Virus record (IMG/VR): IMGVR_UViG_3300010042_000006 | Location: 1-41,214 of that record | From: a virus | Length of the DNA stretch: 41,214 nucleotides | Direction: 5' to 3' (one strand) | Shown here: one piece after another, positions 1 to 41,214 of the stretch | Numbering within the stretch: the stretch's first letter is position 1 | Layout of the letters: the number at the start of each line of letters is the position of its first letter | The notes under the pieces: generated by a model | What the model saw: the letters and a program-made list of their open reading frames with translations, nothing else | What the model was told of the DNA's origin: nothing | Databases searched by the model: none | Position numbers and translations under genes: made by a program

Positions 1-109
1 CGATCTTCCACGCGAGCATGCCGACCAGCACGTAGACCAGCACGGCCCGCGCGAGCGTGACGACGATGCCGACGGCCTGCAGTGGGATGTGGAAGCGCCA
101 GCGGCTCAC
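1..109 (-). CDS. Small membrane protein, N-terminal part (duplicate copy across the circular junction)
   Basis: This is the first 36 codons of the gene that is complete at 40964 to 41200; the rest is cut off by the window edge. It starts with GTG at 109, and that GTG overlaps the TGA stop of the lysozyme-like gene. The visible part contains the first hydrophobic segment. It is not a separate gene: in the circular genome there is only one copy. Confidence 0.8.
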   Translation of the reverse strand, partial: MSRWRFHIPLQAVGIVVTLARAVLVYVLVGMLAWKI

Positions 110-123
110 AACTGAACCCCGGA
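1..123. repeat. Terminal direct repeat, left copy
   Basis: These 123 bases are identical to the last 123 bases of the window (41092 to 41214). The repeat lies inside two overlapping coding genes, the small membrane protein and the end of the lysozyme-like gene, which read continuously when the ends are joined. This is what a circular contig with an assembly overlap looks like. A true short direct terminal repeat cannot be excluded from sequence alone. Confidence 0.95.
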
Positions 124-639
124 CGTGCGTGCGATGTCGTGCTTGGTCGCCCACTTCAGGCGCAGCTCCTTGCGTTGCGCTGGCGTGCCGCGCGCCCAGG
201 CTCCGGGGCGCCATGTGCGCAGGTACAGCTGCCACGCGCCCTCCACGTCCTCGGCCGCCGGCAGGCGCGCCGGGTCGCTGTACAACAGCAAACGCGCCAG
301 CCCGGCTGCCAACACGTCGTCGTTCTCGATTGCGTCCCAAATCGCCTGGTCGCTGGGCGGCACGCCGCGGGCCTTGTAGAGCATCGCGGCGTGCAGGCGG
401 GTCGCCTCGTGCAGCCGCACGCCGCGCACCATGCCGCCGCCCAGCTCAGCCTGCCAGAAGCTCTTGGCGGGGCCGTCGGGCTCGGGTGGGTCGCCGACCA
501 GCTGGCGCCGGTGCGCGAAGTTCGATTCTTGCAGCCCAATGGCCAGCAGCATGACGCGCGCCTGCGGCGTGTCCATCTTGCCAGGCAGCAACTTCAACGC
601 GGGTTTGATGCCGACGCGCAGGATCTGATCAACGTTCAT
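106..639 (-). CDS. Putative lysozyme-like murein hydrolase (endolysin candidate)
   Basis: The 177-residue protein begins with ATG at 639, chosen because it overlaps the preceding stop as ATGA and has GGAG eight bases upstream. Longer in-frame starts run far into the neighbouring gene. Around residues 31 to 70 it reads LLAIGLQESNFAHRRQ followed by GPAKSFWQAE and a GGG stretch. This resembles lysozyme and transglycosylase active-site surroundings, with Glu38 as the candidate catalytic acid, and I recall it as a frequent uncharacterised phage protein. It sits between two holin candidates and the spanin genes, which supports a role in cell-wall degradation at lysis. No signal peptide is visible, so a holin would have to release it. 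The family assignment is inference from motif and position. Confidence 0.65.
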   Translation of the reverse strand: MNVDQILRVGIKPALKLLPGKMDTPQARVMLLAIGLQESNFAHRRQLVGDPPEPDGPAKSFWQAELGGGMVRGVRLHEATRLHAAMLYKARGVPPSDQAIWDAIENDDVLAAGLARLLLYSDPARLPAAEDVEGAWQLYLRTWRPGAWARGTPAQRKELRLKWATKHDIARTSGVQL

Positions 640-968
640 CGGTGCGGCTCCAGTGGGCCAGGGATCGTCGCTGAAGGTGGCGGGGTGTCCCCGCGCGCAC
701 TGCGCCATGCGTGCCTGCTCGCCCACAGTTCACATAGGATGTATACCATGAGGGCTATGCGAGCACCGCTCGGCCAATCGTCCAGTGAGAAGCTGGCCAT
801 CGAGTAGATCATGGCTCCGGCGCCGACGGTGTGCGCGAAGCGAACGATGAACCGCGTCTGCCGGGTCATTGCGTTGATCCGACAAATGATAATCACCAGC
901 GCCGCCGCGCACATCGTGGCGTTGCCCAGCGCGAACATGCTGCGTTCGATCAGATAGAACTCCATCAT
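636..968 (-). CDS. Small three-helix membrane protein, holin candidate
   Basis: The 110-residue protein starts at the first of two adjacent ATG codons (966 to 968), which overlaps the upstream stop as ATGA. A second start three bases downstream is possible. Three hydrophobic segments are visible, roughly residues 10 to 28, 45 to 62 and 68 to 85, followed by a basic, proline-rich tail of about 25 residues. It lies directly between another multi-helix membrane protein and the lysozyme-like gene, with overlaps at both ends, so it is almost certainly co-translated with them. It could be a holin or an antiholin partner. The sequence alone does not say which. Confidence 0.6.
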   Translation of the reverse strand: MMEFYLIERSMFALGNATMCAAALVIIICRINAMTRQTRFIVRFAHTVGAGAMIYSMASFSLDDWPSGARIALMVYILCELWASRHAWRSARGDTPPPSATIPGPLEPHR

Positions 969-1354
969 CGGTCGCCCCCGCGTTTGCGAAACACAGAGTC
1001 TCGGATGAATTCCTTCGTATTCTGTCGGAAGCCGCGCCAATCATCCCCAATCCAACCGATGACAAATGCAACAGGTGCAAGCAAAGCTCTCTCAGAAAGC
1101 CCCGGGTGCGCCCAAGCGAGGATGGCGGCGATGCTCCCGGTGAAGATCGACGCCATGGTGCCCACGATGAAGAAGTAGGCGATCGCGTTGACGCGCGTAG
1201 TCTTCGGCCGCGCGCTCAGGGACAGCCCCGCACCGCATGACGCCGCGATGATGATCGCCATGTACGGTCCGATCACGGCGGCCACCTCGGCGTTGAAGGC
1301 CCATGCCGCCATGAAGACGACGAAGCCGATGAAGTCCAGACCGTTCTGGTTCAC
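965..1354 (-). CDS. Holin-like membrane protein
   Basis: The 129-residue protein starts with GTG at 1354, one base after the tailspike stop; AAGGTGG precedes it. Hydrophobic segments lie at about residues 8 to 25, 27 to 46, 58 to 82 and 90 to 104, and the C-terminus is highly charged (…KEFIRDSVFRKRGGDR). Length, three to four helices and a charged tail are typical of phage holins. The place right after the tail fibre gene is the same as T7 gene 17.5. Two candidate holins in tandem suggest a holin and a regulator. Confidence 0.6.
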   Translation of the reverse strand: MNQNGLDFIGFVVFMAAWAFNAEVAAVIGPYMAIIIAASCGAGLSLSARPKTTRVNAIAYFFIVGTMASIFTGSIAAILAWAHPGLSERALLAPVAFVIGWIGDDWRGFRQNTKEFIRDSVFRKRGGDR

Positions 1355-1355
1355 C

Positions 1356-3440
1356 TCACGCCACCTTGAACGCCATGGTCAGTGACGTGTAACCCGCGCT
1401 CGCCGCTGTCTGCACGACGATCTCCCCCGCAGGGGTCGCCTTGAGCTGACATGTGCCACCATTGATTCCGACAACGTGAATACTTTCTTCTGCTGGCGCC
1501 ATGCCCGCCGGCAACGTGGCGATCACGGTGTTCGGAGCCACCGTGCCGTTCATCACCGTACCCTTGACGTGACAGAAGCCATGCCCGTCGACTGCCGCGG
1601 TTGGTGTGCCAAACGGAGCACCGTAGTTCACCCACCCATTGGACAGCGCCAAGGGTTCCGGCACCACGCCGCCAGACCAGCGGTTCCAGTTGTTCGCGCC
1701 GATGTTGGCCGTGCGATGTACGATTTTGACCACGTTTGCCGCGTAGCCGTACAGCGTCTGCATCACCGGCTGGTCGGCGTGCCGGCAGGTCATCATGACA
1801 CCCTCGAACGGCGCCCCGTTGGCGACTGTGGCGCGCTGCCAGTGCTGTCCGTAGATGAACTGGTCCGGTGCGCTGGCGCTGCTCCACAGATCGCTGATCG
1901 ATCCTTGATGATGGAAATTGTTCAGCGCATATCGTGCGACTTCGGCCGTGGGGAACATCCAGTCGACCAGGCCGCCCCATATCCACGACTGCATTTGGTC
2001 CCATGGATGAATGGCTCGCCCGTCGCCAAAAGGGTCGTCCATCCAGTCACCCGCAGCCTCCCGCGAATCGGGCATGTACGCGTAGGTGTCGTAAAACGCA
2101 CAGTTGTGCTTGCGCGCTGCGGCAATGTAGATCCCTCGCAGTTGCTCGTACCATCGCTCGTCGCGCTGCGCCGGACTGTCATTGGTCGAGTTCGGCGCCA
2201 TCAGGACGATGGACAGAACATCCAGGCCGCCGAACGGGTGTGCGCGAATTTCCGTCAGCTTGGCGTCCAGCGTCTCGGCGAACGTGGCCAGACGAGTCCC
2301 CAGAGGGTTGCCACCATCGTTCACGCCGTACTTGATCGAGATGATATCGCTCAGGTTCGACAGGTTGGGGATCGCATCGAGCGCGTTTATCATCGTTCCG
2401 CCGACGCCGCGATTCGTGAATACGACGTTCCCCAAGCCCTTCGACTTCAGGAGGAATGGCACCAAGCTGGTGATGTTGAACGGCACCGACTCACCCTGCC
2501 CGCCCGACACCGTGCTGTCACCGTAGGCGTCCCATCGTAGCGTGCCGAGTGAGCTGGGCTGACCTAATGCAAATCGCTTCCAGATGCGCGACAGGAACTG
2601 CTTGCCGCAATGCATCACACCGTAACGGGTGGTGTAGGTGTTCAGGCGATGCACGCCGCCCAGCGGGTCGGGCTTCACGATTTCACCAGGCCCCTCGAAC
2701 TCGCGTCCGTACAGGTCCACGATGTCCGTCACTACGTGAGTGCCGGCGGGGACGTAGACAGACTGCTGGCTGCGCGACGTTGCGGCAATGGCGTTCGCCA
2801 CCGTGTCGTAATCGGTGACGGCCACGATCTCACGGTCCTTCGCCTGCTGCGTGCGAGGAACAGCGCCTGTGCCGGACTGAATGAACCCGATTCCCGACGA
2901 CCCGCTCGGGCCGGCGAGAAACAGCTGCAATCCGGCAGCAGACTGTTCCGACAGCACCGCGGTGCTGGGCTTTCCGGCATCGTCGAACGACAGCACTCTG
3001 TTGGCGCGCTGGGCGGCCGGAGGAAGGTCGCCGACCTGCCACCCCAAGTCGCCCACGGGGAACTTGAGCGTGCGCGCATCCACCTCCTCGCCCTGCTGCA
3101 CCAGCATCGTGAGCTTGTCCAGCGCCGCCTCGTGCGATTCGGCAGGGAATGGATCGCCACTGATGTAATCGGTTTCCTGCGTTGCCGGCACCACGCGGCG
3201 AACGATGAGATAGCTTCCTGACTGCGGCGCGACGGTCAGGGTGGCCGTGCCGCCGTCATCGTCGCCTTCGCCGACCAGCGTGTAATCGGCACCCTGCGAC
3301 AACTGAGTTTGCGACCCGTCGATCGCCAGTGCGGTCAGGACGATGTGGGCGTTTTCGAGGAAGCGGAATGGGACGGCGAAAATCGTCGTGACGCCGTTCC
3401 CGGTGTACTCGACGCGCGAAGTGGTGGTGCTGATGGTCAT
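1356..3440 (-). CDS. Tailspike or tail fibre with SGNH/GDSL-type hydrolase domain
   Basis: The 694-residue receptor-binding protein candidate has three parts. Residues 1 to about 135 resemble the T7-type head-binding domain of tail fibres (start VEYTGNGVTTIFAVPFRFL). Residues about 295 to 500 form an SGNH hydrolase-like domain: block I with GDST and Ser309 as nucleophile, block II at 343 to 348 (NRGVGG), block III GVND at 372 to 375, and His478 near the end. The usual DxxH acid is not in its normal place; Asp473 is the nearest acidic residue before His478. Residues about 600 to 694 look like the beta-rich C-terminal domain of many tail fibres. Such enzymes deacetylate surface polysaccharides. 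The ATG overlaps the preceding stop as ATGA, and holin genes follow at once. Confidence 0.8.
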   Translation of the reverse strand: MTISTTTSRVEYTGNGVTTIFAVPFRFLENAHIVLTALAIDGSQTQLSQGADYTLVGEGDDDGGTATLTVAPQSGSYLIVRRVVPATQETDYISGDPFPAESHEAALDKLTMLVQQGEEVDARTLKFPVGDLGWQVGDLPPAAQRANRVLSFDDAGKPSTAVLSEQSAAGLQLFLAGPSGSSGIGFIQSGTGAVPRTQQAKDREIVAVTDYDTVANAIAATSRSQQSVYVPAGTHVVTDIVDLYGREFEGPGEIVKPDPLGGVHRLNTYTTRYGVMHCGKQFLSRIWKRFALGQPSSLGTLRWDAYGDSTVSGGQGESVPFNITSLVPFLLKSKGLGNVVFTNRGVGGTMINALDAIPNLSNLSDIISIKYGVNDGGNPLGTRLATFAETLDAKLTEIRAHPFGGLDVLSIVLMAPNSTNDSPAQRDERWYEQLRGIYIAAARKHNCAFYDTYAYMPDSREAAGDWMDDPFGDGRAIHPWDQMQSWIWGGLVDWMFPTAEVARYALNNFHHQGSISDLWSSASAPDQFIYGQHWQRATVANGAPFEGVMMTCRHADQPVMQTLYGYAANVVKIVHRTANIGANNWNRWSGGVVPEPLALSNGWVNYGAPFGTPTAAVDGHGFCHVKGTVMNGTVAPNTVIATLPAGMAPAEESIHVVGINGGTCQLKATPAGEIVVQTAASAGYTSLTMAFKVA

Positions 3441-6343
3441 CGAGGTTGTTCCTGTTCGGTTTCAGGGTCGCGCAGCAGGCCGGATTGTACGAGCCATGCG
3501 TTGACCCGGCGCGCGGCCTTCGCCGACTCTGGCGTGCTGTCGATCTTCGTCAGCAGCAGCGCCATCTTCTCAGGGTCGAACATGGCCTCGGTCAGCGCCT
3601 TGTTGGCGCTCTGGATCGGCAGCTTGTTCATGAATTCGTCAGCGAAGCGCGCGGCCGCACCGTGCACGATGATGGAGCTGCCACCCCCGCCGCCGGTGGC
3701 CGCCTGCATGGCGCCCGCCGCCTTGGAGCCGGCGATGCGCGCCAGCATGGTCATGGCGCGACCTGTCACCGACTCGTTGACCGTCACCGCGGTGCGCGGG
3801 TTCTGCGCCTCGCTGATGTTGTCGGCCTGCTGGAACAGCTGCTTCATGTTGGCCGCGGTCTTGTCGTCGATCAGGCCCTTCTCCTGCATCAACGTGATCA
3901 GCGGCTTCTGTCCGCGCTCGGTGGGGCGCGTCATGATGTCGCGGAACGTGGCGATGTCCAGCGTGCCGGCGTTGGGGCCGGTGCGCGGCGTCGACTTGTC
4001 CAGAGCCGATTCGACCAGGGAGCGCGACAGGCCGCCCATGGCCTTGTCGGTGTCCAGCATCTCGATCCGGCCGTTGCCGGTGGCGCCGCGTGCCGCGGCC
4101 AGCTGGTCGATGCGCCCGGCACGGCCAGCAGCACCACCCTGCGCCACGCGCACCAGGCGGTCCAGCTCGGCCTCCTGGTTGGGCGACACGAGCACGCGGT
4201 TGGTGGCCAGGCGCGCAGCCTCGGCGCGGCTCGCTGCGGTGCGCCCGCTGCCACCCAGCGCCACGCCGAACGCGCCCTGACGATCGGTCAGATCCTGCAC
4301 GTTCTTGGCCCGGTTGCTCAGCTGGCGCAGCCGGTCTTCGGACTTCGTGGCGTCGAGCAGATCCTGCCGCACCTCGGGGAAGCGATTCATCAGCTCCACG
4401 TTGCGCTTCACAAACTCGCGCACCTTCTCGGGCTTGGCAACGCCGGTAGCCGGGTCGACAGCTTCGGCGGCAGCGATGCGCAGCATCTGCTCCTGCGCGC
4501 CCATCATGGTGCGGTAGGCCGAATCGTCGCTGAACCCGCGCTGCGGCAGGAACCGGGTGGCTTCGGCCAGCTCGTTCAGTTGCAGGTCGCCGGCCTGCCG
4601 ACCGCTGGCCAGGGCCTTGGTCAGCAGCACCTCGGGCGCCACGCGGTCGCCGTACTTGCCGGTGCCGGTGGCGCGGCCGACGAACGAGCGGGTGAACGTC
4701 TCGTTCAGCTCGCGCGTGAAGGTGCGCGCCTCGTCATAGGCGCGGTCGCCGCCGGCCTTGAACGCGGCGTCCATGTCGTCCAGCGTCGCCTCGGCGAGAT
4801 CGCTGTAGACCCGCTCCATGCCGGCCTGGTCCGGGTCGCGCGCGGCGGCGCGGGAGAGCGCGAGCAGTTCGGAGCGCAGCTTGCGCATCTCGGCGGCGTT
4901 GGACCCAACGGGTCGCGTCTCCATCGGGTTCACCGACATGGTGGCCGGGTCGTAGCTGAACTCGCCCTCCTGCGGCTTGCTGACTCGATCAAGGAAGTTC
5001 TTCACGACCGCGGGGATCTTCTTTCCGCGCAGCTCGGGCAGCGTCTCGGCCACGATCTCGTTGTAGGTCTGCTGCAGGTTGTTCGGCTGCACCTCGCGCG
5101 CCCCGTCGACCTTGCCCCACAGCTCCGTCTCGACCTGGCGCGCGCCCGACAGCGACGTGTCCAGCGCGTCGCGCGCGGCCAGGCTGATGCGCTCGCGGTC
5201 AGCGGTGGTCAGGTTGCGCGACACCTTGCCGGCCTTCTTGATCGCCTCGGCCTCAGCCACCGCGACCGACTGCGACAGCAGGGTGCGGTAGTAGTCTTGG
5301 CGCAGCTCACCGGCCGCGGCTAGGGCCGCCGGGTCGCCGGTCTTCTGCAGCTCGCCGATCAGCATGCGCGTGGCGTCCAGGCCCTCGCGCGCCGCGGTGG
5401 CGGCTTCGGCGCCGAACTGCTGGTTCACCCGGCTCAGGTGGGTCTGCAGGGCGGCCAGGGCCGGCGAGCCGGTGATCTGCGCCGAGGTGAGCCCGGCGAT
5501 GTCGCTGCGCGCACCGGCGGCGCGCAGCGCGCGCGCCAGCATCACCGGGTCTTCACCGGTCTGGTTGACGATCATGGCCAGGGACTTCGCAGCCTCGGTG
5601 CGCTGGGCGGCCGGGCCAAAGCGTCCGATGACCGACTTCACGGTGCTCAGGGCCTTGGTGGTGCCGGCGATGGCCAGCGCCGCAGGGTTCGTCAGGCCGG
5701 CGATCGTCTCAGCGCCGGTGCGGAACCCCTCGTCTCCGGGGCGCACCGTCTCGGCCACCGCGGCCCCGTAGCCGGACGACACGGCGCTGCTGGCCTCGGC
5801 CATGCCGGCCGTCACCGGGCGGCGGCGTACCATCTCGACGATGCTGTTCAGGAACCCGCCGACCGCGCTGCCGGCGCCGCTGTAGCCGACCTCACCGACC
5901 CCGCGCTCGGCGGCCCGCAGGCCCAGGCCGGCGGCAGCATAGGGTGCTGCAGCGAACGGCACAGCGCCGCCCACGGCCTCGCCAAACACGCCGGCCGGGC
6001 GCAGTTGCTGCGGCAGCTGCTGCGCGCTGCGCAGGCCCAGGCCACCCTCGGCCGCCATGTCGCCGGCCTGGTAGCCCAGCGCGCCGCCGATCAGGCCGCC
6101 AGCGACGATACCGGCCGGGCCGAGCGGTGCGCCCAGCGCCGCGCCCGAGCCGGCGCCGGCCAGCACGCCCGCGCCCTGCAGTCCGGCCCGGCCGCCCGCC
6201 TCCAGCGCCGCGCCGGCCATCTCCCGGCCAGTGGGTCGACCAGGACCTGCCGGCTTGGCGCCCAGCGCGGCGAAGTCGAGTTCGGCACCGTCGCCCTTGA
6301 CGACAGGTTTTGCGCCCAGCGCGGCGAAGTCGAGTTCAGCCAT
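3437..6343 (-). CDS. Large internal virion protein (T7 gp16-like position)
   Basis: I chose the ATG at 6343, which overlaps the previous stop (TAATG); an ATG four codons upstream gives 972 residues. The 968-residue product begins with two copies of AELDFAALGAKP, a short motif I know from N-termini of internal virion proteins in podoviruses. A glycine- and alanine-rich stretch follows at about residues 45 to 100, which could insert into a membrane. The rest is mostly helical in composition. By order (after gp13-, gp14- and gp15-like genes and before the tailspike) it corresponds to T7 gp16, an ejected protein that extends the tail channel into the cell. I see no lytic transglycosylase motif like that of T7 gp16. 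Confidence 0.75.
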   Translation of the reverse strand: MAELDFAALGAKPVVKGDGAELDFAALGAKPAGPGRPTGREMAGAALEAGGRAGLQGAGVLAGAGSGAALGAPLGPAGIVAGGLIGGALGYQAGDMAAEGGLGLRSAQQLPQQLRPAGVFGEAVGGAVPFAAAPYAAAGLGLRAAERGVGEVGYSGAGSAVGGFLNSIVEMVRRRPVTAGMAEASSAVSSGYGAAVAETVRPGDEGFRTGAETIAGLTNPAALAIAGTTKALSTVKSVIGRFGPAAQRTEAAKSLAMIVNQTGEDPVMLARALRAAGARSDIAGLTSAQITGSPALAALQTHLSRVNQQFGAEAATAAREGLDATRMLIGELQKTGDPAALAAAGELRQDYYRTLLSQSVAVAEAEAIKKAGKVSRNLTTADRERISLAARDALDTSLSGARQVETELWGKVDGAREVQPNNLQQTYNEIVAETLPELRGKKIPAVVKNFLDRVSKPQEGEFSYDPATMSVNPMETRPVGSNAAEMRKLRSELLALSRAAARDPDQAGMERVYSDLAEATLDDMDAAFKAGGDRAYDEARTFTRELNETFTRSFVGRATGTGKYGDRVAPEVLLTKALASGRQAGDLQLNELAEATRFLPQRGFSDDSAYRTMMGAQEQMLRIAAAEAVDPATGVAKPEKVREFVKRNVELMNRFPEVRQDLLDATKSEDRLRQLSNRAKNVQDLTDRQGAFGVALGGSGRTAASRAEAARLATNRVLVSPNQEAELDRLVRVAQGGAAGRAGRIDQLAAARGATGNGRIEMLDTDKAMGGLSRSLVESALDKSTPRTGPNAGTLDIATFRDIMTRPTERGQKPLITLMQEKGLIDDKTAANMKQLFQQADNISEAQNPRTAVTVNESVTGRAMTMLARIAGSKAAGAMQAATGGGGGSSIIVHGAAARFADEFMNKLPIQSANKALTEAMFDPEKMALLLTKIDSTPESAKAARRVNAWLVQSGLLRDPETEQEQPR
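6258..6337 (-). repeat. Two identical 26-bp direct repeats encoding ELDFAALGAK
   Basis: The 26 bases at 6258 to 6283 recur exactly at 6312 to 6337, 54 bp apart, in the same reading frame. They encode the tandem motif at the N-terminus of the large internal virion protein. Identity at the DNA level, including third codon positions, suggests a recent duplication or continuing gene conversion. Confidence 0.85.
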
Positions 6344-8295
6344 TACTTGGTCCACTCCTTGCCTTTGGAGTCCATCATTCGCGTACCGGGAGGGAGTGCG
6401 TTGTATTCCTCCATGGTCTTCGGCGCAGCGGGAATGCCGAGATTCGTCATGAAGTTGTCGATGGCTTGGATGTTGTCCATGGCGCGCTTCCGCTCGTCGC
6501 CACTGATGGCGTTACTCGCCAACGATCGCTGGGCGTCGAGTTTCCGCTTCGTTAGCGATTGCGCCACGCCGATCAACTTGGCCTCGTAGGACTCGACACT
6601 GCGAAACACCTCTGTGCCGATCGACAGCTCTTTCTCCAACGCCTTGCGCTCACCCTCGGCGAACTGAGGGTTGTTCTGCAGCACTCGGATCAGGTCGCGC
6701 GACGCATTCTCGACGAACGTGCGGTCGGCGTCCTGCTGGCGCACCTGTTCCTCACCCATGAGCGTGCCAGCGATGGCTGGGCCAACGCCGGGGATGCTGT
6801 TCACCGCGGACGACGCGGCCGCCACCGGCCCGACGATGTTTGAGCGGCGTTCCCAAATCGTGCGCCCTGCGTCGCCGGCCGTCTGTGGTGTGGCCGGGAT
6901 GCCCTGCTGGTTCGACGGTGTGCTGACGCCGCCCGCCGGGGCGCTGGCCTGCGGGATGTCGCGCTGGGCCGACCACTGCGCGCCAGGGTTGCCGGTCATG
7001 GTCCAGGTGCCATCGGGACCCACGACGGCCTCACCCACCGGCTGGCCAGCGGCGTCGGTCAGGCGCACGCGCTGGCCCGGCGCTGCGCCGCCCCCGCCGC
7101 CACCCTGCGCGCCGTAGCTCTGGCCTTGTTGGACGGCTTGGCGCACCCAGGAGGGCAGCTCGGGGGAGATGGTTTCCATCTGCTGGGTGAGGGGGTTGAT
7201 GCGGGTGGTGGGCTTGCCCAGGATGGCCAGCGACGCTTCGTACTGGCGGCGCTGCTCGGGCGACAGCAGGCCGGCGGCGTAGGCCGGCGCGTTGTCGGTG
7301 ACGGTGGACCAGGCCCGGCCCTCCATGCTGTTGCCGAAGGCGCCGCCGGCCGTGCCGCGGTCGATATTGAACAGCTCGTTGATCTCGGCCTGCGTCGCGC
7401 GGCGGCCAGTGACCAGCTCCAGCTCGGCGATCTTGTCCGAGGTGGTCATGTCCTTCTTCGCCGGCAGGTCGCGCGCACGCTGCACCTCTGCCGGGGTCAG
7501 GTCACGGCCGGCCAGGCGCGTCAGGTTGCGCACGTTGGCGTCCTGGCGCTTCGTCTCCATGCCGGCCTTGTGCTCGTCGACCGCGATGTCCACGGCGAAC
7601 TTGCGCGCGGCCGTCGGGTTCAGGTACTTGCCGATCTCGGGGTTCTCGAGCATCTTCTTCGCGGCGGTCCAGTTGCCGTCGGTCAGGGACCGATCGATGG
7701 CCCCGGTGGCGATCTGCGAGCGGCCGGCTTCGCGATACGCAGCGAACTGCTCGGGCGACAGCGCATCGGCGAAGGTGCTCAGCTTCTGGTCGAACTGCTC
7801 GTACAGCTGCGGCAGCATCTGCGGCGCGGCCGCGCCCGAGATGGCCAGCGCGTTGGCCGACTGCTCGACTGCTCGACCGATGAACTGCTGCTGAGCCTTC
7901 ACCTGCGCGCCGGTGGCGCTCTTGACATACTGGCCGACCTGGTTGTCCAGCTGGGCCTGCAGCTCTGCGCGCGACGCGCTGGTGCCGCCGTGCGCGCCCA
8001 GCACCTTCGCAGCCTGCTCGCGCAGGCCCTGGGCGTAGGAGTCGACGGTGGATTTCTTGGCGATGTCGTCGGTGCCGTCAACGGCGGTCAGCGCCTGCTG
8101 CGCGAAGGCATCGAAGTCGTTCAGGCGCTGCACCCGATCGATCACGTCCTCGCGGCGCTTCATCTGCACGCCCAGGTCCAGCGCGGCGCCACCCAGTTGG
8201 CCGGCGGCCTGCGCCACCCCGGCGCCGAAGGAGCCGGCGTCAGCGCGCGGCGCGTTCAGCGCCGTCTGCTGCTCGTACATGTTGAGTCGTGCCAT
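6343..8295 (-). CDS. Internal virion protein (T7 gp15-like position)
   Basis: The 650-residue protein is rich in alanine and glutamine and appears largely helical. It begins MARLNMYEQQTALNAPRADA and has a long first part without cysteines. A glycine- and proline-rich linker lies around residues 385 to 410. It resembles the middle-sized internal virion or ejection proteins of podoviruses, and its place between the gp14-like and gp16-like genes supports that. In T7 the counterpart forms the periplasmic channel together with gp14 and gp16. The start codon lies seven bases after the preceding stop, and the end overlaps the next gene by one base. Function beyond virion component is inference. Confidence 0.7.
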   Translation of the reverse strand: MARLNMYEQQTALNAPRADAGSFGAGVAQAAGQLGGAALDLGVQMKRREDVIDRVQRLNDFDAFAQQALTAVDGTDDIAKKSTVDSYAQGLREQAAKVLGAHGGTSASRAELQAQLDNQVGQYVKSATGAQVKAQQQFIGRAVEQSANALAISGAAAPQMLPQLYEQFDQKLSTFADALSPEQFAAYREAGRSQIATGAIDRSLTDGNWTAAKKMLENPEIGKYLNPTAARKFAVDIAVDEHKAGMETKRQDANVRNLTRLAGRDLTPAEVQRARDLPAKKDMTTSDKIAELELVTGRRATQAEINELFNIDRGTAGGAFGNSMEGRAWSTVTDNAPAYAAGLLSPEQRRQYEASLAILGKPTTRINPLTQQMETISPELPSWVRQAVQQGQSYGAQGGGGGGAAPGQRVRLTDAAGQPVGEAVVGPDGTWTMTGNPGAQWSAQRDIPQASAPAGGVSTPSNQQGIPATPQTAGDAGRTIWERRSNIVGPVAAASSAVNSIPGVGPAIAGTLMGEEQVRQQDADRTFVENASRDLIRVLQNNPQFAEGERKALEKELSIGTEVFRSVESYEAKLIGVAQSLTKRKLDAQRSLASNAISGDERKRAMDNIQAIDNFMTNLGIPAAPKTMEEYNALPPGTRMMDSKGKEWTK

Positions 8296-8302
8296 GGTGT
8301 TC

Positions 8303-8860
8303 TCAGCGGGTCAGGCCGTAGCCGGTTAGGAGGGATGCGCCGGCGCCGATGGTGCCGGCGGTGCGCGCGTTGCGTCCCGATGATCGATAGATGTCTTGCT
8401 GCATCCCGCCACTGTAACGGGTGTTCAGCGCGTCAATTTCCGCGTTGGCGGCCGACTCAGCCAGCACCAGCAGCGGCGTGCCGGCCACGGTGGCGCCGGA
8501 CTTGCCCAGTTGCGCGGCGATCGAGCCGCGGCGGCGCCACGCTTCCTCGCGCTGCGCGCGCTCGCGCGACGCCGCCTCGGAGGCCGCGGCCGCCGCGTTG
8601 TAGTCGGCCGCCGCACCCTGTGCCTGGCCGGTCTGGTAGGCCGACAGCGCCGACAGCGCCGCGCCAGCGTAGGCGGCATAGGTGCCCCAGCCTGCGCCGG
8701 CCGCGGCTGCCGTACCACCAGCAGCTGCAGCGCCACCGGCTGCAGCGGCAGTTCCTGCGCCAGCAGCTGCAGCCGTACCCGCTCCTGCGGCCGCCGCGGT
8801 GCCGCCAGCTGCGCCAGCGCCTGCACCGGCCCCCGCGAACAACGCCTCGAATCCTGTCAT
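8303..8860 (-). CDS. Internal virion protein, T7 gp14-like
   Basis: The 185-residue product starts at the ATG at 8860, overlapping the upstream stop as ATGA; longer in-frame starts lie inside the GNAT gene. Residues 8 to 58 consist almost only of alanine, glycine and threonine in repeats of GTAAAAGA type. From residue 60 on, the pattern YxAxxGxxLSALSAYQTGQ, a charged helix, GKSGATVAGTPLLVLAE and AEIDALNTRYSGG is that of small internal virion proteins found between tail tubular and larger ejection proteins. In T7 the gp14 protein inserts into the outer membrane on infection. The hydrophobic low-complexity N-terminus would fit a membrane role, but this is inference. Confidence 0.75.
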   Translation of the reverse strand: MTGFEALFAGAGAGAGAAGGTAAAAGAGTAAAAGAGTAAAAGGAAAAGGTAAAAGAGWGTYAAYAGAALSALSAYQTGQAQGAAADYNAAAAASEAASRERAQREEAWRRRGSIAAQLGKSGATVAGTPLLVLAESAANAEIDALNTRYSGGMQQDIYRSSGRNARTAGTIGAGASLLTGYGLTR

Positions 8861-9285
8861 CGCCTGATCCTCACGAATTCGAGCATGTCCGCGCCATCGG
8901 GTCGGTACGCTCGTTTGTATGCTTCCATCTCGAACCCCAGCATTTTCATCCATCGGATGCCAGCCGTGAAGCCCACGTCGACGTGCGCCTCGACGCGCCG
9001 GTACGGGTGGGTCAGCAGACCGCGCGCCACATGCTTGTGGATCGCTGCGAAGTGCGGGCCAGCGCTCTGGCCGATCAGCATCCATGCGGTCGCGCGGCCC
9101 GGCCAGTGGGGCAGCAGGCCACCGCAAGCGATCACTTGGCCGGCATGCTCGCCGGTCCAAGCCAGGCCTAGGTTCGACAGGTCGGTCAGATCGCTGGTGA
9201 CATCAGCGATGTCGGCGGTGTACTGCTGCGCCGGCTGGAGCAGGACACGGGCCGAATCGCCCTTGACCCAGGGCCTAACGATCAT
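8857..9285 (-). CDS. GNAT-fold protein, T7 gp13-like
   Basis: The 142-residue protein has the layout of the T7 gp13-like GNAT family: a beta strand start (MIVRPWVKGD), a central AWTGEHAGQVIACGGLLPHW strand-turn-strand, and HVDVGFTAGIRWMKMLGFE, equivalent to the acetyl-CoA-binding and C-terminal GNAT motifs. In T7 the gene 13 product is needed for virion morphogenesis and is not known to acetylate. The gene overlaps tail tubular B by 11 bp upstream and the gp14-like gene by four bases downstream, so all are one translation unit. Enzyme activity is not assured, because the usual R/Q-x-x-G-x-G/A loop is not clear. Confidence 0.7.
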   Translation of the reverse strand: MIVRPWVKGDSARVLLQPAQQYTADIADVTSDLTDLSNLGLAWTGEHAGQVIACGGLLPHWPGRATAWMLIGQSAGPHFAAIHKHVARGLLTHPYRRVEAHVDVGFTAGIRWMKMLGFEMEAYKRAYRPDGADMLEFVRIRR

Positions 9286-11425
9286 AGGTGGACAACTGCG
9301 GCATGAGGGCCACGATGGTACACGGTAGCGGTAACCGATGTTCCAGCTGCACGCGCGCCCCCGCCTCGTAGCCCTCCGGCCACGCCTTCATCTCCGAGTC
9401 GCCGGTGTAGAGAGGCACCGGGTTGTCCATCAAGTCGAGCCCCGATCGCATGTCGAGTTCGTCCATGCTGCTAGGTGAGCCGTACCACAGGCCGGGTCCC
9501 GTCTCATGCAGGCGGATCACCACGCCGTTGATCCGCTGGGTCTTGCCCTGCGCCGTGCCGTTCTGCGACCCGGCTTCGTACTTCATCGGGCGCACGCGCA
9601 TCGTGTACGGCAGGCCGACCACGACGGTGCTGGCCGGGCGCTGCAGCGAGATCGCGCCGGCCGTCACCGTGCGCCGCGGGTGCACCGCTCCGTCGGTCAG
9701 CACGTCGACCTCTCGGCCCTCCAGGTGACCCAGGCCGCTCAGGCTGGTGACGGGCGCGCCCTGGTAGGTCAGGCCGCTGTCGACGAAGAAGGCTTGCACA
9801 TCGGTGCGGTACTTCTCCATGTACTCGACATAGCGGCGCTGCACGCCGTCGATCTCGCGGCGCACGATGAGCCACAGCACGTCCTGGTCGCCGTCCCAGT
9901 GGGGCAGAGTGACCACCGACTCGACGGCGCCGCCGAGCGTGTGCCGGTTCCAGCCCACCACGTCCTCGGCGCGCTCGTAGGTCAGGCCGGTCAGCAGGCC
10001 GTCGGCGCGCGGTGCCCATACCACCTGCGAAGGCTCCTGCTGGTAGGCCATGTCCACCAGACCGCTCTGTGTGATGTGGTCGGCCAGCGAGTTCAGGTTC
10101 GGCGCGACGTAGCTGTCCGTCTCGAAGTTGTACGTGTACTCGCGCACCTTGCGGCCGGCGCGCTGCACGAACAGGATCGAGCTGGCCACGCGCAGCGGCC
10201 GCACGTCGCCGCGGCACCCGTAGGTGGTCTGCGGCGTGATGCGCACGTTCGTCGGCGTGATCGGGTCGGTGATCTGCGTGGCGCTGATCGTGAACTCGCC
10301 CGACGTGGTGCCGATGGCCAGCACCTTGCCGGGCGACAGCCAGGTGATCGTGTTCAGGTCCTGGGTGTTGATCGTGAAGTTGCCACCGTCATCGTCGTTC
10401 GTGCCGGCGGTGAAGTTCTCATAGTCGCCGGTGACGCTGAACCACAAGGTCTGCGGTCGGCTGGTCGTGCCGCCGAACCACAGCCGGTCCTCGTAGAAGG
10501 TGACCGTGCGCGGCCAGCCGTCGCTGTCCGACCAGGCGCCGCGCGACCAGCGCGTCGTGGCCGTGGTGATCGGCAGCGTCTGGATCACGGTGGCATTGAC
10601 CGAGGTGGGGCTGTTGTACGCCGTCACCTCGAAGTAGCCGGTGCCGTCGCCCAGGTACTTCCAGGCCACGCCGCCGTCCGACTCGGTGCCCTTGGTGTGC
10701 AGTGGTGGCAGCGTGCCCGAGGTGCCGCTGCTCATGGCCTCGTAGACGCGCCCCTGCGTCTGCACGATGTCGCCGACGGTGTAGGGCTCGCTGATCTCCC
10801 ACGCGTCGTACTGCGACGCCGGGATCACGCCGATGCTGAAAATCTTGCCCACGTCGGTCGGCGAGAAGAACGCCACCGAGGACAGCACTGTGATGGCGCC
10901 AGTGGTCGCGCTGGCGATCAGCGTGGTGTCGTCGACGTTCAGGTCCTGGAACGGCGGGCGGATCAGGTCCACCTCAGTCAGCGTCCAGTTCGTCGCGCCG
11001 AAGCGCGCGAGCTTGCGCGGCGCGTGGTTCGGATGCACCAGGTACACCACGTCGGCCGACTGCGCGAAATTGATCTCGGCCAGTTCCGTCGATGCGTAGG
11101 GGCTGGCGATCGAGTAGGGTGAGCCGCCGTCCAGCACCACGCCGCCATTGGCGAAAAAGCGGATGACGTTGTTGCCGAACTCCAGCGCGAACGCCTGCGA
11201 CTCGCTGAACTCGAACGGCAGCAGGCGCGAGCGGTTGGCCGAGTTCGCCACCTCGAGCACGAAGCGCGTGCCGGGCCGCTTGGTCACCGGGCCGGTGATC
11301 TGCGGGATGCCGTTCTCCAGCAGCTCGCAGCCGTTGGCGTACTTGGCCAGGTCCACCCGGCCGCGCATGAGCGGCGACAGCTCGCCCGCGTTGAACGTGG
11401 TGGTGATCGGTGCGACCTTCGCCAC
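9275..11425 (-). CDS. Tail tubular protein B (nozzle)
   Basis: The 716-residue protein starts with MAKVAPITTTFNAGELSPLM and continues KYANGCELLENG, the signature of the large phage structural family that forms the tail nozzle of short-tailed phages (T7 gp12 counterpart). The body is beta-rich with many WFGG- and TSRPQTLWFS-like segments typical of this family, and it is slightly shorter than T7 gp12 (794 residues). It follows the adaptor gene after one base and is followed by the gp13-like gene with overlap. I expect it to form the distal, hexameric part of the tail tube through which DNA leaves. Confidence 0.85.
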   Translation of the reverse strand: MAKVAPITTTFNAGELSPLMRGRVDLAKYANGCELLENGIPQITGPVTKRPGTRFVLEVANSANRSRLLPFEFSESQAFALEFGNNVIRFFANGGVVLDGGSPYSIASPYASTELAEINFAQSADVVYLVHPNHAPRKLARFGATNWTLTEVDLIRPPFQDLNVDDTTLIASATTGAITVLSSVAFFSPTDVGKIFSIGVIPASQYDAWEISEPYTVGDIVQTQGRVYEAMSSGTSGTLPPLHTKGTESDGGVAWKYLGDGTGYFEVTAYNSPTSVNATVIQTLPITTATTRWSRGAWSDSDGWPRTVTFYEDRLWFGGTTSRPQTLWFSVTGDYENFTAGTNDDDGGNFTINTQDLNTITWLSPGKVLAIGTTSGEFTISATQITDPITPTNVRITPQTTYGCRGDVRPLRVASSILFVQRAGRKVREYTYNFETDSYVAPNLNSLADHITQSGLVDMAYQQEPSQVVWAPRADGLLTGLTYERAEDVVGWNRHTLGGAVESVVTLPHWDGDQDVLWLIVRREIDGVQRRYVEYMEKYRTDVQAFFVDSGLTYQGAPVTSLSGLGHLEGREVDVLTDGAVHPRRTVTAGAISLQRPASTVVVGLPYTMRVRPMKYEAGSQNGTAQGKTQRINGVVIRLHETGPGLWYGSPSSMDELDMRSGLDLMDNPVPLYTGDSEMKAWPEGYEAGARVQLEHRLPLPCTIVALMPQLSTYDR

Positions 11426-11426
11426 G

Positions 11427-11987
11427 TCAGTACCTCACCGCCAGCCACTCGTCTTCCTCGAAGCGAGCGGGCGGGTTCTCCTGCGCGTCGGTGCGCACGG
11501 CGCGCAGCAGCGCCTGCTTGTACTGCTCGTCGAGCAGCTGCACCTTCGTGGTCGATTGCGTCAGCGCCTCGCACATGTCCAGGGCCAGCGCGATCGAGAC
11601 GGCGTGGCAGAACTGCGCGTCGTAGACGTTGGGGTCTTCGATGCGGCGCACATACCGGATGCGCAGCACCGTTCCATCAGCCAGGATCGATTCACCTTCG
11701 ACCTGGTACTCGCCCTGGCTGTGGTCCAGCACCTCCATGAGCCGCAGGCAATCGGTGGGCAGCGGGAACGCTGCGCCGAAGCCCCAGGCCGGCACGGTGG
11801 TCGTGGGCGCCAGGATGGCGCGCGCCGTGGCGAAGTTCCACGGGTGATCGCGCAGCACCTGGTCGCGCACCATCGGCCAATTGCGCTGGCACAGCTTCGC
11901 CGCCCGATTGCCGTCGGTCAGCGACGTGATGGGGGTCTGCCCCAGCTTGTCCAGGGCACTGTTGCAGATGTCGATGACCGATGGCAT
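11427..11987 (-). CDS. Tail tubular protein A (head-tail adaptor)
   Basis: The 186-residue protein has the hallmarks of the T7 gp11-like adaptor family: MPSVIDICNSALDKLG at the start, then CQRNWPMVRDQVLRDHPWNF, FPLPTDCLRLMEV and a helical C-terminus. It makes the ring that joins portal and nozzle. AAGGAG stands seven bases before the ATG. Gene A directly before gene B is the normal T7-like order. Here, however, the two genes are separated from the capsid genes by the large esterase-like protein. Confidence 0.85.
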   Translation of the reverse strand: MPSVIDICNSALDKLGQTPITSLTDGNRAAKLCQRNWPMVRDQVLRDHPWNFATARAILAPTTTVPAWGFGAAFPLPTDCLRLMEVLDHSQGEYQVEGESILADGTVLRIRYVRRIEDPNVYDAQFCHAVSIALALDMCEALTQSTTKVQLLDEQYKQALLRAVRTDAQENPPARFEEDEWLAVRY

Positions 11988-11996
11988 CGGGGCTCC

Positions 11997-14570
11997 TTAT
12001 GCCGGCACGACGGTGCGCGCGGCAGGGACCGACATCACCGGCATGCCCGGCAGGCCGGACACCATCGGCGTGCTGCGCGTGTCGAACAGGCAATCGAGGA
12101 TGCCGCTCTCGGTCAGTGTCGGCTTGGTGCCGTTGCCGACCGTGCCCGGGTAGCCGGACATGTACGTGTAGCTCACGGACGTTGGCGCAGACACGACAGC
12201 GTAGGTCAGCCGCACGCGGTTCGGGCCAGTCAGCAGTGCCGATGTCGCCGGCAGAACCGAGCCCCCGCCATCCAGTTGCAGGCGGAAGCCAGTCGGCGTG
12301 CCGCCTGCTCGGGTGGCAATGGTCCCAGAGCCGCCCGTGATCGGCAGATCCACGGTGAGCGTGCCGGCCAACCACGACCAGGTGCCGGCACCCAGGAAGC
12401 CGCCGTTCGCGTCCTGCGCCGAGTAGCCCTGCTCGAAGGCCAGGCCGGTTGCGATGCGTTCGGACATGCAGCCCATGTCGGCCGATGTCGCGGCCGGGTG
12501 GATCATGTCGCCGTCGTTCGGCTGGTCGGTGATCGAGGTGAACAGCTTCACCGGCTCGCCATCTAGCGCGCGCTGCTGCGCCCAAGTCAGGTCGTGGTTC
12601 CGCATGCTATTGAGCTGGTCCACCCAGTCCGAGCCCACGGGGATGACCAGCATCTTGAATGCGAAGGCGCCACCCGGTGCGCTTGCGGCGGCGGCCTTGA
12701 GCTGACCGAGCAGCTTGTCCATCGCCGCCCAGCGCGCGGCCTGGTCCATGGTCAGATCGCCGTGACCCTGGTTCCAGATGACGTACTTCGTCCGAGCTTC
12801 GTGCATCACCTGCTGCACGCGCTGCCAGGTCGTTCCCGTGTCGTCGTAGCGGGAGATCGCAATGCCTTCGATCGAGATGTCCGCGAAGAACGATCGCTGA
12901 CCCGTCATCTGCGTGAGCAGATCCGCCGCGACCGTCTGGCCCCACTTGATCGCGTAGGCTGTGGCGTTGCGGTTCTGCCAGCCGGTGGTGTTGTTTGCCG
13001 GGATGCGGTTGATCGTGCCGATAGGCATGAACATGTCGTAGCTCGTCAGCTTCCCGACCGAGCCTGCCGAGACGTTCCGGCTGCTGCCGGACATCTGCAT
13101 GAGCTTGCTCACGATGGACTGCCCCAGCGCCAGCGCGCCCACACCGCAGCCGAACGTGCCGTGCGCCCGGAGAGGCGCGGACCAGTTCCCGTCAAGCAGC
13201 TTGTAGCGCGTCTCGGCCTTAAACAGGACGCCCGCAGCGTGGGGGACGCCGGGGATGTCGCCAGCCCAGCGGCCAGGGGCAGTGCCCGTCATCGTCGTCC
13301 AGCCCACCAGCTCGTCCGGCGCGGTGGCAGGAAACGCCGCAGTGGCCGACAAGATGCGCACCTGCACCTCGGTGGCGTTTCCACGGCGAGCGCCCCAGGC
13401 GCGCACGGTGCTGGTCGTGGCCGGCGACGGGTCGGCCGTGAAGATCACACCGTCGCGCCAGTCCAGCGTCACACCCGCATCGGCGGTCTGCACACGAGCG
13501 GTGCTGATGAACGATGCGCCCACGCCCTCGACGGTGCCGTGCTGGCCGGCGATCAGCTCCTCCATCTGCCCGCCCACGGACGAGCCGGGCCAGTAGCGAT
13601 CACCACGCGCGGCGCTGAAGGTCACCACGTCGCGCGCATCAACGCCTTGTGCCAACATGACCATCTGCTCCGGGGTCATCGCGCCGCCGTTCCACAGCAC
13701 GCACTGGCCCAGCGGGCCGCCCCAGTACGAGCGCGGCGTCTGCGTCACGAGGTTCAGGAAGCCCAGGTACAGGGGCTTGTTCTGGATGGTCTTCCAGAAG
13801 CCGCGCGTGTTGTCGTTGCGCGCGCTGGTGAGGCCAGGCCCCCAATCCAGTTTGAACGCACCGTTCACCGGGTCCACGTCCCACAGTTCGATGACGCCTG
13901 CGCGGCAGGTCACCATCAAGAGATGAGAATTGCTGCCAGGCTGTGCCACAACGCCAGCCTTCCCGACCAGCGGGTAGGGCGCCAGCGTGCCGGGCAGCAT
14001 CGTGGTGATGACCTTGCGGCTGGTGACCGTGTTGTTGTCGTCGTCCTGCGCCGACAGCATCACGGTGCCTGCATAGGAGTTGTCGATGGACCAGGGGTTG
14101 CCAGTGGCAGTGCCCGAGCCGTTGACCCACAGCGCCAGGTTGCCCGCAGCGGTCTGCAGGGTGTCCGACTGGTTGCCGATGCTTAGCAGGCCACCGCCCT
14201 TGTTGACGTTCGTGTCCCGCCACTCGGTCTGGATGCCGAGCGTCCAGTCGTCGCCGTTGGCATTGCCCAGGCTGATGTTGCCGCAGGCGATGCGGGCGGT
14301 GTTGGTGCCGGAACTCTGGATGCCGGACAGGAACGCATCGAACGGAGCCGAGGTGCGCAGAGTCGGATTGACCGGACCATCTGCGCTCTGCGTAAACGTC
14401 TCGTTCGCCTTGCCGATCATCTGCTCGATGAGCGCCACGATCTGGCGCTTCTGCAGCGTGTCGTCGTAGAGGATGCGAGCGGAGCCCGTCAGCGCCAGCG
14501 CGGTGCCGTCCTGCTTGCTCATGTCGCCCTTGGGGGTGCTCACCCCGGCATCGATGAAGAACTTCGCCAT
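11997..14570 (-). CDS. Large virion protein with LamG-like region and SGNH (sialate esterase-type) hydrolase domain
   Basis: The 857-residue protein has a 60-residue N-terminal module shared with the small neighbour at 14575. Residues about 65 to 315 are beta-rich and end in WNGGAMTPEQMVMLAQG, as in LamG/concanavalin-like domains of phage proteins. From about 475 to 715 there is a hydrolase domain of the sialate O-acetylesterase type: GQS with Ser485, WNQGHGD at 599 to 605, and D688-x-x-H691. All three catalytic residues are therefore present. The C-terminus (about 720 to 857) is beta-rich. I infer a virion-bound esterase acting on host glycans. It lies between the decoration protein and tail adaptor genes, unlike the T7 order. 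It could be a head or neck fibre, or part of the tail. Confidence 0.75.
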   Translation of the reverse strand: MAKFFIDAGVSTPKGDMSKQDGTALALTGSARILYDDTLQKRQIVALIEQMIGKANETFTQSADGPVNPTLRTSAPFDAFLSGIQSSGTNTARIACGNISLGNANGDDWTLGIQTEWRDTNVNKGGGLLSIGNQSDTLQTAAGNLALWVNGSGTATGNPWSIDNSYAGTVMLSAQDDDNNTVTSRKVITTMLPGTLAPYPLVGKAGVVAQPGSNSHLLMVTCRAGVIELWDVDPVNGAFKLDWGPGLTSARNDNTRGFWKTIQNKPLYLGFLNLVTQTPRSYWGGPLGQCVLWNGGAMTPEQMVMLAQGVDARDVVTFSAARGDRYWPGSSVGGQMEELIAGQHGTVEGVGASFISTARVQTADAGVTLDWRDGVIFTADPSPATTSTVRAWGARRGNATEVQVRILSATAAFPATAPDELVGWTTMTGTAPGRWAGDIPGVPHAAGVLFKAETRYKLLDGNWSAPLRAHGTFGCGVGALALGQSIVSKLMQMSGSSRNVSAGSVGKLTSYDMFMPIGTINRIPANNTTGWQNRNATAYAIKWGQTVAADLLTQMTGQRSFFADISIEGIAISRYDDTGTTWQRVQQVMHEARTKYVIWNQGHGDLTMDQAARWAAMDKLLGQLKAAAASAPGGAFAFKMLVIPVGSDWVDQLNSMRNHDLTWAQQRALDGEPVKLFTSITDQPNDGDMIHPAATSADMGCMSERIATGLAFEQGYSAQDANGGFLGAGTWSWLAGTLTVDLPITGGSGTIATRAGGTPTGFRLQLDGGGSVLPATSALLTGPNRVRLTYAVVSAPTSVSYTYMSGYPGTVGNGTKPTLTESGILDCLFDTRSTPMVSGLPGMPVMSVPAARTVVPA

Positions 14571-14707
14571 GGCGTTACTCGATTTCCAGTTCGTTGATCT
14601 TGTCGCGGATGCGCTTGAGCAGCACCACCAGCTGACGGGGATTCAGCGTGTCGTCATAGAGCACGCGGACGCCATTGGTCAGCGCCAGCGCGGTGCCGTC
14701 CTGCTTG
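14488..14707 (-). repeat. 30-bp exact direct repeat in the duplicated N-terminal module
   Basis: Bases 14488 to 14517, in the large esterase gene, are identical to 14678 to 14707, in the small gene upstream. Both encode the KQDGTALALT part of the shared module in the same frame. The rest of the module matches less well at the DNA level, so this stretch is either strongly constrained or recently converted. Confidence 0.85.
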
Positions 14708-14760
14708 ACCATCGCATCCTTCTCGGTTGCGACGCCTGCGTCGATGAAAAACTTCGCCAT
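14575..14760 (-). CDS. Small paralogue of the N-terminal module of the adjacent esterase protein
   Basis: The 61-residue product matches the first 57 residues of the downstream 857-residue protein at 37 positions, without gaps. Both begin MAKFFIDAGV and contain KQDGTALALT and LYDDTL. The last 20 residues look like an amphipathic helix (RQLVVLLKRIRDKINELEIE). GAGGA stands seven bases before the ATG, so it is probably expressed. I infer a virion attachment or trimerisation module that exists once alone and once fused to an enzyme. The free copy could be a minor virion subunit, a chaperone, or a remnant of a former fibre gene. Confidence 0.75.
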   Translation of the reverse strand: MAKFFIDAGVATEKDAMVKQDGTALALTNGVRVLYDDTLNPRQLVVLLKRIRDKINELEIE

Positions 14761-14781
14761 GTCGGTTCCTCAGATGTGAGA

Positions 14782-14811
14782 AGGGGCCGCACCTGTGACA
14801 GCGCAGCCCCT
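14782..14811 (-). terminator. Hairpin after the decoration gene, weak terminator candidate
   Basis: Read on the minus strand, AGGGGC and GCCCCT form a six-pair stem that can be extended by four pairs (two of them G-U) around a loop of about ten bases. It is followed only by TTCTC, so the U tract is poor. It lies between the decoration gene stop and the ribosome-binding site of the small module gene. It could lower transcription of the tail genes relative to the capsid genes. Confidence 0.35.
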
Positions 14812-14829
14812 GGTCAGGTCACTACCGGC

Positions 14830-15258
14830 TTACGGGGCCGAGTAGTACAGGTCGACGACCAGCGTGCCAGCGCCCGGCAGAGCCGCGGCGCCGATGGTCA
14901 GGATCACCTGTTCGCCGGTGGTGCCCAGCGGGTCCATGGCGATCGCGGCGGCCGGGCCGAACACCAGCGGCGTATCGACCGCGGTGTTCACCGCAGCGGC
15001 GCGGTACTTGGCCGGCGTGCCGGCGACACCGATGGCCGCCGTGGACGTGCCCAGCGAGACGCTGCCCGTCAGGATGCCGTAGGCGAAGGTGTGGCCGGCG
15101 GGCACGTTGGCCAGCACCACCACGTCGGCGCTGGGCTGTGCGGCCAGCGCGATCGTGGCGCGCCAGCGGCGCATGCGACCGCCCTGCACGGTGCCGGGCG
15201 ACTTGCCGGGCGGCGTGGCGTACTGGGGCGAGACTTCGAGAGCGTAGGTCGTTGCCAT
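14830..15258 (-). CDS. Probable head decoration protein
   Basis: The 142-residue protein is small, cysteine-free and rich in alanine, glycine, valine and threonine with alternating hydrophobic residues, as expected for an all-beta capsid surface protein. It directly precedes the major capsid gene in map order, that is, it is translated right after it, 12 bp downstream with a strong AAGGAG. This is the usual place for a decoration or stabilisation protein. I do not recognise a specific motif, so the role is inferred from position and composition. Confidence 0.6.
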   Translation of the reverse strand: MATTYALEVSPQYATPPGKSPGTVQGGRMRRWRATIALAAQPSADVVVLANVPAGHTFAYGILTGSVSLGTSTAAIGVAGTPAKYRAAAVNTAVDTPLVFGPAAAIAMDPLGTTGEQVILTIGAAALPGAGTLVVDLYYSAP

Positions 15259-15270
15259 GTTCGTTTCTCC

Positions 15271-16140
15271 TTAGGCTTCCACGCAGTCGACAGCCACGAC
15301 CTTGGCGTCTTCGACACGGGTGGCGCCGAACGTGCCCTTGACATAGACCTGCGTGGCGTAGGACTTGTCGGGGCGCTCGGTGATCTTGCTGTTGATGTCG
15401 TTCCACAGGCCCAGGTGCAGACCGGACTTGGCCCAGGCCAGGCAGCGGCGGGTGTTGGCGGCCACGATGGGCAGGCGCTCGATCGAGATGAACTTGAAGC
15501 CCATGAACGAGTCGACCTCGCCCTTGGTCAGTGCCTTGACCGAGTTGTAGTCGGCGCTCGTCACCTCGGTGGTGCCCAGCAGGTTGTCCAGCTGCTGCGC
15601 CGAGGCGGCGAAGTACAGCGGTTCCGCGGACATGTCGACCTCGGCCTGGGCCAGGCGCAGACGTGCGGCGCGCAGCTTGGCGATGGTCAGGCCGGTGGCG
15701 GCGGGAGCGATGATGTTGCCGGCCAGGAACGCCTGGTCGCCGGAACCGTTCTCGCCCGTCTTGTTGTTGCCGGTGGCACCCAGGATGATCTCATCATCCA
15801 TCGCGCGGCCCAGCGACATCGCGCCGTTCATGGCGTAGGGGCTGGTCGGGTCGATCAGCATGCGCAGCTTGTCCTGATCGTCGATCAGGTCGGCCCACTC
15901 GTAGTCGTTGGGGAACACCCAGCGCGCAGCGTGCGGGGTGCTGATCATCGGCGTGTCGCCGTGGCGGGTGGTGCGCTTTTGCGCGGTCACGGCGCCGATC
16001 TGCTCGACCGCTTTGGCGGCCTTGCCGGTGTAAGAACCGACGCTCACGGCGTCGCGGAGCTTGGAGCCGCGCTGTTGGAGCAGCAGCTGCACGTTCGTCG
16101 AGTACTGCTGAACGAACGCGGTTGTCACTTGAAAGGACAT
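15271..16140 (-). CDS. Major capsid protein (HK97-like fold expected)
   Basis: The 289-residue protein begins MSFQVTTAFVQQYSTNVQLLLQQRGSKL and contains the segment MISTPHAARWVFPNDYEWADLIDD. These are typical of a family of short-tailed phage capsid proteins. Scaffold upstream and decoration protein downstream complete the head module. It is a little shorter than most (300 to 350). GAGG stands seven bases before the ATG. Just upstream, on the same strand, is CGATAAACG (16150 to 16158), which resembles a motif found in front of right-arm genes. Confidence 0.85.
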   Translation of the reverse strand: MSFQVTTAFVQQYSTNVQLLLQQRGSKLRDAVSVGSYTGKAAKAVEQIGAVTAQKRTTRHGDTPMISTPHAARWVFPNDYEWADLIDDQDKLRMLIDPTSPYAMNGAMSLGRAMDDEIILGATGNNKTGENGSGDQAFLAGNIIAPAATGLTIAKLRAARLRLAQAEVDMSAEPLYFAASAQQLDNLLGTTEVTSADYNSVKALTKGEVDSFMGFKFISIERLPIVAANTRRCLAWAKSGLHLGLWNDINSKITERPDKSYATQVYVKGTFGATRVEDAKVVAVDCVEA

Positions 16141-16166
16141 AGTGGACCTCGTTTATCGAAACAAAA

Positions 16167-16430
16167 CTACCGGCGGGGTTTGTTCGACTTGTCCACCAGG
16201 GGCGGGGTCAGGAAGTCCGGGACCGTTTCGCTAGGCTTGTCCTTGCGGGGCAGCGTCAGCAATCCTCGGTTCGACGAGTCCGGTTCTTCCTCGCCATTGG
16301 GTGCGGAATCTACCACATAGCTTTCCAGCTTGCGAGCAGATTCCACGATTTCGTCACCCATCAGGCTGAGCCGGCTAGCCGCCGGCACAAGGACCTTCAG
16401 GATCTCCAGACGGATCGCATCACGCTCCAT
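16167..16430 (-). CDS. Small uncharacterised protein between scaffold and capsid genes
   Basis: The 87-residue protein overlaps the end of the scaffold gene by 11 bp. Its first half is likely helical (MERDAIRLEILKVLVPAASRLSL…), its second half is polar and rich in proline, aspartate and lysine and probably disordered. I do not recognise a family. Its position and translational coupling suggest a head-assembly role, for instance a minor capsid or scaffold accessory protein, but nothing in the sequence proves that. Confidence 0.6.
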   Translation of the reverse strand: MERDAIRLEILKVLVPAASRLSLMGDEIVESARKLESYVVDSAPNGEEEPDSSNRGLLTLPRKDKPSETVPDFLTPPLVDKSNKPRR

Positions 16431-17262
16431 GTGCGGCTTCCATCAGACGCTGCATCTTGGCCATCGCATCCTTGTCGCCGCCCATGTACCGCTCCATGAA
16501 GCCCTTGTCGAGCTTCAGGTCGCTGATCTGCGCCTGGGCCTGGGCCGGCGTGGTGCCGAAGCCGCCAGCGTTGCCGCTGCGCCCGTCGGCCGCGAACGAC
16601 GGTTCGCCCATCTTGGAGCCGAGCGTGGCGAACAGCTTCAGCATCTCGCCGGTGCCCAGCTTGCCCTCCAGCGCCGACAGCTTCGCTTCGTCGTAGCCCA
16701 GCGCGCCGGCAGCGCGCCGGCCCGCGGTGATGTTGGCGTCGTAGGCTTGACCCCACTCGCGCTTCAGCTCACGAATGCCCGTCTCGGTGGCCTCAGCCTG
16801 GGCGGCCTCCATGGCCTGGCCACGCTCGCCGGCCATGGCGTTCCACTGCTCGAACAGACCCTTCGCCTGGCGGGCCGTCAAGCCCTGCTCATGCGCGGTC
16901 TTGGTGAACCACTCGGCCAGGCCCTTGTCGGCGCCCTCGGGCACCTGCAGGCCGTACTCGGCGGGCGCCTTGGGGCGGCCGAGCCGGTCGTAGAACTCGC
17001 CCAGCTTTTCGGGCGGGGCATCGTCGCCTGGCACCTCGATCAGCGACTTGGAGCCACCGGCGAACTTCTCCAGGTTGCGGTAGCTCTCGATCGCCTTGAT
17101 CGGGCTGTCCCAGCCCTTGTTTTGGATGTAGGCGGCGGTGGCCTCGTCGGCCTGGCCGTACCAGGGCGCGGCACTGCCGGCGACCGGCGTGCCTTGCGCA
17201 GCGCCGGCTCCGGCGCCACCGTTATCGCCCGCGAGGGCGGCAGTAGCAGTTTGTTCAGGCAT
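16420..17262 (-). CDS. Capsid assembly scaffolding protein
   Basis: The 280-residue protein shows the usual scaffold pattern. It has a disordered alanine- and glycine-rich N-terminus, then WYGQADEATAAYIQNKGWDSPIKAIESYRNLEK, a proline-rich linker (GRPKAPAEYGLQVPEG), and a long charged helical part. It ends in a basic helix (LDKGFMERYMGGDKDAMAKMQRLM) of the kind that binds the capsid protein inner face. AAGGAG precedes the ATG. Order scaffold then capsid is standard. It would be removed from the procapsid during maturation. Confidence 0.85.
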   Translation of the reverse strand: MPEQTATAALAGDNGGAGAGAAQGTPVAGSAAPWYGQADEATAAYIQNKGWDSPIKAIESYRNLEKFAGGSKSLIEVPGDDAPPEKLGEFYDRLGRPKAPAEYGLQVPEGADKGLAEWFTKTAHEQGLTARQAKGLFEQWNAMAGERGQAMEAAQAEATETGIRELKREWGQAYDANITAGRRAAGALGYDEAKLSALEGKLGTGEMLKLFATLGSKMGEPSFAADGRSGNAGGFGTTPAQAQAQISDLKLDKGFMERYMGGDKDAMAKMQRLMEAAHGA

Positions 17263-17276
17263 TCATCTCTCCTTGG

Positions 17277-17672
17277 TCAACCTTCGCAGCGGATTTCCGC
17301 GGCGTCCTTCAGAGCAGCGTCATGCAGACGCTGCTTCAGTTCGTAACCCATCAACGGCCACATCTTGTTCACGGCGTTCGCGCGAGCGATCTTCTGACCC
17401 AGCGCGGCGTCAAAGTTTTCGGGGCTGGCGCACGCGCTTTCGCCGGTGACGGTGAAGCCGTTGCGCAGGACCAGGACGCAGAAGGTCAGCAGGCCAAGGG
17501 CTTCAGGGTTCTTCCCGCTGACACTCGACTCGCCCTTGCTCGCACGACCGACACCATCGGCGGCTGTGAAGTAATGTTCGCTGGCGATGTTGTCTTCGAT
17601 GTTCGCAGGGGTGACGCGCGGTGCGGTCAATCCCTTGGCGATGATCTCTTGCTCGATTGCGGCGTCACTCAT
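17277..17672 (-). CDS. Gp49/Gp66-type phage protein
   Basis: The 131-residue protein contains YFTAADGVG, LGLLTFCVLVLRNGFTVTGE and SACASPENFDAALGQKIA followed by a WPLMGY motif. These are the conserved features of the N4 gp49 / Sf6 gp66 family. Members occur in many phage genomes and their function is unknown. In this genome it lies between the Bbp19-like and scaffold genes, with an ATGA overlap upstream, so it is expressed with the head genes. GAGGA stands seven to eight bases before the start. Confidence 0.8.
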   Translation of the reverse strand: MSDAAIEQEIIAKGLTAPRVTPANIEDNIASEHYFTAADGVGRASKGESSVSGKNPEALGLLTFCVLVLRNGFTVTGESACASPENFDAALGQKIARANAVNKMWPLMGYELKQRLHDAALKDAAEIRCEG

Positions 17673-17914
17673 GTTTCGTATTCCTCGATAAGCTGAACGA
17701 CATCCTCGTCGGTCAGCTGCAGCATCGATGCGATGCGCAGCCAGACCTCGCGGCGGCCTTCCAGCAGGTAGGTGGTGTGGATGTTGTTCACGTCTGCCGT
17801 GGGCACGCTGGCCCGGCAGAAGCGCTTCAGGTCGGCCAGCACCTTCCGACCCTCAGGGGTGTTGAACGTCTTGGCGTAGGCGGCGCGGCGCGGCCGCAGC
17901 AGCGGGTTGAGCAT
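17669..17914 (-). CDS. Bbp19-like structural-region protein
   Basis: The 81-residue protein resembles the Bbp19 domain named after Bordetella phage BPP-1: a short lead, then YAKTFNTPEGRKVLADLKRFC, a threonine- and tyrosine-containing turn, and EGRREVWLRIASMLQLTDED. It is always small and found beside the portal gene; the role is not known. The ATG overlaps the portal stop by one base (TGATG), and the end overlaps the gp49-like gene by four. Confidence 0.7.
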   Translation of the reverse strand: MLNPLLRPRRAAYAKTFNTPEGRKVLADLKRFCRASVPTADVNNIHTTYLLEGRREVWLRIASMLQLTDEDVVQLIEEYET

Positions 17915-19566
17915 CAGGCGCCTTGCAGCAGCGCATTGGCCTGCGCGGCATCCTTGAGCGCGCCGGCCAGCGGCTGCGCAGCGCCGACGACTGCCGCGGC
18001 CTGCTGCTGCTGCGCGCGCTGCGCGCGGATCTCGGCCACCTCGTCGGGCGTGTTGAGCGCCGTGGTGGGCACGCCCGACACCTCAGCCGTCAGGCGAGAC
18101 AGCCGCTCGGTGTTGAACACGTCAAGCACCGTCGGGTCCAGCTGGGCAAACGGAGCCAGGATCTCCATGGAGCGCTGCACGCCGACCAGCTCCTCGGCGC
18201 GCTGCATGCGCGACATGGGCGAGTCGTAGACGATCTCGAACTCGCCGCCGGCCTCGACCAGCGCCTCGGGCATGGGCGGCAGGTAGCGATGGAACGACAG
18301 CAGGTCCAGCTCGCGCTCGATCAGCGGACCCAGCGCCTCGGACTGCTGGCGGCCGATCATGGGCGCGAGCAGCATGCCCTTCTCCTGGGCGCGGATCAGC
18401 GCCTCGGTGGCGGTCATGCGCGGCGTGTCCACGAGGATCTGGAACAGCGTCACGAAGAACGCTTCGTCGATGGCCTCGCGGCGCTGCTGCATCTTCGCTT
18501 CGTTGATGTCCACGCGCGCGCCGGTGTTGAACGGCTGGATCAGCTGGTTGCCGTTCTTGTCCACGCCGCCGAAGTTCAGACCACCAGGCTTCATGTTCAC
18601 CGTGGTGGCGCCGCCCCCGAGCACACCGTCGTCATGCAGCAGGATCGGCGGGTCGACCAGCTTGTGCACGGCGCGGATGTCGGTGCGCGACATCTCGTTC
18701 AGCATCTTGATGTCGGCCAGCGCGGACATGGCCGGCGAGCGGCCGTACACCTCATCCGGCGCCGTCACGTAGCGGCTGATCGAGTAGGGCCAGCTGGTGT
18801 AGCCACCGTCCTCCATGACCTTGCGCTCGCGCACATGGATGTAGAGGGACTGCCACGGCCGACCACGCTCGTCCATGCGGCCCGGCCAGTAGTCAGTGCG
18901 CGGGCGCACGATGTGCACGAACTCGTGCTGCGTGTCCTGCTTCGTCGGGCTGTCCAGATCCTTCAGCACGCACTCGGGCAGCTTCTCCCGACCCCAGCGC
19001 TGCGCGGCCTGGCGCGCGGTCAGGCGCAGCCGGCGGTACACCGTGTCGATGACGCCCTGGTGGTTCTCCAGCAGGAAGCAGTCGCGCAGATTGTTGCAGC
19101 GGTAGCGCAGGCCGCGCTGCATCGAGCCGCGCCCATCGTCGAAGTCGGTGAACAGGATGCCCGTGCCGAAGGCGCCCGAGGATAGCCAGCGCTCGAAGTT
19201 CTGGCCGGAGAAGTTGGCGGCCGGGGTGTACCGGGCGTCGTAGAGGATCTGGTTGACCTGGTAGAACCAGTCCTGCACCTCGGGCCGGCGGTTCAGCGTC
19301 GCGTCGGTCGTGCGCAGGTTGTGCCACTTCGTCTGCCGCGGCGTGAGCATCGAGTCGTTGATCGCCCCGAAACGCTCCAGCGCGATCATGGGCTTGGAGT
19401 CGAACACCTTCTGGGTGCGCTTCTCGCCCGGTGTGCGGTCACCGACGAACCCGACTTGTCGGGGAAGGATGCGCTCGGCGATCTCCTCCCAATGCTGCTC
19501 CCACACGCCGCGAGAACCCTTCAGGTTCTCGTAGACGCGGATCAAGTCGTCGGTGGTTTCGCTCAT
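17914..19566 (-). CDS. Portal protein (head-tail connector)
   Basis: The 550-residue protein belongs to the T7 gp8-like head-tail connector family: WEEIAERILPRQVGF near residue 25 to 40, then FDSKPMIALERFGAINDSMLTPR, WFYQVNQILYD and a long helical C-terminus ending in Gln/Ala-rich sequence. Length fits the family (about 500 to 560). Twelve copies form the ring through which DNA is packaged and ejected. It is coupled by ATGA to a small upstream gene and by one base to the Bbp19-like gene. Confidence 0.9.
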   Translation of the reverse strand: MSETTDDLIRVYENLKGSRGVWEQHWEEIAERILPRQVGFVGDRTPGEKRTQKVFDSKPMIALERFGAINDSMLTPRQTKWHNLRTTDATLNRRPEVQDWFYQVNQILYDARYTPAANFSGQNFERWLSSGAFGTGILFTDFDDGRGSMQRGLRYRCNNLRDCFLLENHQGVIDTVYRRLRLTARQAAQRWGREKLPECVLKDLDSPTKQDTQHEFVHIVRPRTDYWPGRMDERGRPWQSLYIHVRERKVMEDGGYTSWPYSISRYVTAPDEVYGRSPAMSALADIKMLNEMSRTDIRAVHKLVDPPILLHDDGVLGGGATTVNMKPGGLNFGGVDKNGNQLIQPFNTGARVDINEAKMQQRREAIDEAFFVTLFQILVDTPRMTATEALIRAQEKGMLLAPMIGRQQSEALGPLIERELDLLSFHRYLPPMPEALVEAGGEFEIVYDSPMSRMQRAEELVGVQRSMEILAPFAQLDPTVLDVFNTERLSRLTAEVSGVPTTALNTPDEVAEIRAQRAQQQQAAAVVGAAQPLAGALKDAAQANALLQGA

Positions 19567-19760
19567 TGGCCCAGCAGGGTCTTGGTGCCGACCGTGGGGG
19601 CCGCGCTGCCGCCACCGCCCGACAGCATCGTGGCGGCGCGGCCACTGGCGGCGCGCTGACGGCGACGCTCGGCGTCAGCTGCGGCTTCCACCTGGGGCGT
19701 GGCCTCGCTGGGCGGCTTGGGATCCTTCGGACCCTTGGGGGAACTGAAAAGTGAAGCCAT
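19563..19760 (-). CDS. Small protein upstream of portal
   Basis: The start at 19760 gives 65 residues, MASLFSSPKGPKDPKPPS…, and is preceded by GGAGG at a good distance. A longer in-frame reading into the terminase gene has no such signal. The product is polar, with PKGPKDPKPP near the start, a basic ERRRQR stretch in the middle and a glycine-rich C-terminus. Proteins of this type often precede portal genes in podoviruses and are unstudied. It overlaps the portal start by four bases. Confidence 0.7.
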   Translation of the reverse strand: MASLFSSPKGPKDPKPPSEATPQVEAAADAERRRQRAASGRAATMLSGGGGSAAPTVGTKTLLGQ

Positions 19761-19789
19761 TGGGGCAACCTCCGTGCGGCGGGAATGTA

Positions 19790-21337
19790 TCACACCTCGG
19801 CAAAAATATCGTAATCGGACTGCGCCTCCTGGCTGCGCCCACCGCGCGCCCGCGCTGCCGCAGCGTCGCGCCTGGCCACCGGCCCGCCGAACGTGAGCGC
19901 CAGCGCGTCGCCGTCGTCGGGGCTGGACAGGCCGCGCTTCTGCATGGCCTCCTTCGTCTCCAGCTTCAGCTGGCCCTTGAGCGCCACGCTGTACTCGGGG
20001 CCGGTCAGGTCGTCCGACAGCCGCACGTCGTCGTCGATGCAGCCGATGGTCAGCCAGTCGCGCATGGTGTCCCACATCTCGACGCGCTTGTTCAGGAACC
20101 GCTCCTTGTCGTCGGCGCTCTCGCCCGACTGCACCTCGCGCACCCGGTAGCCCATCTGGTGCAGCCGATCGACCACACCGCCGCCCACGCCGGCCCCGTC
20201 GACGAACACCGCGTCGGGGTTGTGCCGCTCGATCGCCGCCGCCACCGCGCCGGCCACGGCCATGGTGTCGGCGCCCTTGAGCCGGATGGGTGGGATGCTG
20301 CGCGCGTCGCGCCCCTTGCGGAACCGCAGCACTGACTCGTTCGAGCCGAAGCGCGCCACGTCGACCGCCATGATCAGCGGCGCGCCGGGGTCGTCCGACA
20401 GCGGGCGCGCGGCGGCCTTGGCCACCACGTCGCGCCCGATGAACTGGTTCGACCCGGTGCGTGGGAACTCCCCCTTCACCTCGACGCGCGTGACGTCGTG
20501 GTCCTCGCCGTTGGCGTCCACGATACGCTGGTAGACCGCCCGGTCGTTACCCTCCACGTCGCGCGCGTCGATGTAGCGCGTGGACCAGAAGGCGCGGTTC
20601 TTGTGGAAGCACTCGAAGAACTGGCCGGTGTTGCGCCGCGGGTTGCTGATCACCACCCACAGGCGCAGCGGCGACAGGTCGGTGAAGAACCCTTCGGTCA
20701 CCTTCCAGATGGGGTCGGCGATACCCGACGCCTCGTCGAACTGCACCATCATGCCGAGTTGGCTGTGCGCACCGGCGAAGGCGTCCGGGTTGTCCTCGCT
20801 CCACGTCTGCGCGTCGACGTAGTAATACTGAGTGTCGATCTTCAGCTGCTGCGACACGATGTCCGCGAACCACTTGTTCGGCCGCAGGCTGGTGCTGCTC
20901 TTGTCGAACCAATGGCTGTTGATCGCCATGGTGTGCCACTTGCCAAGCTCGGCCATCGTCCGCGTCTTGAGCTGGTCGGCCGTGTTCGCCGTCACGATCG
21001 TGGTGGCGCCGATCCAGCACGACATCACCCACAGGTCGAGCATGGCAAGGAACGCGCTCTTGCCGATGCCGCGACCCGAGGACAGGGCCAGGTAGAGGGG
21101 CGTGGGCGGCAGGCCGATGCGTGCCTTGTCGCGGTCCAGGGCCAGGTGCTCCGCGATGCGCCGGAACTCGGCGACCTGCCAGCGGCGCGGCCCCTTCATC
21201 TTCTCCAGCGGCGTGCCCTTCACGCCCCACGGGAACGCGTAGAGGACGAACCCCAACGGGTCGTGCTGGTACGACAGCAGGTCCGTGAGCAGCTGCTGCT
21301 CGTTCGGTCCCGCCGCGGCTGGGGCGGTGCGGCTCAT
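19790..21337 (-). CDS. terL: Terminase large subunit
   Basis: The 515-residue protein has an N-terminal packaging ATPase: Walker A SGRGIGKS at 87 to 94 and Walker B MVQFDEAS with Asp201 and Glu202. The C-terminal nuclease shows Asp326 (AVDVARFG), Asp380 (FVDGAGVG) and the acidic SPDDGDALA at 472 to 480, so all expected acidic positions are present. It cuts concatemeric DNA and pumps it into the procapsid through the portal. The start has only a weak ribosome-binding site. A strong hairpin terminator lies between it and the upstream gene, which would lower its expression from the terS promoter. Confidence 0.95.
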   Translation of the reverse strand: MSRTAPAAAGPNEQQLLTDLLSYQHDPLGFVLYAFPWGVKGTPLEKMKGPRRWQVAEFRRIAEHLALDRDKARIGLPPTPLYLALSSGRGIGKSAFLAMLDLWVMSCWIGATTIVTANTADQLKTRTMAELGKWHTMAINSHWFDKSSTSLRPNKWFADIVSQQLKIDTQYYYVDAQTWSEDNPDAFAGAHSQLGMMVQFDEASGIADPIWKVTEGFFTDLSPLRLWVVISNPRRNTGQFFECFHKNRAFWSTRYIDARDVEGNDRAVYQRIVDANGEDHDVTRVEVKGEFPRTGSNQFIGRDVVAKAAARPLSDDPGAPLIMAVDVARFGSNESVLRFRKGRDARSIPPIRLKGADTMAVAGAVAAAIERHNPDAVFVDGAGVGGGVVDRLHQMGYRVREVQSGESADDKERFLNKRVEMWDTMRDWLTIGCIDDDVRLSDDLTGPEYSVALKGQLKLETKEAMQKRGLSSPDDGDALALTFGGPVARRDAAAARARGGRSQEAQSDYDIFAEV

Positions 21338-21361
21338 CGCCCGAGTGTAGCGCCGCCCAAG

Positions 21362-21387
21362 AAAAAGGCCACCGGATCGCGGTGGCC
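21362..21387 (-). terminator. Rho-independent terminator upstream of terL
   Basis: On the minus strand GGCCACCG and CGGTGGCC form a perfect eight-pair stem with a five-base loop, followed directly by TTTTT. It lies between the stop at 21433 and the terL start at 21337, inside an otherwise continuous packaging and head gene series. It should stop most transcripts that come from the terS side, unless it is overcome by antitermination or by a promoter closer to terL. Confidence 0.75.
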
Positions 21388-21432
21388 CAAGGGGTAGGGA
21401 GACTGCCCGATCAAGGGCGGCCCCATCGTACC

Positions 21433-21903
21433 CTACTTCTTCTCCCCCTTGTGGTCCTTGTCGTCCTGCCCGCCGTCGGCCGGCACCACCTCGTTCTGGC
21501 GCGCCTGCTCGGCGGCCGCGGCCACGTCGGCGTTCACGACGTGCGAGCCGGCCGCGCGGCGCATGTCCTGCTCGCGCAGGGCGCGGGTGGCGGGGTTCTC
21601 CTCGAGGGCGCCCTGGCGGGCCAGCGTCGCGGTGGTGTTCGCAGCCTCGACGTTCACCTCGACGGGCTTGCCGTCGGCGTCCAGCACCGCGGTCGTGTCG
21701 CCCTGGTCCTCGCGCTTGGTGGTGTAGGGCGGGCCGCTGGGGTCGCCCTTGCTGTCGTCGGCGTTCTCCTGGCCCTGCTTCACGCGGCGGCCCTCGGCTT
21801 CCTTCTCGGCGCGCTCGCGGTCCTGCTTGGCGTCCTCTGCCGACAGCTTCTTCAGCTGGTCGTAGTTCGCCTGCTGCGCCTGGGTCTTCGTTTCCTTGGT
21901 CAT
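21433..21903 (-). CDS. Hydrophilic uncharacterised protein between terS and terL
   Basis: The 156-residue product starts at 21903, where ATG overlaps the terS stop as ATGA. The composition is very polar (many Lys, Glu, Asp, Gln) with a charged helical N-terminal half and a lysine-rich end (GGQDDKDHKGEKK). There are no cysteines and no hydrophobic core, so it is probably mostly disordered or coiled coil. I do not recognise a family. Coupling to terS and the following terminator suggest that the two are one transcription unit. Confidence 0.65.
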   Translation of the reverse strand: MTKETKTQAQQANYDQLKKLSAEDAKQDRERAEKEAEGRRVKQGQENADDSKGDPSGPPYTTKREDQGDTTAVLDADGKPVEVNVEAANTTATLARQGALEENPATRALREQDMRRAAGSHVVNADVAAAAEQARQNEVVPADGGQDDKDHKGEKK

Positions 21904-22445
21904 TTCAGTTCCTTCGGTTGCACGTCGATGATCTCCGCACGGGCGCTGGCGCGCTCGCGTGCAGCCTCCATGGCCCCCACCATGTCGATGGTGACGGTCT
22001 GGTCGATCTGCTTGACCTCGCCGAAGCGCTTCCTGTCGAGCACGCCCAGGTACCACTTGCGCGTGTTGATGCGCAGCGTGGATCGTTGAACGTCTTCGAG
22101 GGCGTCGCTGGCGTCGGCGATGTCCAGCATCTGGGTCGAGATGAGCTCAGCGGCGATGCGCTGCGCGTCGTAGTACAGCTCCTTGCGCCTGTCGTCCTTG
22201 AGCACCCAGGCGAGGAAACGAGCGTAGTCCAGGTTCCGCGGGTCGTCCCCGAGCAGCGACTTCAGCGGCTGGCCGCACGCCAGCTGCGTGATGATGTGGT
22301 CGAACTTGGCCTCGAACACCGTGACCTCGTTCTCGCGCCGGAGGGCCTTGAGGGCTGACGGTGGCGCGTTGGGGTCGATCATCCACGCCGGCAGGGGCAG
22401 CGGCTGCTGCTCGGGGGCGGGCGTGACGATGTGGAGGTGGTCCAT
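21900..22445 (-). CDS. terS: Terminase small subunit (Sf6-type)
   Basis: The 181-residue protein resembles the small terminase family: an N-terminal helix-turn-helix region at about residues 45 to 105 (FDHIITQLACGQPLKSLLGDDP), ISTQMLDIADASDALEDVQ, then RINTRKWYLGVLDRKRFGEVK, the conserved arginine-tryptophan stretch before the C-terminus. It recognises the packaging site on phage DNA and loads TerL. The ATG has no good ribosome-binding site and lies just after a possible TAAACT box. An unusual structured element lies some 60 bp upstream. Confidence 0.8.
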   Translation of the reverse strand: MDHLHIVTPAPEQQPLPLPAWMIDPNAPPSALKALRRENEVTVFEAKFDHIITQLACGQPLKSLLGDDPRNLDYARFLAWVLKDDRRKELYYDAQRIAAELISTQMLDIADASDALEDVQRSTLRINTRKWYLGVLDRKRFGEVKQIDQTVTIDMVGAMEAARERASARAEIIDVQPKELK

Positions 22446-22504
22446 CCCGAGAGTTTAGCGTGGCTGCGCTGGCTCGGTGGTGTAGGACGAGCGGAGACGA
22501 GGGT

Positions 22505-22574
22505 GTGGGCTATGTCCAGCGGCAGGGCACTCGTTGGAATGCGACGAAGAGGTTTGCCGCCCGCCACAGCCCAC
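22505..22574 (-). ncRNA. Candidate structured RNA or DNA element upstream of terS
   Basis: On the minus strand the ends pair over ten positions (GTGGGCTGTG with CATAGCCCAC, one G-U pair). Inside, GCGG pairs with CCGC, GGCA with TGCC, and TTCGT with ACGAG around a nine-base loop. Together this gives a 70-base near-continuous hairpin with bulges. The G-U pairs favour the minus-strand RNA over the plus-strand RNA. It lies in the 141-bp gap between two minus-strand genes, right upstream of terS, and could be a leader RNA or a terminase recognition site. The region is G+C-rich, so chance pairing is possible. Confidence 0.4.
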
Positions 22575-22586
22575 CGGTCCACTGTA

Positions 22587-22778
22587 TCAGCCTTCTTCGA
22601 TCACGATCCGACGAGTCGAGTGGATGTACTGCTCGGTCAGCGCGGTCGGCGTGTTCAGGTCGACCGGCATTTGCATCTCACTACGCTTCCACTCGCCATC
22701 CGGCCCCTTGTCCTCGGTGAACACGCGCACCTTGTGGCTGCTCGTGTCGGCGTTCTCGATCCGTACTTTCTTGGTCAT
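22587..22778 (-). CDS. Small uncharacterised protein
   Basis: The ATG at 22778 has GAGGA eight bases upstream and gives 63 residues. The product looks like a compact alpha/beta domain (MTKKVRIENADTSSHKVRVF, then a GEWKR turn and an RRIVIEE strand at the end). I recall similar short phage proteins without a known role. It is the first gene of the leftward arm, next to the operator-rich control region, so it is likely to be made early in leftward transcription. Confidence 0.65.
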   Translation of the reverse strand: MTKKVRIENADTSSHKVRVFTEDKGPDGEWKRSEMQMPVDLNTPTALTEQYIHSTRRIVIEEG

Positions 22779-23042
22779 GACGATCCTCGGTTGAAAAGGA
22801 AACAGGGTATCACAGCTTCTCGCTTTCATGTGTTGCCCAATGGGTTCTTAGTTACATGATCCAATGGGTTTTCAGTTTCGTTGGAGCGCTGAGTCGGTTG
22901 AGTACCTCCTTGACCAGCACGGCGCGGCGGCGTGGGGGCTCCCCCCGGCACCTGGCCGCACTCAACCCACTGGCCCTATCTAGCATGTGGCCAGGCCAGT
23001 GGGTCACTGTGCCAATGGGGCAAGGGCTCGCGCCCCGCTGGG
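22779..23042. promoter_or_regulatory. Non-coding control region with ACCCANTGGGT palindromes and inverted repeat
   Basis: No gene is evident here. The region contains five matches to the 11-bp palindrome ACCCANTGGGT: 22835, 22859, 22965, 22994 and 23010 (first base of each). The third and fourth form an 11-bp inverted repeat (ACCCACTGGCC and GGCCAGTGGGT) around 18 bases. G-runs around 22934 to 22948 and 23017 to 23038 can form further hairpins. It must contain the promoter for the gene at 22587 to 22778, but I cannot fix its boxes. Confidence 0.65.
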
Positions 23043-23168
23043 TCAGCCCTTCAGCTTCTCGATCACATCGGCCAAGCTGACCCGCTTACCCGTTGGGATC
23101 ATCGAGAACTTGCGGCCCTCATTGATCGCGTTGCGTGCTTCTTTGTGCCATGTTTGATATGCGGTCAT
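23043..23168 (-). CDS. 41-residue small protein in the control region
   Basis: The ATG at 23168 is preceded by GGAG at ten bases, and the reading is MTAYQTWHKEARNAINEGRK then FSMIPTGKRVSLADVIEKLKG. The charged, helical composition is that of a real small protein and not of random sequence. It is flanked on both sides by palindromic operator-like sites, and one more (23088) lies inside the gene. I do not recognise it. A regulator or an anti-host factor made early is possible, but there is no motif to show it. Confidence 0.6.
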   Translation of the reverse strand: MTAYQTWHKEARNAINEGRKFSMIPTGKRVSLADVIEKLKG

Positions 23169-23282
23169 GTTTAGCTCCAGTGGGTCAGTTGTTGCGGTGA
23201 CCCATTGTACTGCACGTTTGACCCATTGGACTACCGTTTGTCGGAAACTTTGACCCGGTGGGCCATCACGCACGCACTCACG

Positions 23283-23413
23283 CACTTGATCACGCACGCA
23301 CGGTGCATCTTTCCATATGCGATCAAGAGGGGTTGTAGAAATACGATGTTGTGCGTGATTTCCAAAACCAACTATCCCCGATCCTGTACAGCGAGTGCGT
23401 GCGTGATCAAGTG
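23283..23413. repeat. 19-bp perfect inverted repeat with TGATCA core and TGCG repeats
   Basis: CACTTGATCACGCACGCAC at 23283 to 23301 is exactly complementary to 23395 to 23413. On both sides there are further (TGCG)/(CGCA) runs, and shorter partial copies (GATCAA, TGCGTGAT) lie in the A+T-richer 93-bp spacer. The arrangement resembles an origin of replication or a site for a dimeric DNA-binding protein. Confidence 0.75.
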
Positions 23414-23425
23414 AGTGCGTGAGAG

Positions 23426-23454
23426 TTGACAAACCCATTGAACCATTGAACAAT
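23426..23454 (+). promoter_or_regulatory. Rightward promoter with operator in the spacer
   Basis: TTGACA (23426 to 23431) is followed after 17 bp by AACAAT (23449 to 23454, four of six consensus positions). The spacer carries ACCCATTGAAC (23433 to 23443), a copy of the palindrome family. Transcription would start about 20 bases before the ATG at 23482. A protein bound to the palindrome would block the polymerase. Confidence 0.7.
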
Positions 23455-23481
23455 CCAGCCACCGCAACACAGGAGCACCCA

Positions 23482-24240
23482 ATGCAATTCGATGTCTACG
23501 AACCAGGTGACAGCACCTATTCGTTTCAACACAGAGTCGAAGCACTGACCGCGCAAGCGGCCATCGTCGAATCAGCCAGCCGCACCAACAGCAGCACCAT
23601 CAACTGGGTCGCTGTTCCTGCTGGCGATCCCGAGCCCGTCATGCACGCGTCCAGCAGCCCCACCATCGAGCGTCACGATGTCTACCAGGGTGATGCCTAC
23701 CTTGGCACATTTGAAGCCGCCAGCGAAGCGCAGGCCGTCGCCGCATGCGCTACCGCGCGCCAGCTCGACCCTGGTGCGCTGCATGTCTACAAGTCCGCGA
23801 TGTTTGGTTCTGCTGCGCCAGCAGCACCCGCGCGCGCCAGCAGCCCGGAGCGCGAGCGCATGACCCTGGCCCTGATGACCACCGGTCGAGCGTTCCTCAC
23901 TCGTGCCTACATCGACGCACAGCTCGACGATGAGGTGCAGGCGCTGTACAACCACCACTGCGCGCCGCCTGAGCCCGTCACGCGCCCTGTCGACATCGCA
24001 CAGGCCATGAAGACCCGCGCGAGCATGAAGCGCATCCACCAGCCCGCGCTGGAGCCTGCAGGTGCGGTGCACATGCGCCAGCGCCGCTCGACGGCGCGCA
24101 GCTACCGCGCGTTCCTGTGGGACAGCAACCTTGGCCGCAGCGTGCACCTTGGCACGTTCTCTACGCTGGAGGAGAAGCAGCAGGCCGAGGAGGCCGCGCG
24201 CCAGCGCCGCGCCATGGGCCTGCCCGTTCGCATGGACTGA
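23482..24240 (+). CDS. Uncharacterised protein with possible AP2-like C-terminal domain
   Basis: The start MQFDVYEPGD has AGGAG at a proper distance; an earlier ATG at 23419 would lie upstream of the promoter. The 252-residue product contains VYQGDAYLGTFEAASEAQAV near residues 70 to 90. At its C-terminus (about 212 to 250) it has RSYRAFLWDSNLGRSVHLGTF followed by EEKQQAEEAARQRRA. This last part resembles AP2-type DNA-binding domains of phage proteins, with strands ending in LGTF and then a helix. The middle is alanine- and proline-rich. As first gene of the rightward operon it may act early, for instance on DNA. This is inference. Confidence 0.7.
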   Translation: MQFDVYEPGDSTYSFQHRVEALTAQAAIVESASRTNSSTINWVAVPAGDPEPVMHASSSPTIERHDVYQGDAYLGTFEAASEAQAVAACATARQLDPGALHVYKSAMFGSAAPAAPARASSPERERMTLALMTTGRAFLTRAYIDAQLDDEVQALYNHHCAPPEPVTRPVDIAQAMKTRASMKRIHQPALEPAGAVHMRQRRSTARSYRAFLWDSNLGRSVHLGTFSTLEEKQQAEEAARQRRAMGLPVRMD

Positions 24241-24244
24241 CGCC

Positions 24245-24460
24245 ATGGCACTTCTACCCTCGCGCGCGCCGATCTGGCGTTACCCCACGTCACGCGCGCC
24301 ACTGCCGCCCGTGCCCAGGCCACTGCTGTACAGGAGCGATGGGCAATGGTTCTGCTCCAGTCTCAGGCCGTATCGGGTGACGGGGAGAGGCGAGACACCG
24401 CAGCGCGCCTACGCCGCCTGGCTCGAAACCTGGCTGATTCCCCGCCGAGTAACCTTCTAA
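24245..24460 (+). CDS. Small phage protein with W-C…TPxxAYxxW motif
   Basis: The 71-residue product contains LYRSDGQWFCSS and later GRGETPQRAYAAWLETW. I know this WxC and TPxxAYxxW combination from many short phage proteins without known function. It begins five bases after the previous stop and has no clear Shine-Dalgarno sequence, so translation probably depends on coupling. Its stop lies exactly on the operator in front of the next promoter. Confidence 0.6.
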   Translation: MALLPSRAPIWRYPTSRAPLPPVPRPLLYRSDGQWFCSSLRPYRVTGRGETPQRAYAAWLETWLIPRRVTF

Positions 24461-24513
24461 CCCACTGGGTCATTGAAGATAGTCCTTGCATGTCTCACCC
24501 AATGGGTTATACT
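24460..24513 (+). promoter_or_regulatory. Rightward promoter with two perfect ACCCANTGGGT operators
   Basis: TTGCAT (24486 to 24491) and TATACT (24508 to 24513) are separated by 16 bp and precede the gene at 24544. The spacer contains ACCCAATGGGT (24497 to 24507), and ACCCACTGGGT lies upstream (24460 to 24470), 37 bp away. Both are perfect palindromes around the variable centre base. They are the best copies in the genome and sit where a repressor would act, the second fully between the promoter boxes. Confidence 0.75.
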
Positions 24514-24543
24514 TCATTCACCGCAACACACCAGGAGCTAGAC

Positions 24544-24744
24544 ATGGCCCAACAACCGAAGATGAACCAGCGCCAAGTGCGGGCCGCTTTCCGCCGCGCA
24601 TGGATTCGCCGCTGCTGTGAGGTGCCCGCATACCGCACCGACGAGCCGGCGCGCCGCCAGTTCTTCTCGATCTTCATCGACGAGCTGTGGATGGATGACC
24701 GCATCACCGAGAACATGCTGAACAACGTCACGATCAACGGCTGA
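24544..24744 (+). CDS. Small uncharacterised early protein
   Basis: The 66-residue protein (MAQQPKMNQRQVRAAFRRAW…) is basic in its first half and acidic in its second, with two adjacent cysteines and a WMDD motif. The Shine-Dalgarno sequence AGGAGC is seven bases before the ATG. A 21-base stretch covering this signal and the first codons recurs exactly in front of the next gene. It is the first gene behind the operator-controlled promoter. No family recognised. Confidence 0.65.
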   Translation: MAQQPKMNQRQVRAAFRRAWIRRCCEVPAYRTDEPARRQFFSIFIDELWMDDRITENMLNNVTING

Positions 24745-24754
24745 TCACCAACCC

Positions 24755-24770
24755 GGCCGCGCAAGCGGCC
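24755..24770 (+). other. GNRA-loop RNA hairpin between two genes
   Basis: GGCCGC and GCGGCC form a perfect six-pair stem closed by the tetraloop GCAA. There is no U tract, so it is not an intrinsic terminator. It stands six bases before the Shine-Dalgarno sequence of the next gene and may protect or expose the start site, or stop exonucleases. Confidence 0.5.
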
Positions 24771-24787
24771 ACCCCTAGGAGCTAGAC

Positions 24788-25108
24788 ATGGCCCAACGCA
24801 TCACCGACACCGACCTGCGCATCCTCTGCGAGCGCCTGAACAAGCTGACCGGCTCACCCATGGAGCCCTATGCACCGTGGGTCGAAGGTCAGCCCAACAG
24901 GGGCCGCGCACAGGTCGGCAACTTCCACATCAGCCACTCCTACGGTGGCGTGTGCCTGCACCGCATGAGCAACACGAGCGGTGGCGTCAGCACGCCCATC
25001 GGCGGCGGGCATGTCCCCAAACGCGAGCTGTGGGACCGCATGCATGCGTTCATCGACGGGATCGAGTTCACACAGCGCCAGGCTGCGGCCGACGCGAAGG
25101 GAGAATGA
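24788..25108 (+). CDS. Uncharacterised phage protein
   Basis: The 106-residue protein has the pattern VGNFHISHSYGGVCLHRMSN, a glycine- and serine-rich loop, GGGHVPKRELWDRMHAFIDG and a charged end. I know this combination from many uncharacterised phage proteins of 90 to 110 residues. The leader is identical to that of the gene at 24544. It lies in a compact operon; the next gene starts two bases after its stop. No enzymatic motif is visible. Confidence 0.7.
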   Translation: MAQRITDTDLRILCERLNKLTGSPMEPYAPWVEGQPNRGRAQVGNFHISHSYGGVCLHRMSNTSGGVSTPIGGGHVPKRELWDRMHAFIDGIEFTQRQAAADAKGE

Positions 25109-25110
25109 CC

Positions 25111-25344
25111 ATGCAAGCCATCACAGTCAAGTACATCGGCCCGACCGACATGCGCGGCTCGCGCCTCAAGGCCACCGCCGAAGCCGGCTCAATCACTGTC
25201 GACATCGACCACGGCATGCCGCAGGATCTGCGCCACAGCGACGCAGCCATGCGCCTGTGCGCCAAGCTCGGATGGTCCGGCGAGCTGGTGCAGGGTACGC
25301 TGTCCGACGGTCGCACGAGCGTGTTCGTCTTCACCGGGAAGTAA
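25111..25344 (+). CDS. Uncharacterised small phage protein
   Basis: I chose ATG at 25111, because GGAG lies seven bases upstream; an ATG at 25105 is too close to it. The 77-residue product (MQAITVKYIGPTDMRGSRLK…) has a strand-rich first part, a KLGWSGELVQGTL segment and a final FVFTGK strand. It belongs to a common type of small phage protein with no known role. Confidence 0.7.
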   Translation: MQAITVKYIGPTDMRGSRLKATAEAGSITVDIDHGMPQDLRHSDAAMRLCAKLGWSGELVQGTLSDGRTSVFVFTGK

Positions 25345-25346
25345 CC

Positions 25347-25577
25347 ATGCAAGTCACCGCCCTGAACATCGCACAGTCGCAGTACGTGCAGATCGAAGAC
25401 CACGACGAGCAGCGCGGCTACTACATGTCAGTGCGCCTCGATGCCGGCGAAGACATCATGCGCGGCCTGCGGCGCAACGCGGAGGAGATCCGCACGCGCT
25501 GCCTGCGCGAGATCAAGCGCATGGAGCGCATCGAGCTGGCAATCAACCACCTGAAGGAGCAACGCAATGCCAACTGA
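25347..25577 (+). CDS. Uncharacterised small helical protein
   Basis: The 76-residue product starts two bases after the previous stop, with GGGAAG as weak ribosome-binding site. The second half is a charged helix (IRTRCLREIKRMERIELAIN) that could be a coiled coil. I do not recognise it. The stop lies inside the next gene, so the two are translationally coupled by overlap. Confidence 0.65.
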   Translation: MQVTALNIAQSQYVQIEDHDEQRGYYMSVRLDAGEDIMRGLRRNAEEIRTRCLREIKRMERIELAINHLKEQRNAN

Positions 25578-25722
25578 ATACATGGTCTACGCCCTCATCT
25601 ACGTGCTGGCTATCGTCGTGGCCGCGTGGATCTGGTCCTGCGGCGTCGAAGATTCGCTGCAGGAATTCCCCGAGCCTGACGATGCGCAGCCGTCCGGGTT
25701 CGACTCCAACCTGCCGCGCTGA
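25567..25722 (+). CDS. 51-residue single-pass membrane protein
   Basis: A short reading frame with AAGGAGC nine bases before its ATG, overlapping the previous gene by 11 bp. The product has one transmembrane helix at about residues 6 to 25 (MVYALIYVLAIVVAAWIWSC) and a short acidic, proline-containing tail. Small membrane proteins of this kind are frequent in early phage operons; some interfere with host envelope or exclude other phages. No specific function can be assigned. Confidence 0.6.
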   Translation: MPTEYMVYALIYVLAIVVAAWIWSCGVEDSLQEFPEPDDAQPSGFDSNLPR

Positions 25723-25730
25723 GGATCACC

Positions 25731-25997
25731 ATGCCCATGCTCCAAGACATGACCGATGCCGAGATGGTGGAGTGCGCACGCCGCACGTCGCCCGGCTCGA
25801 TGTACCGCACGATGGCCGAACGCATCGAGCAGCGCAGCGCGGACTGCCTGGCGCTGATCAACACGCTGACGAAGGTGCTGAACTCCTACGGCTCCGATGA
25901 ACAGAAAGCGTTCGGGGCAGCGGTGGTGGCCACCCGCCTGCTCGAACGGCTGGAGGAGTCCGGCACGATGGCGATGCTCAAGAAGGCAGGGCGGTGA
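25731..25997 (+). CDS. Uncharacterised helical protein
   Basis: The 88-residue protein starts MPMLQDMTDAEMVECARRTS, with GAGG upstream; a second ATG two codons later is possible. It is nearly all helical and has a mixed charge. No motif recognised. Its stop overlaps the start of the following membrane protein gene by one base (TGATG). Confidence 0.6.
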   Translation: MPMLQDMTDAEMVECARRTSPGSMYRTMAERIEQRSADCLALINTLTKVLNSYGSDEQKAFGAAVVATRLLERLEESGTMAMLKKAGR

Positions 25998-26155
25998 TGA
26001 CAACGATTTATTGCCAGATTCTCGGCACTGTCGCAGGGTGGTGCATCGGCATGCTCATGCTCCCCATCGTTCGCGAGATGGGCTGGCGCTGGATCGCTCC
26101 GCTGTGCACCATCGCTACAGCGTGCATCGGTGGCGTTGTGGTGCTGGCGTCATGA
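25997..26155 (+). CDS. 52-residue two-helix membrane protein
   Basis: The reading frame begins at the ATG of TGATG at the previous stop. The product has two hydrophobic segments, about residues 5 to 23 and 32 to 51, separated by a short loop VREMGWRW. No ribosome-binding site other than coupling is seen. It is the second small membrane protein in this operon. Function unknown. Confidence 0.55.
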   Translation: MTTIYCQILGTVAGWCIGMLMLPIVREMGWRWIAPLCTIATACIGGVVVLAS

Positions 26156-26361
26156 GCCAGCGTGACAAGCGCGGCCGCCTGGTCTGCCACTGCGGCGGCT
26201 ACCATTTCTTGCATCGCAAGGGCGGTGGCGCCTGCGAGCACAGCAGTCGCGCCCACTACTACGCAGCCACGCGCGCCGGCCTGCCGCTGGCCGAGCGCAT
26301 GGAGTTCCTTTCAGCCGCGGACCTGCGGCGCATGTTCCCCTTGGAGATCGATCCATCATGA
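26152..26361 (+). CDS. Small zinc-ribbon-like phage protein
   Basis: The 69-residue product has Cys12, Cys14, His18, His21, Cys28 and His30 within VCHCGGYHFLHRKGGGACEH, which can bind zinc. The HRKGGG turn followed by CEH is typical of a common small phage protein family with unknown role. It overlaps both neighbours by ATGA. A nucleic-acid-binding role is possible. Confidence 0.65.
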   Translation: MSQRDKRGRLVCHCGGYHFLHRKGGGACEHSSRAHYYAATRAGLPLAERMEFLSAADLRRMFPLEIDPS

Positions 26362-26738
26362 GTAAGCTCGCACAAGCCCTGCGCCACCACGACACCGGAA
26401 AACGGTACATGCGATTGGAGCCGTTTCGTTTCGCGGAAGCCTTCTCCGAGCACAAGCGAGAACCGACGATCTACGCGAGAGAAGACAACGAATATCTGAT
26501 CGAAGCTCGTTTCGTAACGAGATTCAAGTACAGATCCGATGAACAACCTGCATCGGAAGTAGTTTGGCGATCAAAGCGCATGATCACCGAAGAGATCTTC
26601 GGCGAGTATCGCCAGCCGTTGCTCGTAGCTGCTCACCTGCTTGATCAGCGCGAGTATGAAAAAGCACAACGGATCATCCTTGACGTTCTGGCCAATTTCC
26701 ACGAACCTGAACCCATGGGGAAAATCAATGACCAATGA
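26358..26738 (+). CDS. Uncharacterised protein with unusual base composition
   Basis: The 126-residue protein is charged and mixed alpha/beta (MSKLAQALRHHDTGKRYMRL…). The gene has visibly lower G+C content and other codon choices than its neighbours (for instance CGA, AGA, GAA, TCC), which suggests more recent acquisition. It is coupled by ATGA to the gene before and overlaps the start of the XRE-type regulator behind. I do not recognise a family. Confidence 0.65.
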   Translation: MSKLAQALRHHDTGKRYMRLEPFRFAEAFSEHKREPTIYAREDNEYLIEARFVTRFKYRSDEQPASEVVWRSKRMITEEIFGEYRQPLLVAAHLLDQREYEKAQRIILDVLANFHEPEPMGKINDQ

Positions 26739-27105
26739 CCAATTGAAAGCCTGGCGCGCGCGCCTGTCGCTCGGCGAGGCCGGCATGGCCGCCTATCTCG
26801 GCACTCCGGTGACCACCTACCGCAAGTGGGAGAACGGCACGCGCCAGCCCGACAGCAGCACGCGCCGCCTGTTCGACGTGCTGCAGCTGGTCGAAACGCG
26901 CATGCCTGACATGCACGCCGAGCTGGTGGCGGCAGCGGTGGCCATGGGCGGGCCGGAGAAGGTCCGCAAGCCGCGCAAGGCGAAGGCTGCACCGGAACCT
27001 CTGTGCGAGGATCAAGGCTGCCCGCACTCTGCGGTTCAGCACGTCTGCATCTCCGCGCAGCCTGCCGCGGCTGCGCTGCCGGCTTGGATGACCGGAGGCG
27101 TGTGA
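26728..27105 (+). CDS. XRE-type helix-turn-helix regulator
   Basis: The 125-residue protein has an N-terminal Cro/CI-like helix-turn-helix at about residues 5 to 55, with MAAYLGTPVTTYRKWENGTR as the recognition part, which is the usual YxxWExGxRxP signature. A basic linker (RKPRKAKA), a CxxxxCPH stretch and the tail PAWMTGGV follow. GGGGA is upstream of ATG 26728. It is the natural candidate to bind the palindromes in the control regions, but no direct evidence links them. The tail motif PAWM recurs in the DUF2800 protein and TerS. Confidence 0.8.
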   Translation: MTNDQLKAWRARLSLGEAGMAAYLGTPVTTYRKWENGTRQPDSSTRRLFDVLQLVETRMPDMHAELVAAAVAMGGPEKVRKPRKAKAAPEPLCEDQGCPHSAVQHVCISAQPAAAALPAWMTGGV

Positions 27106-27287
27106 TGCGTCGGCGCTGGTGCTATGACCTACTATCCGTGTCGCTCTGTTCACCATCGCGTCACATCAGTACTGAGAAATTCCGCTGGCGCTGGACGGCT
27201 CGGGTTTCGCATTTCCTCTGGTCCTGCGCGCCTCAGTACGGCTACCCGTTCATCGTGACGGGGGAGATTTACGAAGCCTACGTGTAG
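27105..27287 (+). CDS. Small basic protein at operon end
   Basis: The 60-residue product begins at an ATG overlapping the preceding stop by one base, with GGAGG ten bases upstream. It is rich in Arg, Trp, Tyr and Cys (MRRRWCYDLLSVSLCSPSRH…). A strong terminator follows 18 bp after its stop, which supports that the operon really ends here. No family recognised; the composition is odd enough that I keep confidence moderate. Confidence 0.5.
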   Translation: MRRRWCYDLLSVSLCSPSRHISTEKFRWRWTARVSHFLWSCAPQYGYPFIVTGEIYEAYV

Positions 27288-27305
27288 CACCCCTTAAAAG
27301 AACTT

Positions 27306-27341
27306 CGCCCCGGAGGAACAAGTTTCCCGCCGGGGCGTTTT
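27306..27341 (+). terminator. Rho-independent terminator between convergent operons
   Basis: CGCCCCGG and CCGGGGCG form an eight-pair G+C stem around 16 bases, followed by TTTT on the plus strand. On the minus strand the same stem is followed after a few bases by CTTTT. So it probably ends the rightward early operon and, less well, the leftward primase operon. Confidence 0.85.
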
Positions 27342-27384
27342 CACGTCTGGAGCATCCCCCACCCTGCCGCGGGGAATGAAATTC

Positions 27385-27783
27385 TCAGCCGGCCATTACG
27401 GCTACCATCGATCCGAACACGCTGTTCACGAACGGGGTCTTGCGGCGCTGCACCTTCTTCTTCGCGTAGATCAGCGCTCGGTTCTTCTCGAAGTACCGGT
27501 ACTGCGTCTGCTGGCGCGCTTTGGCGCCCAGCACAGGCTTGCGCACGTCCTCGCCTGGCCCGAGGCCATAGACCCGCGCCTCGCGGCCGCTGTTGCCCTG
27601 CTGGCGCTGGTAGCCGGTGACGCGGAAGTAGCGCGTGCCGTGGGTCTTGCGCGCACGCCACATGGACTCGTTGACCTTGCTCATGTCGCGCTGCAGCCAC
27701 TCGGCCAGCTCGCGCACGGTCAGCGGACCGTGCTCCTTGATGGCGGTGATCATCCGCTCGCGCATCTCTGCTGCCATTGTCAT
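27385..27783 (-). CDS. Winged-helix DNA-binding protein
   Basis: The 132-residue protein has an N-terminal winged-helix pattern: MRERMITAIKEHGPLTVREL, a recognition helix DMSKVNESMWRAR, and a wing HGTRYFRVTGYQRQQG. The C-terminal half is basic. The ATG overlaps the primase-helicase stop as ATGA, so both are made from one message. Proteins of this type beside replicative primases may help open an origin or regulate the operon. This is inference from context. Confidence 0.7.
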   Translation of the reverse strand: MTMAAEMRERMITAIKEHGPLTVRELAEWLQRDMSKVNESMWRARKTHGTRYFRVTGYQRQQGNSGREARVYGLGPGEDVRKPVLGAKARQQTQYRYFEKNRALIYAKKKVQRRKTPFVNSVFGSMVAVMAG

Positions 27784-30284
27784 CCGTTGGTCCCTGTCAA
27801 GAGTTCATGTCCGTGCACGTTGAACGGCACGGCCGCGTTGCGCGACACGTAGTCCATCATGCGCTGCTTCGCTGCGATCACCTCCAGCCGGTGCTCGGCG
27901 AACTGCTGGCGGATCGACGGGTTGATTGCCCACTCGGCGTGCCCCCTGTGCTCGGCGGTGCTGTCGTCCATGCGCGCCACCCAGCTCAGGCTCTGCACGC
28001 GCCACATGGCCCCGAGGATCGCCGATGTGGCCTGCGCTGGCCCCATGCCCTCTAGCTGCCGGCGCGCGCTTTGCTTGATCTCTGACATGGTGATCTTGTC
28101 GCGGTCGGCGTACTGGATGATGAAGTCAGCCATCCACTGGTCCAGCGAGTTCGCGCCCACCATCTCTCCGTTGTAGATGTGCCGCATCGATGGGATCAGG
28201 TAGCTCGTAGCCATGTCGATGGCCCGGCGCGCCGTCTCCTCGGACACGTTGATCTGGAACGGCTCCAGCATCATGTGCATCAGCAGCACCAGGCGGCCCA
28301 CCAGACCCTCGATCTTGCCGAACGCCTGCATGTAGATCGCGCTGGGCTTCATCAAGCGTTCATCGCTCAGGCGCTGGTGATACCACTTCTGGAATTCGAC
28401 GTACAGCGCCTCCGCGCCTGGGCTCATGTTGTAGGTCATGGCCGGCAGGCCGTACACGCTGCGCACCATCATGTCGAACGCGGCCTTGGACACCATGCGC
28501 TCGCGCGACGGCGAGCCCAGGCGCGTCATCTCGCCGCGCAACTGGATCGGAATGAAGCGCTGCAGCAGGCCGTCCTCTGACAGCTTGCCGACGTGCTCTG
28601 CGAACACGCGCGGCTGAATGTTGCCGTACATGCTCACGGCGAAGTTGTCGGCCTCGATCTCGCCTGCCCCCACGCGGTCCATCTTGTGATAGGAGGACTC
28701 GAACGCCGTCGTCCATGTCGACTTGTGCTCGCCGCTGCGCGGGTCGGACAGCTTGGCGGCCCAGCTGTTCATCTCGTCGAGGTAACACAGCACGCCGCGC
28801 GGCGCGTCGGCGCAGATGCGCACCAGCTTCTGGCTCGTCACGTCCTGCACCACCAGGCGCAACGGCACGGGGATCTTGGGGGCTTCGCCGTAGCCGGGCG
28901 GCAGCTCGCCGGCCAGCAGCGTCTCGGTGTCCTTGGCAGCGTCGAGATACGCCTTCTTCGCCGCCTCGTGGCGGGCCTCGAGCGCCTCGTAGACCTGCAT
29001 GGCCTGCTGGTAGCGTACCCGGTCCTCGCGCTCGATCTCCTGCAGCACCTCGAACATGGGCTTGGACCCCGGGGACTTCTTGTCGGCGGGGTCGCCGATG
29101 GTCATGGCCCACAGTACCGGGGGCACCTTGAACCCTGGGCGCAGCTCCAGCCGCGTGCGTGCGTCAGCGGCCCCGGAGATGGCCGCCAGGCCCGCGAACA
29201 GTGGGACCAAAGGGTCACACCCCACAGACGCGCCGATGTCCTGCGCAGCCTGCGCCAGCACCGGCGGCATCAGGGAGAAGTCGAGTTGCGGCGGTGGCGG
29301 GTTCAGGCTGGCCGTGAGCACCCGAGGCTGTACCGGCGCCACGTTGGCGAACAGCGCCGCCGCGTCCGGTGTCGGCTTGCGCCAGCCGGCCAGCCCGGCC
29401 AGGTGGTAGAGCGTGCCCAGGCTGACCCGGTTCGCCTTGTTCACGCTGAAGCTGCGCCATTGGGTTTCCATCTCCCGCGGGCCAGGGTACTTCGCTTTGC
29501 TGCGCTGGCTCCAGGTGTGCCATACGTGCGCCGCGTGCGCCTCCTGGCCCAGCTCGACGCCGGCAGCGTGCAGCGCCATGCCGACCTGCACCCACTCCTC
29601 GCGCGAGCAGTCCGGGCTGATGGCGTTGACCGCTGCATCGATCTCCTGCCAGTCGGCGCTCAGTGGGCCAGTCGGCGCGGCCGGCCGCTCGTTGGCCCGC
29701 GCCATCTCGCGCACCCACAGCGCCAGCAGCGTCTCGGGGATCTGCGGCAGGCGGGTCCAGTGTCCACCGCCGGCCCACTGGTACGGCCTGCCGGTCAGCG
29801 GGTGGATCGATGGCGGCAGCACGTCCTGCACCGTCTTCCCGTTGGCCGTGCCACAGCGGAAATCCAGGTAGTTGTACCGCTCCCTCTCACCGTGCTCGTC
29901 CAGCCGGTCATCCATCCACTTGTAGCTCGGCAGTGCCAGCCCGAACGGCATGCGATAGATCAGCTTGCCGTGCCCCTGCCGGCCTGAGTCGATCACCACC
30001 GCGTCAGGTGCGTCGAACAGGCTCTGCAGGTTGATGCCGTTGATCGCCAGCTCGGCAGCTGCGCGGTCCCATGCGTCCACGTCGATGGCCATGGTGCCGC
30101 TGTAGGCGTGGGCCAGGCCGATGTTCCAGCCGGGCGGAAGCAGGGTGTGGTCGGGCAGCAAGCTGCCCCGCTCGTTCCACCCGTGGTGCGCTGGTCCCTT
30201 CGAGAAGGGTGGGATGGCCACGAGTTGCATCCCGTGTCGGAGATAGGCGTCAACCGATGCGGGGTGCTGGGTCACGATTGTCAT
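27780..30284 (-). CDS. Primase-helicase (Prim-Pol, PriCT and DUF3987 domains)
   Basis: The 834-residue protein has an N-terminal primase-polymerase domain at about 10 to 190: GWNIGLA at 52 to 58, the metal-binding AIDVDAWD with Asp68 and Asp70, and SGRQGHGKLIY with His105. A PriCT_2-like domain follows at about 210 to 300 (AISPDCSREEWVQVGMALHA, WSQRSKAKYPG). The rest is a DUF3987-type helicase region with a nucleotide-binding loop GDPADKKSPGSK at 397 to 408. It should make primers and unwind DNA at the fork. It is read opposite to the polymerase cassette. AGGA stands nine bases before the ATG. Confidence 0.85.
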   Translation of the reverse strand: MTIVTQHPASVDAYLRHGMQLVAIPPFSKGPAHHGWNERGSLLPDHTLLPPGWNIGLAHAYSGTMAIDVDAWDRAAAELAINGINLQSLFDAPDAVVIDSGRQGHGKLIYRMPFGLALPSYKWMDDRLDEHGERERYNYLDFRCGTANGKTVQDVLPPSIHPLTGRPYQWAGGGHWTRLPQIPETLLALWVREMARANERPAAPTGPLSADWQEIDAAVNAISPDCSREEWVQVGMALHAAGVELGQEAHAAHVWHTWSQRSKAKYPGPREMETQWRSFSVNKANRVSLGTLYHLAGLAGWRKPTPDAAALFANVAPVQPRVLTASLNPPPPQLDFSLMPPVLAQAAQDIGASVGCDPLVPLFAGLAAISGAADARTRLELRPGFKVPPVLWAMTIGDPADKKSPGSKPMFEVLQEIEREDRVRYQQAMQVYEALEARHEAAKKAYLDAAKDTETLLAGELPPGYGEAPKIPVPLRLVVQDVTSQKLVRICADAPRGVLCYLDEMNSWAAKLSDPRSGEHKSTWTTAFESSYHKMDRVGAGEIEADNFAVSMYGNIQPRVFAEHVGKLSEDGLLQRFIPIQLRGEMTRLGSPSRERMVSKAAFDMMVRSVYGLPAMTYNMSPGAEALYVEFQKWYHQRLSDERLMKPSAIYMQAFGKIEGLVGRLVLLMHMMLEPFQINVSEETARRAIDMATSYLIPSMRHIYNGEMVGANSLDQWMADFIIQYADRDKITMSEIKQSARRQLEGMGPAQATSAILGAMWRVQSLSWVARMDDSTAEHRGHAEWAINPSIRQQFAEHRLEVIAAKQRMMDYVSRNAAVPFNVHGHELLTGTNG

Positions 30285-30334
30285 ATACTGATGTCCTGTC
30301 TTGCTTGCTCCAGGGGTCTTCGCGGTCCACCTGT

Positions 30335-30532
30335 TCAGCCCCGGTTCTCACGATCCGGGGCTTTTTCTTGGGCGATCTGAAGGTGGTCGGAAGCTCGCGC
30401 ACGAAGGAGCGAGATGATAGCCGCCTGCATCATGAGCTGGAGGTTCTTCCCTGGCCGCTCGTTCTCCAGCAGGCTGGCCATCAGCTCGTAGCCATCAGCG
30501 ACAGATTTCGCCATCTCGGTTCTGGTGCTCAT
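30335..30532 (-). CDS. Small uncharacterised helical protein upstream of primase-helicase
   Basis: The ATG at 30532 has GGAG six bases upstream and gives 65 residues; ATG 30535 and a more distant one at 30568 are alternatives. The product is mainly helical (MAKSVADGYELMASLLENER, MMQAAIISLLRAR). It leads the leftward primase operon and faces the RHH-like gene across a short control region. Its last codons overlap the stem of a plus-strand terminator. Function unknown. Confidence 0.55.
   Translation of the reverse strand: MSTRTEMAKSVADGYELMASLLENERPGKNLQLMMQAAIISLLRARASDHLQIAQEKAPDRENRG
30337..30366 (+). terminator. Plus-strand terminator at the head of the leftward primase operon
   Basis: AGCCCCGG and CCGGGGCT form a perfect eight-pair stem with a ten-base loop, then TTTTTCTT on the plus strand. 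No plus-strand gene ends here. Either it stops antisense transcription that has run through the primase-helicase gene, or it ends a short untranslated plus-strand RNA starting near 30290 (TATACT lies at 30284 to 30289). Confidence 0.8.
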
Positions 30533-30540
30533 CATCTTCT

Positions 30541-30600
30541 CCACAAATTTGTTTAACGGTGCTTGCATTGTCGCACCGATTAACGTTAAACTGCAAGCTC
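30541..30600. promoter_or_regulatory. Divergent control region with GTTAAAC motifs
   Basis: GTTTAACGGTGC (30551 to 30562) is repeated in inverted form as GCACCG (30573 to 30578) and GTTAAAC (30585 to 30591), with the palindrome TTAACGTTAA at 30580 to 30589. Rightward, TTGCAT (30563 to 30568) and TAAACT (30587 to 30592) could be promoter boxes. Leftward, TTGCAG and GACAAT (30567 to 30572) are weak candidates. The layout suggests that one regulator controls both the primase operon and the replication cassette. Confidence 0.6.
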
Positions 30601-30626
30601 ACCGACCGGACCACAGGAGAAACCCA

Positions 30627-30794
30627 ATGTCCACTACCCCGGCGAAGAAGGCGAAAGCCCCGCCTCGCCTCAAGATGCTCGGCGTGCGCGTCAATGACGC
30701 GGAGCACAAGAAGTTCACCAAGATCGCCAAGCCGCAAGGCGGTGCAGCCGCCGTGCTGCGTCAGTTCGTCACCACCACCATCGCAACCAAGTGA
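30627..30794 (+). CDS. Ribbon-helix-helix-like small DNA-binding protein
   Basis: The 55-residue protein has a basic N-terminus (MSTTPAKKAKAPPRLKM), a strand LGVRVN, a helix DAEHKKFTKIAKPQ and a second helix AAAVLRQFVTTT. This order, strand then two helices, is that of ribbon-helix-helix repressors such as Arc. AGGAG precedes the ATG by nine bases. Its place next to the GTTAAAC motifs makes it the first candidate for their regulator, by analogy with autoregulated repressors. Direct proof is lacking. Confidence 0.65.
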   Translation: MSTTPAKKAKAPPRLKMLGVRVNDAEHKKFTKIAKPQGGAAAVLRQFVTTTIATK

Positions 30795-31255
30795 GCCAAT
30801 CCATGTCCTTCGACAACACCATCGCCGCCCTGATCACCGCCATGAACGCCAACACCGAGGCCCTGCGCGCCCACGCCGCGCAGCTGGGCCAGCCGGTGCA
30901 GCATTTGCAGGTGGCCGCCCCTTTGGCGAGCCCTGCCACTTCGGCACCGCAGGTTGCGGCGCAAGCTACCTTTGCCGCTGGTGCGACGACATCCCCTGGT
31001 AACGCCATGCCTGGCGCGCCCAGCTTCATGCCCACGGCCACGCTGGCACCTGCCCCCGCCGCTGCGCCGTTCAGCACGCAGCAGCAGCTGTTCGACTACA
31101 CGGCCGCCGCGTACAACGCGATGGGCGCGGAGAAGGGCGGCAAGATCGGCACCGTGATCCTGGCCGGCATGGGTGTCACGAACATGAACGACCTCAAGCC
31201 CGAGCAGTACGGCGCGTTCTACCAGCAGGTCGAAGCGCTGAAGGCGGGTGCCTGA
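30791..31255 (+). CDS. Uncharacterised alanine-rich protein of the replication cassette
   Basis: The start is unclear: GTG at 30791 overlaps the previous stop (GTGA) and gives 154 residues; ATG at 30803 gives 150. Neither has a good ribosome-binding site. There is a helical N-terminus (TIAALITAMNANTEALRAHA), a long Ala/Pro linker at about 40 to 95, and a C-terminal domain YTAAAYNAMGAEKGGKIGTV that continues to PEQYGAFYQQVEAL. Similar C-terminal domains occur in phage proteins beside single-strand-binding genes, with no known role. Confidence 0.65.
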   Translation: MSQSMSFDNTIAALITAMNANTEALRAHAAQLGQPVQHLQVAAPLASPATSAPQVAAQATFAAGATTSPGNAMPGAPSFMPTATLAPAPAAAPFSTQQQLFDYTAAAYNAMGAEKGGKIGTVILAGMGVTNMNDLKPEQYGAFYQQVEALKAGA

Positions 31256-31256
31256 G

Positions 31257-31523
31257 ATGGACGCCGACCGTCTGATGTTCCTGTCGCTGGCGCTCAAGAA
31301 CGCCACAGCGACGCACGACGCAGCTGTCGAGCAGGTGCGAAGCCTGCGCGATCAGTTGGAACAAGCCGAGCGCGACGAGCAGATGAGCGAAGGTGCTCGC
31401 CGTGAAGCGGTGCGCGAACTGATCGACTACGTGGTCGGCATTCAGCGCCCGCGGCCCGTGAAACCTGCCGCTCCTCCAATGGCTCCCAGCATGCCGGCTC
31501 CATCGTGGGGAGGTCCGCGATGA
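31257..31523 (+). CDS. Coiled-coil small protein
   Basis: The 88-residue protein begins MDADRLMFLSLALKNATATH and has a charged helix at about residues 20 to 50 (VEQVRSLRDQLEQAERDEQM) that should form a coiled coil. The tail is proline-rich. It starts one base after the previous stop, and its end overlaps the next ATG as ATGA. I do not recognise it. Confidence 0.6.
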   Translation: MDADRLMFLSLALKNATATHDAAVEQVRSLRDQLEQAERDEQMSEGARREAVRELIDYVVGIQRPRPVKPAAPPMAPSMPAPSWGGPR

Positions 31524-31693
31524 ACGCGAAGCGCTGCAAGGAACTGCGCTCCAACCTGCGCCAGCAGGGCATCGATCCGCGTGAGGTCGAGTACAACCAG
31601 ACGCGCTACCGGTTCTCGATGGGCACACGCACGCTGGTGTCGGACTGCGGCCGCGCGGTCTACAAGGCCGCGAAGAAGGCAGGCGCGGTGTGA
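31520..31693 (+). CDS. Small basic protein
   Basis: The 57-residue product (MNAKRCKELRSNLRQQGIDP…) is basic and has GGGGAGG nine bases before the ATG. It reads REVEYNQTRYRFSMGTRTLV and ends with a lysine-rich stretch. I know such short basic proteins in this place from other phages, unnamed. Coupled to the DUF2800 gene by GTGA. Binding to nucleic acid is plausible. Confidence 0.6.
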   Translation: MNAKRCKELRSNLRQQGIDPREVEYNQTRYRFSMGTRTLVSDCGRAVYKAAKKAGAV

Positions 31694-33063
31694 CCACCCA
31701 CGCCAAGCTCTCCCCGAGCAGCGCGCATCGCTGGATGCGGTGCCCTGGCTCCGTGCGTGAGGCCGCGAAGTACCCCGAGGCCCCCAGCGGCCCGGCTGCT
31801 GTCGACGGCACGCACAGCCACACGTTGCTGGAGCACTGCATCAGCCCTCGCATCATCGATCCGAACGAGATGGTCGGCTTTACGCTCCAAGACCACGACG
31901 GCTCGTTTGTCGTTGATCGGGAGCGTGCTGCGCGGGTGAAGGTCGCCATCGACTACATCCGCGAGCGCTCCCTGAACGGCACTTTCAAGGTGCTGTCCGA
32001 GAAGCGGGTCGACCCCCACAAGTTCACCGGCTTTCACGAGCAGGCGGGCACTGTGGACATCCGCATCTACCGCGGCGCGATGTTCGAGATCATCGATTAC
32101 AAGGACGGCATGAACCCCGTCCCGGCCGAGGACAACGAACAGCTCGACCTGTACGCGCTGGGCGCACTGGCCGAGGTTGACAACCCGAACCAGTTCCAGT
32201 TCGTCAAGACCGTCATCATCCAGCCAAAGCTCGCGCTGAAGAACCTGCCGGTGATCAGCGCCTGTGAGCGGACGACCGCGCAGGTGCTGGCGCTGGGCCA
32301 TGCGTACAACGCTGGCGGCACGGCGACGTTCCCCGCCGACGCGCCGCTGGTCCCCGGTGACAAGCAGTGCCGCTACTGCCCTGCGAAGGGCTGCAGCGCG
32401 CGAGCACAACGTGCAATGAAAGCAGCAGGCGTGCAATTCCCAACCATCGACCCGTCGGCTCTGCCGACACCCGACCCGGCCGCGCCTGCGCTGCCGGCCA
32501 CCATCGACGCCACGACGCAGCTGGCCAGCCAGGACGTGGCGACGCTCTCCGATGAGCGCCTGCGCGAGATCCTGGAGGCGGCACCCATGCTGCGCCAGAC
32601 CATCGAGCAGGCCGAGGAGGAGGCACAGCGCCGCCTGGAATCCGGCAAGGCCCTGCCCGGCCTCAAGCTGGTCAACGGTCGCGGCTCGCAGGTGTGGAAT
32701 CTGCCCGAGGATCAGATCGCCGAGAAGCTGAAGGGCATGGGCGTGCCGAAGGACGCGATCTACAAGACCTCGGTGGTCAGTCCCGCCCAGGCGAAGAAAC
32801 TCACCTGGGTGAAGCGCGACGGCACGCAGAAAACGCTGTCCGAACGCCAACTCAAGACCATGGAAGCGGAGTACATTTCCAAGCTCGGCGGCAAGCTCAC
32901 GATCGCTCTGGAAAGCGACCCACGGCCTGCCGTCGTGAGGGGCGCCGCGCCCCTGTTCAGCGCGGTACAGGAGCCCGCAGCCATCGCCGCTGCACCAGCC
33001 CCGGAAGCGGCAGCAGTGCCCGACTGGATGCAGGTGCCGGCGTGGATGCAGGTTCAGAAGTAA
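31690..33063 (+). CDS. DUF2800 PD-(D/E)XK nuclease with probable iron-sulphur cysteines
   Basis: The start is GTG, overlapping the previous stop (GTGA); it is supported by the family's usual beginning, LSPSSAHRWMRCPGSV. The 457-residue protein shows the RecB-like nuclease residues Asp123 (GTVD) and Asp136-x-Lys138 (IIDYKDG). Cys18 plus Cys227, Cys230 and Cys235 (CRYCPAKGC) have the one-plus-three arrangement of Cas4/AddB-type 4Fe-4S nucleases. After residue 260 there is an Ala/Pro linker and a helical domain, ending in PDWMQ and PAWMQ. It likely takes part in replication or recombination with the following ssDNA-binding protein and polymerase. Confidence 0.8.
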   Translation: MTTHAKLSPSSAHRWMRCPGSVREAAKYPEAPSGPAAVDGTHSHTLLEHCISPRIIDPNEMVGFTLQDHDGSFVVDRERAARVKVAIDYIRERSLNGTFKVLSEKRVDPHKFTGFHEQAGTVDIRIYRGAMFEIIDYKDGMNPVPAEDNEQLDLYALGALAEVDNPNQFQFVKTVIIQPKLALKNLPVISACERTTAQVLALGHAYNAGGTATFPADAPLVPGDKQCRYCPAKGCSARAQRAMKAAGVQFPTIDPSALPTPDPAAPALPATIDATTQLASQDVATLSDERLREILEAAPMLRQTIEQAEEEAQRRLESGKALPGLKLVNGRGSQVWNLPEDQIAEKLKGMGVPKDAIYKTSVVSPAQAKKLTWVKRDGTQKTLSERQLKTMEAEYISKLGGKLTIALESDPRPAVVRGAAPLFSAVQEPAAIAAAPAPEAAAVPDWMQVPAWMQVQK

Positions 33064-33065
33064 GT

Positions 33066-33074
33066 CGTTAAACG
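33066..33074 (+). promoter_or_regulatory. CGTTAAACG motif before the ssDNA-binding protein gene
   Basis: This A+T-rich 9-mer lies in the 28-bp gap before the gene at 33092 and matches the motif in the divergent control region at 30580 to 30591. No -35 box is in place, so I read it as a possible protein-binding site rather than a promoter element. Confidence 0.4.
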
Positions 33075-33091
33075 CAAATCGAAAGTACCAA

Positions 33092-33844
33092 ATGTCCGAC
33101 ATCATTTTTCTTTCCGACGTTCGCCTCTCTTTCCCGGCACTCATCGAGCCGAAGAAGAACAAGACCGACCCGACCAAGGTTCCTACCTACGAGGCCGACT
33201 TCATCATGCCGCCAAACCATCCCGGTTTCGGACAAGTGATGCAGACCTACGCCGCGATGGCGCAGGAGAAGTGGAAGGCTCATGCCAACCAGATCATGCA
33301 GATGATCAACGCCGATCGTCGGCTGCGCTGCTTCGCGCAGGGTAGCGAGCGCGTGGACAAGAACACGTTGCGCGTGTACGACGGTTACGAGGGCATGGTG
33401 GCCATCGGCGCAAGCAAGAAAAGCGACAAGGGTGCGCCGCAGATGATCAAGGCCGACGGTTCCGCCGTCGATCCGATGAACACGATGGAGTACCAAGCCG
33501 TGGCGCGCAAGCTCTACGGCGGCTGTCGCGTCAATGCTGCGATCAAGTTGTGGTTGCAGGAGAACACTCACGGCCGAGGCGTGCGCTGCGATCTGATCGC
33601 GGTGCAATTCCTGCGTGACGACAAGCCTTTCGGTGATGCGCAGCCTGACGCCACACCGATGTTCGGCGCTGTGGCTGGCGCTGCGCCGGCAGGCGTTCCT
33701 GGGTTCTTCGGGGCAGCTCCCGCAGCAGCACCGGCCGGCGGCGTGCCCGGCTTCTTCGGCGCCACGCCTGCAGCCGCCCCGGCGATGCCCGCACCTCCCA
33801 CGTTCGGCGCACCCGCCACGATGCCGTCGTTCTTCGGCAGCTGA
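33092..33844 (+). CDS. ssDNA-binding protein (DUF2815/Enc34 type)
   Basis: The 250-residue protein begins MSDIIFLSDVRLSFPALIEP and contains YEADFIMPP, a charged helix with EKWKAHANQ and CRVNAAIKLWLQENTHGRGV. This is the OB-fold family of phage Enc34 ssDNA-binding proteins. After residue 190 the tail is Pro/Ala/Gly-rich, with VPGFFGA at 202 to 208 and again at 218 to 224, and PSFFGS at the very end. Bacterial SSB tails bind partner proteins by an acidic tip ending in a phenylalanine; here an FFG motif may serve instead. It would coat single strands at the replication fork. Confidence 0.85.
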   Translation: MSDIIFLSDVRLSFPALIEPKKNKTDPTKVPTYEADFIMPPNHPGFGQVMQTYAAMAQEKWKAHANQIMQMINADRRLRCFAQGSERVDKNTLRVYDGYEGMVAIGASKKSDKGAPQMIKADGSAVDPMNTMEYQAVARKLYGGCRVNAAIKLWLQENTHGRGVRCDLIAVQFLRDDKPFGDAQPDATPMFGAVAGAAPAGVPGFFGAAPAAAPAGGVPGFFGATPAAAPAMPAPPTFGAPATMPSFFGS

Positions 33845-33856
33845 TCGCCGACGACT

Positions 33857-33873
33857 CGCACCCGTAAGGTGCG
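33857..33873 (+). other. Small hairpin before the DNA polymerase gene
   Basis: CGCACC and GGTGCG form a six-pair stem with loop CGTAA, 15 bases before the polymerase ATG and just before its ribosome-binding site CTGGAG. There is no U tract. It may tune translation of the polymerase relative to the ssDNA-binding protein. Confidence 0.4.
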
Positions 33874-33888
33874 GTCCCTGGAGCACAC

Positions 33889-35784
33889 ATGAAAAACGAC
33901 TTCGCGTATGACGAGGAGACGATGCCGAACGTCTTCACGATCGCGTTCGAGCACTGCTGGATGCCCTTCAAGTGGGCATTCGAGATCAGCCCCTGGCGAA
34001 ACGACTCACGGGAGATCATCGGCTTCGTGCGCTGGATCGCGTCCAACGGCGGCCGCCTGGTCGGGTACAACAACCTCGGGTTCGACTACCCCATCCTGCA
34101 CACCCTGATGAAGATGGGCCATGCCGACGCACCGACCCTCTACGCCAAGGCCATGGCAATCATCGGCTCGCGTGATGACGATGACGAGGGCAACAAGTTC
34201 ATGCACATGGTCTACCGCGATGACCGCATCGTGGAACAGATCGACCTGTTCAAGATCCACCACTTCGACAACCGGGCGCGCCGCACCAGCCTGAAGGCGC
34301 TGGAGTTCGTCATGAAGTCGGATCACGTCGAGGACATGCCGATCCCCGTGGGTACGATCATCACGCGCGAGCAGCTGCCGATCCTCAAGAGCTACAACGC
34401 CCACGACGTGAGCGAGACGAAGAAGTTCTATCACCACTCGCTCGACGCAATCCGCTTCCGCGAGGAGCTTCTGGCCGAACACCCCGGGAAAGACTGGTTG
34501 TCGTTCTCGGACGTGAAGATCGGCGTGGAGTTCTTCCTGGGCCGGCTGGAGGCCGCCGGCGTGCAGTGCTACACCTACGGCCCCGAGGGTCGCAAGCCCC
34601 GGCAGACCCGGCGCGCCAGCATCGCACTGCGAGAGGCCATCCTGCCGTGGATCAGGTTCGAGAACCCCGAGTTCCACCGCGTGCACCAGTGGCTGCTGGC
34701 GCAGACGATCACCGAGACGAAGGGCGTGTTCGAGGGCGTGCAGGCTGCGGTGGGCGGCATCGACTTCGTGTTCGGCCTGGGCGGCATCCACGCATCGGTG
34801 GAGAACGAGATCGTCCGCTCCGACGCCGAGAACGACATCGTGGACATCGACGTGGAGGGCTACTACCCCAGCACGGCCATCGCGCAGGGGTTCAAGCCAG
34901 CGCACTACCCCGAGGTGTTCAGCACCATCTACGCGGGCCTGAAGGACGAGCGGTCCAAGCATGCCAAGGGCACGGCGCGCAACAAGGCGCTGAAGCTCGC
35001 CGGCAACGGCGCCTATGGCAACTCGAACAACCAGTTCAGCCCCCTGCTCGACCCGATGATGACGATGCAGACCACGCTCAACGGCCAGCTGCTGCTGTGC
35101 CTGCTGGTCGAGCAGCTGATCAAGATCACCGGCCTGCGCGTCATCCAGGCCAACACCGACGGCATCACCGTCGTGTGCCCCAAGGTGCACCGGCCGCACC
35201 TGGCCGCCGTGATCACCTGGTGGGAGGGCATCACGAAGCTGAAGATGGAGTTCGCCGAGTACGACGTGATGTGCATCCGCGACGTGAACAACTACCTCGC
35301 GCGCTACACGAACGGCAAGGTCAAGCGCATCGGCGCCTACGAGTGGAAGCACGAGAAGGATGGCGGCCGGCTGCGCTGGGACCAGAACCACAGCTGCCTG
35401 GTCGTGCCCAAGGTCGCCGAGAAGGTGCTGCTGGAGGGCGCGCCGATCCGCGAGACGGTGGAGAACTGGCCTGACATCTACGACTTCCTGTCGCGCGTGA
35501 AGGTGCCGCGCACGAGCCGGCTGATCGGTTGCGTAACTACCGTTCACGGTTCAGTCGACCACGAATATCTGCCCAACACCACCCGTTACCACATCGCCAA
35601 GGACGGCGTGCGTCTTTTCAAGATCATGCCGCCGCTCAAGGGCAAGACCGAGCATCGGCGCATCGGGGTCGAGAGCGGCTGGAACGTGCGCGTGTGCAAC
35701 GACATCAAGGACGCCGACCGTGATGCGGTGGACCACGAATATTTCATCCGCGAGGTTGAAAAGCTCGTTAATCGTTTATCATAA
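33889..35784 (+). CDS. Family B DNA polymerase with 3'-5' exonuclease domain
   Basis: The 631-residue protein is shorter than T4-type enzymes (about 900) and near phi29 size. Exonuclease motifs: Exo I Asp8-x-Glu10, Exo II N61-N-L-G-F-D66, Exo III Y169-N-A-H-D173. Polymerase motifs: A with DIDVEGYYPS (Asp321), B with KLAGNGAYG (Lys369, Tyr376, Gly377), and C with ANTDG at 421 to 425. In motif C the first Asp of the usual DTD is Asn422, only Asp424 remaining. I believe NTDG occurs in other phage members of this branch. No terminal-protein region is apparent. It copies the phage genome together with the primase-helicase. Confidence 0.9.
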   Translation: MKNDFAYDEETMPNVFTIAFEHCWMPFKWAFEISPWRNDSREIIGFVRWIASNGGRLVGYNNLGFDYPILHTLMKMGHADAPTLYAKAMAIIGSRDDDDEGNKFMHMVYRDDRIVEQIDLFKIHHFDNRARRTSLKALEFVMKSDHVEDMPIPVGTIITREQLPILKSYNAHDVSETKKFYHHSLDAIRFREELLAEHPGKDWLSFSDVKIGVEFFLGRLEAAGVQCYTYGPEGRKPRQTRRASIALREAILPWIRFENPEFHRVHQWLLAQTITETKGVFEGVQAAVGGIDFVFGLGGIHASVENEIVRSDAENDIVDIDVEGYYPSTAIAQGFKPAHYPEVFSTIYAGLKDERSKHAKGTARNKALKLAGNGAYGNSNNQFSPLLDPMMTMQTTLNGQLLLCLLVEQLIKITGLRVIQANTDGITVVCPKVHRPHLAAVITWWEGITKLKMEFAEYDVMCIRDVNNYLARYTNGKVKRIGAYEWKHEKDGGRLRWDQNHSCLVVPKVAEKVLLEGAPIRETVENWPDIYDFLSRVKVPRTSRLIGCVTTVHGSVDHEYLPNTTRYHIAKDGVRLFKIMPPLKGKTEHRRIGVESGWNVRVCNDIKDADRDAVDHEYFIREVEKLVNRLS

Positions 35785-35788
35785 GGCC

Positions 35789-35977
35789 ATGGAAATTCAA
35801 GCACGACAAGGCCACGCCTACTCATGGCGCGGCGAGAAGGTCATCGCACTGGCGACCGGTCAGCGGGTCGAGGTGCGCACGATCGATGATCAGTGGTGGG
35901 GTCGCAAGTTCACCGCCGACGCGCTGGACCTGGAGCCCCTGCCGATGGTGTACTTTCACAACGAGGTGCCGGCATGA
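35789..35977 (+). CDS. Small uncharacterised beta-rich protein
   Basis: The 62-residue product (MEIQARQGHAYSWRGEKVIA…) alternates hydrophobic and charged residues as in a small beta barrel and contains WWGRKFTADALDLEPLPMVY. The gene starts two bases after the polymerase stop, with ATAAGG as weak signal. The motif CGTTTATC lies just upstream, inside the end of the polymerase gene. Similar little proteins occur near phage replication genes; role unknown. Confidence 0.6.
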   Translation: MEIQARQGHAYSWRGEKVIALATGQRVEVRTIDDQWWGRKFTADALDLEPLPMVYFHNEVPA

Positions 35978-36210
35978 CGAGGTCCAAGTTCCCCAATTGG
36001 GCGAAGGCGATGAATGTCGCGCCCACCGGCACCGAAGCTGCCGTGTGCCGCGACATCGCCGAGCGCCAGGCCAAGGGCATCGCCAAGTACAACACCACGG
36101 TGCGCGACAACCCGCTGTCGCTGCGCCAGTGGCTCCAGCACGCCTACGAGGAATGTCTGGACCAGGCGGTGTATCTGAAGCGCGCGATGGAGGAGATGGA
36201 CCGTGGCTGA
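35974..36210 (+). CDS. MazG-like nucleotide pyrophosphohydrolase (DUF5664 type), short form
   Basis: The 78-residue protein contains DIAERQAKGIAKYNTTVRDN and then LRQWLQHAYEECLDQAVYLK. The EExxxD motif (Glu59, Glu60, Asp63) in a helix is typical of the all-alpha MazG/dATP-dGTP pyrophosphohydrolase group. Such enzymes remove unwanted or signal nucleotides. The related MazZ works in phages with diaminopurine DNA, but no PurZ gene is present here. A second ExxD motif expected in full-length MazG domains is not clear, so it may be a minimal or partly inactive version. Confidence 0.65.
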   Translation: MTRSKFPNWAKAMNVAPTGTEAAVCRDIAERQAKGIAKYNTTVRDNPLSLRQWLQHAYEECLDQAVYLKRAMEEMDRG

Positions 36211-36514
36211 CCTGCTGGAAAAAGAGATCGAGAAGCGCGGTGGTGACTACGCGCGCGACCGTGGCCACCGGCAGATGAAGTTCACCAGCCCCGGCCACGC
36301 CTTCGTGCCCGACCGCCTGCACCTGGCGCCGATCCCCGAGCTGCTGCGACCGATCATCGCCAAGTACATCCGCTTCGTGGAGTACAAGCGCGGCGGCCAG
36401 AAGCCCACCGTGCCGCAGCAGCGCGAGCACGCGCGCCTGCGCGAGATGGGGTTCACGGTCGAGGTGGTCGACAACGTAGACGATGCGAAGCGCGTCACTG
36501 ACGAGATGGGCTGA
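36203..36514 (+). CDS. VRR-NUC domain nuclease
   Basis: GTG at 36203 is preceded by GGAGGAG, which decides the start. The 103-residue protein shows a glutamate-rich helix (LLEKEIEKRGGDYARDRG), Gln24-x-Lys26 with FTSPG, VPD with Asp37, and Glu60-x-Lys62 in FVEYKRGG, followed by Gln72/Gln73. This is the stand-alone VRR-NUC form of phages, a PD-(D/E)XK nuclease related to FAN1 and likely acting on branched DNA. It stands right before an SNF2-type helicase, a common pair. Confidence 0.85.
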   Translation: MADLLEKEIEKRGGDYARDRGHRQMKFTSPGHAFVPDRLHLAPIPELLRPIIAKYIRFVEYKRGGQKPTVPQQREHARLREMGFTVEVVDNVDDAKRVTDEMG

Positions 36515-36515
36515 C

Positions 36516-37964
36516 ATGCTGACCCCGAACCTGATGCACGACTACCAACAGCGTGCCGTAACTCACCAATGCACTCATCCTGAATCGATGCTCTGGCTGA
36601 GCATGGGATTGGGGAAGACGATCATCACACTCACCAGCATTGCGCATCTCATCGGTGTCGGTTTTCTGCGCGCGGTTGTCATCGTGGCACCCATCCGCGT
36701 GTGCCGACTCGTGTGGCGCCAGGAGGCTGCGAAATGGAGCCACACGAAAGACCTCACGTTCAGTCTGTTGACTGGCACGAAAGACCAGCGCACGCGCGCC
36801 CTGTTGCGACCAGCGAACGTCTACCTGATCAACTTCGAGAACTTGGGGTGGCTCGCAGAAGTGCTGCAGACCTACTACGTCTCGAAGAATCGACCGTTGC
36901 CATTCAACGGTCTGGTGTGGGACGAAATCAGCAAGATGAAGAACAGCACAACGAGCAGGGTGAAGTCGTTCGTCAAGGTGCACACCAAGAACGACGTGAC
37001 GACAGTGACCGGACCGATCGCGCATTTCGACTGGATCACGGGACTCACCGGCACGCCGGCCAGCAACGGCTACCAGGATCTGCATGGCCAGTACCTGGTG
37101 GTCGACAAGGGCAGGCGCCTGGGCACTTCGAAGACGAAGTTCATGACCGAGTGGTATCGCAAGCCGGCTGACGAATCGCGCAAGGTGGTCCCCTACAAGG
37201 ACACCGAGGACCGCATCAAGCAGTTGATCGGCGACATCACGATCGAGATGAGCGCCGATGAGTACATCAAGCTCCCTGATCTGATGGTCAACGACATCGA
37301 GGTGGACCTGCCCGACTCGCTGCGCGCCCGCTACGACCAGATGGAGAAGGAGTTTTTCCTGCGCCTGGACAGCGGCAAGGAGAAGGAGGTGTTCAACCAG
37401 GCGTCGCTCACGAACGCCTGCCTGCAGTTCAGCAACGGTGCCGTGTACCCCATCGCCGGCCTGCCGCTGTGGGAGCCGCTGCACGACCTCAAGCTCGAAG
37501 CGCTGGAGGAGCTGATCGACGAGGCCAATGGCCAGCAGATCCTGTGCGCTTATGCCTACCGCAGCGACGCCGAGCGCATGATGAAGCGATTCGCTAACCT
37601 TTCGCCGATCAACCTGACCGAGTGCAAGAGCGAGGGTGCGCTGCAGGCCGCCATGACGCGCTGGGCCAGCGGCGACTGTCGCCTCATGATCGGCCACCCC
37701 GCGTCGATGGGGCACGGCATCGACGGTTTGCAAAAGAGCGGCAGCATCATCGTGTGGTTCGGCCTCACCTGGTCGCTGGACCTGTACGACCAGATGAACG
37801 CGCGCCTGCGCCGCCAGGGTCAGGGCGTGCCGGTGATCTGCCACCGCATCGTGACGCGTGACACGATGGACCAGGCGCAGGCCGTGGCGCTGTCGAGCAA
37901 GTCGGCGACGCAGGATTCTCTGCGCAAGGCCGTGAGCCAGTACCGCAAGATGCGCGGAGTGTGA
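36516..37964 (+). CDS. SNF2/DEAD-like helicase
   Basis: The 482-residue protein is a superfamily 2 enzyme: motif I MGLGKT at 30 to 35 with Lys34, motif II WDEIS with Asp136 and Glu137, motif III GLTGTP at 176 to 181, motif V around 393 to 404 (GHPASMGHGIDG) and motif VI QMNARLRRQGQ at 426 to 436. It is typical of the phage SNF2-type translocases found with VRR-NUC genes. The ATG lies one base after the nuclease stop. It probably remodels DNA or DNA-bound proteins during replication or recombination. Confidence 0.9.
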   Translation: MLTPNLMHDYQQRAVTHQCTHPESMLWLSMGLGKTIITLTSIAHLIGVGFLRAVVIVAPIRVCRLVWRQEAAKWSHTKDLTFSLLTGTKDQRTRALLRPANVYLINFENLGWLAEVLQTYYVSKNRPLPFNGLVWDEISKMKNSTTSRVKSFVKVHTKNDVTTVTGPIAHFDWITGLTGTPASNGYQDLHGQYLVVDKGRRLGTSKTKFMTEWYRKPADESRKVVPYKDTEDRIKQLIGDITIEMSADEYIKLPDLMVNDIEVDLPDSLRARYDQMEKEFFLRLDSGKEKEVFNQASLTNACLQFSNGAVYPIAGLPLWEPLHDLKLEALEELIDEANGQQILCAYAYRSDAERMMKRFANLSPINLTECKSEGALQAAMTRWASGDCRLMIGHPASMGHGIDGLQKSGSIIVWFGLTWSLDLYDQMNARLRRQGQGVPVICHRIVTRDTMDQAQAVALSSKSATQDSLRKAVSQYRKMRGV

Positions 37965-37971
37965 TAGGATC

Positions 37972-37985
37972 GATAAACGTTAAAC
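37972..37985 (+). promoter_or_regulatory. GATAAACGTTAAAC motif
   Basis: This A+T-rich 14-mer in the 36-bp gap before the gene at 38001 combines both forms of the motif, CGATAAACG and GTTAAAC, seen in front of other genes. It directly precedes the ribosome-binding site CTGGAG. Probably a binding site that regulates the following small genes. Confidence 0.4.
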
Positions 37986-38000
37986 AACTGGAGCACTGAA

Positions 38001-38207
38001 ATGGCAGTAACGCATGTCCGAGGATTCGCCGAAACAGCGAAGGACGATAGCGCGGTCGCGCGCTTCACGCTGCAGGTGTGGCCGATTCCCTACTCGATCG
38101 TCGATGGTCTGAATCAGCATTTGTTTGCGCAGGTCAATGAGTATCTTACAGCGCAGGGAGTCGTTTCTGGCGAGATGTCCAACCTGAACAAGACGGTGTT
38201 CCAATGA
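38001..38207 (+). CDS. Small uncharacterised protein
   Basis: The 68-residue product (MAVTHVRGFAETAKDDSAVA…) has VARFTLQVWPIPYSIVDGLN, which suggests a small alpha/beta domain. TGGAG is nine to ten bases before the ATG. The stop overlaps the next start as ATGA. No family recognised. Confidence 0.6.
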   Translation: MAVTHVRGFAETAKDDSAVARFTLQVWPIPYSIVDGLNQHLFAQVNEYLTAQGVVSGEMSNLNKTVFQ

Positions 38208-38356
38208 CCAACGAACAACTCGCCGAACTGCGCCAGCGCAACGAGCGTCGTGCCGCCAAGGCCCGCGCTGCGCTGGGGACGCGCTGGCTGCTCCACCCTG
38301 CGAACCGCGTGCAGCGCAAGCCGGTGGACCTGGGCACGCTGGGGAGCGCACGATGA
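38204..38356 (+). CDS. 50-residue basic protein
   Basis: A short reading frame overlapping both neighbours as ATGA. The product begins with a charged helix (MTNEQLAELRQRNERRAAKA) followed by GTRWLLHPANRVQRKP. I know the WLLHPxN motif from other very small phage proteins near this part of the genome; function unknown. Confidence 0.6.
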   Translation: MTNEQLAELRQRNERRAAKARAALGTRWLLHPANRVQRKPVDLGTLGSAR

Positions 38357-38865
38357 GAACGAATAAGCAGTGTCCGGGTCACACCGACGGTCGACATATC
38401 GAGGATTTCGACGGCAGTTGCATGGGCAAAGACTGTGATTTCCGTTTTCGACCCGCAGCGCTCGCATCCGCGCCACCAGCAGCGGAGCCGGTGAGGGTGA
38501 TGCCGGAGGATTTCTTGTCCCACCAATTGTCTTGGAGGAAAGCGATTGCGACGCTAGCGGAGCAAGACGATAGCGGTTACTGGCCCCATGAACTTCGGGC
38601 ATTTGATCGAGCCTACGCCGAATTGGCCGCCGCACCCCAGCCCGCAGAGCCCGCGCAACCCGCCACGCAGGCAGGGGCGGGGGAGTTGAAGACGACGCAG
38701 AGCATGGAAATGGCGATTCTTATGAATCGCAACGCGTGTCGGCTGTACCCAGAAAACATCGACGCACGGGTCGCGTTTGGTAGGGGCTGGAAGGAGGCTT
38801 TGGCCGCTATGAAACCCGCCCAACCCGTCGAGCAGCCGAGCCAGGATGCCAACCCTCCCCGCTGA
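38353..38865 (+). CDS. Uncharacterised accessory protein
   Basis: The 170-residue protein has cysteines at 7, 23 and 28 near the start (KQCPGH…GSCMGKDCDF), which might bind metal. Two helical parts follow, joined by Ala/Pro linkers (about 37 to 48 and 93 to 108). A FGRGWKEALAAM helix lies near the C-terminus. Such modular proteins of variable length are common in accessory regions of phages and often differ between relatives. No function can be given. Confidence 0.6.
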   Translation: MRTNKQCPGHTDGRHIEDFDGSCMGKDCDFRFRPAALASAPPAAEPVRVMPEDFLSHQLSWRKAIATLAEQDDSGYWPHELRAFDRAYAELAAAPQPAEPAQPATQAGAGELKTTQSMEMAILMNRNACRLYPENIDARVAFGRGWKEALAAMKPAQPVEQPSQDANPPR

Positions 38866-38868
38866 CAC

Positions 38869-39153
38869 ATGGGAAATGCCATGAACATCATATTCACGCC
38901 CGGCGAGTCCGCCGCCCTCGCAAAGAACGCCGAAGTGCTGCTGGCTCTTGCAAACCAGCACGACGCCTGGCAGTCGGAGGCCGATTCCATTGGTTTTGAG
39001 GGTTCGGCTCAGACTCACGCCGCGCGCCGCAAGGAGCTGCGCGCAGCCGCGCTGCGCATCGTGCAGATCGATCCCGACTGCTGGCCTGAGAGCGTTCTGC
39101 GCGACCTGGGCCTGCCGATCACGCCCGCCGCCCAGGCGCAGGGAGGTGCGTGA
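38869..39153 (+). CDS. Uncharacterised helical protein
   Basis: I annotate ATG 38869 (94 residues) because its leader resembles those of two later genes; ATG 38881 with GGGA upstream (90 residues, MNIIFTPGES…) is equally possible. The product is mostly helical (ALAKNAEVLLALANQHDAWQ) and has CWPESVLRDLGLP near the C-terminus. Its stop overlaps the next ATG by one base. No family recognised. Confidence 0.6.
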   Translation: MGNAMNIIFTPGESAALAKNAEVLLALANQHDAWQSEADSIGFEGSAQTHAARRKELRAAALRIVQIDPDCWPESVLRDLGLPITPAAQAQGGA

Positions 39154-39353
39154 TGCGCCGACTGTCGCCGCGTCGCGGAGAGCGCTGGAACAGCCACCCG
39201 TTTCATGAACGCCAAGCGCTGGGCATGCGCCCGCCCAGCATTCAGCGACTGCGCCAGATCCGCGTTCACCTGGGGCGGCGGGCCGACCGAGCGGCCGTAT
39301 CGTTCCGCAGTCGAATGTGGTTCAAAGACCATTTCCTCAAGGCGACCCCATGA
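39153..39353 (+). CDS. Small arginine-rich protein
   Basis: The 66-residue product starts with ATG overlapping the previous stop by one base and has GGGAGG upstream. It is very rich in arginine (MRRLSPRRGERWNSHPFHER…) and could bind nucleic acid. The end overlaps a tiny membrane peptide gene as ATGA. No known family. Confidence 0.5.
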   Translation: MRRLSPRRGERWNSHPFHERQALGMRPPSIQRLRQIRVHLGRRADRAAVSFRSRMWFKDHFLKATP

Positions 39354-39430
39354 GGCTCATCGTCTACGTGGCAGTCGCAGTGGTCGTGCTTGCCGTCGGC
39401 TTCGCCGGCTTGCGATTCGTGCCAACCTGA
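39350..39430 (+). CDS. 26-residue membrane peptide
   Basis: A very short frame, ATGA-coupled to the previous gene. The product is a single hydrophobic helix, MRLIVYVAVAVVVLAVGFAG and six more residues. Its size makes it easy to overlook. Coupling and clean hydrophobicity speak for a real gene, but a chance reading cannot be excluded. Confidence 0.45.
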   Translation: MRLIVYVAVAVVVLAVGFAGLRFVPT

Positions 39431-39454
39431 TTTTTCAATCCCCTTGCCGGACAC

Positions 39455-39679
39455 ATGCAAACCAAGCTGCAATCTCTGATCGAGGCCTGGGCCAACGTGA
39501 TCGTTGGCTACCTCGTCGCCCTCGCGTCGCAACTGCTGGTGTTCCCGCTGTTCGACATCCACATCCCGTTCAGCAGCAACCTGGCCATCGGCGCCTGGTT
39601 CACCGTCATCAGCCTGGTGCGCAGCTACGTGCTGCGCCGCTGGTTCAACGGACTGAAATTCCGAAAGGAAGCCTCATGA
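39455..39679 (+). CDS. Small phage membrane protein
   Basis: The 74-residue protein has two transmembrane segments (about 14 to 33 and 42 to 60) and the pattern SLIEAWANVIVGYLVALASQ, LVFPLFDI, FTVISLVRSYVLRRWFN. I know this pattern from a widespread phage membrane protein family of unknown function. It lacks a good Shine-Dalgarno sequence; a CCCC-TGCCGGACAC leader precedes the ATG. It is coupled by ATGA to the methyltransferase. Confidence 0.75.
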   Translation: MQTKLQSLIEAWANVIVGYLVALASQLLVFPLFDIHIPFSSNLAIGAWFTVISLVRSYVLRRWFNGLKFRKEAS

Positions 39680-40167
39680 GCCTGTCGTCGCACCAGAAGA
39701 ATGGCGGCCACGACGAGTGGCTCACGCCGCCCGAGATCGTCAAGGCCCTGGGACACTTCGATCTTGACCCCTGCTCGCCCATCGTGCGCCCGTGGGACAC
39801 CGCGGCACGGCACTACAGCATCAACGAAGACGGCCTGGCTCAGCCCTGGGCCGGCCGCGTCTGGCTGAACCCGCCGTTCGGCCGCGAGGCAGTGCGCTGG
39901 CTGCGCCGCCTGGTCGAGCACGGCGACGGCATCGCCCTGGTGCCGGCCCGCACCGAGACCGCGATGTACTACGAGTGCGTTTGGGATGTGGCCGATGCCG
40001 TGTGCTTCATGAAGGGCCGGCCGCACTTCCACTACGTGGACGGTAGGCGGGCGGCCGCGAACTCGGGCGCGCCCATCGCGCTGATCGCCTACGGCGCCCG
40101 GAACGTCTCCGCCTTGCACGCAGCGCGCCTGGGCGTCATCGTCAACACGCTGGCCGAAGCGGCCTAA
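39676..40167 (+). CDS. Dam-type DNA N6-adenine methyltransferase
   Basis: The 163-residue protein belongs to the phage N-6-adenine methyltransferase family: DEWLTPPEIV near the start, FDLDPCSP, then WLNPPFGRE with the catalytic NPPF at 65 to 68, and VPARTETAMYYE followed by a GRPHFHY motif. Length fits the family. No restriction enzyme is near, so it is an orphan enzyme that could protect phage DNA from host nucleases or mark replication. The ATG overlaps the previous stop as ATGA; AGGAAG lies upstream. Confidence 0.9.
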   Translation: MSLSSHQKNGGHDEWLTPPEIVKALGHFDLDPCSPIVRPWDTAARHYSINEDGLAQPWAGRVWLNPPFGREAVRWLRRLVEHGDGIALVPARTETAMYYECVWDVADAVCFMKGRPHFHYVDGRRAAANSGAPIALIAYGARNVSALHAARLGVIVNTLAEAA

Positions 40168-40192
40168 ATACCACCCCCTGCCGACACACATC

Positions 40193-40252
40193 ATGAACAC
40201 AGAACACCAGATCGACGCAGCCCGCGCCCATGGCGAGAAAGGTTCACCTTGA
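40193..40252 (+). CDS. 19-codon leader frame before the TTG-initiated gene
   Basis: A short frame, ATG to TGA, encodes MNTEHQIDAARAHGEKGSP. Its stop overlaps the TTG start of the following gene as TTGA, so its translation could bring ribosomes to that weak start. It is preceded by the CCCC-TGCCGACAC leader. It may only serve coupling. Confidence 0.35.
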   Translation: MNTEHQIDAARAHGEKGSP

Positions 40253-40419
40253 CGTGCCCCACCTGCGGCAGACCGGCGCTTCGCCCGCGTGGCCGGCCAG
40301 AAGTGGTCGTGGACATGGCGCGCGTTCGGGAACTGCTGGCCGAGGGCTATTCGGTGCGCGCAGCAGCGCGCCGCCTCGGCGTGTCCGACTTCACACTGCG
40401 GCGTCGCCTGAAGTCATGA
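40249..40419 (+). CDS. Small zinc-ribbon and resolvase-type helix-turn-helix protein (TTG start)
   Basis: Starting at TTG with AAAGG nine bases upstream, the frame encodes 56 residues: MTCPTCGRPALRPRGRP (Cys3, Cys6), then MARVRELLAEGYSVRAAARR and LGVSDFTLRRRLKS. The second part is the helix-turn-helix of Hin-type resolvases and the GRP motif that precedes it. No ATG fits as start. I know such short proteins from many phages; they may be DNA-binding regulators. The stop overlaps the next ATG. Confidence 0.75.
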   Translation: MTCPTCGRPALRPRGRPEVVVDMARVRELLAEGYSVRAAARRLGVSDFTLRRRLKS

Positions 40420-40724
40420 CCCGCGGCACCCGCCTGTGCACCATCTGCGGCTCACTGGGGCACGTCGCCGCCAACCATCCCCGTCAGCTCGCGGACGTAC
40501 GCCTGCAGCCCCAGCAGCTGCTCGCGCTCCACGATCAGGGCAGCGCGGAGATCCCAAAGCTCTTGTCGAAAAGCTGCAGGGATCTCGGCGGCTGGAGCAG
40601 CCACGCCGCTGGGGGCTGCGGGCGCAGGCACACCGGGGCTACTGGCGGGTCGGCAGGTGGCGGGGATGCGCAGCCCACCAGCGCCAGCAATGTCACGAGC
40701 GCGGCGAGCGTCGTTGTCGGATAG
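40416..40724 (+). CDS. Possible zinc-knuckle protein overlapping the spanin genes
   Basis: An ATGA-coupled frame begins MTRGTRLCTICGSLGHVAAN with Cys8, Cys11, His16 and His21, a zinc-knuckle-like start. From codon 13 onwards it runs antisense to the i-spanin gene, and its remaining sequence (Gly, Ser, Ala-rich) looks like a shadow of that gene. The beginning is convincing and the long tail is not; it may be real but reading through for lack of a stop. Confidence 0.35.
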   Translation: MTRGTRLCTICGSLGHVAANHPRQLADVRLQPQQLLALHDQGSAEIPKLLSKSCRDLGGWSSHAAGGCGRRHTGATGGSAGGGDAQPTSASNVTSAASVVVG

Positions 40725-40967
40725 TGCACGGTCCTTCTCCTGGGTTCGCTGCAGGTCGATGGTGTTGAAAGCGCGACGCTGCGACTCGTCGGCCGCGGCG
40801 ATGGCGTCAGCGACGCTCTTGGCACGCTCGGCCAGGCGCTGCAGCTGCACGGCGTGCGCAGTCTTTGTCTTGAAGTGCTCGGCCTCCTCGCCGGCCAGGC
40901 GCACGGTCTGCAGGCCCGCCAGCGCCAGCGCTGCGGCGATGGCGATCTCGCGCCAGTAGGTGATCAC
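40452..40967 (-). CDS. Rz: i-spanin (Rz-like)
   Basis: GTG at 40967 with GGAGG seven bases upstream gives 171 residues. There is one N-terminal transmembrane helix (REIAIAAALALAGLQTVRLA), then a charged coiled coil (AEHFKTKTAHAVQLQRLAER and on to about residue 85), a Pro/Ala-rich stretch and a final helix. This is the layout of inner-membrane spanin subunits, which join with an outer-membrane lipoprotein to fuse the membranes at lysis. The o-spanin gene is nested within it in another frame. The GTG overlaps the stop of the small membrane protein gene. Confidence 0.8.
   Translation of the reverse strand: MITYWREIAIAAALALAGLQTVRLAGEEAEHFKTKTAHAVQLQRLAERAKSVADAIAAADESQRRAFNTIDLQRTQEKDRALSDNDARRARDIAGAGGLRIPATCRPASSPGVPAPAAPSGVAAPAAEIPAAFRQELWDLRAALIVEREQLLGLQAYVRELTGMVGGDVPQ
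40535..40729 (-). CDS. Rz1: o-spanin lipoprotein (Rz1-like), nested
   Basis: Within the i-spanin gene, in a different frame, a 64-residue frame starts at GTG 40729 with AGGAG upstream. It has a lipoprotein signal: hydrophobic TTLAALVTLLALVGC with lipobox LVGC (Cys20), followed by a proline-rich mature part ASPPPADPPVAPVCLRPQPP. These are the hallmarks of Rz1-type outer-membrane spanins, fully embedded as in lambda. Short length and proline richness fit. Confidence 0.8.
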   Translation of the reverse strand: MHYPTTTLAALVTLLALVGCASPPPADPPVAPVCLRPQPPAAWLLQPPRSLQLFDKSFGISALP

Positions 40968-41200
40968 CCCAGGCCCTCCGCGCCGTCCCCGTCGACATCG
41001 AGCAGGGTGTACAGCGCCCAGCAGAAGATGTTCAATCCCATCGCCGACCAGTAGGTCAGCCACACGGTCCAGTGCAGCGGCGACATGTCATCGATCTTCC
41101 ACGCGAGCATGCCGACCAGCACGTAGACCAGCACGGCCCGCGCGAGCGTGACGACGATGCCGACGGCCTGCAGTGGGATGTGGAAGCGCCAGCGGCTCAC
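40964..41200 (-). CDS. Small two-helix membrane protein of the lysis region
   Basis: The 78-residue product starts with GTG at 41200 overlapping the lysozyme-like stop (visible at 106 to 108 in the other terminal copy) and ends overlapping the i-spanin start (GTGA). Hydrophobic segments lie at about 10 to 34 and 43 to 66, the latter ending in an acidic DVDGDG stretch. It is placed between endolysin and spanins, so it could be a further holin-type or antiholin protein. No family recognised. Confidence 0.65.
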   Translation of the reverse strand: MSRWRFHIPLQAVGIVVTLARAVLVYVLVGMLAWKIDDMSPLHWTVWLTYWSAMGLNIFCWALYTLLDVDGDGAEGLG

Positions 41201-41214
41201 AACTGAACCCCGGA
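41092..41214. repeat. Terminal direct repeat, right copy
   Basis: Identical to bases 1 to 123. Joining the two copies restores continuous genes for the lysozyme-like protein and the small membrane protein, which shows that the contig closes into a circle. Confidence 0.95.

Follow-up and report, generated by a model that had tools for sequence, protein, structure and literature searches.

Why do phages in which no lysogeny genes can be recognised retain some ten operators? The control region of IMG/VR virus record IMGVR_UViG_3300010042_000006 raises this question, and with it the questions of whether such an array is real, which protein would bind it and what would be gained by filling it. The window analysed here is the whole 41,214-base stretch of this virus record, which is probably a complete genome because a 123-bp direct repeat stands at both of its ends. 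Its leftward late genes encode the head-tail connector, capsid, tail, terminase and portal proteins, and its rightward early genes encode a DUF2800 nuclease, an ssDNA-binding protein, a DNA polymerase, an SNF2 helicase and a Dam methylase. The palindromes are bounded on one side by the gene of the terminase small subunit (21900-22445) and on the other by the early genes, which run rightward; inside or next to the array are leftward ORFs of 41 and 80 aa, neither of which is assigned to the early or late class. The landmarks that frame the locus are as follows.

1-123 and 41092-41214: direct terminal repeat of 123 bp, at both ends of the window
21900-22445, leftward strand: terminase small subunit, on the leftward side of the array the first late gene to be recognised
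23043-23168, leftward strand: ORF of 41 aa inside the array, with no family match
27306-27341, rightward strand: GC-rich hairpin followed by TTTT, read from the sequence (fold z only -1.67), a possible end of the early operon

An earlier note on this DNA listed 13 palindromic 11-bp sites in the region, and its coordinates are correct, including those of the two sites that it called perfect (24460 and 24497). Measured against ACCCANTGGGT (ACCCA-N-TGGGT), the 13 sites carry no mismatch in two cases, one in two, two in six and three in the remaining three, which are weak (23010, 23200 and 23433). Two further matches with two mismatches, at 23033 and 23599, are absent from that list. The scores below, in bits, come from a matrix built from related phages only.

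22835-22845: operator site on the array's leftward side, one mismatch (GCCCAATGGGT), 15.4 bits
22859-22869: operator site, one mismatch (ATCCAATGGGT), 24 bp from site 22835, 17.8 bits
22965-22975: weak site, two mismatches, inverted pair with 22994, 7.1 bits
22994-23004: weak site, two mismatches, inverted pair with 22965, 8.2 bits
23010-23020: doubtful site, three mismatches, 6.6 bits
23033-23043: additional site, two mismatches, 10.0 bits
23088-23098: site within the 41-aa ORF, two mismatches, 11.6 bits
23175-23185: site just upstream of the start of the 41-aa ORF, two mismatches, 11.5 bits
23200-23210: weak site, three mismatches, over a leftward -10-like TACAAT, 6.0 bits
23221-23231: site with two mismatches, 13.5 bits
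23253-23263: site with two mismatches, 12.4 bits
24460-24470: perfect operator, preceding the one in P2 by 37 bp, 22.6 bits
24497-24507: perfect operator, abutting the P2 -10 box, 21.8 bits

Matches with at most two mismatches number 32 over the whole window against 13.3 ± 3.1 in shuffled sequence, a comparison proposed in the earlier note, and none of 100 shuffles reached 32; 12 of these matches fall within the 1.7-kb control region and 20 within the remaining 39.5 kb. When 5,120 combinations of arm and gap are ranked by their enrichment in 22830-24520, ACCCA with a 1-bp gap comes out on top, with a Poisson p, before correction, of 1.5e-10. Once the choice of pattern is allowed for, the 12 matches in the control region stand against a maximum of 10 for the best of 1024 patterns in 15 Markov shuffles. 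Taken by itself, the window shows a clear cluster, by a margin that is modest and not overwhelming.

The same region contains other repeats. Two 27-nt inverted arms (23275-23301 and 23395-23421), 93% complementary, 93 nt apart and with a single-strand fold z of -5.0, lie in the middle of the array, and the control regions of related loci L116 and L106 also have long inverted arms, whose sequences differ from those of the window. Tandem 8-bp repeats resembling CACGCACG occupy 23267-23301, in the left arm of the inverted repeat; they were considered as a second type of operator and dropped, a lag of 8 being unremarkable beside other lags.

Relatives were collected by their DNA polymerase and terminase, and a locus was counted if it held at least three near-perfect sites within 800 bp. 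The loss of the sites from related phages, which the earlier note had named as grounds for rejecting them, is not what was found: the array is kept in 26 related loci, between the terminase and the early genes, with up to nine perfect copies. Pooled, the relatives' sites show a symmetrical core of 11 bp between weak flanks, T(G/A)ACCCANTGGGT(C/T)A, and the central base is free. A 15-column matrix of 139 distinct sites from the 26 loci, with the window left out, recovers 10 sites of at least 8 bits in 22821-24520, where 0.12 would be expected, and 7 in the rest of the window; stated as a range, the relatives-only matrix places 10-13 sites in the control region against 0.1-0.4 expected. Neighbouring sites in the relatives are mostly at least 16 bp apart, a spacing that would suit dimers bound side by side. 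This conservation, a comparison of sequences that is independent of the window, settles the reality of the array. A second repeated word, similar to TGTGACAATGTGAC, occurs at L116:6805-6922 and also in L099, L094 and L057, in control regions that hold ACCCA sites as well.

The placement of the sites relative to promoters speaks to their function. Two predicted promoters point into the early genes of the window.

23426-23454, rightward strand: early promoter P1, TTGACA-N17-AACAAT (10/12), whose spacer contains weak site 23433-23443
24486-24513, rightward strand: early promoter P2, TTGCAT-N16-TATACT (8/12), with perfect operator 24497 filling the 3′ part of its spacer

The two sites that the earlier note had placed between -35 and -10 boxes are thus where it put them, and so is the site that it had drawn over a possible leftward -10 box (23200, overlapping TACAAT at 23209-23204). 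Across the loci, 19 of 24 promoter-like sites on the early strand overlap an operator, against 7.4 expected from coverage. The common layout, seen in 11 of those, consists of TTGACA, 4-6 bp, the operator and, no more than 1 bp further on, a -10 box; it is present in the nearest named relative, phage DSL-LC05, and in L054, L047, L056, L082, L084 and L085, and P2 of the window shares with the relatives an operator lodged at the -10 end of the spacer. In an alternative layout, TTGACC-CANTGGGT, the operator lies over the -35 box. An operator within a promoter core is an established sign of repression, and repression is argued for here because the operators sit inside such cores. The palindromes here concentrate at promoters and recur in related phages, as would be expected of the operator array of a dimeric phage repressor.

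On the late side, one site lies 24-125 bp from the -10-like GTGATACACT box that precedes the terminase small subunit, at a variable distance. Activation of the late promoter from a fixed distance was considered and rejected, given these varying distances and a weak phase concentration (0.42-0.48). In many loci (for example L163, L281 and L084) a -10 box similar to GTGATACACT stands about 10-15 nt before the start of the terminase small subunit, which suggests that the leader of this gene is very short or absent.

The earlier note had nominated as regulator an XRE-type protein encoded within the early operon, and this nomination has gained support from conservation, co-occurrence and covariation of the recognition helix.

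26728-27105, rightward strand: XRE-family protein of 125 aa, candidate regulator, encoded on the P2 strand 2.2 kb downstream of that promoter, with a recognition helix at residues 28-36 that includes Lys33

Relatives of this protein are encoded in the early operon of array-bearing phages, among them DSL-LC05, where the gene product is annotated as 'repressor protein C'. In records 30 kb long or longer, at least six near-perfect sites accompany the XRE in 21 of 22 cases, and none of the 7 that are XRE-negative has as many as five; in G004 the six near-perfect matches equal the number obtained with a reversed-pattern control, and G022, G041 and G042 possess the XRE gene and few sites or none. 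The XRE-negative records are also more distant kin, and the co-occurrence of array and XRE may be plain shared inheritance within one phage group. The AlphaFold2 model of the window protein (pLDDT about 95 over residues 1-70) predicts with confidence the five-helix HTH domain, recognition helix included, of the XRE/Cro-CI fold, and its nearest Foldseek neighbours are HigA2, Aca2, MqsA, C proteins and repressors of the 434/P22 type; the Pfam HTH_3 match (E 2.2e-4) falls just below the curated cut-off. Profile alignment sets Lys33 opposite an arginine of the MqsA recognition helix, Arg101, which contacts operator DNA (PMC4901048). The gene immediately upstream (26358-26738) has no family match, and a consensus scan of 24400-27500 recognised no separate promoter for the XRE gene.

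The recognition helix also covaries with the operator. Every one of the 37 XRE variants accompanied by at least three ACCCA sites has Lys33. In L216 and L218, position 33 is Ser/Ala and the arrays consist instead of TCACANTGTGA, with TCACA arms, in 7 and 6 copies; when the control region was shuffled (in L062, which is the same contig as L216), no pattern occurred more than 2 times. ACCCA sites are likewise missing where the residue is Gly (L101, which falls inside the branch of the XRE tree to which the window belongs), Ser (L197) or Asn (L102 and L106), and also from L018/L205, which keep Lys33 all the same. The XRE tree calls for three changes of Lys33, at least two of them well supported, which amounts to only 2-3 independent losses; the non-ACCCA genomes are few. 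These patterns suggest at least two operator specificities, with ACCCA and TCACA arms, that change in step with a residue of the XRE helix. Other candidate palindromes were too weak to be retained (TGACA in L018, 4 copies with shuffles at most 3; AGTCA in L101, 3 copies with shuffles at most 2; TCCCA in L102, 3 copies), and the same scan of L106 and L197 found none.

From the computed enrichment, the conservation and position of the array, the overlap with promoter cores, the co-occurrence with XRE and the helix covariation, we infer that the XRE protein binds these sites, that it does so as a dimer, and that the outcome is repression with the purpose of a temporal shut-off. The array is real and conserved, the XRE protein 26728-27105 is the best candidate binder, and a well-supported candidate repressor, for an uncultured group. 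At a probability of roughly 0.68, the array would represent operators of the phage's own XRE repressor, a dimer of which would bind the 11-bp palindromes, block the early promoters and shut off the early operon. In such a scheme, the early promoters would fire and the early operon would be transcribed, XRE gene included; XRE dimers would then occupy palindromes across the array, and RNA polymerase would be blocked at early promoters, where a site within the spacer adjoins the -10 box. The filled array would close P1, P2 and the leftward promoter 23233-23204, so that the early operon, including the XRE gene itself, would be off once enough XRE had accumulated. The many extra sites toward the late genes would probably sharpen the switch and extend control to leftward promoters. 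The earlier proposal of a single regulator for leftward and rightward early transcription survives in part: the sites are consistent with operators of one dimeric phage regulator, but the leftward genes are mainly late ones (terminase, portal, capsid and tail).

The alternative that fares best, though it is unlikely, takes the XRE protein as the immunity repressor of an episomal temperate phage and the array as its immunity region. Immunity systems typically have arrays of many operators whose specificities are heterotypic, as in cluster A mycobacteriophages (PMC6550527), and the annotation of the DSL-LC05 protein points the same way. However, genes for a tyrosine integrase, a serine recombinase (resolvase) or ParA were found neither in the window, as the earlier note had said of integrase, nor in 21 array-bearing relatives; the XRE gene resides inside the very operon that would be silenced, with no separate maintenance promoter recognised; DSL-LC05 is predicted to be virulent (PMC10611076, Table 1); and in one scan by terminase across 84,980 genomes of bacteria and archaea the best match had 51% identity, in a metagenome bin, searches of bacterial genomes and plasmids likewise returning distant matches only. 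Autoregulated early shut-off is favoured over lysogeny because integrase, resolvase and ParA are lacking in these genomes and DSL-LC05 is predicted to be virulent, and the elaborate switch of the earlier note, understood as a lysogenic one, finds no support.

It is improbable that the binder is instead the conserved ribbon-helix-helix (RHH) protein (window about 30629-30794), which the earlier note had listed as a possible binder. This protein is widespread in these phages too (49 matches), but the residues with which it is predicted to contact DNA show no relation to the operator: they vary freely among phages with an identical ACCCA operator, and they are the same in L062, with its TCACA operator, and L098. 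RHH proteins, moreover, usually recognise short tandem repeats. The winged-helix protein, also named at the time, is found in only some relatives. That the palindromes are replication-origin iterons for an initiator such as the primase-polymerase is highly improbable: the non-coding region is long and rich in repeats, with the 27-nt inverted pair at its middle, and in L009:1507-1575 two perfect inverted DnaA boxes flank an operator and an AT-rich stretch, but the control region lacks DnaA boxes in the window and in almost every other relative, the perfect pair is confined to L009, and the sites are fitted to promoter cores. Recruitment of a host regulator has a very small likelihood, since, from one related phage to another, the sequence of the sites shifts together with a phage protein. 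The several poor sites in the window and the 20 matches outside the control region might be cited for chance or base composition, but this reading is ruled out by the shuffles, the relatives-only matrix and the conservation in 26 loci.

With the XRE repressor as the preferred reading, the array and a small early DNA-binding protein would probably constitute an early-gene off-switch for a whole group of apparently lytic phages. A broader picture, put forward tentatively and at rather less than even odds, is that apparently obligately lytic, uncultured tailed phages possess a lysogeny-style array without lysogeny, that the array acts as a cooperative early-to-late switch, and that the specificities of operator and repressor co-diversify. 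The literature search returned no paper joining the word ACCCAATGGGT with 'bacteriophage' and no account of such a switch; the candidate regulator and operator proposed here belong to a large group of uncultured phages, and the literature searched does not describe the control circuit of that group. The ACCCA and TCACA repressor-operator pairs are in addition a natural data set in which joint changes of helix residues and operators can be followed.

Several known systems offer instructive parallels. In DSL-LC05 (OR003940) the array and the early-promoter layout, which there reads TTGACA-atctg-ACCCAGTGGGT-TAGAAT, are the same as here, and its published account makes no mention of promoters, palindromes or a repressor; the two differ in the primase-polymerase and winged-helix genes, which are leftward in the window (27385-30284) and rightward among the early genes of DSL-LC05. 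The antitoxins MqsA and HigA2 and the Aca2 autorepressors, the nearest solved folds, are autoregulatory on palindromes, and MqsA reads ACCT(N)3AGGT via Asn97 and Arg101 (PMC4901048). Their sequence similarity to the window XRE is weak (E about 1e-3), and here the array is far longer, with no toxin partner or anti-CRISPR context identified. The lambdoid Cro/CI and 434/P22 systems share with this locus a small XRE-fold protein, palindromic operators over early -35 and -10 boxes and a Cro-like regulator within its own operon. They have two sets of three operators, whereas about 8-13 sites extend here over 0.5-1.7 kb, with late genes and not a second early operon on the other side of the array, and with no partner repressor gene or integrase found. 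Cluster A mycobacteriophages (L5, Bxb1) also have many operator copies, and their sites and repressors shift together among relatives (PMC6550527). Their stoperators, however, are asymmetric, oriented along transcription and dispersed genome-wide (20-30 copies), in contrast to the palindromic sites clustered here in one control region of phages in which no lysogeny genes were found. In its proposed workings, then, this locus would resemble Cro-type autoregulation, and in the number of its sites and their drifting specificity it resembles the cluster A mycobacteriophages.
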